A stretch of DNA of 64,000 nucleotides from Hesseltinella vesiculosa. Taxonomy: Eukaryota > Mucoromycota > Mucoromycetes > Mucorales > Cunninghamellaceae. Both the position numbers and the translations under genes were made by a program. Below the pieces are notes generated by a model. The model had not been told where the DNA came from and ran no database searches. It saw only the letters and a program-made list of their open reading frames with translations. Positions within the stretch are counted from its first letter, which is position 1. Each line of letters opens with the position of its first letter. The stretch lies in assembly GCA_002104935.1 (NCBI GenBank), contig MCGT01000018.1, forward strand, positions 310,001 through 374,000. Reading direction: 5' to 3'. This document shows positions 1 through 64,000 of this stretch, one piece after another.

Positions 1-1563
1 AAGCCCACATTGTGTTGCAGAGCATACTTGACATTAGGCACTTGACGGTCACCGGCCCAGCCACGCGCTTGCCACACCAATTCTGAAGGAGAAAAAAAAA
101 ATGGGTCAACGAATGGCTTGCCAGTCTCGCCTCTCCTTACCAGAGCATTGGGCCAAGCCAGTGGCACCCAAAGGATGGCCCTTGGAGATCAAACCGCCAC
201 TGGGGTTGACGACGTATTTGCCGCCATAGGTATTATCACCGCTGTCGATCAGGGTATGGGCCTTGCCAGGAGGGGTCAAAGCCAAAGCGTCATAGGTCAG
301 GAGCTAATTCAGAGAGAAGATCAACGTTCCATTCGTTTCGTGTCGTGCGTTGGACTTACTTCGTTGGCGGAGAAACAGTCGTGGAGTTCAATGACTTGGA
401 CATCGTTGGGGGTGATGCCGGCCTTTTGGTAGGCTTGGGCAGCGGCGCGGCGGGTCATGTCGGCACCGGCCCATTCGATAGGGTCCTTGGACAGCATGAC
501 GGGGGAGTCGGTGGCCATGATTTGCGACACAATTTCGACAGCTTGGTCCTGCAGGCCATGTTTGATGACGAATTGTTCGTTGGCGACAATGACAGCGCCG
601 GCGCCGTCCGAGGTAGGGCAGCATTGGAGCTTGGTCAAGGGGCCAAACACCTTGGGTGACTTTTCGATTTGTTCCAAGGTATACACGTCACGGAATTGGG
701 AATAGGGGTTGCGCGAGCTTAAGAAGAAATGGGCCGAGACGATGTGAGATATCTCTGCAACAATCTCTCTCAAGTTACCTATGGGAATGATTCTTTTCAG
801 CAATCTTGGCCATGTGTCGTTCGGTAGCACCATATTTGTTCATGTAGCCAATACCGGCGTTACCAAAGATTTGAGCAGCAGGAGGCGCCTTGGGTTCGAA
901 GCCAACGCTTTCGATCATTTGCATGGTCACATGGTCTATAGGAAAAAAAAACGTTGGTGACCAGGATTTTTCTTTTTTTTGGCCTTCTTACCCATGGGGT
1001 TGGTACGGTCAGCAAAGGTCGAGGTCAGAGAGCCACGGGCCATGCGTTCAAAACCCAAAGCCATGGCACAGTCCACGCTGCCGGAGGCGACGGCGTTGCG
1101 GGCTTGCAACAAAGCCGTGGAGCCAGTGGAGCAGTTGTTGTTGACATTGATGATAGGGATTTGGGTCATGCCCAATTGGTACAGCACTAGCATAATCCGA
1201 ATGTGAGCGACACTTTTGATCAGGCAAAGCTCCTGAAAACGTACCTCGTTGGCCAGCGGTGCTGTCACCGTAGACATAACCACAAGCAGCATATTCCACC
1301 TTGTCATAAGTGATGTTGGCATCATTCAATGCTTTGACGGAAGCTTCCAAACCCATTTCTATGCATGCCAAAAAAAAAAAAAAGTGGTTAAAGTTCATGG
1401 CTGCCTGGGAAAATCGTGTGTCATCGTTGATTTACCAGGATAATCACTGTAAAGAAAAGAATGTTACTTTTTATCATGACTATGCTGGGATGCCAACTTA
1501 CACTTCACCACGAGGTTTGATGAACTTGGTCATGCCGACACCAATAACGAATACTTTAGCCAT
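1..1563 (-). CDS. SCP-x type peroxisomal thiolase (3-oxoacyl-CoA thiolase), 3' end outside window
   Basis: Sterol carrier protein x-type thiolases cleave branched 3-oxoacyl-CoAs in peroxisomal beta-oxidation. The start at 1563 gives [14 protein letters not shown], the usual N-terminus. Visible family motifs are [14 protein letters not shown] with the nucleophilic Cys (about 1110-1150), [28 protein letters not shown] (about 590-640), [10 protein letters not shown] (about 365-390) and the KGHPLGATG motif (about 150-180). The gene has at least six exons, including an 11-nt exon at 1436-1446 that restores RGEV-DYPE-MGLEAS. The coding sequence runs off the left edge at about residue QHNVG, so whether an SCP2 lipid-transfer domain follows cannot be seen. 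Identity is secure from the motif series; the substrate range is inferred from the family. Confidence 0.93.
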
Positions 1564-1854
1564 GTTGTTTCTTTTTTTAAAAAAAAGGTGGAGAAGAAGG
1601 GGAATGAATTTTGTGTTTTCCCCCACCTTTTTATTTGCGAGGCGCCGGCTAAATCATTTGGGTGGCGAAACAAAAAAAGTGCTCACGCTTTTTGGGCTTC
1701 ACATGAAAAATTTCAATGGGTGACAAACATGATTCCTACGCTGAATTACAAATGCAGGCAAGCTGAGTGACATCTGGTTTAACGATTATTGTTCTGATTT
1801 TTATTTTTATTAGTCCATTACAAGGATGAGTTAAATTACAAGTGAAGGCAGCAG

Positions 1855-4232
1855 CTAGGGGTCGGCGAGCTCATCGATTTTTTCCAGCAACAGCTGGCAG
1901 CGGACATGCAGGATCATGTAGACAGCTTCGTAGCGTACATCCTTGGTCGTCCAATCGTCATGGGTATCGGCGGGTTCAAGTGTGCTGGTGTCGACTTTCT
2001 GGAGGTGGTCTTTTGCTTGGACGAGGCTCTGACGGCGGCGATCGGCCGAGGAGCTTTCGCCGAGCAGTTTCAGCACGGCCAATTCATAATGAGCAAAGGG
2101 ACCGGCCCAGGACACGCCGGCAGGGGAGGAGGAGGAGGAGGAGGAGGAAGAGGAGGCGGCGTCATGGCGATGGTGCAGGTGACAGACTTTTTCCAGCATC
2201 AAGACCCGTTTGAAACAAGTTTCTGCATGATCATGATTGGCCAGCTCGCGCTGGACAGCGCCGAGCAAAAGGTACAGGCGGGCCCGTTCGGAGCAATGGG
2301 TGGTGGACCATTTGCCCAGGGCGTCGAGGCTGTGTTGCAGGGTGTGTTGCATTGTTTTCAGGGTCGTGCGAGGCACATGATAGAGGCCATGCCAGACGTA
2401 GATCAGTTCCCAAAGAGGATGGACGCGTGCGACCTGCTGCAGCTTGTCGCCGGTCAGGCTCAGCCAGCCGTTCTGTTTGGCCTGCGCCATCCATTGACGG
2501 ATCACATGGTCGGCGAACTGTTCATTGGGCAGCAGGCGGCCACCTTGGCGTTGGCGTCGAGCAAGTAGGCGAGGGATCTGCAGAAAGTCCAAGGCGGCCT
2601 TGTCGTATTCTTCGTCGGCATACAGGCAGCAGGTGGCGATGTAGTGATAGAAGGCTCGCGACCAATTATTCATGCTTTCCAATCGGAAGAAGGTTTCGGA
2701 TGCCTGGAAATAGTCGCCCAAAAAGATTTGATCCCTGGTAAAGAAGAGGTGGGTGAGATGGAGGGGAGGGAAAAAAAAAAAAAAAGGAGGGGGCGGGGGC
2801 GGGTATTTACCATCCCATTTCATAGACAGAAAGGGCGCTGATCTGCAGGGACAGCTCGGATACCATCAGGGACTGGAATTCTTGCAGACAAGGTGAAGGA
2901 GGGTCGGTGGGCCGGGAGGCAAGGGATTCGTATTTCTGCTGGTGCTTTTCATTGAGCTGCCAGACAGAGGTGCAGACGCTGTCTCGTCGGCGGCAGTCTC
3001 GAAGCACTTGGATGCTTTTGGTCAAGTCGCCTTCCATCCGGCAGAGTTTGCCTTCAAGCAGCTTTCCGATCTTGCCATGGGGGTATTTGGTCTTGATGGC
3101 GTCCATCATGTCGCGCGCCTTGGCCAGGCTGAAGGAGCTGGGGAGGAGCGCAGGGTGGATGAAGGACGACAGGCTGGTATAGTAAGCAAGCAGGGCCATG
3201 GCACTCAGGGGGGAGTACAGGTCGTCTTGCAGGTGATAGGCTTCTTGGAGCAGTTGCAGAGCAAAGGGCCGAGACGCATAGAAGCCAAAGGTATTGAGGA
3301 CTTTGGCCACTAGGAAAGATGGATTGGAAAAAGAAAGAAATGAAAGGTGGGTGGCTTACGTTTTGGGGGAAGGAGTGAAAAGATCAAGATGAGCAGGCCA
3401 AGGCCAAAGAAGATGCCGCCTTTCAAGGACCAGGGCGATTTGGCATAGGCAGAGAGCCGTTGGGGCGAGGCAGTGGAGCTTGTGCTGGTGGAGGGTGAGC
3501 AGGGTGGGTGGTGGAGAGACGAGGTGGATTTCTTCTTTTTGTTGTTGTAAAGCGAGTATTTCTTCTTGCGGCGTTTGTTGGAGAGGCGGGGGTAGTCATT
3601 GGTGCTTTCGCCGGTGATCCATTCAAACATTTGCTCGTATTTCTTGTAGGTCTTGCGTAGTTTGTAGGCGCCACGCATGTAATCGACCCAGCGGTTGGAC
3701 AGGAATTGCAAGGTGGCAGACATCAAGGTGCAGTTGCTCTGGAGAAGTTCGTAGGCCAGGGCGTCGTTGACGAACAGCGGTGGTGGCGAGGCTGCAGCGG
3801 CCGAGCCAGGGGTTGGGCGGCGGCGGGATCGTTTAGCGAATTGATGGCACAGGGCTTCGGCGCTGATCAGGCGGTCCTGGGCGGTTTCGATGTGGGCACT
3901 ATCGAAGCTGACCATGGCTTCGGCATAGGCGATCAGAGCATGGCCCATGGCATGAAAAGGCGAGGTTTTGGCTTGAGGTGAAAAGTGGGCAAAGGCAAGG
4001 TCAAACTGATCATCAAAAAAAGCGTCCTTTTTATAGAAAAAAAGAGGTGTGACGATGCTGCATCATTGTTTGACAAGCTTACCATGCCATCTTGGGCATC
4101 ATGGAGCCATTCCAAGAGAGTGTCGGGCTCGGGGTGATGGTCGGATGGGGTTAAAAAGAGGAGACTTGATGGATTACCAGCATACTTTAATGTGAGTCTT
4201 GTGAGGGATGCAATAGGCTGCCGTAAGACCAT
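1855..4232 (-). CDS. TTC39/IML2-family tetratricopeptide-repeat protein
   Basis: The protein matches the Iml2/TTC39 family, whose yeast member acts in clearing protein inclusions with lipid droplets. Exons read from 4232 down: an N-terminal segment ending EWLHDAQDGM, a 4005-to-about-3350 exon with HAMGHALIAYAEAMVSF, then GGIFFGLGLLILIFSLL (a hydrophobic segment as in the family), then NTFGFYASRPFALQLLQEA, and a C-terminal TPR part with CFKRVLMLEKV ending at stop 1855. Donor/acceptor pairs support joins at 4083/4005, about 3355/3309 and about 2813/2738. A Ser-rich and a Lys-rich linker interrupt the TPR region. The N-terminus is the weak point: the Met at 4232 is open, but a further intron near 4150-4190 cannot be excluded. 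Confident in family, less in start. Confidence 0.8.
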
Positions 4233-4696
4233 CAAAAAAAGTGGATCGCAAAAAAAGGCAAGGAAAACGAGAAAGCAAAGATGAAAAAGAAAGGGAATGG
4301 GGAATGCAGTGAAGGGGCAGGTGTAAAAAAGAAATAAACTTTTTGACCCCAACTGTTGTAATGGTTGAAAGTGTAAAAAAGGAGGCAAATGTTGACAAAA
4401 AAAAAGGGGGGGGGGAAGAGAACGAGAAAAAGGGGGTCTTGCCCAGCCAGCGCGTTCTTTATTGCTGACAGAAAGATGTCGCACAAACGTTTGGCCGATT
4501 GCTGCAAATGGCAATGGGCCATTTGCAAACCACTGGCCACAAAATGGTTTCATTGGCAATGCTATATGAGTAACAAAAAAAGATCAAGTCGCCAGTTGTA
4601 GACAACAGAGAACCCCTTTTCTCATTCTCCTCAATTCACCCTTTTCCGAAACCAGATGGGCAAAGTGGCAAATCAGTCAAAAAAAGGAGATGCTTT
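4233..4696. other. Spacer upstream of the TTC39/IML2 gene, no gene seen
   Basis: This interval separates the 5' end of the TTC39/IML2 gene from the 3' end of the RhoGEF gene, both on the minus strand. It is A-rich on the plus strand with several A and G runs (for example the G run near 4406-4415). No conserved reading frame is recognisable. It presumably holds the promoter of the TTC39/IML2 gene. Confidence 0.5.
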
Positions 4697-7053
4697 TTAT
4701 TTTCTAGGATGGAACCAAGTGCGTGGCCGATGCCAAGTGGAATGGGGCTGGGTATCGGTTAAAACAAACGAGGCCAAGGAGGAGGAGAGTGGCATGGTCA
4801 AGCTATTGGGTTTGTCTTCAGGCCGGATCCAGGAAAGCAGACGGGATTTCTTTTTCTTGATGGTAGGCTTTGATAGAAAAAAAAAAAATGAGTGTTCTTT
4901 TCCATCGGCTCTCCTTTTTTTCATGTTTTACCCTTGGCTTCTCGGGTAAAGCCGACCGGGCTAACCAAGAAGGTTTGGTTTTCACTCGAGGCAAGGACAA
5001 GGCATAGGTGGTGAGGCTGGAGGAGAGGGCAGGAGAGCAGGGCGGATCGACAGCATGGATTTGGATGGGTTGCGATGGAGACACGCTGGGGGTGTCATTC
5101 CATTGGGCATAGGAAGCAGGATCAACGCTACTGCTGAGGGTGGAGCTGAGGAGGGAGGACGTCAGGGTATCTTGTTGGGAAAGACGCTGGCAAGGGTGAA
5201 TGTGGTGATGCAGCGTGGGTGAGGACAGTTGGATTTGAGAATGAGAATAGGAGTTGGCGGTGGTGTTGGTGGTATTGCTACCGTCACTGACCCGGCGAGA
5301 CGGACAGGACATGAACAAGGAAAAGCTCGAGGCAGAGGATCGTAGGTTGGACAAGGAGGATTTGCGTCGAGGTAAACCCGAGGTAGGGTTGGTGGAGGAG
5401 GGGGCGGACGAGGTGGCGGAGCTGCTGTTGATGGAGGATTCCCGGAGGAGGACGGACCAGGAGCGGGAAGCCAGGTAATCCTGGGTGCAGACATCGCGCA
5501 GCTTGTCGTCATAGCCGATGCGCAGAGCCTGTTGGTGGTTGCTCTTGATTTTCCCGAGCATGCTGATGGACATCTGGCTCGTGGAGAAAGGAACATCGAC
5601 AGAGCCGCGGTGCGGTTTGTAGGTCATGGGCTCCAGCAACGGAGGCGGCTTGACATACATTTCTGAATGAATGCGAGCCTTTGGCTGGCGTTTTTTCCGG
5701 GTGGAGAAGTCGACCGAGTGGCGCTTCTTTGGGAAGGGTGGGTGGAGGGATGGAACGGAGGGCTGGGGTGTGAGGCATGAGGGACTGGAAGTCAAGTGGC
5801 AAGGCGCGGACGGGCTGGGAGGGTCGGTGGAGCCAGGCAGAGGAGGCAGGGGCGGTGGTGGCGAAAATGCGTCAAAGGAGGCCGAGGCGATGGAGTCCAT
5901 CTGACTGAAGGATTTGGAGCGATGGATGGCGGCCTGGGACTTGATGGGGGCAAGTGGGCGAGAGCAAGGTTCACGAGCAAAATCGAGCAAATTGGTCAAG
6001 GAGCGCGAGGTGTGGATTTTACCGGCCTTGTGGCTGGTGGAAGAGGGGCAAGGATTGGAAGGGGAAAAGGAGGATGTCATAGGTGCATCGCCGTCAGGCA
6101 GTTTCTTGGCATCATCGATGGCTTGCGTCAGCTTGGATAACCACAGCTTTTTTTCCCGAGAACACGTTGCGGTGAATGCAAAGCAATGCTTCTTGAAGCG
6201 CAGGACAAAGGTGTGGTTGGCTTGATCTAAAAAAAAAGGAGAGGCGTGAGGAGGAGAGGCTTGGCTAGAGAAAAGCAGGGAAGAACAATAGGAGAAAGGA
6301 GGGGTTTACCATTGTCATCCGGCAGATCGTCCAATTCCACGGTGCGCAATGGGAACCAATATTTGGGTACATAGCTATTGGTTTTTTTAGGACGGACGAG
6401 GATCAGGTAAGAGGAGAAGAGGAAGCAGCCGAGGTATTTGGATCGAGGAGGGGAGGTCATGTGACCCAAGGTGGAATAGGCAACATCGATGGGGCCTGCC
6501 AGAGACACGTTGCCAAGTTGCAGGAGGCAGTCTTTGTCCAGGCGGCCATCCAGAGTGTCGAGGCGTTCCAGGAAGAGCAGGGTGCGTTCAGAATTGTCGC
6601 GATTGTATTTTCGTCGGTCAATGCCTGCCACCACAGCCTGCATCATTCTCAAGGAGCAATCCAGACGTCGGTATTCCGTGGTGTCTTTTGGTGCATAGCG
6701 AATGATTTCCTTGAGTAGTAGTTGATATCGGCAAATGCGCTGAACCGGCTAAAAAAAAAACACAAAGAAGGTGAGGTTGGCGTTGGCCGTTTTCACGTAA
6801 GAGACTTGCCTTGATCAGATAATCTTCAAAGCGCAAGGGCTTTGTGCCTTGGTCAAAGGAGTTGTCAACGGGCATTTCACCAAAAGGCAAGGTGCAATCC
6901 TTTGTGAATGCGGCCCATTCAGGCTTGATTCGATATTCATTGCATATTTCTACCGCCAGGTCATGTTTGTCGCAGTAGGTGTCGTAGAATGTAAAACTTG
7001 ATCCCTGCAGCAATGAAAAAAAGGAGTGGGGGAAGGGATGGGTTAGGAGTACC

Positions 7054-7084
<31 letters not shown>

Positions 7085-7518
7085 ATACCATATCCAGAAA
7101 GACATTGGCGATATGACCACAACGAGTCAAAATGTCATTGTTCAGGTAAATTTCTTCCAGAGCAAGTAAAAAGCGCTGATGAAACTGAAGCAGTTGGTTG
7201 GCATTACGCATCAATAAGCTTTTATGTTCTTGGCGGATCCATGGCTGAAATTGTAACACTTGAGCAAAACAAATCTAAAAAGGAGTGAACAACAAACAAA
7301 AAAGAAAGTTTGCAAGTTACCTTTACGAGATGAGTCAAGTGCTTGACATAGTCTCGCTCGGTTTGGACAAGTTCGTCCATGGCATGAAGGCATCGTAGGG
7401 TTTGTTTCTGTTTCTTGTTTGGATCGTGCTTGGGTGATACAGCATAAGGCGTGGTTTCAAACGATGGCCATTCATAAAACGAAGCATCAAACTTTTCCAA
7501 TGGCAACACAATGTTCAT
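4697..7518 (-). CDS. Rho guanine-nucleotide exchange factor (DH-PH) with long Ser/Pro-rich tail
   Basis: A Rho-family GEF that would load GTP onto Rho/Cdc42 proteins in polarity control. The start at 7518 gives MNIVLPLEKFDASFYEWP. A DH domain follows in pieces: LVQTERDYVKHLTHLV (CR1), LLQFHQRFLLALEEIYLNN, CGHIANVFLDM, then RFEDYLIK and MMQAVVAGI. The PH domain has SKYLGCFLFSSYLILVRPKK and YVPKYWFPLRTVELDDLPD. The tail (about 6080-4900) is rich in Ser and Pro with RSKSFSQMDS-type basophilic kinase-like sites and a LARSALPEKPR segment. A final intron (about 4947-4880) fits phase 0 and extends the protein through KKKKSRLLSWIRPEDKP to stop 4697; without splicing it would stop at 4818. Several introns carry long T runs, one of about 28 nt near 7055-7082. 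Confidence 0.85.
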
Positions 7519-7775
7519 TTGAAAATAAAAACGTGCAAAAGAAAAAGGTGAAGAAAAAGGCAATGAGAGACAAAAAAAAAAAAAAAAGAAAAAAGGAGAA
7601 AAATGGAAAGAAAGAGGGGTCCACGTTGTGCGCCCAAAAATAAAAAAAAAAAAAAAGAAAAAGCGGGTCTCCTAAAAAACTGAAACCTTGGTTGTGTCCA
7701 GAACACAATGGAAATTTGAAAGTGGATGGGCTTGATCACCACGGATGTTCAATGTATTATGCTGTTGGGTTTTGT

Positions 7776-8843
7776 TTAATAGGGTTTAAATTTACGTGCT
7801 TGCTTCAACTGACTGATCTTGGCTCGGTCTTGTTCAAAGCGTTTTCGTAAATCAGTCAATTCTAAGAAAAAAAAAGGCGAGATTAAAAAAAAGGCACTGG
7901 TTTTCCGCCCGGGTCTCACCACTTTGTTTCTTTTCCCGCAGCTGGAAGCGATAGAAATCCACCAGTTCTTTCTTCTTCGCCTTGCTGGGATCGTAATTTT
8001 GTACGCTGGCAGCATTGGCCACCGTGACTTGAATGTCACCATCCGTGTTCTTCTTGCGCTTGAAACGGCTGACCACCACAAACCCATCGTCGTCCATCTT
8101 GTTGAGTCGTTCTTGTGCTTCTCGTTCCTTTTGATATTCATTGGCCTTGAATTTCAGCATGTAGGCATCCACTTGCGACTGCAAATACTGGTGATCCGGT
8201 CGAGACTGTTCGCATGCCAACACGTATCCTTTTTTTTTTACAAAAAAAAAAAAGTCAGGAACGAAGAGACGTTTTTAAATGCGAGCTTACGTTGGAAACC
8301 CAAGGGCTGCAGCGTATCTTGTTCCGACACTTGCCAATGGCGCACGATCCGGGTCATGGCCATGACCTTGTCGAGAGCCGCACTCGATTCAAACACCAAA
8401 TGGGCCGAGGCACCCGTATGTAGGATACGTCGTAGCCGGCGCTTGGCAGTTTCTTGTTCGCTCTTTGTGAGTTTTCGCTTCTTGCCCTTGTCGGTCAGCA
8501 GTTGTGAGGTGTAGACATCGTCCAGCTCAGGGCTCAGGAGATCATTGCAATCGTCCACGGTCGAGTGCGAGGCCGACAGCGAATCTCGGTAGGTAATGCT
8601 GGCCACTTTGCCATGGGAGCGGAACAGGTATTGTAAATGAGCATCGGTGGTGTCTACAGGCAGATTCACCAAAAACAGGGTGCGGCCGGCAGCAAAGGTA
8701 TCTTTGTCGGATCGTACTTGATGTTTGGTCATATACATAAAATGGCGGCAGCCATCTTTGACAATCACCGGCAACACTTTGAAGCCAAAGAAATCTTCCA
8801 AAGGCTTGGGGGTCTTTTCCGTCTTTTCTGTCGATTTGCCCAT
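7776..8843 (-). CDS. RRP7: RRP7 ribosomal RNA-processing protein
   Basis: Rrp7 is a 90S pre-ribosome/UTP-C component needed for 18S rRNA maturation in the nucleolus. The start at 8843 gives MGKSTEKTEKTPKPLEDFFG. An RRM-like fold is indicated by GRTLFLVNLPVDTTDAHLQ with HGKVASITYRDS, followed by GASAHLVFESSAALDKVM. The C-terminal RRP7 signature is present: DDDGFVVVSRF, then KKKELVDFYRFQLREKK and a terminal ELTDLRKRFEQDRAKI helix ending KFKPY. There are three exons, with splice joins near 8290/8224 and 7915/7862. The gene lies head-away from the RhoGEF gene, 257 bp apart. Identification rests on the conserved C-terminal segment and is strong. Confidence 0.92.
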
Positions 8844-8998
8844 GATCCAAACGAATTGTAGAAGAAAAAAAGCGAATGAGCCAAGGTGGCTGGTTTGGCT
8901 TTTTTTTTTTTTTCAAGCTGAATTCAAATGGCGCCGCCGAAAAAGCGAGCAACCCTTTTGACCCTCGATTTTTTTTTTTTCTTTATTATTGTTCAAGC

Positions 8999-9784
8999 AT
9001 GGGCGCTCAAGCATCAAAACAGGTGGCTCGCAAGCTGCCAACACAACCACGACCTGAAACATTTGAAAATATACCACACACTTCACCTGCCACTCTTAAA
9101 GAATCACACCAAGCCTTCCAAGGTAACCACGAAACGTGTCTACGCCTACTCACCCTTTCCTTGATTGTTCCTAGCCGTCGACATGGAAGAGCCTGAAGAA
9201 ACAGCCGATCCCAATCACCTGGCCAATTTGAGTAAACTTGGACCTGTGTCTATACCTCCAATGGTGACGAAAATGCGCAAGGTAATAAAAAGACAAACGA
9301 CAGCCGCATAGGTCTTGACCTATTTTTTTTTTTTTTTTTGTAATAGTCAGATCGTATGCTGGGGATTATCAACGAGAGAAAGCGAATGGATCAACAGGAA
9401 ATCGATGATCCCAATGCCACCCAACGCATGACCATCGACAAGATTTATGCTTTATTGGAGCAACGCAAACACGAACCTGCCCAACCACTCCCATGGACCA
9501 AGCTTAGCGCCGACACCGGCATCCCTCAAGAACAACTGCAATCCCTCTTCAAACACTTCAACACCATCACTGTGATGCCCAGTGCCGATCCTCATGACCC
9601 CACCGCCAGACGACTCGGTGTCTGGGTCGAGAACAAGGAGCAATGGACCAAAGCCATCGAGGATACCAACCGACGCCATACACAGGAAAAACAGCAGATC
9701 GAGGATCTGGAAAGGAAACCTACCGACACCACCACCAACGAATCCGAACGAGACAGGAAGCTCAAGGACTTGTTTTCAGATTAG
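8999..9784 (+). CDS. NDUFAF4-like (UPF0240) complex I assembly factor
   Basis: NDUFAF4 family proteins are mitochondrial complex I assembly factors, the human one being N-myristoylated. The start at 8999 gives MGAQASKQ, a good myristoylation context (Gly2, Ser6). Exons are 8999-9122, 9175 to about 9281, and about 9349-9784; the joins yield HQAFQAVDMEEP and KMRKSDRML. The C-terminal half has MTIDKIYALLEQRK followed by PWTKLSADTGIPQEQLQSLF and KHFNTITVM, matching the layout in NDUFAF4 of a short helix, a YxL-like turn and a KYF-type strand. The end is a charged tail ending KDLFSD. Length is about 210 residues, slightly above the human protein. Assignment is by architecture and short motifs, so moderately sure. 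Confidence 0.65.
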
Positions 9785-10040
9785 AATCTCAATGAATGAA
9801 TAAAAAAGAAAATGCACGGCGCGCAATCAGCAGCTTGGGCGTACCAAAATGATCCACCGCATGCTGGGGGAGGGGGGGCGATGACAAACCCCAGGCAGAG
9901 TGGAGGATGCCACGCTCTTGGCCGGACTTGAAAGTGGTGAGATGAGAAGGGATTTATTTTGATGGCAATAAAAAAAAGATTTGTATGCAGAAAGTGAAAG
10001 ATAAATGACAAAAAGGAGCGAGGAAATGAAGGAGGGGGAT

Positions 10041-12502
10041 CTAATGTTTTCTTCGTTTTTGCTTGTCGATGGCAGCTCGCAAGACTTTTTGCTTTTCCAT
10101 AAGACTGCGTCTGGCCTTGAATTTGACAGAGACCTTTTGCGACACCATTTGGAAGTTCTTGTTGCGGGCCTTTTCGCGGTTGGTGGTGCTGCCACGGTCT
10201 TTGGAACCTTTTTTGGAGCCAAACTTGTCGCGGTTTTCGCGGCCTTCTTGGATGGAGGCCATACGGGTTTCGTAGTCGCGCTTGGCACGTTTGCGAGGTC
10301 CCAGAATGTCGAATTCGTCGACCGTGCCTTGGTTGGTCTTGGCTTCGTCTTCGGCGGTACGTTTGCGGTTGGCGTTGGGGTCATCGGCATTGTTGCGGAT
10401 TTCTTCCAGCTTGGCGAAATCGGCTGGGGTCAGGATGCGAGAGGTGGCCAGCTTGAGGATGACTTCTTGCTGTTCTTGCTGCTCGGCCTGCTTGCGCTCC
10501 AGCTCTTCCCGGAGCTTTTCTTGCTCGGCTTCTGTCAGGGTTTCTTCGGTATCTTGCATCTTTCGCAGCTGGCGCTTGCCCACACGGCGCTTGCGCTTGC
10601 CGTTTTCATCCAGATTGTCTTTGGCGTCCTTGGCATCCTTGCCTTCCTTGGTGTCCTCGTCGTCCGACACGTTGAAATGTTCTTCATTGTCGTTCGGCAC
10701 GTTGATCCAGCCGGCACTGTCATCGCTGTCGCTGTCATCATCCACTTCCCAGCCTTCCCAGTCGTCGGCTTCTTCGTCTTCCTTGTCTTCCAGTTCAGCC
10801 AGGCCCTTGAATTCATCCAGGCCATCGGTCTGTTCACCAAAGTTGACCACCTTCAACGTGCCGTCCTTGAGACGGATCGTGGCAGTCTTGCCTCGATCCT
10901 TCTTGGCCAGCAGTTCAGGATTGACTTGGCGGAACAGGCTGATCAACGAGCGGGAGGCCATCACCACGCTCTTTTCCTTGAAGTTCTTGTATTGCGTCAA
11001 GTCCTGCAGCAGAGTGGCATCCATGGCTAAGGGTTGTCGAGAACAAATCTCACGAATGCCGTTGATGCTATGAAAATGAGAACACGGGTGAGTGGGATGG
11101 CACATAAAAAAGGGGTGCCTACCCAACCGCCATGACTTCATTGGAGGTGCGGTCATTGACAAAGTTGTTAGCAATCGCTTTCAGAACAGGTTCGAGGACA
11201 TCAGGCGGAACAAGGGGATGGGAGGCCTGGGCAGCAGCGACCAGGACCATGGTGACGTCACGTTGGGTGGGCTGCAGGTACTTGATCAGCAGAGTGTAGA
11301 AGCCGAGGATGGTGAGCTGATGGATACCAATGACACGGGACACCAGGTTCATCTTCAGCAGACGGACTTCCCAGCGATCGTCCTTGGTGGTGATGCGGGA
11401 ATACAGCTTTTCGGCAAATCCTTGGGGGTCATTGAGTAGATGCAGGGCTGAGAAATTGAAGGATTCGGCGCGCTGAGACTTGTTCTTTCGCTTGATCTTC
11501 TTCTTGGCGGATTCCAATTTGCGAGCCTTGGCCTTTGTCTTTTTGGTATACACTTGTGCTTGTTGCATGCGATGAATATCGGGTAGCTGTGAACAAGAGA
11601 GGTTAGCCTTTGTCTTTTCTTCTTCCAACCTACATCATCGTCTTCGTCGTCAGATTCTTCGCGCTCTTCATTCGAGGTCAAAAAGAACTTGACAGCTGTG
11701 GCCGAGATCTTGGGCACAGGTGAGAAGCAGGCTTCGGCAATGACGTTGACCGTCTTGTTGTCGTTCCTGATGAGAAGCCGGTGAGTTTTTCTTGTTTTCC
11801 CCTTGGCTGTCGTCCTACCAGATATTTTTATGGTACAATTCGATACAGATATCCACGCTCTTCTTGGCAGCCACGGCATTTTCGTCACTGTTGCCCGATT
11901 TTGCTGATTCCAGGATGGTGAACATGAACGATTGCAGGGTCTTGTTCAGCTTGTTGTTTTTGGCCTTGGCATTGGCTGTCTTGATGTCAGTGACGATGTG
12001 GCTGTACAGCATTTCTCGCAGCGCCTTGTCTTTGCACTTGAACAGAGTAAAAAACAAGGGCAGCAGTCTACAGAAGACAGTCAGAATGGCCCGATTCGAA
12101 CAAAAGAGACATCTTTTTTTTTTTTTTTTTCTTTCTTTCTTTGCTTTACTTTGTGTTATCGAGGACATTGCGGTTTCGTAAGAGGATCAAGGCTTGGACA
12201 AGACTACGACGAAGTTCATGGTGCAGCACCTGGCAATGCTCTTGAAGTAAGTCGACAATGTGTTGAGGGAATTCCGCAGTTTCCTTGGGGTAGCAGACAC
12301 ATACTTGGCTGATAAAAGTGATCAGCTCGGCCAGCTCTTTTGCATCTTCGTCAGGCTTCATGAGAAAGATCGATAGGGTGGACTGGAAATGTCGGTATTG
12401 TTGCATAAATTCAGCTTCGTAGGATTTAGGATCTCGCTTGATGAGATTCTGCAGTTGTGGCAGCTGCGTTGGTAGCATCGATGCTCTGTTTCTTCGCCCC
12501 AT
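10041..12502 (-). CDS. SDA1: SDA1 homologue, 60S pre-ribosome export factor
   Basis: Sda1 is needed for 60S subunit biogenesis and export and for G1 progression. The start at 12502 gives [19 protein letters not shown], then [18 protein letters not shown] and [17 protein letters not shown], the conserved N-terminal block. Middle exons hold [27 protein letters not shown] and [17 protein letters not shown]. The C-terminal exon begins [19 protein letters not shown], a hallmark of the family, then [19 protein letters not shown], a long acidic linker ([13 protein letters not shown]), and a basic end [20 protein letters not shown]. Five or more exons; one intron around 12110-12130 has a T/A tract of 20 nt. 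Complete in the window. A long open frame antisense to the last exon is a codon-usage shadow. Confidence 0.95.
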
Positions 12503-12659
12503 GATGACTAGATCGATCCAAAAAAAAAAAAAAAGTAAAAAAAGGGGAAAGCGAAAAGAAAAAAAAATTTGAACAAGCCTTCTTTTTTTTTTTTTTTTTC
12601 CAAAAAAAGCCCGCTGCCCTTTTTTGGCACAGTCCCGTCAAATTGCATGAACGAAAAAT

Positions 12660-14030
12660 TTATTTTGTTAAATCTATGTTGACGCTCTTCAAGGCTGCCA
12701 CAGTCCATTCTGGATAGCTGCTCTTATCACCAAAGTAACCGGCAAAAAATTGCTTGACAAAAGCCGGGAATTCATCCTTGATGATGGCTTGGCGCATCGC
12801 GTTCATCAACCGCAGCTGAAAGGCTACGTTATGCACGGTCACCAGGTGGCACCCAGTCGTTTCCTTGCTGGCAATGAGGACACGCAGGTATGATCTAGTA
12901 TAATTCTTGCAGGTGGAGCAATCGCATCCTTCTTCTAATGGTCCAAAGTCGCCGCTGTGTTTCCCGGTTTTCAAAGACACAATGCCATTCATGGTCAAAG
13001 CGTTGCCAAATCGCTGAAAAATAAAAACGGTGAGGTGTTGAAGAGACAGATGTTGTACCTACAGCTGTTCGGGTGGGATACACACAATCAAACATATCAA
13101 CGCCAAGAGCCACACATACCACCAAATCCTCGGCGTAACCCACGCCCATACAATAAATAGGTTTGTTCTTTGGTAGCAGATCGGTACACAAGGAGACTCT
13201 GTGGAGAGGGAAAAGGTGAGCCCGAGTTGTTTTTAGCACTCCTCTAACACTTGCATTTGCCAGAATTCGTTCTTTTCTTCACCACCGCTTAGACCACCGA
13301 CAGCATAGCCGGGTGTGTCTCGTTTGGCCATTTCTTCTACACATTTTCGTCGCAGGTCTCGGTTCAAGCCACCCTGGATGATGGCAAACAGGTTCTGGTC
13401 GTGTGGGCGGGTGTGGGCTTTGATGCATCGATCCAGCCAGCGAATGGACCGCCACATGGCTTCTTCGACGCGTGGGCCGGTGGTCAAGGACGAGACCACA
13501 TCGTCAAGCTGCATCAGGATGTCGCTGCCAATCGAGTTTTGCAAAGCGATCGAGTGTTCGGGTGTCAGCATCATCAGCGAGCCATCGTGAGGCGAGGCAA
13601 ACTGCACGCCTTCTTCGGTGATCTCAGCTAGTTTTAGTAACGACACCATCTGGAAACCACCACTGTCCGTCAAAATATTGCTGTCCCATTGTTGGAATTT
13701 GTGTGTGCCACCAACCGCATCCAAGATATCTTTGCCTGGTTTCAGCCCCTGGAAAGTTCAAAAAAAAAGGGTGTGATCAGCTGGATCGATTCGGGACGAG
13801 CTGATGTTGACGGACACGGCAGTGCTTACCAAATGATAAGTATTGTTCAACATGATTTGACAATTGAGATCTTTCAATTGATGGTTGGTGACCCCTTTCA
13901 GTGTGCCTTGGGTGCCTACAGGCATAAAGACAGGAGTGTTGACAGGTCCATGAGGTAAGGTCATGATGGAGGCGCGGGCCTTTGTTGTAGAGCAAGTCGC
14001 TACTGTTTCAAAAGTAAGAGCACTCTTCAT
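12660..14030 (-). CDS. QTRT1: Queuine tRNA-ribosyltransferase, catalytic subunit
   Basis: Eukaryotic TGT swaps guanine-34 for queuine in GUN-anticodon tRNAs (Asn, Asp, His, Tyr), working with QTRT2. The start at 14030 gives [20 protein letters not shown]. Signatures in order: [27 protein letters not shown], the substrate-base motif [57 protein letters not shown], the nucleophile segment [17 protein letters not shown], and the zinc site [14 protein letters not shown] with [10 protein letters not shown]. All catalytic and zinc residues are in place, so the enzyme should be active. Four exons. The length (about 395 residues) fits the family. Budding yeast lacks this enzyme, so queuosine salvage is expected here. 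Confidence 0.96.
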
Positions 14031-14609
14031 AGTAGATGGAATGGATTTGCGTAGCGTCGACACTATGAATGATTTAGCAACGAAAAAAAGAATAGGAAAA
14101 AGGGGACGGCGAAAGCCAGAGAGACGACGACGACAAAAAAAAAAAAAGAGGCTTTTTGAACTCCTACTGCTTTTTTCTGTACACCCAAGCCCTGTTTTTT
14201 TTGTGCATCTCTTCCCAAGCAAACTTGAGTCAGAGTGATCGTCTTTCTCCAGGCTGTCTTTTTTTTTTTTCCGGCAGTGAGTTCCCTCGTGAATAGCCTG
14301 AGATTGTTGCGTCATCCTGATCAGGAGGCATTTTTTTCTTTCGGGCACAGCTGGGGGCTTTGCTGGCTTCCAGAAAGCGATACACATCGCTTTTGAGTGA
14401 ATGAAGCAGCATCAGGTTCTGCTGAACGGCATAGACGCTGAAAAAACCAGCTCGATGAGTGACCGTTTGATCGTCTAGCGAACTTGTGATTACGTTCGCT
14501 TTGGCAATTTGATTCTCCAGGGGTGACCAGCCTAAGCTCATTTCAGAGTCCGACTTTCTGTTCGTCCTGCCTCCATTTTTTTCAAAATGAGAAAAAAGAG
14601 GAAACGCTA
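14031..14609. other. Repeat-island margin, no gene recognised
   Basis: This is the promoter side of the QTRT1 gene followed by low-complexity A/G-rich sequence. A minus-strand open frame at 14230-14667 encodes about 145 residues but shows no recognisable domain, contains frame-extending A and T runs, and overlaps a dispersed repeat at its 5' end. I do not call it a gene. Confidence 0.4.
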
Positions 14610-14850
14610 CCCAGCGCTTTTGAGTGATTGGATCGACGTGGAATTTTTCACAGGAGCGCAATGGCATGAATTATGATGACTCTGAAAAAAGCATGTCCAT
14701 TGGTGAAGGGCACCCAGCCAACGTTTGATCCGTTTTCTTTTGACACCTCCGATTGCCCAGCCAAAAAAAAAAAATCGGCCATTTTCACCAGGGGAACTAA
14801 CTCTCAGGCGATCTGATAAAATAAACCTCAGGTAGGCAATCTATGGCATA
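14610..14850 (+). repeat. Dispersed repeat, copy A
   Basis: The sequence around 14610-14850 closely resembles 47230-47480. Shared blocks include GACACCTCCGATT or GACATCTCCGATC, then an A run, TCGGCCATTTTCA and CAGG..ATCTGAT. Shorter relatives occur at 16185-16270, 42650-42725 and 51285-51365. No coding capacity is conserved between copies, so it looks like a non-autonomous or relic transposon piece. Ends were not defined. Confidence 0.55.
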
Positions 14851-14899
14851 ATATGCCAATTTGGACTCTTTTTTTTGTAACGATTTTCGATGCTCGGAA

Positions 14900-15935
14900 G
14901 TTTTTGCTTCATTGCACACCAGTGGGCGATCTGGCCGTATCTGTTTTGCTACGGAAGCTATGATTTTAAAATTGATATGTGAATATGTAGATAAGACCGA
15001 TCACCTTGCAGCAGATACTATCAATCATTGGATGGGAATGGATGGAACCCGAGCAGAAGACATCTTACCCATCTTCAAATCGCTTGCCAGGCAGACCGGC
15101 ACTCTGTGCTTCAACTGGTGCGAAGTACAGCATCGCGTTTGAGGAATCAGCGGAAAGCGATCTCGTGGCCGTCAGCTGCATCTGGTGAAAGAAGTATACA
15201 GAGGTAAATGTATGATAAGTGATCAGGAGCTTGCTAGTGACAATCGCTATCTCTCTAGAATTCACTCTCAAAAACTCTGCAGTCATGTCGAAATTTAGGA
15301 AACACGTCAAGGATGAATCGAAAGGATTTTTAACCATCGGATATATAAGAAAAGTCACCATCTTCGATCAGCCAAGACAACCGCAATTGCTTGCTTGAAT
15401 TGATGGCGAAGAAGATGAAAGCGAAATTGCTCTGTGAGAAGGTTTTCTGCAGTCACAACAGCTTGGCCTCCGAACCAATAATGAGCCGTGACACTGAACA
15501 TTGTCCCAGTTTAAAAGGCGTTGATGGGAGTACTCAAGGTGACAGTTAAGCAAAAAAAAAAAATTGATATGCTCAGTGTACTGAAGCGTTTGTTTGTCGC
15601 ATGCCAGTACAAAATGGTGATAAATGAACTCCCACTGACAGGGCAGGGAAGAACGAGGTGGCTGGCAAGCATGCACTAAAAATGATTTCGCACGCACTTG
15701 ATTTTACTTGTTCGCGCACGTAAATGATTCAGCAGTTCACCCGACTAGTTCAACAGTCATAACTTTTTTATTCAATCTTTGATATCCTATGTGACACTTG
15801 CAACGAAGAAAATCAGACTGGTAGCGATAGATTACGCTGGACTTTCAACCACCCCAGAAGACATCAGGCAATTTCTAAAAGTAGCCAAGAGGGTGAAGGA
15901 AGTAATCATCGACCATGGGCATAACCATTGAAACA
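14900..15935 (+). pseudogene. Decayed member of the Y-x-R-x-S (serine-recombinase-like) family
   Basis: Pieces align in order with the intact family member at 45209-46531: ILKLICEYVDKTDHLAADT (about 14962-15020), GYIRKV at 15339-15356 in place of GYARKS, then after a frameshift CLLELMAKKMKAKLLCEKVF, the SLKGVDGSTQGD block ending near 15543, and LVAIDYAGLSTTPEDIRQF (about 15818-15875). The catalytic-type Ser is lost (Val/Thr), the frame shifts just after the motif, and stops interrupt it. A fragment of the dispersed repeat (about 15597-15730) sits inside what would be the third intron. This is a relic rather than a functional gene. Confidence 0.7.
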
Positions 15936-16400
15936 TTTTCACGATACGATATGCTGCATAACCATGATATCATCAACAAAATCAGATGCAGGAAAGCGCC
16001 TGTGCGCCGATCTTCTTAACAGCCTCTCTCACTCTCTTGCTCACTTACTCCCTCTCTCTTTCTCCATGGATCAAGCAAACCAAAATTAAAACATGGGTGG
16101 GCCAGCATTTTTTGTGAGTGGGCTAGTGCTTTTGGTGTGATGACGGTGCGGAAAAGCACCATGTCGACTGACGATCGTTGGTTTTGACACCTCCGATTCC
16201 CCAGTAAAAAAAAATAAGAAATCGGCTATTTCCCCAGAGGGCCCTATGGCGAACTGCTTAAAATGACGGTGCAAATGGTTCGAATACCCACCGAAATTTT
16301 TCAAACAATAAGAAATGGCTACTCTCTCAGAGAGAAGAGCCGGAAGGTTGGCAAACCGTGCGCTAGAAATGATTCCGCGCACGCTTGAAAATGATTTAGC
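15597..16400. repeat. Dispersed-repeat tails
   Basis: Two stretches, about 15597-15730 and 16170-16400, match the right half of the repeat seen at 47460-47610: CAGTACAAAATGGTGA, GGCAGGGAAGAACGA, and GGCTGGCAAGCATGCACT-like blocks. Both stretches have TTTCGCACGCACTTGA-like or TTCCGCGCACGCTTGA ends. The region between contains the last piece of the decayed Y-x-R-x-S gene and CT-rich simple sequence (16025-16070). No gene is seen here apart from that relic. Confidence 0.5.
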
Positions 16401-16538
16401 GCTCAAAGACAGCCGTTGCTGCGCAAAAAGAGGCGGCTGCCCAAAATAAGAACGCAGCAGCCACCCACTTTTTTTATTTTTCTTTCTTTTATTTTTTTCT
16501 TTCTCTTTCGATTTGCAGTGTATCCAGGCTTTTTCATA

Positions 16539-17448
16539 ATGGTAAGTTTGTAACCAAAGGGTCAAAGGCATCAGGTGACTGATCTATTAAATGTGACCAG
16601 GGCAAGGCTAAGAAAACAAGACAGTTTGCTCAAGTCAAACGCATGATCAGCACCAACGATGCTCGATTGTAAGTTTTGTCACCGAGCTTGAATCTCGCCT
16701 TGATTGACCTTTTCCTTTATTGATATGTAGAAAAGCGAACAAGGAAAAGGCCAAAGTGAAGAAGGCCGAAGAAGAAAAGAAAGTTGTGCGCAACTTGTAA
16801 GTATCTGCCTAGCCATGTGTTCTGGATGACTCAAGATCATGTTTTTTTTTTTTTTTTTTTTTTTTTTTTCATTTCTCAATAGACCTCAAGTTGCTTCGTC
16901 CATGTTTTTCCAATACAATGCCGCTCTTGGCCCCCCTTACCATGTGCTTGTCGATACCAATTTTATCAACTTCTCCATTCAAAACAAACTGGAGCTTGTC
17001 AAATCCATGATGGATTGCCTGTATGCTAAATGTAAGTCGAGGATCTACTCGAGAAAGAAAGGAACTGACTGCCTTCCTCTGCCATAGCTATTCCTTGTAT
17101 TACTGATTGTGTCATTGCAGAACTGGAAAAGCTTGGTCCTAAATACCGTATTGCCTTGAAGTAAGTTTTTTTTTTTTTTTTCCATGGTTGCTCACTCGGA
17201 CATTCCCCACCTCCGTTAGGATTGCTCGAGACCCTCGATTTGAGCGATTGCCATGCTCACACAAAGGCACCTATGCTGATGACTGCCTTGTCCAACGCGT
17301 GATGCAGCACAAATGTTATATCGTAGCCACCTGTGATCGTGACCTGAAGAGACGCATTCGCAAAGTCCCTGGTATCCCCATCATGTATATCTCTTCTCGA
17401 AAATACGTCATTGAGCGCCTTCCTGAACTTGGCTCCAACCAGTTTTAA
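16539..17448 (+). CDS. FCF1: FCF1/UTP24 PIN-domain endonuclease of the SSU processome
   Basis: Fcf1 (Utp24) is the PIN nuclease that cuts pre-rRNA at sites A1 and A2 in the nucleolus. The first exon is only the ATG (16539-16541); splicing to 16601 gives [19 protein letters not shown]. Later exons give [67 protein letters not shown] and [20 protein letters not shown], then [20 protein letters not shown], ending ELGSNQF at 17448. The acidic PIN residues are visible in [19 protein letters not shown] and TCDRD. Six exons; one intron carries about 30 T at 16841-16869. Near-identical to eukaryotic orthologues in motif order. Confidence 0.97.
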
Positions 17449-18130
17449 TTCCATTATTTTTTACGTCTCTTTCGCATTTTGTACATATTAGATATAAAGG
17501 ATCGACCGTTATAGCCGTCGCATCACCATTCGAAGGAGAGAGGCGTGTCCGGTGCGGTTTTTTTATTGCGACAATGTCTAGCAGAGAAGTCGGAGCCAAG
17601 GTGCAGCTAGTGAATGGGGACTTCAGCACAAAGAGGACGATTTCATTTTTTTTCTAGAGGAATGCAAACTGCTCTTTTTGTCCTGAAGTGATGAGCAACG
17701 TCAATGGCAACAAAAGGATACTTTGTCTCATCCAGGACTTCGCAATGCTGTTTATTCCAGAGGACTGCTTGAATTGCAACCAAGCTGACAAGCAGCTCAC
17801 CACCAAAAGTATTTGTCCTAGTCGAGGAAGACCAGCAAGTCCAGAGTGAATAAACAACTTTTTCTTTTCTAACGAACATAGCCAAAAATAGAAAACTAAA
17901 AATGCTTCAGGGAAATGCTGTCAAAGAACAATCCCTGGGATGGCTCAATAAATCATGGGCGAGAAAGCCCCATAAGCCTAGGGAATTCTTCAATGCGTAT
18001 TTAAACCATTTCTTTTTTTATCTTTCTTTTTGCTCAACTCAACTCAATTTGATTTCGAATTAAAAACAACCATGGAAGGATTCTAATCGACTTGCTACTG
18101 TGCTTATTTCTACCTAATTGTACGCTGCTC
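17449..18130. other. Spacer downstream of FCF1, no gene recognised
   Basis: Short minus-strand frames (for example 17643-17885) have no recognisable domain. The sequence is AT-rich and looks like eroded repeat DNA. Nothing here can be supported as a gene. Confidence 0.45.
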
Positions 18131-18149
18131 GCTAAGCCATTTCTTGACT

Positions 18150-19500
18150 CGCATCCACCCCCTGTTGGATCCACCCATCATGTAGAATGGTTTGAAGCGC
18201 ATTGTACTCAGTATTGAACTCGTCCATATTTTGCCGCTTCGAATGACAGCATTTCTCCCTCGACGTAAGGGCCCCTAACTCCTCACCAAATACGGTGATA
18301 CGGTAAGGAACTGCGAATAACAAAAGTAATGCATTTCAAGCATTTATCGCACGAGTCAGGCTTGCTTCCATGGTGGACGTATTGAAATTCCGCTCGTTTA
18401 GCTCCAAAGCCAATGCATGATTCGTGGATACAAAAGCGATGCATGAAACGAATGGCACGACAGTTGATAAATCAGACGTCGTCCTGATAAAAACGGGAAA
18501 CCATATTAATACACATCGATTTTAGACTTGGTCAGCTTTTTGGCTTCAACAGAGACCAAGGTTGACGACAAACAAAGAAGATTTGAAGACATTTTTCTCA
18601 CGACTTTTGTTCATAGCTCTTCCCTGATACTCGATTACCAAGAACCCTCAGCTCCACCAGCAAGTAAAACAATACGTGCAGGAGTTGAAAAAAGCAAGGT
18701 AATGCATATAAATGCTTATGCCCATGCTCTTATCAAGCATTTTTGCTTCAGGTGACCCCATCAGAGCTGCAAAGTGCCGCACCCAGGACGGGACAAGAGA
18801 AGTGATGTGGCTCTTGTCATTTGGCCAAACGTCCAGCTTTTAAAGCAATGGCTTGGTGGTGAAGCTTTTCTTGAGCACATTACTGCGCTCTTCACATATA
18901 TGTTGATTCAACATTCGATGTGCAATCTGTCCTCAGGACCACGAGCAAGGAAGCCCTCCTTTTTTTTTTTTTTTTTTTTGAGAGCCTTCCCTTTTCTTTA
19001 CTCTTTACTCTTTTTTTTTATCTTTATATTATTCTCAAGCATGACATTCGTTACGGGGTTTCCTTTCCCCTCTTACTAGCATTTGAAGGTGCCACGATCT
19101 GAATTAAAAGGCCCCATTAGATCAGTAAGTCTGTGGTTTTATTTTTTTTTTTCCTTTCCAACTTTGTGTCTACGGCCGCTCACCATGTCAATTCTAGACT
19201 CGCATTCCACCCATTAATGTGACTACCCGTAATACAGAATTCTTTTCAAATCGTATGGCTTCCATATTTTGCTCATTGGAAACACAAAGGCGTTGGAAAA
19301 ATCTCTTCCTTTCTGCACGAATGCTCCAATAGTCACAATACTTTGCTGGTGAACCACACACAGCTCTATCGTGAAGTACGGGAAAAAAAAAGTCAAGCAA
19401 CTACTAAGAACAAAGGTAATGCATATTAATGCTCATGTCCATACTCTTATACAAGCGTTTTTAATTTTTTTAGTTTGCTTCAGGTGACGGATTCGGCAGC
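18150..19500. repeat. Diverged duplicate pair of an unknown sequence
   Basis: Two stretches, about 18150-18760 and 19190-19500, are diverged copies of each other in the same orientation. Shared blocks are GACTCGCAT.CCACCC, TCCATATTTTGC, and GGTAATGCATAT.AATGCT followed by CATGC/CATAC, CTCTTAT and CTTCAGGTGAC. On the plus strand both give fragments resembling KVMHINA(Y/H)(A/V)H and Q-RR-(F/W)-(E/K)-(D/N)-(I/L)-FL, so a coding ancestor is likely, but stops interrupt both. The family was not recognised. Long T runs (18959-18979) lie between the copies. Confidence 0.45.
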
Positions 19501-19649
19501 AAAGTAGGCAGTGATGGACCACCTTCAAAACACGAAGAATATCACCCATCAGCAGATTGAGCAGAATTGCAGAATGTAGTACAAAGTGTGACCCATGGAA
19601 TGAATGTAAACCCATGCAATCATCCAACTAGGAAACTGGCCCTGGCACT

Positions 19650-20795
19650 GGTAGGTTGTCCAGCCCTCGCTTTTCTTTGTCACGCATGGTTGTCATTCAC
19701 GCTCACAATCTCCTCCCCCTATCTTTTTTTACCCTCCGTTCACAGCCAGCAGCACCAGCGCTTAGCAACAGCACCGATGACCACGGCAATGAAACCATTG
19801 GTACTCCTCCGAGTGACTCTGAGGCTTATTGTGGATAGCCCAGCGTGGATTGACATGCAGCCACCCCAACAACAGCAATAGCAACCCAACAGACACACTT
19901 GTCCAAGGCTTTCAGGCTGTCAAAACGACGATCGTCAACAATACACCTCTCCGCCATGAGATAAAACCTACAATGGAAACGCTGTCGTTCACCGACAAGG
20001 CAGCCAATTGGCACGATGCAGTACGCAAAGCTCAAGGTATGGTGCACACCGGCAATAAGAGTGTAGGCTGGAAACAGCCTGAACGTTGAAATTTCTCTAG
20101 CATTCAACCAGTTTCAAGAATATGCTTTGTCACTGGGGAAACTCACAGTCAAAACTCATACCCAGCACATCTTGTAAGCTACATGTGTTAGGGAAGATTT
20201 GATAACTAATGTTGCTTATGCTAAGTTCGCTGTCATCCATCTTCTTGATCAAATACCAACGAAATCATCCTGATATTGGCAAATATTTGGAGCCTAAACA
20301 CATGGACCTCTTGATTGACTTTGTTAAAAGGGATCGTCACTTTGGCGACTTGGATTATGGCCTACCAAGTGTTTCGTCCGACATTTTGACACGGTGGAAA
20401 AAACTATCAAGGTAAAAAAAAAAAAAAAAAGGAGTAAGGTGAACCAAGCGCGTGATGAGGCAGGCCACTAAACTGCGCGTAGACAATGCGACAAAGCCCA
20501 ATGGCACAAATGGATCGGCTGAATGCCTGCGCTGATTTGATCGCTATGCATCATAATGTGACCTCAGAGAAACTCAAAATTGTCATGTCAATGCATTCCC
20601 TGTACGTATTATCAAGCAGATATAGTTTATTCTTTTTTAACTGTTCATTACTTTTGATTCGTAGCATCATCAACCTGCCCAGAAAGAAGATGACGGAGGT
20701 GGATGAGCAAGAACTGATAACACGCTTTGTGGAGCCTGCCCTGCGACCAATCTTCGACGATCTCGATAATGATGCTCTCTTTCGATGGTAAATGT
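19650..20795 (+). pseudogene. Truncated copy of the C2H2-finger repetitive gene family
   Basis: Blocks run parallel to the longer copy at 51509-53210: a Ser/Thr/Asn-rich linker (NSTDDHGNETIGTPPSDSE, about 19765-19835), GKLTVKTHTQHILL (about 20138-20178) against KKLTLEEHTQNILA, HPDIGKYLEPKHMDLLIDF (about 20267-20325) against HPDLHQHIDYDTCDQLLDH, and LPRKKMTEVDEQELITRFVE then LFRW (about 20672-20790) against LPRHMVGDGPLETELVTRHL then VLRW. Stops and frame changes interrupt it. The copy ends exactly where the next exon of the family should start, and a COQ4-like relic follows, so the 3' part is missing. Confidence 0.65.
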
Positions 20796-20849
20796 CCAAA
20801 CCGTAAACGTGTAAGTAACCAATCAAGCTTTCCCAAACTACAATGGTCA

Positions 20850-21600
20850 AGGCATGCTGGCCAGCACTGCCTTGCCAAGCGCGCTCGGATCAGCTCCACT
20901 CATCACACATCCTCTCTGCAGCCCTTTTATGAACACTACATCCTCATATCTTGTGTCGAACGCTCCGGTCTGACGGTGGTGTCTGCCCTTGCGGCTATCA
21001 ATAATCCTCTTCGTGGCGGTAGGCCAGTCAGAAAGAAGACGTCCCATGTTTTTCTCATTGCTATTTTTATGATAGATATGGTTGCCACCTTGGGCGAAAT
21101 CATCGGCACTCTGTTTTTAAAACGCATGCGCGACACCATGTTGGCTTCCAAAGCTGACCGGCAAATCCTCCAAGACCGCCCCAGCATCAACGCCTCCAGC
21201 CTGGACTTTGATCAGCTTCGACTGGAATGTGCCCCTGGCACCTTTGGTCATGCCTATATTTCCTGGCTCGATGAACAAGGCGTCACCCCAGACACTCGAG
21301 AACCCGTAAGTCATGGACGATTGGCAGCCAGGGGGGGGGCACCCTTGTTCATTTTTTTTTTTGGAAGGTGCGATTGATGGCAACCACCAACCATGCGGGC
21401 ATATTCTATGACACGAACTACCGACAACCACCAGACGATCTTCGCCTGCCCTTTGGAGACCCGTATGTCGAGTACAGCTGCTGTTATGGCGACGCAAAGT
21501 GTGAAGGAGAAGCTCGCAACCATTTTGACATTTCCTGCGATCTCTCTTGATACAAACAAACTGCGCTGCGTCATGACTTTCCATGTTGTTGGTAAATCCC
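20850..21600 (+). pseudogene. Decayed COQ4-like gene copy
   Basis: COQ4 is a mitochondrial ubiquinone-synthesis protein. Ungapped similarity starts with FYEHYILISCVERSGLTVVS (about 20928-20988), continues with ALAAINNPLRG, joins over a clean intron (about 21018-21075) to DMVATLGEIIGTLFLKRMRD, then ILQDRPSINASSLDF, GTFGHAYISWLDEQGVTPDT and, over a second clean intron, REPVRLMATTN. After that the family's HDxxH region is replaced by YRQPPDDLRLPF, so the metal-binding histidines are gone, and no good C-terminal half follows. There is no credible 5' exon either. Two correctly phased introns argue that it arose by DNA-level duplication, not retroposition. Confidence 0.7.
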
Positions 21601-21966
21601 AATCTTGTGCATCAAGATCCTAGCAAGCCATCTCACATGCTTTTTTTTTTTTTTTTTTTTTTTTGCTCTAGGCTTCCTAGTCACTTTTTACATCAATTAC
21701 CCCGCTGTCGGTGGTATGTACAGAATTTTTGATTGGCGCGCAGGATAGAAATTTTAGCAGGCAAAATAAATTTGAGTGCACGCAAACCAGGTCTGATTTG
21801 CCCGCGACCAAGATCTCCGACTGATCTTCTCCACCCCAACGCAAAAAAAAAAAACATTTGTTTTTCTTGAAAAAAAAAAAAAAAAGAGGTGCAGCGACTA
21901 GAGGTTCTCCTCCTTGCTCAAGCAACGATCAAAAAAGGGGATGGAGTGCCGGATCCACCCTTGGCG

Positions 21967-21974
21967 TATATAAG
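21967..21974 (+). promoter_or_regulatory. TATA box of the gene inside the inverted-arm element
   Basis: TATATAAG lies just inside the left inverted arm, 67 bp before the ATG at 22041. Position and sequence fit a fungal TATA box. It suggests that the element carries its own promoter. Confidence 0.5.
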
Positions 21975-22040
21975 AATCATGATGAAACCGACTGCACCTC
22001 TTTCATTCTATTCAAATTGTCTTGTCTGTCTTGTCCTAAA

Positions 22041-22451
22041 ATGCCTACAACTGAATATGATCTTGGTTATGAAAATCCTGCTATCTTCAAGATTTATGAT
22101 TTCATGGGCGCATCTGATTCCCAATCAGCTTCACCCTCTTTGGCGTTTGAAGAACATCCTTTTGTCAACATTGACTACCAACAATCGCGCAAGGACCAAC
22201 GCATGCTGAGCGCAATGCAGCGGTGCAAGATTTGGATTTGTGTGTACCAGCTGAAAATGTCGTACACAAACACGGCAAAATGCGTGAATGCGTCGCGTAG
22301 CAGTTACCACAAATATGCAAGGATGTTTGATGGCAACCCACCCTACGACTTGCTGGAGCAGTTTGGTGTTGCAGCGATGGCTGAAATTACCGCCCTACAG
22401 CCCATCCCTCAACCCCCAAGGATGGATCCAGCACTCCCTCACCTTTTTTGA
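22041..22451 (+). CDS. Small HTH-like protein inside the inverted-arm element, function unknown
   Basis: An uninterrupted 136-residue frame starts at 22041 (MPTTEYDLGYENPAIF) and stops at 22451 inside the right inverted arm. The middle part, QLKMSYTNTAKCVNASRSSY followed by HKYARMFDGN, has the look of a helix-turn-helix of the Tc1/IS630 kind (short helix, N-A-S-R-S-S turn, recognition helix). There is no DDE triad. The last residues, QPIPQPPRMDPALPHLF, are encoded by the arm itself. I do not recognise the family; a DNA-binding role in transposition is an inference. Confidence 0.45.
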   Translation: MPTTEYDLGYENPAIFKIYDFMGASDSQSASPSLAFEEHPFVNIDYQQSRKDQRMLSAMQRCKIWICVYQLKMSYTNTAKCVNASRSSYHKYARMFDGNPPYDLLEQFGVAAMAEITALQPIPQPPRMDPALPHLF

Positions 22452-22929
22452 TCGTTGTTTGAGCAAGGAGGAGAAGCTCTAGTCCATGCACCTCTTTTTT
22501 TTTTTCAAGAAAAATAAATGGTGTTTTTTATTTTTTTTGCGTGCACTGGAGATCTGGTTTGCGTGAGGGGAGACTGGGTTTGCGGGTGGAGAAGATCAGG
22601 TTTGCGGGAGTCGGTGGCTGGAGAACCAGATTCACGTGCACTGGAAATGCTTTGCGGGCAAATCAGACCTGGTTTGCGTGCACTCAAATTTATTTTGCCA
22701 GTGAATTGGCTTTCTTTTGCCTGCTAAAATTTCTATCCTGCGCGCCAATCATCACTAAAAATTCTGTACTGTAACACTGTTTCCATGAATAAGTGGCGGC
22801 TCTCCTGGAAGACGGATTGCGGACTTTGGATTTTCGAGTGTCGCACAAGCCAAGACAAATTTGGCGCAACTTTTTTTTTTTCTTTTGTCGTAGATTTTTT
22901 TTTCGTGTCGTCCTACTTAAATTCAACTA

Positions 22930-23265
22930 CATTGGGGGCCTATGGAAGCAGTCATTGATGCGGGGAGAAGAATGACTGATAAAGCCATCATGCAGATCCT
23001 TGATAGAAACATTATTACACGCAGCTTTGACTCGATGCGGCCGACCAGAATTGCTCAATCGGATTGAGCTCAGGGGAATAGGTTGGAAGATGCATGTATC
23101 GATACCCACGATTCCTGATGAAGGTATCGATGGCCTTGGATTGATGAATTGGTGCATTGTCCATCGCCAAATAGCAGCCGTCAAATTCTGGATGTTGGTC
23201 CATAGTATTCATGACCTCATTCAAGAAGGCGATGTAGTGATGAGTGTTTGTGCCAATGCCAATGT
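22930..23265 (-). pseudogene. C-terminal remnant of a Tc1-like DDE transposase
   Basis: Reading down from about 23255: NTHHYIAFLNEVMNTMDQHP, then CYLAMDNAPIHQSKAIDTFI with the second catalytic Asp, RNRGYRYMHLPTYSPELNPI and EQFWS with the catalytic Glu. After EQFWS the frame shifts and the usual C-terminal tail resumes as KAACNNVSIKDLHDGFISHS. The N-terminal HTH region and first Asp are absent. It is therefore a broken 3' fragment, in the opposite orientation to the HTH-like gene of the inverted-arm element next to it. Confidence 0.75.
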
Positions 23266-23382
23266 GTTTGTAGGTTGTTCCCTGTTGGTGGAATTCTCAT
23301 GCTCGCGGGTTGAACCCTGGTTGTCGCTTTTTTTTGATCGCCGCCATCCCTTCCCTTTCCCTTTTTTTTCAACTCTCAACAC

Positions 23383-23500
23383 AGGTGAAGCTGCTGAAAG
23401 AGTCTATAGTGTGTTTGCAAGACACCTAACCAAGATGGCCATATTGAAGGAAGAAGGATATACTCTTGTCGGATATGCACGCAAGTCCCTGGGAAATCCT
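23383..23500 (+). pseudogene. Single-exon fragment of the Y-x-R-x-S family
   Basis: After an acceptor-like CAG at about 23380-23382, the frame reads GEAAERVYSVFARHLTKMAI then LKEEGYTLVGYARKSLGN, matching DNTVKDILNRLPTYQQHIRM and LKDDGYCIVGYARKSPGN of the intact copy at 45209-46531. It ends in a T run at about 23500 with no continuation. The exon boundary is retained, so this is a piece of genomic DNA and not a processed copy. Confidence 0.65.
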
Positions 23501-24245
23501 TTTTTTTTTTTTTTTACGTTTTTTTCTTCTGCTCTTTTTATTTGAAGGGTAAGCACCGAAACGGATACGGTAGGTAGCTTGTTAAATCTCTTCACTTTGT
23601 CCCAAATGCTCATTATTATTTTAATCATGAATAAAGGTGCATTGTTACGTTTAGCACTCAGTAACACAACAACACGCATTTGATTTTCAGATGGTAGTAA
23701 AAAAAAAGCAGGAAGACTCGTTTCTTTGACCATGTTTTTTAAGGTTCGACCAAAAGGCACTAAACAATGAACGAAAAGGCAGCGGTCGGCGCCCTGGTTC
23801 CATTATATACCTTGCGGAGCAGCCAGTAGTGAGGGCTGCCAATAGTTTCGAAGAAGTCAAAGTGAAATGGTCTGAAAATCAAGATTAGGCTGTGAATCTC
23901 ACACAATAGAGGAAGATGCCTGGACATTCATCATTTGGGTTGCATTTGTTTCCAGGCTCCAGTACGGTACTGTAAATTAAAATTTTAAAAAAAGGAAAAT
24001 CAGATCAGGGCTAAGCGGTAGAAAATGATGGTTCATGCGTGTTTGCGGGGCAGGCAGGCCACCAGCGGTAATGTCACGTGACATAAGATCACCTGAAGCG
24101 GGGGAGGCTAAACTTTCGGGCCATTTCCTTTGAAACAAAAATAGGAAGATTCGTGGCCTCCTCTCTGTTACGTTTTTTTTTTTTTTGACGTTTTATTTTT
24201 TCATTTCACATTTCTCCACACGTCCATTACTCTTTCTTTACTGTA
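23501..24245. other. Spacer, no gene recognised
   Basis: AT-rich sequence with a minus-strand frame at 23404-23760 that has no recognised domain. The right part should contain the promoter of the TIP30-like gene, including CT-rich sequence after 24190. Confidence 0.4.
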
Positions 24246-25266
24246 ATGTCACAAACGACAACATCACCAAAAATAGCGCTTGTTCTTGGTGCAACAGGTT
24301 CGGCGTAGCACGTAAAAAAAAAGGTTTGAGGGGGGTGATTCTAATTTCAAACTTGACGCTTTTTTTAGGTGCGGTTGGCAAAGCTGTTGTCAAGGATCTT
24401 CTAGTCAATGAACATTATACCAAGGTTGTGGCGGCTGGTCGACGACATGTCCAGCTGGATGACAGCATCCCTCAAGACAAATTAGTACGCAGGTCGATGA
24501 AGGGTACCCTATGAACTGACTCGCTTTCCTCAACGTGTTTTAGGTGCAAGAGACGATCGATTTTGAAAACTTGGACGAATCACGCGGAGCCTTCAAGGAT
24601 GTGGAGTAAGCTTCTTTTTTTAAAAAAAGACCTGGGTGATACCAAAGAAAGAAATGATTCATATGGATGTTTTTGGGAACTTTCTAGTGATGTGTATTGT
24701 TGTCTTGGTACAACACGAAAAGATGCTGGGTCAGCCGAAGCCTTTAGGAAGATTGATCAAGAGTATGTGATTGAATCAGCAAAGATGATTGCTCAAGAAA
24801 ACCCAGCTACTGAAGGGGTGAAAAGCAAGGTCCACTTTTTGTACTGTTCCTCGGTGGTAAATGACCAAACAAGGTTAGCAATCATGGCTCATGGGGCTCA
24901 CTTTTTTTTTTTTTTTAGGGTGCTAATGCCAACTCGTACTTTTTGTATCCGCAAAGCAAAGGTCAGACGGAAGAACGATTGCAGCAGATTGGGTTCAGCA
25001 AGGTGTCGATTTTCCAGCCTGGTGGGTTGGTGGTGGAAGAAGCCAGACCGCGATTTCGCCCGGCCGAATCGTTCATTGGCCTGATTGACCGAGTCAGCAC
25101 GGCATTACGATTGAATATGACTATCCCTGTCGGCGGTGCCGCACGAGCAATGCGAAAGGCTGCTACGGATACACCTGCCTTTATCCAACCCAAGACGCAC
25201 CAGGAAAGTGGCTCTCAAGTGATTTACTACAGCAATCGGGATATGCTGGTAATGAATCAGCAGTGA
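24246..25266 (+). CDS. TIP30/FMP52-like NAD(P)-binding oxidoreductase
   Basis: The product belongs to the atypical SDR group with HTATIP2/TIP30 and yeast Fmp52 (mitochondrial outer membrane). The start at 24246 gives MSQTTTSPKIALVLGATG, and splicing to about 24370 completes the Rossmann motif as GATGAVGKAVV. Next come KVVAAGRRHV, DVYCCLGTTRKDAGSAEAFR, a catalytic-type segment VHFLYCSSV, ANSYFLYPQSKGQTEERL (the YxxxK equivalent) and SIFQPGGLVVEEARPRFRP. It ends at 25266. The first donor would be GTTCGG, which is weak, so that junction needs transcript support. Four introns, one with 16 T. Length of about 240 residues fits the family. Confidence 0.8.
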
Positions 25267-25536
25267 CGCCTTTTTCTTACCTTTTTACTTTAACGTCATT
25301 CCCTCCTTCTGATTATAAGAAAAACTTTAACCTCAATTGTTCTTTCATGTTGCATTTTTCAAAGCTTTTTTGCTAAAAGAGTGGTACAAATCTAGCTTGT
25401 GTGACGCGAAGAGTCCCTTTTTCTCTAAACCTTAAAAAAGCGATGAACAAGATAATTTTCAACATCTCTGGTTTTTTTTCATTTCATCTTTTTTTTCTCT
25501 TTATCTCGACCCTAGATAGAAAGGAGCACACAGATC

Positions 25537-28500
25537 ATGCAACGAACCTGTGCAGGATGTGCTTTGGAAATCCATGATGCAAACGTGGTCACGTTTGGCG
25601 AGTCGCTTTTCCATTTGAATTGGTAAAATGAAAAAGAACCGAGGGATCTTCACTGTTGACTAATGTCCACTCCTTTTTTTTTTTTCTCAACTCCTAAGTT
25701 TTCGCTGTGACAATTGTCATCGTCGTATTCAACAGCATGCCAACTTGCTATTTACAACAAAAGGGTTCCCTATCTGTGAAAACTGCAACTACACATGCAT
25801 CACTTGTGGCACCTTCATTACCGATGAACCTCTCATGGCTGGTAAAACCACAGCGCCCTGGCCTCCTTTTTTCCCTAATTTTTTTCTTTCTTTCTAGGAA
25901 ATGATGCCTATCATCTTGAATGTTTTTGTTGTTCTTCTTGTCATGTGCCTATCACCGATTTGATTTACACCAACACAAGCAAGGTAAGGTCTGCAAGGAG
26001 GTAGATGGTCACTCACATGGTTCCTAGGGTGTTTTATGCATCCACTGTCATGAGTCAGGCAAGAAAAAAAATTTCACAAATCGACCTTTACCAAGTTTAC
26101 CGAATGCAAAAGAAAATCAGGTCGAGGTAACGTTTTAAAAAAGTAAAAGAAAAACAAGGTTTGGTGTAACGTGGAAATGCACTGTCTTCATGTCCAGGTC
26201 ACACAAGTGCAGGCGCAACTCCGCTCAAGCCAAAAACAAAAAGCTGCCATGGCCAAGTCTTCCACGGATTCTCTTTCCTCTTCCTCCTCGTCAGTCTACA
26301 CCTGCTCCCCGTCCTCTCCTTTCTCGTCCGAGAGCAATCTCAACATGTTTGGTCCTGTGTTGGCAAGCCCTTTCACCACCACTTCCCCTCAGCAAAAGCC
26401 ACCATCTTCATCGTCATCGTCCGCGTCCCTTCCTAAATCCATCGACTTGCCTCCCATTCCATCTCTCAACTTGTCCTTTTTTGATGAAGAATCCGACGAA
26501 TTATCAAATCTTACCCAATCCCTTGGTGTCGGCCTAGCATCCGACGATCGATCTGCCATTGGAAAGTCAAAAATCAAACGAGCATCGGAACATCTGCAGG
26601 CTTCTTTGGACAAGCTGCCCACCCTGGCTCCTCTCGCCTCGCCTTCGCCCGTCCCTACGCTCACCGGTCTTTCTGCTGAAGATACCATTGACCAACTGAA
26701 AAAGCAATTGGCTGATACCAATGAAAAGTATAAGACCTGTGAAGACAATTTTGTTAAGCTCAAGGTAAAAAAAACTTCCATGGCTGCCCCTGGCGCTTAT
26801 TTTGGCCCTGAAGAAAAAAAAAACCTCTGAGTGATTAAACCTCAGTTTTTTTTTTTTTTTCCTTTTGTAGGCAGCTAGTCAAAAAGCATTGGAGGAATTC
26901 AACAAGGCCAAAGAAGAATTTGCAAAAGAAGTGGATACGAAACAGAAGCATGAATACACCATCCTTCAGCTATGTAACCAATTAACCGCCTATGAAAAAA
27001 GCAACATGATCAAAGACAATACCCTCTCTCTCGAAATCGATCGATTGGCTAGCATCAAGGTGGAATTGGTGCACACGTGCAACCAACTGAAGCAATATCG
27101 GAACACAATTGTCCAAAAAATTGAATCCCAAGTCAACCAATCTCAAGCTGGCCTTGATCATGGGCAAGTGGGATACGCCAGAGCGACCGAAAATGAGCTT
27201 ACCCGTTGTTTTTAATAGTGACGCCCTTTTGCTCGAACACCAAAAAGCATTACAACATCATATCAAATCGCTGACTTCGGAGCGAGATGCGCTTCTGACC
27301 GAAACGGACCAACTGGCCAAGTCACGCGATGACATCATCCAAGAAATGGTGGTCCTGAATACAAAGAACGCCGAGCTCTCCTGTATGAACAATGACTTGT
27401 CTCGGCGGATGACCGAACGCGAACGTGAGGCCGCTGCCCTCTTGGCCAGCACCTCATTTATCAATCAAACCCCTTCTCCCTCTCAATCTACCGATCGCCT
27501 GGCTTCCCCTCGTGGCCGCAAGTCCAGTGAAGCCAGTCTTCTCATGCAACGTCTGACCTCATGGGACAGCAACTCCAGTCGGGAAAGCACCACCACCGCC
27601 TCCTCCAACAAGCTGTTCAAAAAGAAGGCCAATAACATGCTCAACAAAATCTCCAACTACTATGGCTCACCCAAAAAGGACAGCCAGAGCATCTATGGCC
27701 ATGACAACCACAGCCTCTACAGCCTCAACGTGTCCTCCTCCTTCAACATGAATGGAGGTGAGATGAAGCGTAAGAATTCCAACCAGCTCTCCCTGGATGG
27801 ATCCATGAGCCCAGGCCGCCACCAGTTTGTCCAGACTTCGTTACTCCGTCCTGTCAAGTGCGCTGCCTGTGGGGACAAGGTCTGGGGTGCCACCGATTAC
27901 CGATGCCAGTGCTGTGGCTCTGTTGCCCATGGCCGCTGCATTCAACGCCTGCCTCTTCTCTGCCATTCCGCCATCAGCAACTCGGACCTCCTCAGCCCTA
28001 CGAATGATGGTGAAAAACGTGCGTTTTTTGAAAAAAGGAGGAATGGTTGATTCACATGCATATTTTTTTGCTTTAGTCTTTGGGATCAATTTGACCGCCC
28101 GTATTGCCTATGAAGATCGAAGTATGCCTTTGCTCGTGGAACAGTGCCTCGAAGCCGTCGAAGCACGTGGTATGGATTATGAAGGCATCTACCGCAAGTC
28201 AGGAGGGGCTGCTCAAATGCGTACCATCCAACTCTCCTTTGAACAAAATGAACCTGTCGACCTCAAAGACGAAGACGAAATCAACGACATCTGCGCCGTC
28301 ACCAGTGTGCTGAAGCAATATTTCCGCGAACTGCCCAACCCCTTGCTGACCTTTGAGCTTTACGACAACTGGATGGATGCTGTCCGTAAGTACCTTTTTT
28401 TAGCACCTTGCCTCTTCATTGGTAAAACGGAACCTGACCCACATTATTTTATTTTCAGGTTTACCCATGGGTGAAGCTAAATTGGATCGATTTGTTGAAT

Positions 28501-28802
28501 TGGTGTCACAACTCCCCAAAGCCAATTATGATACCTTGAAGCGCTTGATTGGTCATTTGGAAAGGTATGTTCGCTCTCAGAAAGTGAGACGACGTCGTGT
28601 GTTGACCCCTCCTTTTTTATTTTTTTTTAGTGTGAGTAATGAAAGCAAAGTGAATTTGATGACTGTCAAGAACCTGGCCATGGTCTTTGGGCCAACCTTG
28701 TTACGTGACCGTGAAGCTACCCGGGACTTGATCGATATGTCCTACAAGAATGCCACCATTGAATACCTCATCAATCATACTAGTTCTTTATTTACCAATT
28801 AG
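25537..28802 (+). CDS. LIM-C1-RhoGAP protein (Rga type)
   Basis: A Rho GTPase-activating protein, probably acting in cell polarity. Two LIM domains lead: MQRTCAGCALEIHD, CFRCDNCHRRI, CENCNYTCITCGTFI, HLECFCCSSCHVPI and CIHCHESGKK. A Ser-rich linker and coiled coil follow (SQKALEEFNKAKEEFAKEVD, SLTSERDALLTETDQL). A C1-like zinc finger has VKCAACGDKVWG, YRCQCCGSVAHGRCI and LPLLCH. The RhoGAP domain has MDYEGIYRKSGGAAQM with the arginine finger, VTSVLKQYFRELPNPLLTFE, YDTLKRLIGHLE and NLMTVKNLAMVFGPTLLR, ending at 28802. The reading frame changes between about 27080 and 27215; a single canonical intron that restores phase is not obvious there. Confidence 0.88.
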
Positions 28803-29605
28803 ATATAATATAACGTTTTAAAACTACCACCCACTCTCTTCACTTTTCCAACGAGGCTGTTGCCATGGCGACTACTGCTTCGGCGTTGGTCCCGAAAAGG
28901 AACAAGCCACTAAAATTTTTTGACGAGGGTATAAAAATAACCCTCGGCGGATTTTTGTTTTTTTTTTTCTTTTTTTCTTTGGACAACGAAGAAGATCTGC
29001 ATGTTTGACGCAAAACACACACGAGAAAAAGTCCTTCTTTTTCATTTCTATCGCGTTAGGGAAGTTCTCCAGACATGTGTACCTGTAAAGGGTTGTTGAA
29101 AAGCGGTCTCTTTTGAGACTGTGATGAAGCTCTGGCGACCATTTATGCGGCCAAGATATGAGTCGTGGTTGTTTGGGGTTTTGTCCATCAGTTCTAGTCA
29201 TAGGAAGAGTTATTGCAGATCATGGTTTTACCATGAACTCAATGGAGGCTACTCTCTTTGTTGTCCCCCATTTTTTTTTTTGAACTTTAACAAATGAAAA
29301 AGACTTGCCCACCAAATTGGGCCATGAGAGTTTCTAGGGCATGAGAGTTTTTCTATGAGAGTTTTTCTCTAAGAATGAAGGGGGCAAGGGATATTTTTTT
29401 GGCACCTTTTTCTTGCCAATTACAGTATGCAAAACTTAATTGTTTGTTACATGGGTTTCAGACAATGACGTGTTGATGCTCGTATTTGCGTGGGCCAAGC
29501 AAACAAGAAAAAATATAAAAAGCCCATTGCTTTTTTCCCCACAGCTTATTTCTTTGTATTCTCTTTTTCCTTTTCAACGCGCCAAGTTATTTTTTATTAA
29601 ACACC
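28803..29605. other. Spacer between RhoGAP gene and RTC3, no gene recognised
   Basis: About 800 bp. A minus-strand frame at 28872-29201 has no recognised domain. Short direct repeats of ATGAGAGTTTTTCT type occur at about 29325-29372. The right end holds the RTC3 promoter. Confidence 0.45.
29514..29520 (+). promoter_or_regulatory. TATA box of the RTC3-like gene
   Basis: TATAAAA stands 86 bp upstream of the ATG at 29606 and is followed by a CT-rich stretch, the common arrangement for a strongly expressed or stress-inducible fungal gene. Confidence 0.5.
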
Positions 29606-30043
29606 ATGGGTAACGCTCGCAGACGTAGTGACACTTCCGACATTCGTGAACATGACTATACTCGTATGGTTTACAAGGGTGACTCTGGTGACCAATTCTA
29701 CGTTGTTGTGAATGAAAGCATGGTACCAAAGTGGAGAAAAGACCGAAGTATTCCTCTTGTTGAAGTAGTTCAATGTGAGTGTGGGAATCTCCCGTTTTTT
29801 TTTTTTTTTTTTTTTTTTTTTGCTCACGCTTATTATTTAGCGTTTGATATCTTCTCTGGCCCTGCTGACCGCCCATCCAAAGGCCAGCTAGAGTAAGTTT
29901 GACTGTCGCAGCAAAAAAGAGGGGCTACGTCCATTTTGACGCAACTTTTTTTATTCTATTTTATCAGGAGCACTTTCAACACCGCCAATCCTGATGACAT
30001 TGTACCCATTATCTTGGAAAAAGGCACCCAAAAGAACTTTTAA
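29606..30043 (+). CDS. RTC3/SBDS N-terminal (FYSH) domain protein
   Basis: A small single-domain protein like yeast Rtc3 (Hgi1), which shares the FYSH fold with the N-terminus of SBDS and is linked to RNA metabolism and stress. The start at 29606 gives MGNARRRSDTSDIREHDYTR. The fold is recognisable in MVYKGDSGDQFYVVVNES, SIPLVEVVQ, AFDIFSGPADRPSKGQLE and NPDDIVPIILEKGTQKNF, which parallel the Rtc3 order YKG, LSEVVELFEVF, GELG, VIDLILRNG. Three exons; the first intron carries about 27 T (29795-29821). The stop is at 30041-30043. Length of roughly 108 residues is normal. Confidence 0.85.
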
Positions 30044-30314
30044 AAAAAAATAATAAAAAAGAAACCGTGATCACTAGGCAGGTGAGATGCGTGGTTCAAA
30101 TTTGGCTTGGTTTTCGGGCAAGTGTTTTGTGCTGGTTGAAAAATGGGCACTTTTCATTTGGTGTTCAAAAATCGACCTCCCTTTTTCTCTCTCTTTATGC
30201 CAACCCCCTGACTGGGTCTCCAAAGCTCCTTAAGGGATCTTTATTTTTTTTTTTTGTTGCGTTGTCCAGTTTCTTATTTTTTTTTTTCCTTTTTCTTTGC
30301 ATTTTTTTCTTGAC

Positions 30315-31646
30315 ATGTCCATCTCACCGAGTTCCGCCAACGCATCCGACCGATTCTCCGCTTACAGCTACCGCTCCTCGTCCACCAGCTACATGTCGAC
30401 CGCCCGAGCCAGTGAAGACATCTCACCCTGTGTAGTGAGTGACACCGAATCCGACAAAGACCTGATGATTCATTCCTTGAATGAGTCCTTGAACATCCAC
30501 AAGGAAATCCTGGAAAAAATCCACAGCGAAAAAGAAGCTCACATCTCCAAATTGGAATGTGAACGGCAAAAAGAACTGTATGAGATTGAACAGACAAAGC
30601 AGCTCTTGGAGGAGCAGATGGATCGTTACAACAAGCTGGACGCTGCTTACCATGTGCTTCTCAAGGAATTGGACACCCGCAAGGAGGATTACCAACGCAT
30701 GGAGTCTAAATTTTACGCCCACGTCAAAACCATCCGTGCCACCGACGATGACCTTTCCACTATCCACCAAGAACTCTCTCACCTTGCCAGCCAGCTCAAC
30801 AATCTCTGCATGGGGCTCAAATCCAGAATGGACATCGACGCTGCCTCCACCTATCTCTACGCTTTTTACAAGGATCAGCAGGACCTGATGCGCCAACATT
30901 TGAATTCCCTCCCTCAGCCTGTGCAAGACGAAAAAAAGGAGGTGGCAACCAGCATGGAGCCGAATCCCCCACTCGACTCCCCATCCTCTTCTTCTTCTTC
31001 TTCGTCTTCTCTTTCTGCCATCCAAGACGACAAAGACACGGACGATCAGCCCGTCCTGTCCCATCCCATCCGTTTTGAACCAAGGCACGTGACCATGCTC
31101 ACCGAGAAACTGGTCATGGACCATTTGCTGGCCGCCATCTTTGATCAACCACTTCACATCGGCATCAGCGTCAACAGCGCATACAGAGACGTAACGGAAT
31201 GGATGAGCCGCTACAATATGCCCTGGGCCGATCGTCTTCGTCAACAAATGTCATCCCTCGTTGCCAACCAAGCCATCTATGAAGAAAAAGACGTCATTGA
31301 GCTGGCCACGCTGGCTCTCATCGACCAACTGCTCAATCACCTCGGTCATCTATACCCTGTTCTGCAGAAGCTCGATCACAAGGACACCTTGAACCAAAAA
31401 AAGAAAATCGAGGCCATTGTCACCCGAGCTGCGCGTCTGAGCTTAGCCATGCAAGGCCAGGACATCAAAGTTGGCCACCCACGGATCCAGCCTGGCACGC
31501 CTTTTGACTCTCAACTCATGAAACCCGTAGGAAAAGGCAAGACGGATGGCAACGTGCTTTTTGCCATCACACCTCCCTTTATTGCTACTGACCCTAATGA
31601 TCAAGAACACGGCTTTACCATCCATGCCAAAGTCTTTTGCATTTGA
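30315..31646 (+). CDS. Intronless coiled-coil protein, function unknown
   Basis: One open frame of about 440 residues without introns, unusual next to its intron-rich neighbours. The chosen start MSISPSSANASDRFSAYS opens a Ser-rich N-terminus; an in-frame Met six codons earlier (30297) is also possible. A coiled coil spans roughly residues 50-170 (KDLMIHSLNESLNIHKEILE to QELSHLASQLNNL). A Ser run follows (SSSSSSSSSSLS). The C-terminal half is helical with ISVNSAYRDVTEWMSRYNMP, WADRLRQQMSSLVANQ and LIDQLLNHLGHLYPVLQKL. I recognise no named family; similarity to other Mucoromycota coiled-coil proteins is my impression only. Confidence 0.75.
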   Translation: MSISPSSANASDRFSAYSYRSSSTSYMSTARASEDISPCVVSDTESDKDLMIHSLNESLNIHKEILEKIHSEKEAHISKLECERQKELYEIEQTKQLLEEQMDRYNKLDAAYHVLLKELDTRKEDYQRMESKFYAHVKTIRATDDDLSTIHQELSHLASQLNNLCMGLKSRMDIDAASTYLYAFYKDQQDLMRQHLNSLPQPVQDEKKEVATSMEPNPPLDSPSSSSSSSSSLSAIQDDKDTDDQPVLSHPIRFEPRHVTMLTEKLVMDHLLAAIFDQPLHIGISVNSAYRDVTEWMSRYNMPWADRLRQQMSSLVANQAIYEEKDVIELATLALIDQLLNHLGHLYPVLQKLDHKDTLNQKKKIEAIVTRAARLSLAMQGQDIKVGHPRIQPGTPFDSQLMKPVGKGKTDGNVLFAITPPFIATDPNDQEHGFTIHAKVFCI

Positions 31647-31827
31647 TCTGAAAAATAAAAAATCACCCGGCGTTTCAAAAAAAACTTTTTCCAAGGTGTC
31701 ACCAGATGAAAAAGCCATTCAGACGCCTTTTTCAAAAAAAAAAAAAAAAAAAAAAAAAACTCCTCTTTTTTCTCTTTTTTTCTTTCTTTTTTTTTTAAAA
31801 AAAAACTTTTTTATATCATTAAGCAAC

Positions 31828-34800
31828 ATGGCTCAGGTCCCTGTATCTGCTGAAGTGCTTCAACAGCTGACCCCCGTGTTGACCAATCTGTTATCAGTGG
31901 ACAACAATCTGCGGTAAGACTTTAGAGTTGTGGCTGGAAAAAAGGCGGGTTTGAAAGGGACATTCTTGTTGCGGTACGAGCCATGGCTAATCTCTCTTTA
32001 TGTCATTAATAGTACTGAAGCAGAAACCCAATTGAATGATCATTGGGTCACCCAGCAACCTGATCTCTTGTTGACTGGTCTTGCGCAATTCGTGGCCCAG
32101 AGCAATGAAGTCCAAGTAAAGTTTTCTCTTTTCTTGTTTGAACCCAGCTCACCTTTTTTTTTTTCATTGCTTAGCTTCGTTCTCATTGCAGTGTGCTTCT
32201 TCGCCGATTATCTTTTAAGCAATTCACTTCATCTGCTAACCCTGATGCCCGCCTTTGGGACATGGTCCAGCCCTCTACCCGTCAATCTGTCAAGGATCTC
32301 TTGTTGGTGGCTCTTGCTAATGAATCTGATCAAGGTACCCGCCACAAGGTTGCCGATACGATTGCTGAAGTGGCCAAGTCTGATATGGGTGACGATGGTA
32401 AAACAACAAAGCGAGAGTGAGAATATTCGATAGACCGTTGCAAACACGCTTTTTTCCATAGGCAACTGGGAAACCTTACCCAAGGCTTTGTTCGAATGCA
32501 CTCAATCTCCCAACGCTGCCCATCGTGAATCTGCCTTCCGCATCTTTGCCTCTGTGCCTGAAATCATTGCTGACCAACACGTCGATACTCTCCGCGGTAT
32601 CTTTTTGGCCAGCTTGACTGACGCCCAAAGCCAAGAGGTAAAAAAAAAAATCGCAAAAGAGTCTTAGGCTTAATGTTATGGATATTAGGTCCGTTTGGAA
32701 GCCATGAAGGCGACTGCTGCTTATATCATCCAAGCTGAAGAACCTGCTCGCAAGTCTCTTGGCACCTTGATGCCTCAAATGTTGGACGTAAGTCAACTTG
32801 GCTTTTTCTCAAAAAGTCATTCTAATAGTTTTTATGATCTAGCCTCTCTCGCCTGTCATCAGCGCTCGCGATGATCAAACCTTGGTCGATGGCCTTGTGG
32901 TCTTGATCGACTTGGCCGACAATGCTCCTCGCCTCTTCCGCCCTGTGTTGCCCAACGTCTTGACTGTCATGGTGTCTGTGGCCAAGGACAAGTCTTTCGA
33001 AGACCGTACGCGCCAAACCGCCTTGGAACTCTTGTTGACCATCAGTGAATCTGCTGCTGGCATGTGCCGCAAGACTCCCAACTTTGCCAACGAAATCATC
33101 CCTGTGGCCATGGAAATGATCACCGACATTGAAGACGATGAAACCTGGTACACCACTGATGATGTAATAGACAACTTGGCGAGAGAAAAAAAATTCCAAA
33201 CCTGACCCACCCTCCCCGTTTTCCCCCCCCTTCCCCTCTAGTTGGACGAAGATGACAATGAAGAAAACTATGTGATGGGTGAAAGCACCATGGATCGTTT
33301 AGCCCGTGCTTTGGGTGGCAAGTATGTGGTGCCCACTGCTTTTGAATACATTCCCAAGATGTTCGAAAGTGGTGACTGGCGTCAGCAACGTGCTGCCTTG
33401 ATGACCATCTCCTCCATCGGCGAAGGCTCTATCAAGATCATGAAGCCCGAATTGGGCAACATCATCCAAATGATCGTCGGCACCACCAAGAACCCTCACC
33501 CTCGTGTCCGCTACGCTGCCTGCAATGCCCTCGGCCAAATGGCAACCGATTTCTCGCCCATGTTGCAAAAGAACTTCCACGAACCCATCATCACCTCCCT
33601 GTTGACCGTCATGGAAGACAACGCCCAGCCCCGTGTCCAAGCCCATGCCGCCGCCGCCATGGTTAACTTTTGCGAAGAAGCCCACAAGGCCATCACCGAG
33701 CCTTACCTCGACGCCATCTTTGAACACCTTCTGATCCTCCTGAAGGTGCCCAAGACCTACGTCCAGGAACAAGCCATCACCACCATCGCTACCGTTGCCG
33801 ACAATGCCCAGAGCAAGACCATCAAATACCAAGGCGTCATCATGCCCTTGTTGCTGGACATCCTCCACCAAGCCACCACCAAGGAATACCGCCTGTTGCG
33901 CTGCCGTGCCATCGAGTGCGCCTCCTTGATCAGCTTGGCCGTCGGCAAAGAAGCCTTTGCTCCCTACACCGACTCGTTCATCCAGATCCTGGCTCAAATC
34001 CAACAGACCAACACCGATGCCGACGACCAACAAACCAGCTACCTCCTCGCCGCCTGGGCCCGCATGTGCAAGATGATGGGTGAAGACTTCCTGCCCTACC
34101 TGCCCAACATCATGCCCCCTTTGCTGCAATCCGCCCAGCTCACCCCCGAATTCACCTTTGTTGATCCCGAAGACGATGACATCGAATCCAAGTACCCCAC
34201 CGAAGAAGGCTGGGAATTTGTCGGCATCAGCGGTCAACAGATCGGCATCAAGACCTCCGTCCTCGAAGAAAAACACACCGCTATGGAAATGCTTGTCAGC
34301 TACGCCCGTGACCTCGGAGCCGGCTTTGTCCAATATATCCCCTCGGTGCTTGATATCGCCCTGCCCTTGCTCAAGTTCTATTTCCACGATGGTGTCCGCC
34401 ACTCTGCTGCTCAACTGCTGCCTTTCTTGCTTGCCGACGCCAAGGCTGCCGGCGTACCTGACAACGACTTGACCGAGCTGTGGCGCAAGATCTACGAAAA
34501 GCTGCAAAAGATCATGGTCATCGAAGATGACATCACCTTCTTGGATGCCGTCTATCTCTCCTTCACTGACTGTCTGGAAGTGATCGGCACCCAAGGTCTG
34601 ACACCCCAAGACATCGAGCAGTTCGTCGGCGCCACCAACGACCAGCTCAAGAAGTTCTACGAACGCCTCAACGAACGTGAAGCAGCCAAGCAAAACGGTG
34701 AATACGACCCCGAAGATGAAGAAGCTCTGGAAGACGAAGAAATTGCTGAAGACGAAGCCCTCAGCAGCGTAGCTCGCGGTATCCAAGGCCTTTTCAAGGT

Positions 34801-35539
34801 CTTCCGTACCGATATTCTGCCCTTCTTCGAAAAGCTGTTGCCCCACGTCATGCAGTTCCTCAACCACCCCAACCCCCACGCCCGTCAATGGGCCATCTGC
34901 GTCTTTGACGACCTGATTGAATTCACCGGCCCTGCTTCGTCCGCCTACAGCCAATACTTCTTGCAAGCCATGGTCACCAGTCTGTCCGACGCCTCGTCGC
35001 CCGAACTGCGCCAAGCCTCAGCCTATGGTCTGGGTGTACTCGGCCAATGCGGTGGCCCCGCCTATGCCGATGCCTGCGCTGCCGCCTTGGAACCCCTGTT
35101 CGCTATCGCCAGCCAACCCGATGCCCGCTCTGATACCAATGTCATGGTCACCGAAAACGCCGTTAGCGCCATCGCCAAAATCTGCCAATGCAACGCCAGC
35201 AAGATCCCCAACCTTGACCAAGTCCTCGTCGCCTGGGTCGACCTATTGCCCATCACCGAAGATGACCAAGAAGCCACCTTTGTCTACACCTACCTCCTCT
35301 CCCTGTTGGAAGCCAACCATCCCAGCATCTTGGGCCCCAACCATGCCTTTATTCCCAAACTGGTCAAGATCTTCACCTCTGCCCTGGCCTCGTCCGTCAT
35401 GCCTGATGAAATCATCCCTGGCATGGTCAACAGCCTCAAGGCCATCTTGGCCACTTTGGACGATACCATCCGCACCCAACTATGGAATTCTATCAGCAAT
35501 GACACAAAAAACGTCTTGCAACAAAAAGGCTACGTGTAA
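31828..35539 (+). CDS. Importin-5 / KAP121 (PSE1) karyopherin beta
   Basis: A HEAT-repeat nuclear import receptor for ribosomal proteins, histones and other cargo. The start at 31828 gives MAQVPVSAEVLQQLTPVLTN. The exons give TEAETQLNDHWVTQQPDLLL, CSVLLRRLSFKQF, RLEAMKATAAYIIQAEEPAR, and then one exon from 33241 to the stop at 35539. That exon has STMDRLARALGGKYVVPTAF, QRAALMTISSIGEGSIKIM, PHPRVRYAACNALGQMATDF, RVQAHAAAAMVNFCEE and PHARQWAICVFDDLIEF, all typical for IPO5/Pse1. Total length is about 1,080 residues, as expected. The last exon is strongly GC3-biased, unlike its neighbours, which suggests high expression and produces a long antisense shadow frame. Confidence 0.96.
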
Positions 35540-35937
35540 AAAAAAAAAGGAGTGCTCTCTCTTCTTGTTTAAAAAAAACTTTCCTCCCCCACCTGTTTGT
35601 CCCCCATTAGACTAGTATACATATGTTTCCCCTCCCCATCTCTATCTCTATCATGAAAAAAAAAAAAAAAAAAAAAAACGATTTTTCCTCCCTCCCCAGC
35701 TATATATTTAATAAAGACCAATCTCCTTTGCATCGCTTTTTTTTTTTGGTCTTCAAGAAAGTGGCCGTTCATCTATTTCTTGAAGGTGTATCATGGCCAG
35801 ATCAAGTACTGCGGAAGCATGCTTAACCAGCAAGCATCACCCATGGTGATCTCTCTTTGGTCTTTCCTTTTTATAAGAATAAAGTGGATGCTAGTAAACA
35901 ATATGAATGAAAATAATAAAAATCGGCTGGAGAGGGT
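35540..35937. other. Convergent 3' spacer between importin-5 and JIP5
   Basis: Both flanking genes end here. The stretch holds A and T homopolymers (about 20 A at 35656-35678) and AATAAA-like sequences at 35709-35715 and 35878-35883. No gene is seen. Confidence 0.5.
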
Positions 35938-37494
35938 CTACAGATCAGCAAAAAAGGTGGAAGCTTTGGTGTTCTTCTTCTTTGGGGGAGGCATGTTCTT
36001 TTGCTTTTTGTTCTTCTTGCGCTTTTTCTTGTCAGCGACATCCGAATCGTCCGAGTCGTCTTCCCAATCGTCGTCAGCATTGGTGGTGGGGACTGCTGGG
36101 GTATCGTTCTGGACAGATTGGCTGCTGCTATCGACGGCGTCCAGGGCAGGGCTGTCGTTGCTGGCATCCTGCTCAGCGTCTTCATCCTTTTCTTCCTCTT
36201 CTTGATACAGATGTTCCACATTCCAAAACCGCAGGGATTCATCGTGTCCAGAGCTCACAATATATCGTTTGTCGTGGGCCAGCTTGATCTGCTCGATAGG
36301 CATGTCTTCACCGTGGTCACCAAGGATGCCATGGAACCCATTGGGCAAGATCGACACCAAGCGAATCATGCCGTCACTGCTGCCGGTGCAAATCGTGTCC
36401 TCATCGAGCTTGGCAATGGCACCAATCGATTCTGGATGGCCAATGATGCGATCTCGGTAGTCGCCCCAATCGCCCCAGTCCCAGATGCTGAGCACACCCT
36501 CCTGCGAACCGACAACGGCCTTTTCGTTATTCTACAACAGCAACAAACAACAACAAAAACATGAGGTGCTATCCAACCATGGGCATGGCAGATTTACCTT
36601 GACAAGCACCACCGACAGGAGCTCATCTTCCATGTGATCCGACATAGCGGACACTTCCTGCTTGCGAAGCTGCCAGGTAGACAGATAACCGTCGCCCCTA
36701 GAATGGCCGTTGAGTACCTCTCCACTGAAGGTTTGCTGCCAGCCCCCAGGACTTTGTCATTCTTACCCAGCGACAACCAAGGTATTTTTATCCTCGTTAA
36801 ACACCATTTGAGCAATGAAGTCTTCGTGCTCCTTCCATGTCATAATGGCATCCTTCTTTCGAGTATCCCAGAGCTTTTCACATCCAAAGAATAAAGTCAG
36901 CAGCATGTCTTCCAGGACCTGTTTTCGTTTTTTACCTTGATCAGACCCTGGTCATCACCTGTTGCCAGCAAGTTTTCATTCAGGCATAAGAGAGCATTCA
37001 GAGGCTGCCTGGTTTCAAAGTGGAACGGTCAGGACCTTTTGTTCTGAGAAATCAGCTTGCAGCTTCTGCGCTTACTCATGGGTGTTTTCACGAAGGTCAA
37101 CCACTTTTGCCGTTTGTGTGTCCATGCAAACAATGCTTCTATCCTTGGATATACTGTAAAATTCTGCCCATGAAAAAAAAGATAAGCGATCAACGGCCTA
37201 GATCTTTTAGATCCATGTCTCTCATCAAACTTTTACTTGATCCATCTGGGTTAAACATCACACCACGGCACGACTTTTTAAATGGTTTGTTGTCCCAAAG
37301 TAGTTCATGTGCATCACCGTATCGATGACTAAAGCAACAGAGGTGAGCGGCTCTCTTTCGTCCTCTTTTGTTTCTTACCACTGCAGTCTGCCTGTGATCA
37401 AGCCAGAGATCACCAGATCTTGTGAAGGATGCAGATCAAAATCGAAAACTGTGTTCTCAGTGTTGATTGGTGCTAGATTTGGTCGCGTTGTCAT
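35938..37494 (-). CDS. JIP5: WDR55/JIP5 WD-repeat ribosome-biogenesis protein
   Basis: Jip5/WDR55 is a nucleolar WD40 protein of 60S biogenesis. The start at 37494 gives MTTRPNLAPINTENTVFDFD, then LHPSQDLVISGLITGRLQW. Spliced exons continue with HELLWDNKPFKKSCRGVMFN, PDGSKFYSISKDRSIVCMDT, LLATGDDQGLIKLWDTRKKD, WKEHEDFIAQMVFNEDKNTL and GDGYLSTWQLRKQEVSAMSD. The last exon has SQEGVLSIWDWGDWGDYRDR, TGSSDGMIRLVSILPN and SSGHDESLRFWNVEHLY, and an acidic then lysine-rich tail (DDDWEDDSDDSD, KKKRKKNKK) typical of the family. The stop is at 35938. Six or seven exons. Confidence 0.93.
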
Positions 37495-38394
37495 CACTGT
37501 TAAATCGGCCGTGATCAATAATGGAAAGAGGCGCAAAAAAAAAAGACGGTTTTTTCACTAGCCTATCCCAAGACCTGCGCACGGGCCCTGACAGCCCAAA
37601 AACCTCCACATTGCCTGCTTTCACTTCTTGAACCTTTCTCGCGCTCATCGCCCCTCCCTACGTTGCTTTTTACGTAAAATGTGAGCACAGACTGACCATT
37701 CTCTCCATTCCTCCTCCACGCCTCTGACTCGTTCATCGTCACCTATTTAATCATCAAAAAAAAAATTCATTCACCAATCCTTCGCGAGCTCAGTTTCCAT
37801 AGTTGTTACCTATACATAAAAGGATTTCAATTTAATGGTTTGTTTTCCATGATAATGGTAAAGGGGTGTGTCAAATAATAAAGGGTAAAAAGATGAGTGG
37901 CTGTTCCAGCCGTTGCCATAGCAATCTTTTTCTTCAGGGCGTTTTCCGGCTACCTTGGCACTTGCCTTTTTCTTTCATTTCCATTGCCTGCATCCAACAT
38001 ACTAAACCAGTTTGTGATGGACAGATGTGAGTCTGTCAAACTTTTGCTTTTCTATGCCTTCGCTTACCCGCCAATTCCAGGCATCCCTGGCTACCAGTGC
38101 CCCTTTTTTTAATTTTTTTTACCGTTCGATCAAGCTGGTGGTGCTGGCAGCCGGCACGGTTCAGCTGCATACAGTAAATGAGTCAAGAGGCACAAGCATG
38201 AGCATGCCCAAAAGGGTCATCTTTGCTCGTAACCTTTGCCTTGCTCCAACTTCACCTAGAGCATTGCTATTTTTCCTATCTGAGGAAAGACCGCCCGGGG
38301 CCACGTTTATAAAAATTTCCGTGGCAGTATACACGTTTCATTCAATAAATACGAAGTTGACTTCAAAAACATATCTACTTCTTCTCAAAACTTG
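37495..38394. other. Left margin of the large repeat island, no gene recognised
   Basis: After the JIP5 promoter, this stretch contains AT-rich sequence and a repeat segment (37770-37880) that also occurs, diverged, at 53975-54118. Small plus-strand frames at 37897-38395 show no recognised domain. Confidence 0.45.
37770..37880 (+). repeat. Dispersed repeat shared with 53975-54118
   Basis: Both stretches contain TTCACCAATCCTTC then GAGCTCAGTTTC, a variable middle, a CATGGTTT-like block, and GATAA followed by GGTGTGTGTCAAATA (one copy has GGGGTGTGTCAAATA). The rest is diverged and no coding is seen. Confidence 0.5.
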
Positions 38395-38612
38395 ACTTCT
38401 CTTGATAAATCTTCAGCATTGTATCGTGTAAACTTGTGAGGTTTGGTATGAATCACTCTGAGAGAAACCAAAACAGGGTCTGTTGGATCATCCATGTAAC
38501 AGATGTCGATGTCTTTCATATCATCAATTCTTTTTACAAGAATTGATTTATTGACTTCGTTGAATTCTTCACCATAGAACATACAAGCTGCCTGTTCTCG
38601 AGATATATTCAT
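38395..38612 (-). pseudogene. Truncated N-terminal copy of the Y-x-R-x-S family
   Basis: The frame starts at 38612 with MNISREQAACMFYGEEFNEV and continues NKSILVKRIDDMKDIDICYM, nearly identical to the start of the gene at 38895-40194. It ends after about 72 residues (NAEDLSREVKF) with no downstream exons on its 3' side. The 5' half (first about 50 residues) is very similar to its neighbour, so the duplication is recent. Confidence 0.6.
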
Positions 38613-38663
38613 ATTGCTTCGAGATGGAAAGAAGAGAAAACTGGCTTTTGAAAAAAAAAAAAA

Positions 38664-38686
38664 TTGGTTCAGCCAATCAAACGCAA
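38664..38686 (-). promoter_or_regulatory. Single palindrome-type unit upstream of the truncated family member
   Basis: On the minus strand, TTGGCTGAACCAA followed by a T run lies about 50 bp before the start codon at 38612. It has the same layout (GGCTGAACC plus T run) as the unit of the 43.3-44.7 kb array. It is also preceded by TTTGATTGG (inverted CCAAT). Confidence 0.5.
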
Positions 38687-38894
38687 CACCTTGCTAATTT
38701 TTTTTTTTTTTTTTGAGAGTGTGGAAAAGCGAAGGCGAGTGTGTGGTTCACAATTAGAACTCTCAAACGCAATGCCAGCTTGTTATAGCCGGGTGTGCCA
38801 GTCAAATGATAATGCCCAGCATACCCAAGTCAAAATGCAGTTAATCCACCATGAAAGATAATTTTATTTGGCAACAAATAAAAAAAAAAGCTGG

Positions 38895-40194
38895 TTATTT
38901 TGATCTTTGCACACAACTTTTCCTGCAAATAAAATTCTCCAATGCTTGTGGATCATTTAAAAGCTGATTTCTTTGGAACAGCTTGACTTCATGTTGGAAA
39001 GGGAGTTGATCAATAACAATCATTTTCAAGTTGCTATTATCTCTTTGAAAGTCATAAATGCATTCGTTAGCATATTCCTAAAAATTATCAAATAATATGT
39101 TCAACATCTTACTGAACAAAACTTCGAAGATCTTCAGCGTCGGTGGTAATCCCTGCAAAATCTAGCACGACCAGACAAACATTTTCTGTGGCTGCAATAA
39201 ATGAAATCAAATCTATAAAAATAGAGTTTTAGATAAATTTTATACAATATTATATTTTACAAGACCTTGAGTGTTTCCATCAACATTTTTTAGCCGTCTT
39301 GCAATGCCAACTTCGTTTGTGTCCCGTGCCGAGATTTTTTCTGACGCTGAGGAACTTGGTGACACAAACACTTTTTTTACCAAAGATCTTTTCGCAAGCC
39401 GCTCGACCATGTTTTGCAACAGTCGGATCCTGGTGTCTTCGTCTTCCTTTCCAATTGATTTTCTAGCATACCCAATGACTTGAAAGCCTTCTTTATGTAA
39501 GTTTCCAATGTATTCTTGGTAGCGAGGCAAATAGGTAGCGATGCTCTCAGCAACATTATCTATATGAAAAATTTGTGTAAATCTTTGCAATGAGTCCATA
39601 CTGTGTATTCTTTACCGATTAATTCACGTTTCATAGCGTATACGTTTCGAAATCCAATCTTTTCTTTTTGCCCTTTTGCCCTTTTCCTTGACACGGTTGC
39701 CTTGGTGAACTTGATTTTTCGTCGGAGACACCATTGCAAAAATGAATTGCTTGATTTGTCGTCAAAAAGAGAAGTGTATCGGGAAACAACAGCCAATATT
39801 TCATTCGTTGTCATACATTCCAAGCTGTATACCTCATCATTATGAGGGCTACATGCCAGAAAAGCTTCGTTCAAAAAAGTTATAATCATGGTGTCGGATG
39901 CTAAAAAAAACGTCAATTTCCCAAATCTCCAAATCTGGATTTGAACTTACTCAGTTGTGCCCTTGGCATTTCGTTTATGGGTTTCGTTTCGGGAATTGAT
40001 AAGTATTTGTGGTATCGAAATGGGTTTATGTTCATTTTGCGCTGCGACACAAGAACAGGATCTGTTTGGTCATCGATGTAACAGATATCGACGTCTTTTA
40101 TATCATCAATTCTTTTTACAAGAACTGATTTATTGATTTCGTTGAATTCTTCACCATAGAACATGCAAGCTGCTTGTTCTCGAGAAATATTCAT
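38895..40194 (-). CDS. Y-x-R-x-S (serine-recombinase-like) family protein, near-complete
   Basis: The start at 40194 (MNISREQAACMFYGEEFNEI) is set by alignment with three other family members. Order: N-terminal KRIDDIKDVDICYI, middle LAVVSRYTSLFDDKSSNSFL and ATVSRKRAKGQKEKIGFRNV, then EGFQVIGYARKSIGKEDEDT with Y-x-R-x-S, LVKKVFVSPSSSASEKISAR, NVDGNTQ, CLVVLDFAGITTDAEDLRSF, and the ending IVIDQLPFQHEVKLFQRNQL then CRKSCVQRSK at stop 38895. Splice joins around 39940/39900, 39615/39559 and 39261/39216 are in phase. The last join is not clean: CA-GTAAG to TAG-GAA shifts frame, and only a weak GTTCAG donor would keep it. Possibly just inactivated. Function is inferred from the motif only. Confidence 0.65.
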
Positions 40195-40263
40195 GTTGTT
40201 TTTGGAAAGAAGAGAGAGCATTTGATTTTTAAAAACAACTGGGAAAAGGCGACTGCCCACTTC

Positions 40264-41640
40264 AAACTTTATTTTTTTGAATGTAACAAATTAAAAGTCC
40301 ACTCTTGCCCACCCTCTTGCCCACTCTTGTCCACCCTTGTCCACTCTTGCCCACTTCGACCAATCAAATGCCCACTCTTGCCCACTCTTGCCCACTCTTG
40401 CCCACTCTTGTCCACTCTTGTCCACTCTTGTCCACTCTTGTCCACTCTTGTCCACTCTTGTCCACTTCGACCAATCAAATGTCCACTCTAGCCCACTCTT
40501 GCCCATTCTTGTCCACTCTTGCCCACCCTCTTGTCCACTCTTGCCCACCCTCTTGTCCACTCTTGCCCACCCTCTTGTCCACTCTTGCCCACCCTCTTGT
40601 CCAAACTTTATTTTTATAAATGTAACAGATTAAAAGTCCACTCTTGCCCACCCTCTTGTCCACTCTTGGCCACTTCGACCAATCAAATGTCCACTCTTGC
40701 CCACTCTTGCCCACTCTTGCCCACTCTTGCCCACTCTTGTCCACTCTTGTCCACTCTTGTCCACTCTTGTCCACTCTTGTCCACTCTTGTCCACTCTTGT
40801 CCACTTCGACCAATCAAATGTCCACTCTAGCCCACTCTTGCCCATTCTTGTCCACTCTTGCCCACCCTCTTGTCCAAACTTTATTTTTATAAATGTAACA
40901 GATTAAAAGTCCACTCTTGCCCACCCTCTTGTCCACTCTTGGCCACTTCGACCAATCAAATGTCCACTCTTGCCCACTCTTGCCCACTCTTGCCCACTCT
41001 TGCCCACTCTTGCCCACTCTTGTCCACTCTTGTCCACTCTTGTCCACTCTTGTCCACTCTTGTCCACTCTTGCCCACTTCGACCAATCAAATGTCCACTC
41101 TAGCCCACTCTTGCCCATTCTTGTCCACTCTTGCCCACCCTCTTGTCCACTCTTGCCCACCCTCTTGTCCAAACTTTATTTTTATAAATGTAACAGATTA
41201 AAAGTCCACTCTTGCCCACCCTCTTGTCCACTCTTGGCCACTTCGACCAATCAAATGTCCACTCTTGCCCACTCTTGCCCACTCTTGCCCACTCTTGTCC
41301 ACTCTTGTCCACTCTTGTCCACTCTTGTCCACTCTTGTCCACTCTTGTCCACTCTTGTCCACTCTTGCCCATTCTTGTCCACTCTTGCCCACCCTCTTGT
41401 CCAAACTTTTATTTTTATAAATGTAACAGATTAAAAGTCCACTCTTGCCCACCCTCTTGTCCACTCTTGGCCACTTCGACCAATCAAATGTCCACTCTTG
41501 CCCACTCTTGCCCACTCTTGCCCGCTCTTGCCCACTCTTGTCCACCCTCTTGTCCACACTTTATTTTTTTGAATGTAACAAATTAAAAGTCCACTCTTGC
41601 CCACCCTCTTGTCCACTCTTGCCCACTCTTGAAAAAACCT
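40264..41640. repeat. Satellite array of 10-bp units with higher-order structure
   Basis: The basic unit is CCACTCTTGT or CCACTCTTGC, on the order of a hundred copies. Higher-order units begin with an ACTTTATTTTT..AATGTAACA.ATTAAAAG block at 40264, 40603, 40876, 41171, 41403 and 41556 (spacings 339, 273, 295, 232 and 153 bp). Each contains GGCCACTTCGACCAATCAAATG or a variant, giving eight CCAAT motifs in all. The first and last header blocks share the variant TTTTTTTGAATGTAACAAAT. Because the period is 10, all six frames stay open over long stretches; these are not genes. The array sits directly upstream of the family gene starting at 40194. Confidence 0.95.
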
Positions 41641-41652
41641 TTGCGCTCTAAG

Positions 41653-41699
41653 GAATTCACGGATACAGAAGTTACACAGGGCTAAAAACCCGCCAATAA
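41653..41699 (+). pseudogene. 3'-terminal remnant of the C2H2-finger repetitive family
   Basis: The frame IHGYRSYTGLKTRQ-stop matches IHGYRRYTEPGIVQ-stop at the end of the copy at 51509-53210, with matching nucleotides ATTCACGGATA.AGA.GTTACAC. Only the last 14 codons or so survive, butted against the 10-bp satellite. Confidence 0.55.
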
Positions 41700-41886
41700 A
41701 TGACGCTTCTCTTCATCTACAGTATCATTACCTCTGCAAGACTGGCTTTGGCTGCCTCACCTCAAACCGGATTCAAGCTGGAATTAAAAAATTCAAAAAA
41801 AAATTGGGAAGCGCGCCTCTACCCCCTTTTTTTAACTTCTCCTCTCAACCTTTTACCTTTTATTCCATCAACTCAACCCAACCATC

Positions 41887-42125
41887 ATGACATCGCGCAA
41901 CATTGGACGACTATCTAACACCAAAATTCAGCGCTACATTGGAGGATACGATGTAGATGGAAACAACAACTTCCCAATGACGGAACCTCATCCACGATTG
42001 ATTCAAACCGACCCTGCTAGCCTCAGATGTCGCACCACTTGCCCAGTGTTTCGATTGCAAGTGCAAACGGCATCTACCCGAGTTTGAAGGACGTAGATGC
42101 TGGTACCGTACTTGCGTACACTGTG
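41887..42125 (+). pseudogene. Fragment of an unknown gene (MTSxN start), possibly with zinc-ribbon end
   Basis: MTSRNIGRLSNTKIQRYIGG begins at 41887; a diverged start MTSHNVTRLANASIMSN is at 53385. Both follow a 3' end of the C2H2-finger family. In another frame, about 42045-42140 reads CFDCKCKRHLPEFEGRRCW then YRTCVHCGSAT, a C-x2-C...C-x4-C-x2-C pattern like an RPA-type zinc ribbon, but it needs a frame change or intron. The fragment ends at the junction with the duplicated amine-oxidase sequence. Identity is uncertain. Confidence 0.35.
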
Positions 42126-42440
42126 GCTCTGCTACGGTTTGAATCATTTCGTGCATGTGGAAGATTTGTAAGTTCAACTGCGAACGTGACCTGCATTGGA
42201 TTGATTCTCTTTTCAAAATAGCCCCATCATGCCTGTCGAAACATGCTCGTTTACGCTGAAGCCCTTTGGGTTTTTCAACAAGAGTCCTGCCGTGGATGTA
42301 CCTCGAGCCACCATTCGGTACAACACCTTTGTCAACACTGACGATTGCGGCAACTCGATCAAGAGTGAGTGTTGTCGCTGACACTTCGCGCAAAATAAGA
42401 AATTTTTTCACTTGATGTTTTCTTTTTATCTTTTGCTTCG
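42126..42440 (+). pseudogene. Duplicated 3' end of the copper amine oxidase gene (copy 1)
   Basis: From GTGGCTCTGCTACGGTTTGA the sequence matches 50388-50700 almost base for base, including the last intron (GTAAGTTCA to CAAAATAG) and the final exon [15 protein letters not shown]...ECCR. The match continues into the 3' flank (TTTTTTCACTTGATGTTTTC). One coding change turns DESGNS into DDCGNS. No start or upstream exons are present, so it cannot make an enzyme. Confidence 0.85.
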
Positions 42441-42479
42441 GCGATGCAAAGTATGACGATCATTTCAGTACTTCATCTG

Positions 42480-42720
42480 CCATCTCTGTGCCAAATCCAA
42501 GGCGAATCGAAGGAAGTTGGGTTTCTATTGATTTTTGACCGTTTTGCCAGGCGGCCCCCTTGGATTTGAAAAAAAAAAAAAGAAAACGATATGGGGCATT
42601 GTTGAGTTAATGAGTCGATGTGACATTTTCCATGACAGTAAATTATTATGAAAGGCATGGATGCTGAAAAAATCAGGCTGATCGGTAGTGGTCGCCCAGC
42701 CAACTTGTGTTCGTTTACGT
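42480..42720 (+). repeat. Block shared with 51110-51350
   Basis: About 240 bp of strong similarity: GGCGAATCGAAGGAAGTTGG, TTTTGCCAGGCGG.CCCCCTT, GAAAACGATATGGGG, GAGTCGATGTG.CATTTTCC, TGAAAAAATCAGGCTGATCG and CCAGCCAACTTGTGTTCGTT. In the present copy it directly follows the amine-oxidase flank; at 50.7-51.1 kb about 370 bp of other sequence intervene. Confidence 0.85.
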
Positions 42721-42850
42721 TTATCCAATCGATGAATTCTGGGCGAAACTGAAGCATGTGGTGAACAAGGACACTTCTTCTGTTAGGAAGAAAGTGCAGC
42801 TCGACCAGCGGATTCGCGACGCCTCTTTGAAAATCAGTAGCAGAGACCCA
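42719..42850 (+). pseudogene. C-terminal remnant of a Tc1-like transposase
   Basis: YPIDEFWAKLKHVVNKD followed by QLDQRIRDASLKISSRD matches the NPIEEFWAKxK...RI..A...I end of Tc1-like DDE transposases, including the catalytic Glu (IDEFW). It lacks everything upstream and starts at the edge of the shared repeat block. The frame stays open to 42991 with no further recognisable sequence. Confidence 0.5.
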
Positions 42851-42989
42851 GAGACTGTCAAGGCTGGATTAGGCACTCCGAGCAGTTTTGGCAAAGATGT
42901 GTCAACTGTGAAAATATTTGTGAATAAAAAGTTGTTGGGTTCAAAGAAAAGCGGGAGGGTGTTCAAAAATCTTGAAGGCATCCGAAAAT

Positions 42990-43312
42990 AGAATAACGTC
43001 TTAAACCCCCATTGGCTGTTCAAATTTATTATATCCTTCCTGTCCGAACCTTTTTGTCGTCGACTGCAACTTGCAATTTTTACAGTGTGCCGACCTTTTT
43101 TTTTTTGCATCCGGGACTTCCTGCTGCTGATTCTCAAACAGTTTCCAACTCTGTGATAAAATATTGATGTGAGCCAATCCTCGACGGCCAGCAATAGCAA
43201 TTATTGCCATCAAAGCTGATCCCTGTATACTGATGTTACTGTAAGGATCCCAAAAACAGAAAAATGATTTTATTGGACAATTCCAGTCTGAGTGTAAGAG
43301 TGAAACGTCCAC
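42990..43312 (-). other. Open frame of unknown origin next to the palindrome array
   Basis: A minus-strand frame (43001-43312) reads AIAGRRGLAHINILSQSWKL, FENQQQEVPDAKKK and CKNCKLQSTTKRFGQEGY. It contains one C-x2-C pair but no recognised domain. It may be a relic of a transposon gene. Low confidence that it is expressed. Confidence 0.25.
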
Positions 43313-44705
43313 TGGTTCATTTTTTTTTTTTTTGGCTGAACCGGTTCATTTTTTTGGCTGAACCGGTTCACTTTTTTGCTGAACCGGTTCATTTTTTGGC
43401 TGAACCGGTTCACTTTTTTGGCTGAACCGGTTCATTTTTTTGGCTGAACCGGTTCACTTTTTTGCTGAACCGGGTCACTTTTTTGGCTGAACCGGTTCAT
43501 TTTTTGGCTGAACCGGTTCACTTTTTTGCTGAACCGGTTCACTTTTTTGGCTGAACCGGGTCACTTTTTTGCTGAACCGGTTCATTTTTTGGCTGAACCG
43601 GTTCACTTTTTTGGCTGAACCGGTTCATTTTTTTGGCTGAACCGGTTCACTTTTTTGCTGAACCGGTTCACTTTTTTAGCTGAACCGGGTCACTTTTTTG
43701 CTGAACCGGTTCATTTTTTGGCTGAACCGGTTCACTTTTTTGGCTGAACCGGTTCATTTTTTTGGCTGAACCGGTTCACTTTTTTGCTGAACCGGTTCAT
43801 TTTTTGGCTGAACCGGTTCACTTTTTTGCTGAACCGGTTCACTTTTTTAGCTGAACCGGGTCACTTTTTTGCTGAACCGGGTCACTTTTTTGGCTGAACC
43901 GGGTCACTTTTTTGCTGAACCGGGTCACTTTTTTAGCTGAACCGGTTCATTTTTTGGCTGAACCGGTTCACTTTTTTGCTGAACCGGTTCACTTTTTTAG
44001 CTGAACCGGGTCACTTTTTTGCTGAACCGGTTCACTTTTTTGCTGAACCGGGTCACTTTTTTAGCTGAACCGGTTCACTTTTTTAGCTGAACCGGTTCAT
44101 ATTTTAGCTGAACCGGTTCACTTTTTTAGCTGAACCGGTTCATATTTTAGCTGAACCGGTTCACTTTTTTGGCTGAACCGGGTCACTTTTTTGGCTGAAC
44201 CGGGTCACTTTTTTGCTGAACCGGGTCACTTTTTTAGCTGAACCGGGTCACTTTTTTAGCTGAACCGGTTCATATTTTAGCTGAACCGGTTCACTTTTTT
44301 GGCTGAACCGGGTCACTTTTTTGCTGAACCGGTTCATTTTTTGGCTGAACCGGTTCACTTTTTTGGCTGAACCGGTTCATTTTTTTGGCTGAACCGGTTC
44401 ACTTTTTTGCTGAACCGGTTCACTTTTTTAGCTGAACCGGGTCACTTTTTTGCTGAACCGGTTCACTTTTTTGCTGAACCGGTTCACTTTTTTGGCTGAA
44501 CCGGTTCATTTTTTTGGCTGAACCGGTTCACTTTTTTGCTGAACCGGTTCACTTTTTTAGCTGAACCGGTTCACTTTTTTGCTGAACCGGTTCACTTTTT
44601 TGCTGAACCGGGTCACTTTTTTAGCTGAACCGGGTCACTTTTTTGCTGAACCGGTTCACTTTTTTGCTGAACCGGGTCACTTTTTTAGCTGAACCGGTTC
44701 ATTTT
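43313..44705 (+). repeat. 64-unit array of the palindrome TGAACCGGTTCA
   Basis: I counted 64 full units starting at 43334 and ending with the one at 44687, mean period about 21.5 bp (20-22 bp). Each is (G/A/-)GCTGAACCGGTTCA or GCTGAACCGGGTCA, then (C/T/TA)TTTTTT. TGAACCGGTTCA is its own reverse complement; the GGGTCA variant breaks it by one base. Spacing varies mostly by presence of an extra G or A before GCTGAA. The array ends 23 bp before the ATG at 44728. The core AACCGGTT is the Grainyhead/CP2 family consensus. There are no unique spacers, so it is not a CRISPR-like array. Confidence 0.98.
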
Positions 44706-44727
44706 TTGATTATTTTTTATTTTTGCA

Positions 44728-44964
44728 ATGGAAGTCACGCGTGAACAAGCCGTTTGCATGTTCTATTGCAAAGAATTCAGCAAAGTAAATGTCGATGGAC
44801 TCCTGAAACGAATAGATGATCTGAAAGATTTGGATATTTGCTTCGAAACAGATCCTCTGAAGCCGGCGTTAGTTCATGTAGAGAAGATCTTTGCTGAACC
44901 TCAACATTACAAGAGATACAAGTCTTGGGCAGAGGTATATGGCCTCTCATCCTTGGAAAAGTAG
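44728..44964 (+). pseudogene. N-terminal Y-x-R-x-S family copy downstream of the palindrome array
   Basis: MEVTREQAVCMFYCKEFSKV at 44728, then GLLKRIDDLKDLDICFETDP, aligns with the first exon of the genes at 40194 and 46531. It stays open for 78 residues to LSSLEK at 44964. Downstream exons with GYARKS are absent; instead the 3' end of the convergent family gene lies at 45209. It may yield a short N-domain protein or be a truncated remnant. Its start codon is 23 bp from the last palindrome, making it the obvious candidate target of that array. Confidence 0.55.
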
Positions 44965-45208
44965 CTGCTCTATGTATTTTTGCCTTCAAATAATTATTGA
45001 AAAAAATATTTATCAACAAGTATCCATCCACGTCATTGCTACCGCTTTGAAGTCAATGTTGCAATATCATTTTATTGCTGATATGAGAGAGAGAGAGGGG
45101 GACGGGGATATATTGGGTTGGAGGTTTGGGTGGGGAGAAAGGACGAAAGAGGGCGGTGGGCAGTGGGTAGTTGGTAAGAAATGCGATTTTGCTTCAGGAT
45201 TGGGAAAA

Positions 45209-46531
45209 TTACATTTCTTTCGATCGTCGTAGTGCCTTTTCTCGGCAATCGAAACTAGACAAGATGGAAGCGTCGCTCAAGATTTGGTCCCTTTCAAAGA
45301 TTTTGGTTTCGTTTAGATAGGGTAGTTGGTCTACCACCAGTCTCAAAAGTGACTGGTGGTTGCTATATATCAAGGTTTAATTATGTCAGGAGAAGATATA
45401 CAGTGACCCGTCTATTTTGTCTTCTCAATTTCCCTGAAGTTACCTGACAAATGAGTACAGATCATTGGGATCTGTACTCAAGCCTGCAAAATCAATGCAG
45501 ACCAGACACACCTTGGTTTCCGAAGATAAAAAGCGGATCAAATCTATAAAATAAACTTAGCTACCACCACTTCATTTGAAGCCATAGGTACCTTGTGTGT
45601 TACCATCAACACCTTTCAAGTCAACGTTTCCAGTCTTCACATCCCTTGATCCAAGTGGGGATGATGCTTTACAGCATGACGATACAAAACACTTGTTCAC
45701 AAGAGATCGCATTTTCAAATGCTTCACCATGCTTTCCAAATTTTTTTCCCGGTGACTTTCGTTGCCAGGTGATTTGCGAGCATACCCGACAATACAATAC
45801 CCATCATCTTTGAGCATCCTTATGTGTTGTTGATACGTCGGCAAACGATTCAAAATGTCTTTAACCGTATTATCTACAGTATAAGTGAACCGAGCAAGAG
45901 GCAATGAGCATATCCTTGAACCATATGACATTTTCAACTTACCAAGATATTGAATTTTCAACACAAAAACTTCTCGAAGTCGAGAATTAACACCATAACG
46001 TCGTTTTCTTGATAATGTTGCATTCATGAATTGAATTTTGTTGGTCTTGCACCAGCTAGTGAAACTAAGAAGAGACTTGTCATCAAACTTGTTGGTGTAT
46101 TTAAGGATTGTTGTATAAACATCTTTTGAAGAAATTGTTTTTTTTTCGTAGCAATCATTAGCCTCCAAGAACTGATCAGTTGCGAAGGCGATATTCAGGA
46201 ATTGGATAATTTGTGAATCAGAATCTACCGGTGGCAAATACAGCGAAGAGTTAAATGACGCCGCTTCTAGATCATATGAATGCTTACACAGTTTTTCTGT
46301 GGGCTCGCTTTCTTCAAGTGTTTGGTCTTCATCAAGATACAATTTATATGTGAAAGGATCGAAATATATTCTTGACTTTGTGACGAGTATTGGCCTTTCA
46401 GGTGAAGTCTCGAAGCAGATTTCAAGATCGTCATTGTACGAGTCCAAGCGTTCTTCCAGGCCTTTTGCAATTTCTTCTGAAAAAGGTTTGCCATAAAAAA
46501 CGCATAATGCTTTCTTCCGTGTGATGGTCAT
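45209..46531 (-). CDS. Y-x-R-x-S (serine-recombinase-like) family protein, intact copy
   Basis: Four exons join in phase: 46531-45943, 45873-45592, 45543-45444 and 45362-45209, giving 374 residues without stops. Layout: N-terminal domain MTITRKKALCVFYGKPFSEE with LEICFETSPERPILV (1-60); middle with TTILKYTNKFDDKSLLSFTS and MNATLSRKRRYGVNSRLREV (about 130-195); YCIVGYARKSPGNESHREKN with Y-x-R-x-S (about 220-240); LVNKCFVSSCCKASSPLGSR; LKGVDGNTQ; CLVCIDFAGLSTDPNDLYSF; and ending LRLVVDQLPYLNETKIF with FDCREKALRRSKEM. The YARKS pattern is that of IS607/resolvase nucleophile motifs, but the rest of the fold was not verified. I recall the family as common in Mucorales genomes; its role is unknown. 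Confidence 0.75.
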
Positions 46532-46590
46532 ACTGGTTCAGCAGAAAAAAGAGAAGTGGTTCAACGGGAAAAAAAGCGATTCAGCCAAAA
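46532..46590 (-). promoter_or_regulatory. Three degenerate palindrome-type units before the intact family gene
   Basis: Reading toward the ATG on the minus strand: GGCTGAATCGC plus T run, GTTGAACCACTTC plus T run, and GCTGAACCAGT abutting the ATG. The TGAA cores are 20 and 23 bp apart, the same period as the large array (mean 21.5). The units are imperfect, but the layout is the same. Confidence 0.6.
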
Positions 46591-48312
46591 AAAAAATGCA
46601 GGGCGGGGTTTTTATTCGCTGACACTTCGTTGAGCGCTGACCGTGTGCCAATCATCTTTTTCTCACATCTCCTTCAACACTGGCCCCCTTGGTCTCGCTC
46701 CAAGAGCATTTGACAGGATGCAACAGCTGGGTCTAGCGATTACAGCAATGCATGGCGTCCTATTGATTTTTGAAAATAGATTTTTAATAAACTAGTAGGA
46801 GAACCTTAAGATTCCTTGAAGCAACATGCTGATTAAAAAGTAGGCTTAGGGTTTAAATTGTAAGCGCAGGCTCAATGCTATGTTTTCTATGTGATGGAGA
46901 GTAGGAGGTTAGGTGATTGACTTGTCAACGAAGACGCAGTTATGCATAAAGTTGACACCAGCCTTCAGCCAAGGTTGAATAGCATCCTTGCATTTGGCGC
47001 TGGTGTCATTGCGGCTTCGTGGATAGTAATGATAGGTCGTAAGTGAGGATTTTCATGTACTTTTTCATAGATAGTTGCAAGTCACTGGTCGTTGGATGAC
47101 AAAGATAAAAAGAAGTAGATTAGGTGTCCGTTGGAAAAGGCAAGACCCAGAAAAAAAAAAAAACTGCGCGGAAATTGAATATGGCACTCTCTTCGTTCGT
47201 AAAAAAAAAAAAAAAAAAAGCAGAACACTGCACAGCACTTTTGGGTGATCAGATCAATGTGAAATTATGCCAAAGTGCCCAAACCAATGAATGAGGATGA
47301 TCCTGAAAAAATTGCGTTGATGGATGAAAATCGCTCAGCCAACTTTTGATCACGTTCGTTTTGACATCTCCGATCCGCCAGCTAAAAAAATAAAAAAATC
47401 GGCCATTTTCATCAGGGAACCCCCAGGCCATCTGATCAAAAATCACAGCGCAAAATTGATCTAAATAATTTCCCCCTAAATTTTCCATGCTAGTACAAAA
47501 TGGTGAGAAATGACATTTGTTAAAATTACAACTCTCTTAGGCAGCGCAGGGAAGAACGACTAGGCTGGCAAACATGCACTTGAAAGAAAATTTCAGCGGT
47601 TTGTCTGATTGGGTCACCAGTCAAAACTATTTTTTCACATCTCAAAGAAGGTATGACCAACATATTAACCACAGTTGAACGGGTTCCATGACAGACTCTC
47701 CCTCACATGCTCTATTTCATCATTTTACCGCCAAAGAAACATACGACTTCCAAATCTCCTCCCCAACCTTCAGTCTTTATCTAAAAAGGTCATTCGATCA
47801 CAAGATCCTAAGATAGATGGGGCGAAAGTGGTCATGTTCAGCCAATGAGAGCCCAACACCAGTCTCTATGGGCGATAGAAGCCACAGAATGAGGAGCTAG
47901 AATGGCGACACTTTGGCAGGGAGGTAAAGTCCCCAACCGCACCAGGTCCATTCATTTCCGTGGGTAAATTTACATGGTCAACTTTTGGCGCATGGGTTTT
48001 TTTTTTCTGATGCCTTTGTCCTGATTTCTTTAACCGTCAAGGTATCCCTTTATTTTATCAAGCTCCGTCTTTTGAATCTATCTAAAAAGAGAAAAACGCC
48101 TGTGGAAGAAGGATGTATGCAGAGGCGCACCAAAAAATAGAAGTAAGCGTCCAACGTTTCCGGAGAAAGTTTGTCTCACTGCGTGTGACAAACATTGTCT
48201 GATTGGCTGACATTGCTGTTTTATTGATATCGAGACCCCGTTTTATTTTATCTTACCACGGCATTGGGATCGGCGTCTTGTCACTGTGTCCCTTTGGTTC
48301 AAACGCTTTACC
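46591..48312. other. Repeat-island interval without a recognisable gene
   Basis: About 1.7 kb. It contains the fullest copy of the dispersed repeat (47230-47610), A runs at 47151-47163 and 47200-47219, and otherwise AT-rich sequence. The right end is the amine oxidase promoter. Minus-strand frame 47249-47488 lies inside the repeat and is not a gene. Confidence 0.5.
47230..47610 (+). repeat. Dispersed repeat, most complete copy (B)
   Basis: This copy joins the left half seen at 14610-14850 and the right half seen at 15597-15730 and 16290-16400 in one stretch. Blocks: CACTTTTGGGTGATCAGATC, CAGCCAACTTTTGATC, GACATCTCCGATC, TCGGCCATTTTCATCAGGGA, AGTACAAAATGGTGAGAAAT, CAGGGAAGAACGA and GGCTGGCAAACATGCACTTG. 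No terminal repeats were identified. Confidence 0.55.
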
Positions 48313-48320
48313 TATAAAAA
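48313..48320 (+). promoter_or_regulatory. TATA box of the amine oxidase gene
   Basis: TATAAAAA lies 82 bp upstream of the ATG at 48395, followed by a CT/T-rich stretch. It is a plausible core promoter. Confidence 0.5.
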
Positions 48321-48394
48321 CGGGTCCTCACGTTCCCACATGCCGATAATTTTTTCAACCTCTCATTTCCTTTTTTTTTTTTCTTGAAGAAAAC

Positions 48395-49665
48395 ATGGTC
48401 CAGTCTCTTCACCCGTTGACACCTCTCTCTCCTCAAGAAATCAAGCAAGCATCGGCTGTGGTGAGTGATGCTAGGAAAACCGATCCGACGTTTTACAATT
48501 TCGTGGTGGTGACTCTCGTTGACCCTCCCAAGGACAAGGTCCTGGCGCAGATTGGCTGGATTGACGCGGAGCCGTTGGCATTGGAACGCCAGGCATTTGT
48601 CATGTTGAGAGACCGGCCATCAGGCCTGGCTCATGAAATAGTGGTGTCGCTCAAGACAAATCAGATCGTTTCATGGAAAAAAGTCGAGGGCGTGCAGCCG
48701 TCGATCCATGTCAGCGAGGCATTGATTGGTGAAAAAATCATGCGCAAGGATCCTCGCGTCATCGCCGAGGTAGCCAAGCATGGAATCACCGACATGTCCA
48801 AGATCTACATCGACTCTTGGCCCGTTGGGTAAGTCAAAAGTAGAGAGAGACCCGCGAGACAAGCCGTGTTCATCACCTTTAAAAGATATCACAAGACAAT
48901 CAAGGGCCGCCGCTTGATGCAAGGTCTTGTGTACTATCGCAAGCATGAAAATAGCAATCAATACGCACACCCCCTTGATTTCTTCCCTATCTATGGTAAA
49001 AGATGAAAGAAAAAACACTTGTAACCGCTCACTTTTTTTTTTTTTTTGAAAGATCCAAATACGGAAGAAGTGGTGGATATTGATTTTGGTGTGCCGCGCA
49101 ACAGTAAATTTGACCGGGCGCAAGTCCCATTTGAGGAAAATGAATATTTTCCCGAGAACGTTGGGCAGGACAATGTGCGCAAGGATGTGAAGCCTTTAAA
49201 GGTGGAACAACCTGAGGGGGTCAGCTTCACTGTGAAAAACAGCCGCGAGATTGAGTGGCAGAAATGGCGGTTCCACATTGGCTTCAACTACCGCGAAGGT
49301 GTGGTCTTACAGACTGTGAGCTACCAAGATGGTGACCAAGAGCGGCCGATCCTGTATGAACTGGCCGGTGCAGCCGACATGATTGTGCCTTACTGCAATC
49401 CTTACTCGCCATACAATCGTAAGATGGCCCTGGACCATGGTGAAATGCTGCTGGCAACCATGAGCAACAGCCAAAAGTCCGACTGCTCCTGTTTGGGTCA
49501 CATTTACTATATTGACGCTGTAGTGGTGGACGAGCATGGACAGCCAGCCACCATCCCCAACGCCATTTGTATCCATGAAGAAGATGCTGGTCTCCTGCAC
49601 AAGCATACCGATTTCAGAACAAATATTGCCCATGCCTCCCGCTCCCGCCGCTTGGTTATCTCGCA

Positions 49666-49698
<33 letters not shown>

Positions 49699-50642
49699 AG
49701 CAAGCCTGAAACAGTCATTTCACTTTCCATTTTCAAAAGTTTGCAACGGCTGCCAACTATGACTATGGATTCTATTATTATCTATATCAAGATGGATCGA
49801 TCCAATTTGAAGTCAAGGCGACCGGTGAGCTGAATACGCATGTGCTTGCGGAGGACGAAGACCCTCGACCCTACGGCACGATTGTGTCAAAGAATGTGGT
49901 TGGACAGCACCATCAGCACCTGTTCATGGCACGCTGTGATGCCATGATTGATGGCCTGGACAACACAGTCACGCAAGTGGATATCGTGCCTAGCCCGCTG
50001 CCCATGGGTCACCCCGACAACGAGCTGGGCAATGTGTTCTACCCAGAGCACACAGTCTTGGAAGACACTGAGCAGGCCAAGACCAGCGTGGACAGCAGCA
50101 AGGGCCGGTCGTGGCTGATTACCAATGAAAACAAAAAGCACCCGTTCACCCTGGAAAGCGTGGCCTATCGGCTCTCGACCAACACTGCACCAACGATGCT
50201 TGCGCAGCCAGGCTCGGTGGTGGCTACGCGTGGCGCTTTCGCTCGCCATAACCTGTGGGTGACCCCCTACCATCCTGATCAGCGCTTTGCGTCAGGGCTT
50301 TACTGCAACCAAACCGAGGAAGAAACTGGCCTGCCCCTCTACACCAAGGAGAAACTACCCATCCGCAACAAGGACATTGTGCTGTGGCTCTGCTACGGTT
50401 TGAATCATTTCGTGCGCGTGGAAGATTTGTAAGTTCAGGTGCGAACGTGACCTGCATTGGATTGACTCTCTTTTTAAAAAAGCCCCATCATGCCTGTCGA
50501 AACATGCTCGTTTACGCTGAAGCCCTTTGGATTTTTCGACAAGAGTCCTGCTGTGGATGTACCTCGAGCCACCATTCGGTATAACACCTTTGTCAACACT
50601 GACGAAAGCGGCAACTCGATCAAGAACGAGTGTTGTCGCTGA
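48395..50642 (+). CDS. Copper amine oxidase
   Basis: Oxidises primary amines to aldehydes, NH3 and H2O2 using Cu and a topaquinone cofactor. The start at 48395 gives MVQSLHPLTPLSPQEIKQAS (N2 domain). Exons follow with YHKTIKGRRLMQGLVYYRKH, then the catalytic domain: FHIGFNYREGVVLQTVSYQD, YNRKMALDHGEM with the catalytic-base Asp region, CSCLGHIYYIDAVVVDEHG, the topaquinone motif TANYDYG, copper ligands in VGQHHQHLFMARCD, and the third ligand His in WVTPYHPDQRFASG. The final exon is [20 protein letters not shown] to ECCR at 50642. Five introns; one has about 27 A (49670-49696). No SKL-type peroxisomal signal ends the protein. Two more copies of the last exons lie nearby at 42.1 and 54.5 kb. Confidence 0.95.
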
Positions 50643-51508
50643 CACTTTCTCGCGCAAAATAAAAGAAATTTTTTCACTTGATGTTTTCTTTTTATTTTTT
50701 GCTTCCGCGATGCAAAGTATGACGATAATGCCAGTACTTCATCATTAAGCTAATGACTATCCCTCATTTTTGAATAGCATGGAAGGCATAGGTGCCAAGG
50801 ATAGCCTCACCCATAAGAGCGCCAAAATTGTCAGCAGAGCGAGAAAAAAAAAAAAGAAAAAAAAGCAGTGAGCTTAGGGACGCTTTCTGGAGAGGTAAAA
50901 AAAGTGTTGATTAAAATTGAAACAGAGTCTAGATTGCTTGATGATGCAGAAAAACCCAGCATGCTGTGACTCTTTGTGGTCTCGTTGATGCATGAAAATA
51001 GCACCTTTTGCCCCTTTTGTGCCTGAGAGATTCCAATTGAATGTCTCTAGATCTGTACCACGTCATTTAGAAGGTAGGTCATGTTTACCGTGGTCATTGG
51101 AAATCATATGCCTTCTGTGTGCGAAATTTAAGGCGAATCGAAGGAAGTTGGGTTTCTGTTGATTTTTGATCATTTTGCCAGGCGGTCCCCCTTGGATTGG
51201 AAAAAAAAAAGAAAACGATATGGGGTCTTGTTGAGTCAATGAGTCGATGTGGCATTTTCCATTACAGTAAATTATTATGAAAGGTATGTATGCTGAAAAA
51301 ATCAGGCTGATCGGTAGTGGCCACCCAGCCAACTTGTGTTCGTTTACGTTTTGAGGCCTCCATTTTGCCAGCCAACAAACGGCGAAAAAAGCGAAAAAAA
51401 AATCCGCAGCGACCATTTGATCTCCGCCGGTTGAGCCTGCAGCAGTTGCAAAAACGGGCTGCGTTTTCTTTTCTCATTTTTTTTTTTTTTCGTTCAGTGT
51501 TTGGCAAA
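50643..51508. repeat. Amine oxidase 3' flank and shared repeat block
   Basis: 50643-50760 is the 3' flank that is also duplicated at 42380-42475. 51110-51350 is the counterpart of the block at 42480-42720. Between them (50760-51110) is AT-rich sequence with no gene. 51350-51508 leads to the C2H2-finger gene and includes a long T run. Confidence 0.7.
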
Positions 51509-53210
51509 ATGACCAGTTTTACATGCACTCACTGCGAAAAACTCTTTCCAACCAGATATGGACGTGATAAACACACTATGGAAGAGCATGTGTCTAGTAT
51601 TCTCGTTGGTAAGTGTCAGTCATTACAACTTATTTTTTTATGTCAACTGACGATCGATACAACATAGGCAAGACGATTGTTACGCGTGCAGACAATGGCT
51701 TTCTTTGCCCTGGCTGTGTTTTAGTGTAGAAGAATGCGAAGGAATTTTCGAGACATATTTCGAAGCGCCACAAACTTACATGTCAGCTTGTTCCTGATCC
51801 AAAGCTGTCGCATTCCATCGTTCTAGAATCACCTGTCCCAAGCACCAGCTCCTCGTCTGGTAGTACCGCCACAGACAACGATACACCCACCAATAATGAT
51901 AACCCCACCAACACCATTACATCTAGCTCCGTTTATTCTTTGGAATTTCCACCACCAGCCGCTGAAGACCGCCTCATTTTCATGGGAATCGACATCTCCG
52001 AGTGCTTCCACAACTTTCAGCTTGCGGTCAAGGGCATGCTAGACTATGGCCCAAAGAAATTGACGTTAGAGGAACATACCCAGAATATCTTGGCATTGTC
52101 GAGCATCCTGCTCCTGAAACCCGGTCGTACACATCCAGATCTCCATCAGCACATCGACTACGACACATGTGATCAGTTACTGGATCATATTTTAAGAAGC
52201 CATGTCAAAACCCAAGGGCATGTTTTTCCCGATGGCATCAAGAATTCGGTGGAAAAGATTGTGAAGTGTATAGTTGACTCGGAGCCTTTGGTACATGAGA
52301 AAAAAAAAAGACTTATCAGTGAACTCATTGATGACTTTAGAATTTGCCAGCATACACTGGAAATTACACACGTATGTTTGCCTCTCACGAGATCACGACT
52401 CTGCTGGAAGGCGCCACTTTGAGCCCAGCCAACCGGATTTTATTGGCAATCAGAAACATGTAAGTCCCGGGTAGCTGAACTGGAGGAAAAGAAAGAGAGA
52501 CAACTAATTCACATTAAAATGAATAGGGTGGAATGCTTGCCTCGGCACATGGTCGGGGATGGGCCTTTGGAGACAGAGCTGGTGACACGACATCTCCAGT
52601 CAGTACTTTTGCCATTGTTCGAAGACATGGATGCTGGTATTGTGCTTCGTTGGTAATGTGAATCAAATCCGAAATTTGAGACGATTTAATTAATATTCAC
52701 GACAATATCTGGTTTATATAGGACGTCCGTGAGTGATGATGAAAAAATGATCACAACGAGGCCCGACGCGTCAATGAATTTTGTCCGTGGTGCATCGCTT
52801 GGCCACCGTGTGGGATGTGGTGAGGTCAAGCCACAGTACCAGGCTTTGAATCACAATGCGATTGCCAAGGATCTCATCCGTGTTTGTCATATGGCAAAGG
52901 ATGCCTCAGACAAAAACCAAGCTAGGGTAACCTTTGCGTTTCTTGCCGTGGGTAAAGTTGATTTTGTATTCCATGGACATATTAATGACAACGCCCTCAC
53001 ATTCCATTTGTATTGTTTCGCGATATAGGAAACCACGGTACATTTTACATCCTCCAACGTGCTCAAGAACACCTTTACCTAATGTGCGAGATTGAGCATG
53101 TGCAGCTGCCCATGGTCCTGGCCGAAATTCCTATTTTTTTTAAAATAAACGAGGAGGTTCAGAAAATTCACGGATATAGACGTTACACTGAGCCTGGGAT
53201 TGTCCAATAA
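51509..53210 (+). pseudogene. C2H2-finger repetitive family gene, longest copy, one nonsense codon
   Basis: The start at 51509 gives MTSFTCTHCEKLFPTRYGRD then KHTMEEH, a C2H2 finger. After an intron, CPGCVLV-stop-KNAKEFSRHISKRH forms a second finger with exact C-x2-C-x12-H-x4-H spacing if the TAG at 51727-51729 is read as a residue. Then come a Ser/Thr/Asn linker, FMGIDISECFHNFQLAVKGM, KLTLEEHTQNILAL, RICQHTLEITH, EGATLSPANRILLAIRNM, LETELVTRHLQSVLLPLF and VLRW, TRPDASMNFVRGASLGHRVG, CGEVKPQYQALNHNAIAKDL, and ending IHGYRRYTEPGIVQ at 53210. The RPDA...GEVKP core hints at a nuclease-like fold, unproven. I recall the family as expanded in Mucorales. Confidence 0.65.
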
Positions 53211-53371
53211 AATCATTTTTCTGTTTTTGGAATTCTCATCTAACGTCACCCTGACCCGGATACAAAAAAAAAAAATGGGGGGATGGAAAGGAAAAGCTCT
53301 TCTGGAAACAACAAATGGAAGCCGCTTTTTTTTTATTTCTTTTACCTTTTCCTGTTATTTCTTTCTCTTCG

Positions 53372-53800
53372 CTATTTGTTTAATATGACATCACACAACG
53401 TTACGCGCCTGGCTAATGCCTCAATCATGTCTAATGTTTTATTAACGAAGCTCACCAAGGTAAGCTCATTAAGGTAAAAAAAAAACGTATTCCTGTTGCT
53501 ACCCCTCCAGGTTCTAGGTGTATTCGTAGCTCGCCTAGCTCGGTGCACGTCATCCAAGTACCGGTCTAAATCGTTGGCGGCGGCGAGGTCAAAACGCAAA
53601 ACTTGTTCCTCCGGCATCACCTCACGGTATCTTTGAGACAGGGCTGTGATGTAGCTAGCCTCCTCATTAAGTACTTGATCTATCTGTCTTAGTTGTGTTG
53701 ACCGTTCACCAATGCGCGATTCGATATCCTGAAGGGTACGAATTGCCGCCTGGCGATCCTCATCCAAAGCTTGGAGCTGTTCTTGCACATTTTGGCGCAC
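53372..53800 (-). pseudogene. Coiled-coil gene remnant without a start codon
   Basis: Minus-strand frame reading VRQNVQEQLQALDEDRQAAI, RTLQDIESRIGERSTQLRQI, LNEEASYITALSQRYREVMP and DLDRYLDDVHRARRATNTP. This is a convincing long coiled coil with real amino-acid composition. There is no ATG: a TAA lies just upstream, with coding-like DNVHDLAKLR before it. It looks like a decayed gene, family not recognised. The end overlaps the MTSxN fragment on the other strand. Confidence 0.45.
53385..53470 (+). pseudogene. Second copy of the MTSxN gene start
   Basis: MTSHNVTRLANASIMSN matches MTSRNIGRLSNTKI at 41887, and the nucleotides before it (TTTTACCTTTT..) are similar too. It stops after about 30 residues. 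As at 41.7 kb, it follows the 3' end of a C2H2-finger family gene, so the two formed one composite unit. Confidence 0.35.
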
Positions 53801-54168
53801 TGGTTAGCGCAGCTTGGCAAGATCATGAACATTGTCGCAGGTTTTTCACTGGCTGCTCGCCAAGAGCATCACAACTATGCCCACCATCCCCTCACCCTCA
53901 CAGATCCCATGCTACACGAAATCATCGATCCCAAAACTTCTCGCAAACGCAGGTCCATCACAAGTCACTATGGACATTAATTCACCAATCCTTCCTGAGC
54001 TCAGTTTCTTTATACGTCCCCCCACCCTCATTCCCATTACCTCATTCCCATTATGCTCTCTACTTCTATGCATAAAACATTTCGTTTTCATGGTTTATTT
54101 TCACTGATAAGGTGTGTGTCAAATACTGATAGTGTGGGTGTCGTAACATAAACATAGGGCAAGACACT
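53801..54168. repeat. Spacer with repeat shared with 37770-37880
   Basis: 53975-54118 is the counterpart of the 37.8 kb repeat. The remainder has no recognised gene. Confidence 0.45.
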
Positions 54169-54453
54169 TTGCAGACACACTGCAGACATTTGCAGACACT
54201 CTTTGCAGACACAGATCTTTCTTTTTTTTAAAAAAAAAGTCCAGTTGAAAAGATTGATCATCACAGCAAACACTGAAAGCATCTACCATGACCATCAACC
54301 CCTACCCATTGCCATTCTAAAAAAATTTTCCTCCCTCAATGCTATGGACAAGTTTTAACACTTGCCCAAAGATACTACTTTAAATGTCACTACTACATTT
54401 GTGGGTGGAAAGCCCCCAAAAATAGTCTGCAAATGTCTGCAGCGTGTCTGCAG
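54169..54453. mobile_element. MITE-like element with GCAGACA-rich inverted ends
   Basis: The left end TTGCAGACACACTGCAGACA then TTTGCAGAC (54169-54198) is inverted at 54424-54453 (GTCTGCAAATGTCTGCAGCG then TGTCTGCAG). Internal copies of TTTGCAGACAC lie at 54191-54213. About 285 bp, no coding capacity. A target-site duplication was not identified. Confidence 0.5.
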
Positions 54454-54467
54454 CTTGATCATCACCT

Positions 54468-54704
54468 CATTTCGTGCGCGTGGAAGATTTGTAAGTTCAG
54501 GTGCGAACGTGACCTGCATTGGATTGATTCTCTTTTCAAAATAGCCCCATCATGCCTGTCGAAACATGCTCGTTTACGCTGAAGCCCTTTGGATTTTTCA
54601 ACAAGAGTCCCGCCGTGGATGTACCTCGAGCCACCATTCGGTACAACACCTTTGTCAACACTGACGAAAGCGGCAACTCGATCAAGAACGAGTGTTGCCG
54701 CTGA
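54468..54704 (+). pseudogene. Duplicated 3' end of the copper amine oxidase gene (copy 2)
   Basis: From CATTTCGTGCGCGTGGAAGA the sequence matches the last 235 bp of the functional gene, including the intron with donor GTAAGTTCAGG and the final exon to ECCR-stop (54704). Unlike copy 1, similarity stops right after the stop codon. It lacks any start. Confidence 0.85.
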
Positions 54705-54930
54705 AAACTGACAAATAAAAAAAAAATAGGGTAGGGGAAAAGAACTCGGCGCCGGATACCAGCATAGCTGGTCATCCTGGTTGACGATAAATTTTCGAGT
54801 CCTTTTTCACCGGCACCGTCCTGCTGATGCACCTGATCGTGTAACCACGCCGGAACGTTCTCACAGTGACCAAGAAAAACAAAACGACAAAGGGGATGGG
54901 GCCGTTTATTAAATGATAGTGGATAGTCGA
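54705..54930. other. Spacer with unrecognised minus-strand coding-like segment
   Basis: On the minus strand about 54880-54740 reads LGHCENVPAWLHDQVHQQDG then AGEKGLENLSSTRMTSYAG. The composition looks like real protein, but I cannot name it and there is no start codon or clear splice site. It may be an orphan exon captured by a transposon. Confidence 0.3.
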
Positions 54931-55509
54931 TCACTTGGGCTTGGAGTAACCGAGCTTGAGTTTGGGGTATTGGCCAAGAGGGCTGTCGTCCGTCAATGGA
55001 AGAGCAGACAAATCGATGGGAAAGGGAGCACCAAGCCAAGAAACACGAGTCGAGTGGTCGATTCTGGGCAAGGTTGTTAAGGGATGGATGAGAATCGAGA
55101 GCTCGCCACGGTTCAAGGTGAAGAAGCTGTAAGCTCGGGCAAAGTGTTCTACTGGAGCCCATACCTCGTAGGAGCCTGGTGACAACAAAAGAAGAGGTCA
55201 GCAAAATCACGGCCTCTTTTGAACAATGGCGCCAAGCTTACCAATGGGATGAGGCCCAATGGGGTCAAAGTTGACTCGTTGGAGTGGGACGACTTTAAAG
55301 TAGCCTTCACTGACAAGATCGAGGATTCGCTGGCGCAAGTGTAGAGCGGCTGTCTTTTGCTGTTCGTTGTGCTGGAAAAAGTAAATGTGAAAGTGCCATT
55401 CCAGGATTTCTTCATTGACGTCCTTTTCGGCTTTGGCTGTAGGAGTGCTCGGAGCATGGAAGGCTGTGTCGATGATATGTTGCTGAACAGTGTCAGGATC
55501 GCTGAACAT
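54931..55509 (-). CDS. DOPA 4,5-dioxygenase-family protein
   Basis: Members open the aromatic ring of DOPA-like catechols in some fungi and plants. The start at 55509 gives MFSDPDTVQQHIIDTAFHAP. Family motifs: EEILEWHFHIYFFQHNEQQK (metal-ligand His pair HFH), LRQRILDLVSEGYFKVVPL, and, across one phase-1 intron, FDPIGPHPIGSYEVWAPVEH, YSFFTLNRGELSILIHPLTT with conserved HPLT, and DHSTRVSWLGAPFPIDLSAL. The stop is at 54931. About 170 residues, one compact domain, as usual. An in-frame upstream Met is not seen within the exon. The physiological substrate cannot be told from sequence. Confidence 0.85.
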
Positions 55510-56079
55510 GACAAAAACGAAATGGAGGAGGTGCAGAAAAGAAGTAGAGCCGACGAGGAAATGAGGGCGGGGCCACAAATGTAAAATATTGCCACTGGCG
55601 GCTATGGCGTGATGACGGACGGAGATGGCAAGCGATTTTTTTTTTTTTTCGAAACATGTTACGGTGGTGCAAAATAAAGATGCTGAGCCCAAGCATGTGG
55701 GAGAGGAGAATTTCTAGATTTGGGGCGCTGATGCGTCATTCCAGCATGAAAATAACTTGCCAAGCCATCTTTTGAGAAACCCGGGAATTCATTTTTCTGT
55801 GTGCTTCAATAGAGGTGTCCTCGGGCGATACAGCATGAAGAGTACTTGGCAGCCATCCTTGGCGTACCTACCGGTAAGATGGTCGTCTCGGCTCATCGGC
55901 TTCACAACCAGAGTTTGGCATATCTGCGAACACAGTTTGGTCTGATCTCCTATTTCAAGTGAGAGGAAAGGTATTGGATGTACTTTTTTTTTTATATAAA
56001 TGAAAAAAAGAACCAAAAAAAAAGAGGGAATACTAACATCAAGGTGGCGGAGAGGAAGGAGGTAAAAAAAAGGAGTGAA
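55510..56079. other. Spacer between dioxygenase and FYR-domain genes
   Basis: About 570 bp, promoter of the dioxygenase gene on the left. A plus-strand frame at 55757-55945 and a minus-strand frame at 55789-56016 have no recognised domain. Confidence 0.45.
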
Positions 56080-58089
56080 TCAGGGACGATTGGACCATGA
56101 CGTCGAGGTGGGAGGGGGTAGAGATGGAGGGATGGGATGGGATTCATGAGATTCTACAGAAGAAGAAATGGGATGGGTGATGGCCGAAAGAGAGGGAAGG
56201 ACGGGGGAGGAGGTGATGGTAGAGGTGGGCAGGGTGGGTGGCAAGGTGTTGGCAGGCAAGGAGGTGGTAGGTCGATGAGGATGGGGATGGGGCGGCGACA
56301 GTTTCATGCGCATGAAGCCTTTGTCGTCTTGGTGAGAAGTGAGGGTAGGATCGTCGTCGCGACGTCGACGTTTGTGTTTGACAATGGCTTTGAAGGACGA
56401 AGAGTTGGATGAGGTTGAGCTGGCGGAAGACGAGGACGGGGAATAGGTGATTGGTTTGTGATAGTTATCATGCAGGACAAACCCGTCACTGAGAGGGGGG
56501 GGCGCTCGTTTGTTGGCGGAGCCCATGATCTCCAGATTGGCTAGTTTCTTTTGGGCGGCGGCGGCCACGCCTGCGGCGGTACGATGGTGCATTTCACCAA
56601 ATTTTTGCCAGACATAATTCAAGCATTGGTCAGCGCCGGGTAGGTCTTGGATCATCTTGGCAATGGTCGCGTGTGTAAATCCATAGTAATCTGGTCCCGA
56701 GGCTACAAGAGTGAGGTCAGTCGACGTGTTATTTTCCATGGTCACTCTGTACCAGAATTTGAATGTTCTCGATTGCGGATTTCATTGGCGCGCTTGACAA
56801 TGGCGGTCCAAACGCCTGTGGCAGAATTGGCAACAATAGGCTGGTCAGGGCAATCTTCTGCCACCACTCGGAACTTAAAGAGGTTGGAAAGTGAGCCAGG
56901 GGCCACCCTTTTTTTTTTTTTTTTTTTTTTACCCGAGGTCCTTGCTCGCCATTCTCTTCAACAGTACATGTGTAGACGGTATTTTGATCAGCATGGATCA
57001 TGCTTAAATAAGTCCTAATGAAAGGGACGAGGAGATAAAAAAGACGTGGTTTTAAAAAAACTCGTTACTTACCGGCTCACTCGGAAACCAGGAGGCCAGA
57101 TGTATCGATCATTATGATAAGTAGTCAAGGGCACAATGCGACCGAGGGCATGGACCGTTAAGATACCGACACGGACAGGGAGACGGTAGCGACCAGAGGG
57201 ATCGCGTTGGAGAGGTTGAACACGGCGAAGTTTTGGCTCTTGGTTGCCTCGTCGCATGCGTTTGGGTCGTGAAGAAGGGACCATGGTACAGTTGGAAGCG
57301 CTGGGGTCGAGCGAAGAGGAGATGTTGTAAGGCGGAAGGTTGTCGTCGGTGATGGAAGGTAGGGTGACGTCTTTGAAAGCAGAGCCGCGTTTGGATGAGA
57401 TGATGGGCAATTCCGAGATGGGGGCAGTAGGAGGCAAGGGCTGGGCGGTTGGTAAGCCGGGATGTCGAGGAGGAGAAGGGGGTGTGGGTGTGGGTGGTAG
57501 CAAGGAGGAGGTAGGTGGTAATGGGATGGGTTTTTTCAATGTGGGTGCAGGAGGTGGGAGAGTGATGGATGAGGTTAGGCTGGGCAAGGTATGATCACTA
57601 CGAAGAGCAGGCATGGGGGTGACAGGGGTGATATCATTGGAAGAGAGGGCAGTGCTGGTGGTGGTCGGAGGTTCCTTGATCAAAGGCGGTGGTTGAGCGT
57701 CCAATGACTGACTTGGTCGAGGTGAAGCGTGTGATAGGTCGTCGTCTTTTTTGATAGCTTGCAATACGTCGTCATCGGTGCCGGTGTTTTTGATGGTGAT
57801 CCGATCCAGAAGGATACTATTTAGAGAATGGGGTTAGGTATTTTTTTTTAAAAAGAAAAGGTCACTTGCTTTTTTCATGGGCCAATCGACGTAACCGCTT
57901 GTTGGCTTGATCCAAATCATTGACGAGGTGCTCGTTTCGCTGTTGAAAAAAAAAAAAATTGTCGAGTTTCTTTGCTACATTATCTTGGTAAGAAAAAAAA
58001 AAAGGTACCTTTGTCATTTCATCCAACTGTCGTTTCATAAGGACATATTTTTCGTCTGATTCGCCTTTCATCAATGTTGAAGAGGCCAT
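56080..58089 (-). CDS. FYRN/FYRC-domain protein (TBRG1-like)
   Basis: FYR-domain proteins are nuclear chromatin-associated factors. The start at 58089 gives MASSTLMKGESDEKYVLMKR, leading into a short coiled coil (QLDEMTK, RNEHLVNDLDQANKRLRRLA, HEKS, ILLDRI), as in TBRG1. A long Pro/Ser-rich linker follows. FYRN is seen as PVRVGILTVHALGRIVPL, YHNDRYIWPPGFRVSRTYLS and CTVEENGEQGPR; FYRC as FKFRVVAEDCPDQPIVANSA, GVWTAIVKRANEIRNRE, then SGPDYYGFTHATIAKMIQDL and CLNYVWQKF. A basic stretch KHKRRRRDDD is a likely nuclear signal. It ends at 56080. Six exons. Assignment to the FYR class is strong; the complex it joins is unknown. Confidence 0.85.
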
Positions 58090-59439
58090 GACTTGACTAG
58101 CATTAGAATTAAAAAAGTGGGGTGAGTAAAAAATAAAAATAAAAAAGCAAGTGGCATTACAAATGGCAAAAAATGACCTTGTCAATGCAAAAGAAAAAAA
58201 GACAAGCAAATAATAGAAAAAAGGGGACTAGAGACAAGGGGGGTATTGGTCAATGGAGGCACTATAGAAAATAACAAAAGAGTGTTTCTAAATAAATGAA
58301 AGAGACGAAAGAATAACCAAAAAAAGGAAAAGAAAAAAAAGTAGAAAAAAAATGGAGGAGGTTGAATTAAAACGCTGGGAAAAAAGGCTAACATATGATA
58401 TCTTCTATGTTGGAGAAGAATTGAATAAAATATTTACCTTTATGATGAAGAAGACGACCAAAATAGAAATACCAAGGGAATAAAAAAAAAAAAAAAAAAG
58501 AAAAGGAAGAAGTAGAAAAAAAAAAAGATATTTGGGAGTGGATATTAGCGTGATTAGAAAAGAGTCACGCTTTACCAATTTGGCTTGCCTTTTTTTTTTA
58601 GCGTCTTTTTTTCAGCCAATCAGAAGCAACCAAACGTTACTTTTTCAAAGAAGTGCTCCTGTCTTTGAAATCTTCTTTGTTGATCAAGGCTAGTGCTTGC
58701 ATAAAAAAATGCCTTTTTTTTTTTTCAAGCCTCCTTTTCATCCCCTTCTATTTTCAACCAAATGGTCCTCGAACATTCTTTTCGGTTAAGTTTATTCAAG
58801 TGAATGTTTTATTTATTATTTTTTTTTTGGCGGAGCCATTCGAGAACATTCCCATGTGCAGAAAGATTTTTCTTCTTTTTGCGACAGCTATTTTTTCTAC
58901 TTTTTTCATTTTTCTACAATTTCCCTATTTTCCCTTTTTCCTGGACAGGACGCCAAATTCTCAAAATTCCAAAATTGGTAATAGCAAAGAAAACCCTAAA
59001 AAAAATCCACAAAAACGGGCTGATGTCATTGGCATTATCCCCGACGATGGTTTGAAATGTCTACGAAACGCTTTACAATTCTTCAGGTTCCCTTGATTCC
59101 AGGGGTCTCGAAGGTCATGTCGATCCTTCCTTTCCTTTTTTTTTCAGTTCACTTTATTGCAGAAGATCAAAGGGGAATAAAAAAATAGAGGCAAAATTTA
59201 TAGGGGGAGGATGATTAAAAGTAGTGGTTTTCTATTCTACAAACAAAAAAGAAATAAGGAGAACTGACAGAAAAAAAAAACATAAATAAAGAGCGATGAG
59301 ACGTCAAGGGGGGGGGAAGTCAGAAGGAAGGAGGTAAGCTGTATTGGGAAGAGGTATCTTTTGGGCACATGAAAAAAAAAATAATAAAATAATAATAATA
59401 ATAATAATGGAGGGGAAGCGAAAATAAGAGAGGGGGAGA
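58090..59439. other. Long homopolymer-rich spacer, no gene recognised
   Basis: About 1.35 kb with many A and T runs (58482-58500, 58517-58526, 58591-58600 and others) and an AAT/ATA microsatellite at 59385-59408. Plus-strand frames at 58653-59096 are low-complexity. The left part must contain the promoter of the FYR-domain gene. Confidence 0.5.
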
Positions 59440-61139
59440 TTATGAGGCTTGACAATTGAAATTTCTTATAAACCATTCGTTCTTGACAATATCCGGGGTC
59501 AGCACACGTTTTTCCGGTGAAGGGTCCAACATTCTGTAAATGAGCTTTTTAGCAGCAAAGTCAATGGTGTCCAAGACGTCATAGCCGCCTTCTTTGGCTT
59601 TGCGTTTGATGGTTTCTCGAGCCTTGAGCACACTGTGTTCTTTTTCCAATGTGACATTGTCGACGACCAGGCCTTGCTCCTGTAATTGCTGTCGACGAAG
59701 TCTACGTTCCCGCCTTGTGTTTTCTCGTTCTTCATCCACCAGACGTCGGAACTTGAGATATCGGTCAAAAGCCTCATCGTCCCCTTGCTTTGCAATGTGC
59801 CACAAGTGACTGCCGGTACGCATGGCCATGTAGATCACGGCACAGCTCCAGATATCCACCTTGCGAGCATCATATTCTTCTTGAGTGAATTCTTCTGGTG
59901 CAATATAAGGTTCGGAACCCACCAATCCTTTGCTGAGATGCATCGTTGGCTCATCCCAGCTCACCCGGAAACATTCAGCTGAACCAAAATCGCTAATCTT
60001 CATTCGGCCTTGTGATGTCATCAACAGATTTTCTATAAAGAGAAAGGGGGGTTAAGAAGAAAGAAAGAGACACTCCCCCCCCTTTTTTTTTTACCTGGTT
60101 TCAAATCACGATGCGCAATACCCATACTATGCAAGTAGTCCACACCAGAGATCAGTTGTTTAAAAAGGCAATTGGCTTCAGGCACCTCCAGACCTCGGTC
60201 GGAGCATTCGTAGACCAGATTAAAGAGATCGCCACCATCACAATACTCCATCACTTGACAATAAATAGGGGAGGTCTCGGTCAAAGGCAGCAGATCCAAC
60301 GTCTCAATCACATTCATATGATGCAGTGTCGAGGCAATACAAAATTCGGACGTCAGCCGTTTCACATAGGCTTTGGGCGATTCAGAGCTACGTTTACGAA
60401 ATTCCTATGGGCATTTAAAGAAAACGTATAGGAGACCCTTTTTTTTTTCCTTCTCATCTGACCGTGTCTGGTGCACAAGCTTTTTTTTTTTTTTTTTTGT
60501 TCTCTTTTGGGTGTTTACCTTGACTGCATACAGTCGTTCGCCTTGTTCAGCATCAGCAGACTTGTGAGCTACCCGCACCACACCAAAAGCACCACGGCCA
60601 ATGACTTCCTGGCAAGCACCCCATTTTTGGGCCAAGGAAGAATTCGACGGCATGCGTTGTAACGTAGCATCGACCACAGCCCGTTCTTCCTTGAGAGCTG
60701 CATCCATTTCTTGAGGTGTGGTCTTTTTTTCACCCCAATGGAACCGGAATGAGCGTTCCCGATTCAACAAACCTTCCACCAAGCCTGTCAGTCGATTAGG
60801 AGCAGGCATGGTCAGATGGTGTACATGGGTGCCGTCAGGAAGCTGCTGGAATCGCTTGCCATTGCAGGCTGAAGGCTGTCGTTGCAATGGTGAGGACACA
60901 TTGGACGACGAGGCCACAGACGATGGCGTAGGCGCAACCGAAATATGGCCAGGTTCTGGTACCGAGACAGTTGCCGAAGTTGATTCCTTGTTGGTGACCG
61001 GCATGACTTCTTTGGGTGGTAGCACTGTTGATTCTACCGCAGGTGGTAGGTTGATGGCGGAGGTAGGTTTCGGCAAGTCTCGGTCGATCGGCTTGTTCTT
61101 GGACTTATGCAAGATGGTTTGTAAGAAACCCATGTTCAT
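59440..61139 (-). CDS. NPR/HAL5-type serine/threonine protein kinase
   Basis: The fungal NPR1/HAL5/SAT4 kinase group controls nutrient and ion transporters. The start at 61139 gives MNMGFLQTILHKSKNK; starting two codons later would give MGFLQ. A Ser/Pro-rich N-terminus precedes the kinase domain: VIGRGAFGVVRVAHKSADA (glycine loop), LYAVK (VAVK lysine), LTSEFCIASTLHHMNVIETL, YCQVMEYCDGGDLFNLVY, HSMGIAHRDLKPENLL (HRD), MKISDFGSAECFR (DFG), GLVGSEPYIAPEEF (APE), DARKVDIWSCAVIYMAM and MLDPSPEKRVLTPDIVKNEW. An insert with RRERRLRRQQLQEQG is characteristic of the group. It stops at 59440. Catalytic residues are all present. Confidence 0.92.
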
Positions 61140-61571
61140 TCAAATAAAAATACAAGGCTAGACAGTTGGATCGTAACACTCGGGAAAAAAAAATAGTAAA
61201 AAGGTTGCAAAAAATAAATCTTTTTGTTTTTTTTATAACGTTGGGAACACTAGGTTTCTAAAAGGGTAGAATGTCTTGGAAAGAAAGAGAGACAAAAAAA
61301 AAAAAAGAGCTCATTTTTTGAGTTTTGGCGCTGCACTCTTTTTTTTTTTCCTGGAGGAATGAAAATCGCTCTTTCGTTCTTTTTTGTGGGCCCTTGCATG
61401 TTACTTATGCCATGCACAAACAAATGCCTCAATAAGCACGCTGCTAATAGAATGGCGTTTTTATTACAAAAGAGATGAATTAGGTGTGTATGCAAATAAA
61501 AAAAAAAACAGGTTGTAATATGTACAAAGCGATGACGTAAAAAAAAATCCCGGAAACGAGGGGGAAAAGGT
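61140..61571. other. Spacer between kinase and bHLH genes
   Basis: About 430 bp, promoter of the kinase gene and 3' flank of the bHLH gene. Only short low-complexity frames are seen. Confidence 0.5.
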
Positions 61572-63357
61572 CTACTCGGTCATTTCATCCAATGATTTCC
61601 ATCTGGCAAGACGTCGTTCCATGTCTTGCTGCTGCTCGTCTGCCGCAGCCTGGCGTTCTTCGTCCGTGACCAGTTCCATTCCCAAACGCTGGCGAAGCTC
61701 CTGGACTTGGGCGGTCAGATCGGTAATCTTGGTGTCCTTGCGCTCATTGGCTTGTTTGAGATAGATCAGGTGATCATAGGAGTGCTGGAGCAAAACCACC
61801 TTACTCATCTGCTTGACTTGCTTTTCTCGTTCTTGCTGCTTGGCCACGTCGTCCTCATCCGTGTCGGCAACGATCGTCGCCAGCAACTCGGTCCGCAGGG
61901 CATCAAAGTTTTGCTTGAGAATGTCTCGTCGTCGTTGTTCGGCTGCCTTGTGCTGGGTCCTTCGGTTTTCGACGCAGGATTGAATGTTGGTGTGGAAATC
62001 AATGCCCAGGCTCTTGGCCCGGCCATCACGCACAGCTTCATAATTGCTCTTGCTTGCAAGGAGCGCAGCTGCTTCTTGTTCATCCAACGATCGGTTGCCG
62101 TTGGGCACCAGCGAAGGGGAGATCAACGGTTTGAGCGCCCGAGGGCTAGAGGTAATGCTGGGGCGTGGATGCGTGACTGGGGCTGTGGTTGGCGCAATGG
62201 GACGCACATAGGGCGACACAATCCCGGTAGCCAAAGGAGAGGAGGGTGGATGAGGACGCAGAGCGGCTGGGGAGACAAGGGCGGCGGTGATGCCATGGCT
62301 GCTCATGGTGGCTGTCGCTGAGCTAACAAAATACTCTTGAGAGGTTCGGTGCTGAGGCTGCAAGGCGGGCGGGGTGTAGGCTGAACGAGGGTAGGAAATC
62401 CGGCGACGTTTCTGCTGGGAAGTCGAGGCTGAGGATTTGCTTTTGGAACGCGGTAGAGGTTGTTTGGTTTTGCCGACGGGGGTGGACATGGAGGAGGGTG
62501 GTTGGGCCAGGATGGCCTCGGGCAAGGCTTCCAGCTGATCGACCATTGGACCATGGGTGGATGGTTTCTGGACAGGCGAGGTGGAGGCTGAGTTGGTATG
62601 AGAGGCAGTGCCCAGTTTCATCAACAGGGAAGGTGTGGCAGGGGCAAGGACATCCCCATCCGAAGCACGAGTGTTTTTGTGGATCTGCTGTCGTAAGGAG
62701 GGTTGTTTTGGCGACGCAACAACCATGTGAGAGCGCAGTTGCTGCTGCTGCTGTTCAATCATGTCCAGCTGCTTCTGTAGCTCTTCTTTGGAACCGTAGG
62801 GTTTGGAAGGCGAGGCATGGAACGAAGGGAAGGATTCAGACGTCGGGGTGACTTGCTGGATCGGACCGAGAGCTGGGGAGGTCAATGGGGAGAAGTTGGT
62901 TTCACATCGCAGGTTTGTGTAGTAATTCGGAGGTATGGCAGGTGATATCAGTGGCGTGAAGAATTCCTATACAATAAAAAAATAAGGTTTAACTTTTTTT
63001 TATATGGGAATTTTAGAATGGCAGGCTGGATTTTTTTGTATGTGTTTGGTAGGCATAGTTGAAAAGAGTTTTTTTTTTTTTTTTTTTTCTTACCTCGTCT
63101 TCAGGCAAGTCTTGTTGAATGGGATGTTGCAAAGGAGTTTGGAATTCTTGCATGTTTATATGATTAGCAGGTGACATGAGATTTAGGTTGCCATGTTGAT
63201 TGGTAAGGGCATTGGAGCCAAAGCCGTTGAGTTGGTGGTTTTGGTCGTCTGAAGGTGGAAAGTGGGTTGGATCGAGAAAGTCGAGAAAGTCATGATGGCT
63301 GCTTTGGTCTAATCCCATTGGATCTGCATGGTTCATATGAAATGCATTGAAATCCAT
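61572..63357 (-). CDS. bHLH-leucine-zipper transcription factor
   Basis: A nuclear E-box-type DNA-binding protein. The start at 63357 gives MDFNAFHMNHADPMGLDQSS; two introns near 63090 and 62970 lead through DLPEDE and EFFTPLISPAIPPNYYTNLR. A Gln-rich helix (QLDMIEQQQQQLRSHM) and a long Ser/Pro/Thr region with KRRRISYPRSAYTP follow. The C-terminus has the basic region RRTQHKAAEQRRRDILKQNF (His, Glu, Arg pattern for CACGTG/E-box), helix 1 DALRTELL, a short acidic loop, helix 2 MSKVVLLQHSYDHLIYLKQ and a heptad zipper KITDLTAQVQELRQRLGMEL. It ends at 61572. The layout resembles fungal Rtg3/SREBP-like or MLX-type factors, but no specific orthology can be claimed. Confidence 0.88.
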
Positions 63358-63621
63358 TGAATAGACTTTTTTTAAAAAAAGAAGATTGTAATGTGTTTCC
63401 TTGTAGTCAGTTGGAAAAAAAAAAAAAAAAGAAAGTAAAACAAAAAGTCTTGTCAACACAAAAAAGCTGGAAAAAAAAGAAAAAGGAAGTTGCCCGACAA
63501 TCACCAATCACAGGCCTTTTTTATTTTTATTTTTTGTTTTTTTGGCAGCACACCTTTCTTTCCTATTTGCACACTCCCAACACCCTTTATTTCATTGGCA
63601 TTCCCACTTTATAGACAAAGC

Positions 63622-64000
63622 ATGGCTGATTCTTTTATAGGTTGTCATGTAGCATTATCTTTACTGTCAGGCGTCAGGCTCGATGGTTGTGTTGCTCATA
63701 TTGATCCTCTCACCCAGCAAATGACCCTCCGTGAAGGTAATGCTTTTTTTTTTTTGTTGCCCCAGCGCTTTCGCCTGTTGTTTGCTTGGACTAGGAAACA
63801 TCCTTGTATGATGTACCTTACCTGGCCTTTCATTGAATAGAAAAATGGTCACGTCTCATTTCTTTTTTTTTTTTTTTCACATAGTGACCATTTACTTTCC
63901 TGGACAGCAGCAACCTCATCAAACTCCTATTTATGGTGTGGTGGGCAAGGATATTGCTGATCTCGAGATCCTTGCTAATCCACCTGCCATCAACATACCT
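63622..64000 (+). CDS. EDC3: EDC3 enhancer of mRNA decapping, 5' end only
   Basis: Edc3 activates Dcp1/Dcp2 and scaffolds P-bodies through an N-terminal Lsm domain. The start at 63622 gives MADSFIGCHVALSLLSGVRL, then DGCVAHIDPLTQQMTLREG; after an intron with T runs come VTIYFPGQQQPHQTPIYGVV and GKDIADLEILANPPAINIP at the window edge. The pattern (start of Lsm with G-C-x-V-x-L, Q-x-x-TLR, then I-x-DLEIL) fits Edc3 well. FDF and YjeF-N domains would lie outside the window. It is divergent from the bHLH gene, with a 264-bp shared promoter. Confidence 0.82.

What the first reader, a model, noticed from the sequence alone, without database searches (positions are those of the whole stretch)
43313..44705. 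64-copy array of a perfect 12-bp palindrome with Grainyhead/CP2-type core, two-helical-turn spacing
Direct count gives 64 units with mean spacing about 21.5 bp, close to two turns of B-DNA (21 bp), so every TGAACCGGTTCA palindrome faces the same side of the helix. The core AACCGGTT equals the known consensus of Grainyhead/CP2 factors, which are conserved in fungi. Units fall in two classes, GGTTCA (symmetric) and GGGTCA (half-broken), mixed along the array, as if one half-site were under different selection. The T run between units adds a stiff, nucleosome-poor linker. This looks like a large dimer-binding platform or recombination-site bank rather than ordinary satellite DNA.
Basis: partly seen in the sequence, partly recalled or inferred. 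Interest (0 to 1): 0.92.

Follow-up and report, generated by a model that had tools for sequence, protein, structure and literature searches.

The report
Repeat array inside fungal transposon
The 64-copy repeat array is real and most likely belongs to a worn-out mobile element of a soil fungus that also carries genes for a recombinase-shaped protein; what the array does is still a guess.

Summary
The array is real: 64 units at 43337-44701, 46 perfect TGAACCGGTTCA and 18 TGAACCGGGTCA, spaced 21 or 22 bp; the perfect form occurs nowhere else in the 27-Mb genome. It ends 26 bp before the start of a 78-aa minigene, which faces a full 'GYARKS' gene that has about three worn, inverted units before its own start. 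The genome holds about 60 GYARKS clusters; 10 of 22 segments around them carry arrays, mostly with different units, against none in six control segments. Better-kept relatives are palindromes with a DDE transposase in both inverted arms and the GYARKS pair plus array between them; one has TA-flanked ends and 100% identical arms. The GYARKS protein ends in a predicted serine-recombinase fold with R8, S10 and D67 kept but R68 and R71 replaced. Best reading: the array is a many-site platform for the element's own proteins. Membership in an element is well supported by relatives, though the window's arms are only relics; binding is inference. Grainyhead binding, exact helical phasing and half-site selection are not supported.

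The parts
42716..42912 (+). Relic of the C-terminal part of a DDE transposase (left arm), coding toward the array
   Evidence: tblastn with the C26 DDE end, two pieces with a frame change, E 6e-9; Pfam DDE_3 does not find it
43337..44701 (+). Array of 64 units TGAACCGG[T/G]TCA with T-rich linkers
44728..44964 (+). Minigene, 78 aa: N-terminal domain of the GYARKS family alone
   Evidence: model pLDDT 89.9
45212..46531 (-). GYARKS gene D, spliced product P0001 (353 aa): N-domain, winged-helix-like middle, serine-recombinase-fold end
46532..46596 (-). About three worn units of the same repeat, inverted, directly before gene D
   Evidence: 79% match to 43324-43388, E 2e-5
46918..46986 (-). Possible relic of a DDE transposase (right arm), 23 residues
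   Evidence: tblastn E 0.01 only
38898..40194 (-). Second GYARKS gene, B
   Evidence: L022
40297..41631 (-). Array of a different 10-12 bp unit, 102 bp before the ATG of gene B
38385..38612 (-). Minigene A, downstream of gene B on the same strand
   Evidence: 88% to exon 1 of B

Best explanation
The array is part of a decayed mobile element in Hesseltinella vesiculosa. Better-kept relatives are palindromes: a Tc1/IS630-type DDE transposase gene in each inverted arm and, between the arms, tandem arrays plus two genes, a GYARKS gene (N-terminal domain, winged-helix-like middle, serine-recombinase-fold end) and a minigene that repeats only its N-terminal domain; the cleanest one is flanked by TA with CAGTG ends. 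In the window the arms are relics while array, minigene and GYARKS gene remain. Shown: the array, its genes, the family-wide link, the arms and ends of relatives, the predicted fold. Inferred: the array is a many-site platform bound by the element's own GYARKS and minigene proteins, which sets expression of the pair and may bring the two arms together; each lineage has its own unit; unit number grows by segmental duplication.
Confidence: 0.55

Rival explanations
1. The arrays are recombination sites: the GYARKS protein is an active serine recombinase that cuts and joins at array units and resolves or inverts the element's centre, as TnpR does at res in Tn3.
For: Serine-recombinase fold; R208 in 23 of 23, S210 in 21 of 23, D287 in 22 of 23 rows; DDE transposase in the same element; the minigene/gene pair is tail-to-tail in C18 and the window but head-to-head in C1.
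Against: The positions of R68 and R71 hold F/Y and L/I/F in 23 of 23 rows, and these arginines are needed in known enzymes (recalled); Pfam finds no resolvase; most units are not palindromic.
Confidence: 0.15
2. The array is a minisatellite that happened to grow by slippage or unequal exchange in a transposon's non-coding part and has no function.
For: Block-like recurrence of unit types; unit sequence differs between loci; many family loci lack arrays; arrays also lie in places other than promoters.
Against: Arrays recur at this family in 10 of 22 segments against none in controls, often at both ends in inverted orientation, and 63 of the 64 steps' cores vary at one column only while linkers vary more.
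Confidence: 0.25
3. A host Grainyhead/CP2 factor binds the array and drives the minigene.
For: Core AACCGGTT equals the CP2/Grainyhead consensus (recalled); CP2 domains are encoded in the genome.
Against: The 12-mer is found only in this array; sister arrays in the same position have unrelated units.
Confidence: 0.05

Closest known systems
Tc1/mariner-IS630 DDE transposons
   Same: DDE_3 transposase with HTH, TA target, CAGTG ends
   Different: A transposase gene in each of two long inverted arms, and a GYARKS pair with arrays between them
Foldback elements (recalled)
   Same: Long inverted arms containing short tandem repeats (C18)
   Different: Arms also hold transposase genes, and the centre is coding
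IS607 TnpA (PMC6188088, abstract and passages)
   Same: DNA-binding part before the serine-recombinase domain; ends with repeated motifs, helically phased in IS1535
   Different: IS607 has no terminal inverted repeats or target duplications; here a DDE transposase and TA ends; two active-site arginines replaced
Tn3 with TnpR and res (recalled)
   Same: DDE transposase together with a serine-recombinase-type gene
   Different: Other DDE family, TA target, palindromic arms, activity of the recombinase-like protein unknown

Membership tests
Serine recombinase superfamily (GYARKS protein) | catalytic-domain fold | tested here: met
Serine recombinase superfamily (GYARKS protein) | YxRxS with R8 and nucleophile S10 (numbering recalled) | tested here: met
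   R208 23/23, S210 21/23 rows; GYaRKS aligned with GYARVS of gamma-delta resolvase, E 0.6
Serine recombinase superfamily (GYARKS protein) | active-site R68 and R71 | tested here: not met
   F/Y and L/I/F in 23/23 rows; register inferred from the strand before D287
Serine recombinase superfamily (GYARKS protein) | recognised by Pfam profile | tested here: not met
   no resolvase among matches at E 1 for the window pieces or 12 members
Tc1/mariner-IS630 element (relatives) | DDE_3 transposase | tested here: met
   L038 frame, E 6.8e-30; pairs in C18, C1, C27
Tc1/mariner-IS630 element (relatives) | TA target duplication and inverted ends | tested here: met
   C1 and C27 ends; ends of C18 not found
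Tc1/mariner-IS630 element (window copy) | DDE transposase and ends | tested here: inconclusive
   relics at E 6e-9 and 0.01, no ends identified
Foldback element | long inverted arms of tandem repeats | tested here: met
   C18 arrays of 2.5 and 2.2 kb; in the window 64 units against about 3
IS607 family | no terminal inverted repeats | tested here: not met
   inverted arms in relatives
RFX-type winged helix (middle domain) | fold | tested here: inconclusive
Grainyhead/CP2 binding array | binding by CP2 protein | not testable with these tools
   CP2 domains exist
Dispersed satellite DNA | same unit at many unlinked places | tested here: not met
   46 of 46 perfect 12-mers in this array; variant 18 here, 1 elsewhere

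The most novel reading that the evidence does not exclude
A eukaryotic counterpart of Tn3: palindromic TA-inserting DDE transposons of Mucorales that carry a recombinase-fold gene with a rebuilt active site, a small N-domain partner that competes with it, and a fast-changing array of cognate sites at which the protein pairs the two arms and resolves or flips the element's centre, each lineage with its private site and matching protein.
Probability: 0.15. Interest if true: 0.92.

Novelty: new variant of a known kind. Interest (0 to 1): 0.7.

Why it matters
It ties an orphan, many-copy protein family found in 12 fungal genera to a fold and to a mobile element, and offers a natural series of protein and repeat-array pairs in which changes of DNA-binding specificity could be followed. 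If the altered recombinase is active, a serine-type recombinase would be working inside a eukaryotic DDE transposon.

Tried and rejected

Corrections to my notes: a notebook entry says 11 of 22 segments with arrays; one search shows 10 of 22 at score 100 and 9 of 22 at 150. One of the 10 (C7, score 116) is weak. C6 and C26 are copies of one element, so 9 of 21 are independent at score 100.

Full report
What was claimed and what is there. A direct count gives 64 cores from 43337 to 44701, 46 perfect TGAACCGGTTCA and 18 TGAACCGGGTCA, with steps of 21 (33) and 22 (30) bp. The perfect 12-mer occurs 46 times in the 27.05-Mb genome, each time in this array; the variant occurs 18 times here and once elsewhere. 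Unit types recur in blocks, so the array seems to have grown by duplication of several units at once, and the half-broken class is one T-to-G change carried along. Phase coherence is high at 10.75 bp per turn and absent at 10.5.

Whose genome. The database match of gene D is P0001, named as Hesseltinella vesiculosa, on a contig of 485,700 bases, the length of C10 on which the window lies. P0002, P0013 and P0026, of the same species, sit on contigs of 384,303, 571,097 and 1,790,259 bases, the lengths of C18, C6 and C1. The species name rests on that.

The genes beside it. The array stops 26 bp before the ATG of a 78-aa minigene (44728-44964, +), which matches the N-terminal domain of the GYARKS family alone. 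Gene D faces it from the other strand (46531 to 45212). Directly before gene D's ATG are about three worn units of the same repeat, inverted (43324-43388 x 46596-46532, 79%). A second GYARKS gene, B, has a different 10-bp array 102 bp before its ATG; its minigene lies downstream on the same strand. These two are the only arrays in the window with period 6 or more and TRF score 100 or more.

The family. Gene D finds 101 matched stretches in the genome, in 60 clusters by my grouping. The loci brought in by that search, merged to 22 segments (80 kb, without the array's own element), hold arrays in 10 at score 100 or more and 9 at 150 or more; six 6-kb control segments, picked by me at round coordinates on six contigs, hold none. 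C6 and C26 are copies, so 9 of 21 are independent. The same unit stands at both ends in inverted orientation in C18 (2.5 and 2.2 kb), in C6 and C26 and around the gene in C61. C85 has a 20-bp, roughly 50-copy array with an AAAAGCTTTT palindrome, ending about 65 bp before a GYARKS start. Many short periods are 9 to 12 or 19 to 22 bp, one or two helical turns; I noticed this after the fact, and C7 (18), C11 (53 and 225) and a 61-bp array beside C26 do not fit.

The larger element. Beyond the C18 arrays lies an 822-bp inverted repeat, 821 identical, coding for the end of a DDE transposase that runs toward the array on both sides; the right arm has a 411-aa frame with DDE_3 at E 6.8e-30 and weak HTH matches just under their cut-offs. 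A genome search for DDE_3 gave 164 hits, 150 of them printed. Of the eight best, six form three inverted pairs: around GYARKS pairs in C18 and C1, and around other cargo in C27; the other two (C45, C54) were not examined. 14 of 60 GYARKS clusters lie within 5 kb of a printed hit, 3.0 expected under uniform placement, P about 1e-6. In C1 (L046) the arms are 1648 bp and 100% identical, each with a 498-aa DDE frame; the ends read TA|CAGTGAATCC on both sides; the centre has an array, the minigene and an uninterrupted GYARKS frame. C27 (L047) has arms of 2125 bp, 98% identical, ends TA|CAGTGCTTCC, and no match to P0001 or the exon-1 queries in its centre. The window copy has a left DDE relic facing the array (42716-42912, E 6e-9) and a possible right one (46918-46986, E 0.01); Pfam does not see the left relic. 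I read it as a decayed member.

How it most likely works. The DDE transposase would move the element, as in its family; ends and arms are shown here, movement is not. The GYARKS protein and its minigene partner are DNA-binding candidates, and the array before the start codon is the likely platform. Shown are position, repetition and the family-wide link; binding, its effect on transcription and any pairing of arms are inference. IS607 TnpA has a DNA-binding part before a serine-recombinase domain and binds repeated, helically phased motifs (PMC6188088, abstract and passages), so such a layout can work; IS607 lacks inverted ends and a DDE gene, so this is likeness, not membership.

Results against. 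12 of 22 segments have no array at score 100. Arrays in C1:941k and C1:1.70M are not before a start codon. Ten of 12 tested units are not palindromic beyond shuffles. The window's arms are nearly gone. The DDE link could in part reflect shared transposon-rich regions, though that would not give inverted identical arms around the pair.

Novelty. Nine literature searches listed nothing on such an element. The array alone is a repeat inside a transposon; the palindromic DDE element with a recombinase-fold gene family and diverging arrays is a new variant of a known kind.

Noticed in passing
window 42121-42722 and 50382-51351: Duplicated stretch (93% and 91%) that by eye includes the end of an amine-oxidase-like gene; the left copy ends where the DDE relic begins.
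   Followed up: partly
window 23027-23287: Another DDE transposase relic, minus strand.
   Followed up: no
C11:344160-345490 (L044, L023): Array of a 225-bp unit, six copies, each with a copy of the start of GYARKS exon 1.
   Followed up: partly
L047 (C27:121800-131200): Palindromic DDE element of the same kind with other cargo, including frames with C2H2-like motifs by eye, and a short array in both arms.
   Followed up: partly
P0019 (Parasitella parasitica): Annotated protein with a Tc1-like HTH region (HTH_29 under its cut-off) before a GYARKS domain; may be a fused gene model or a nested element.
   Followed up: no
window 15343-15543: Fragment of a GYARKS recombinase-domain exon, plus strand, with one stop.
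   Followed up: no
C9, C61 and window A/B gene-minigene pairs: Gene and minigene are nearly alike up to about codon 50 and then differ sharply, as if gene conversion kept the first part alike.
   Followed up: partly
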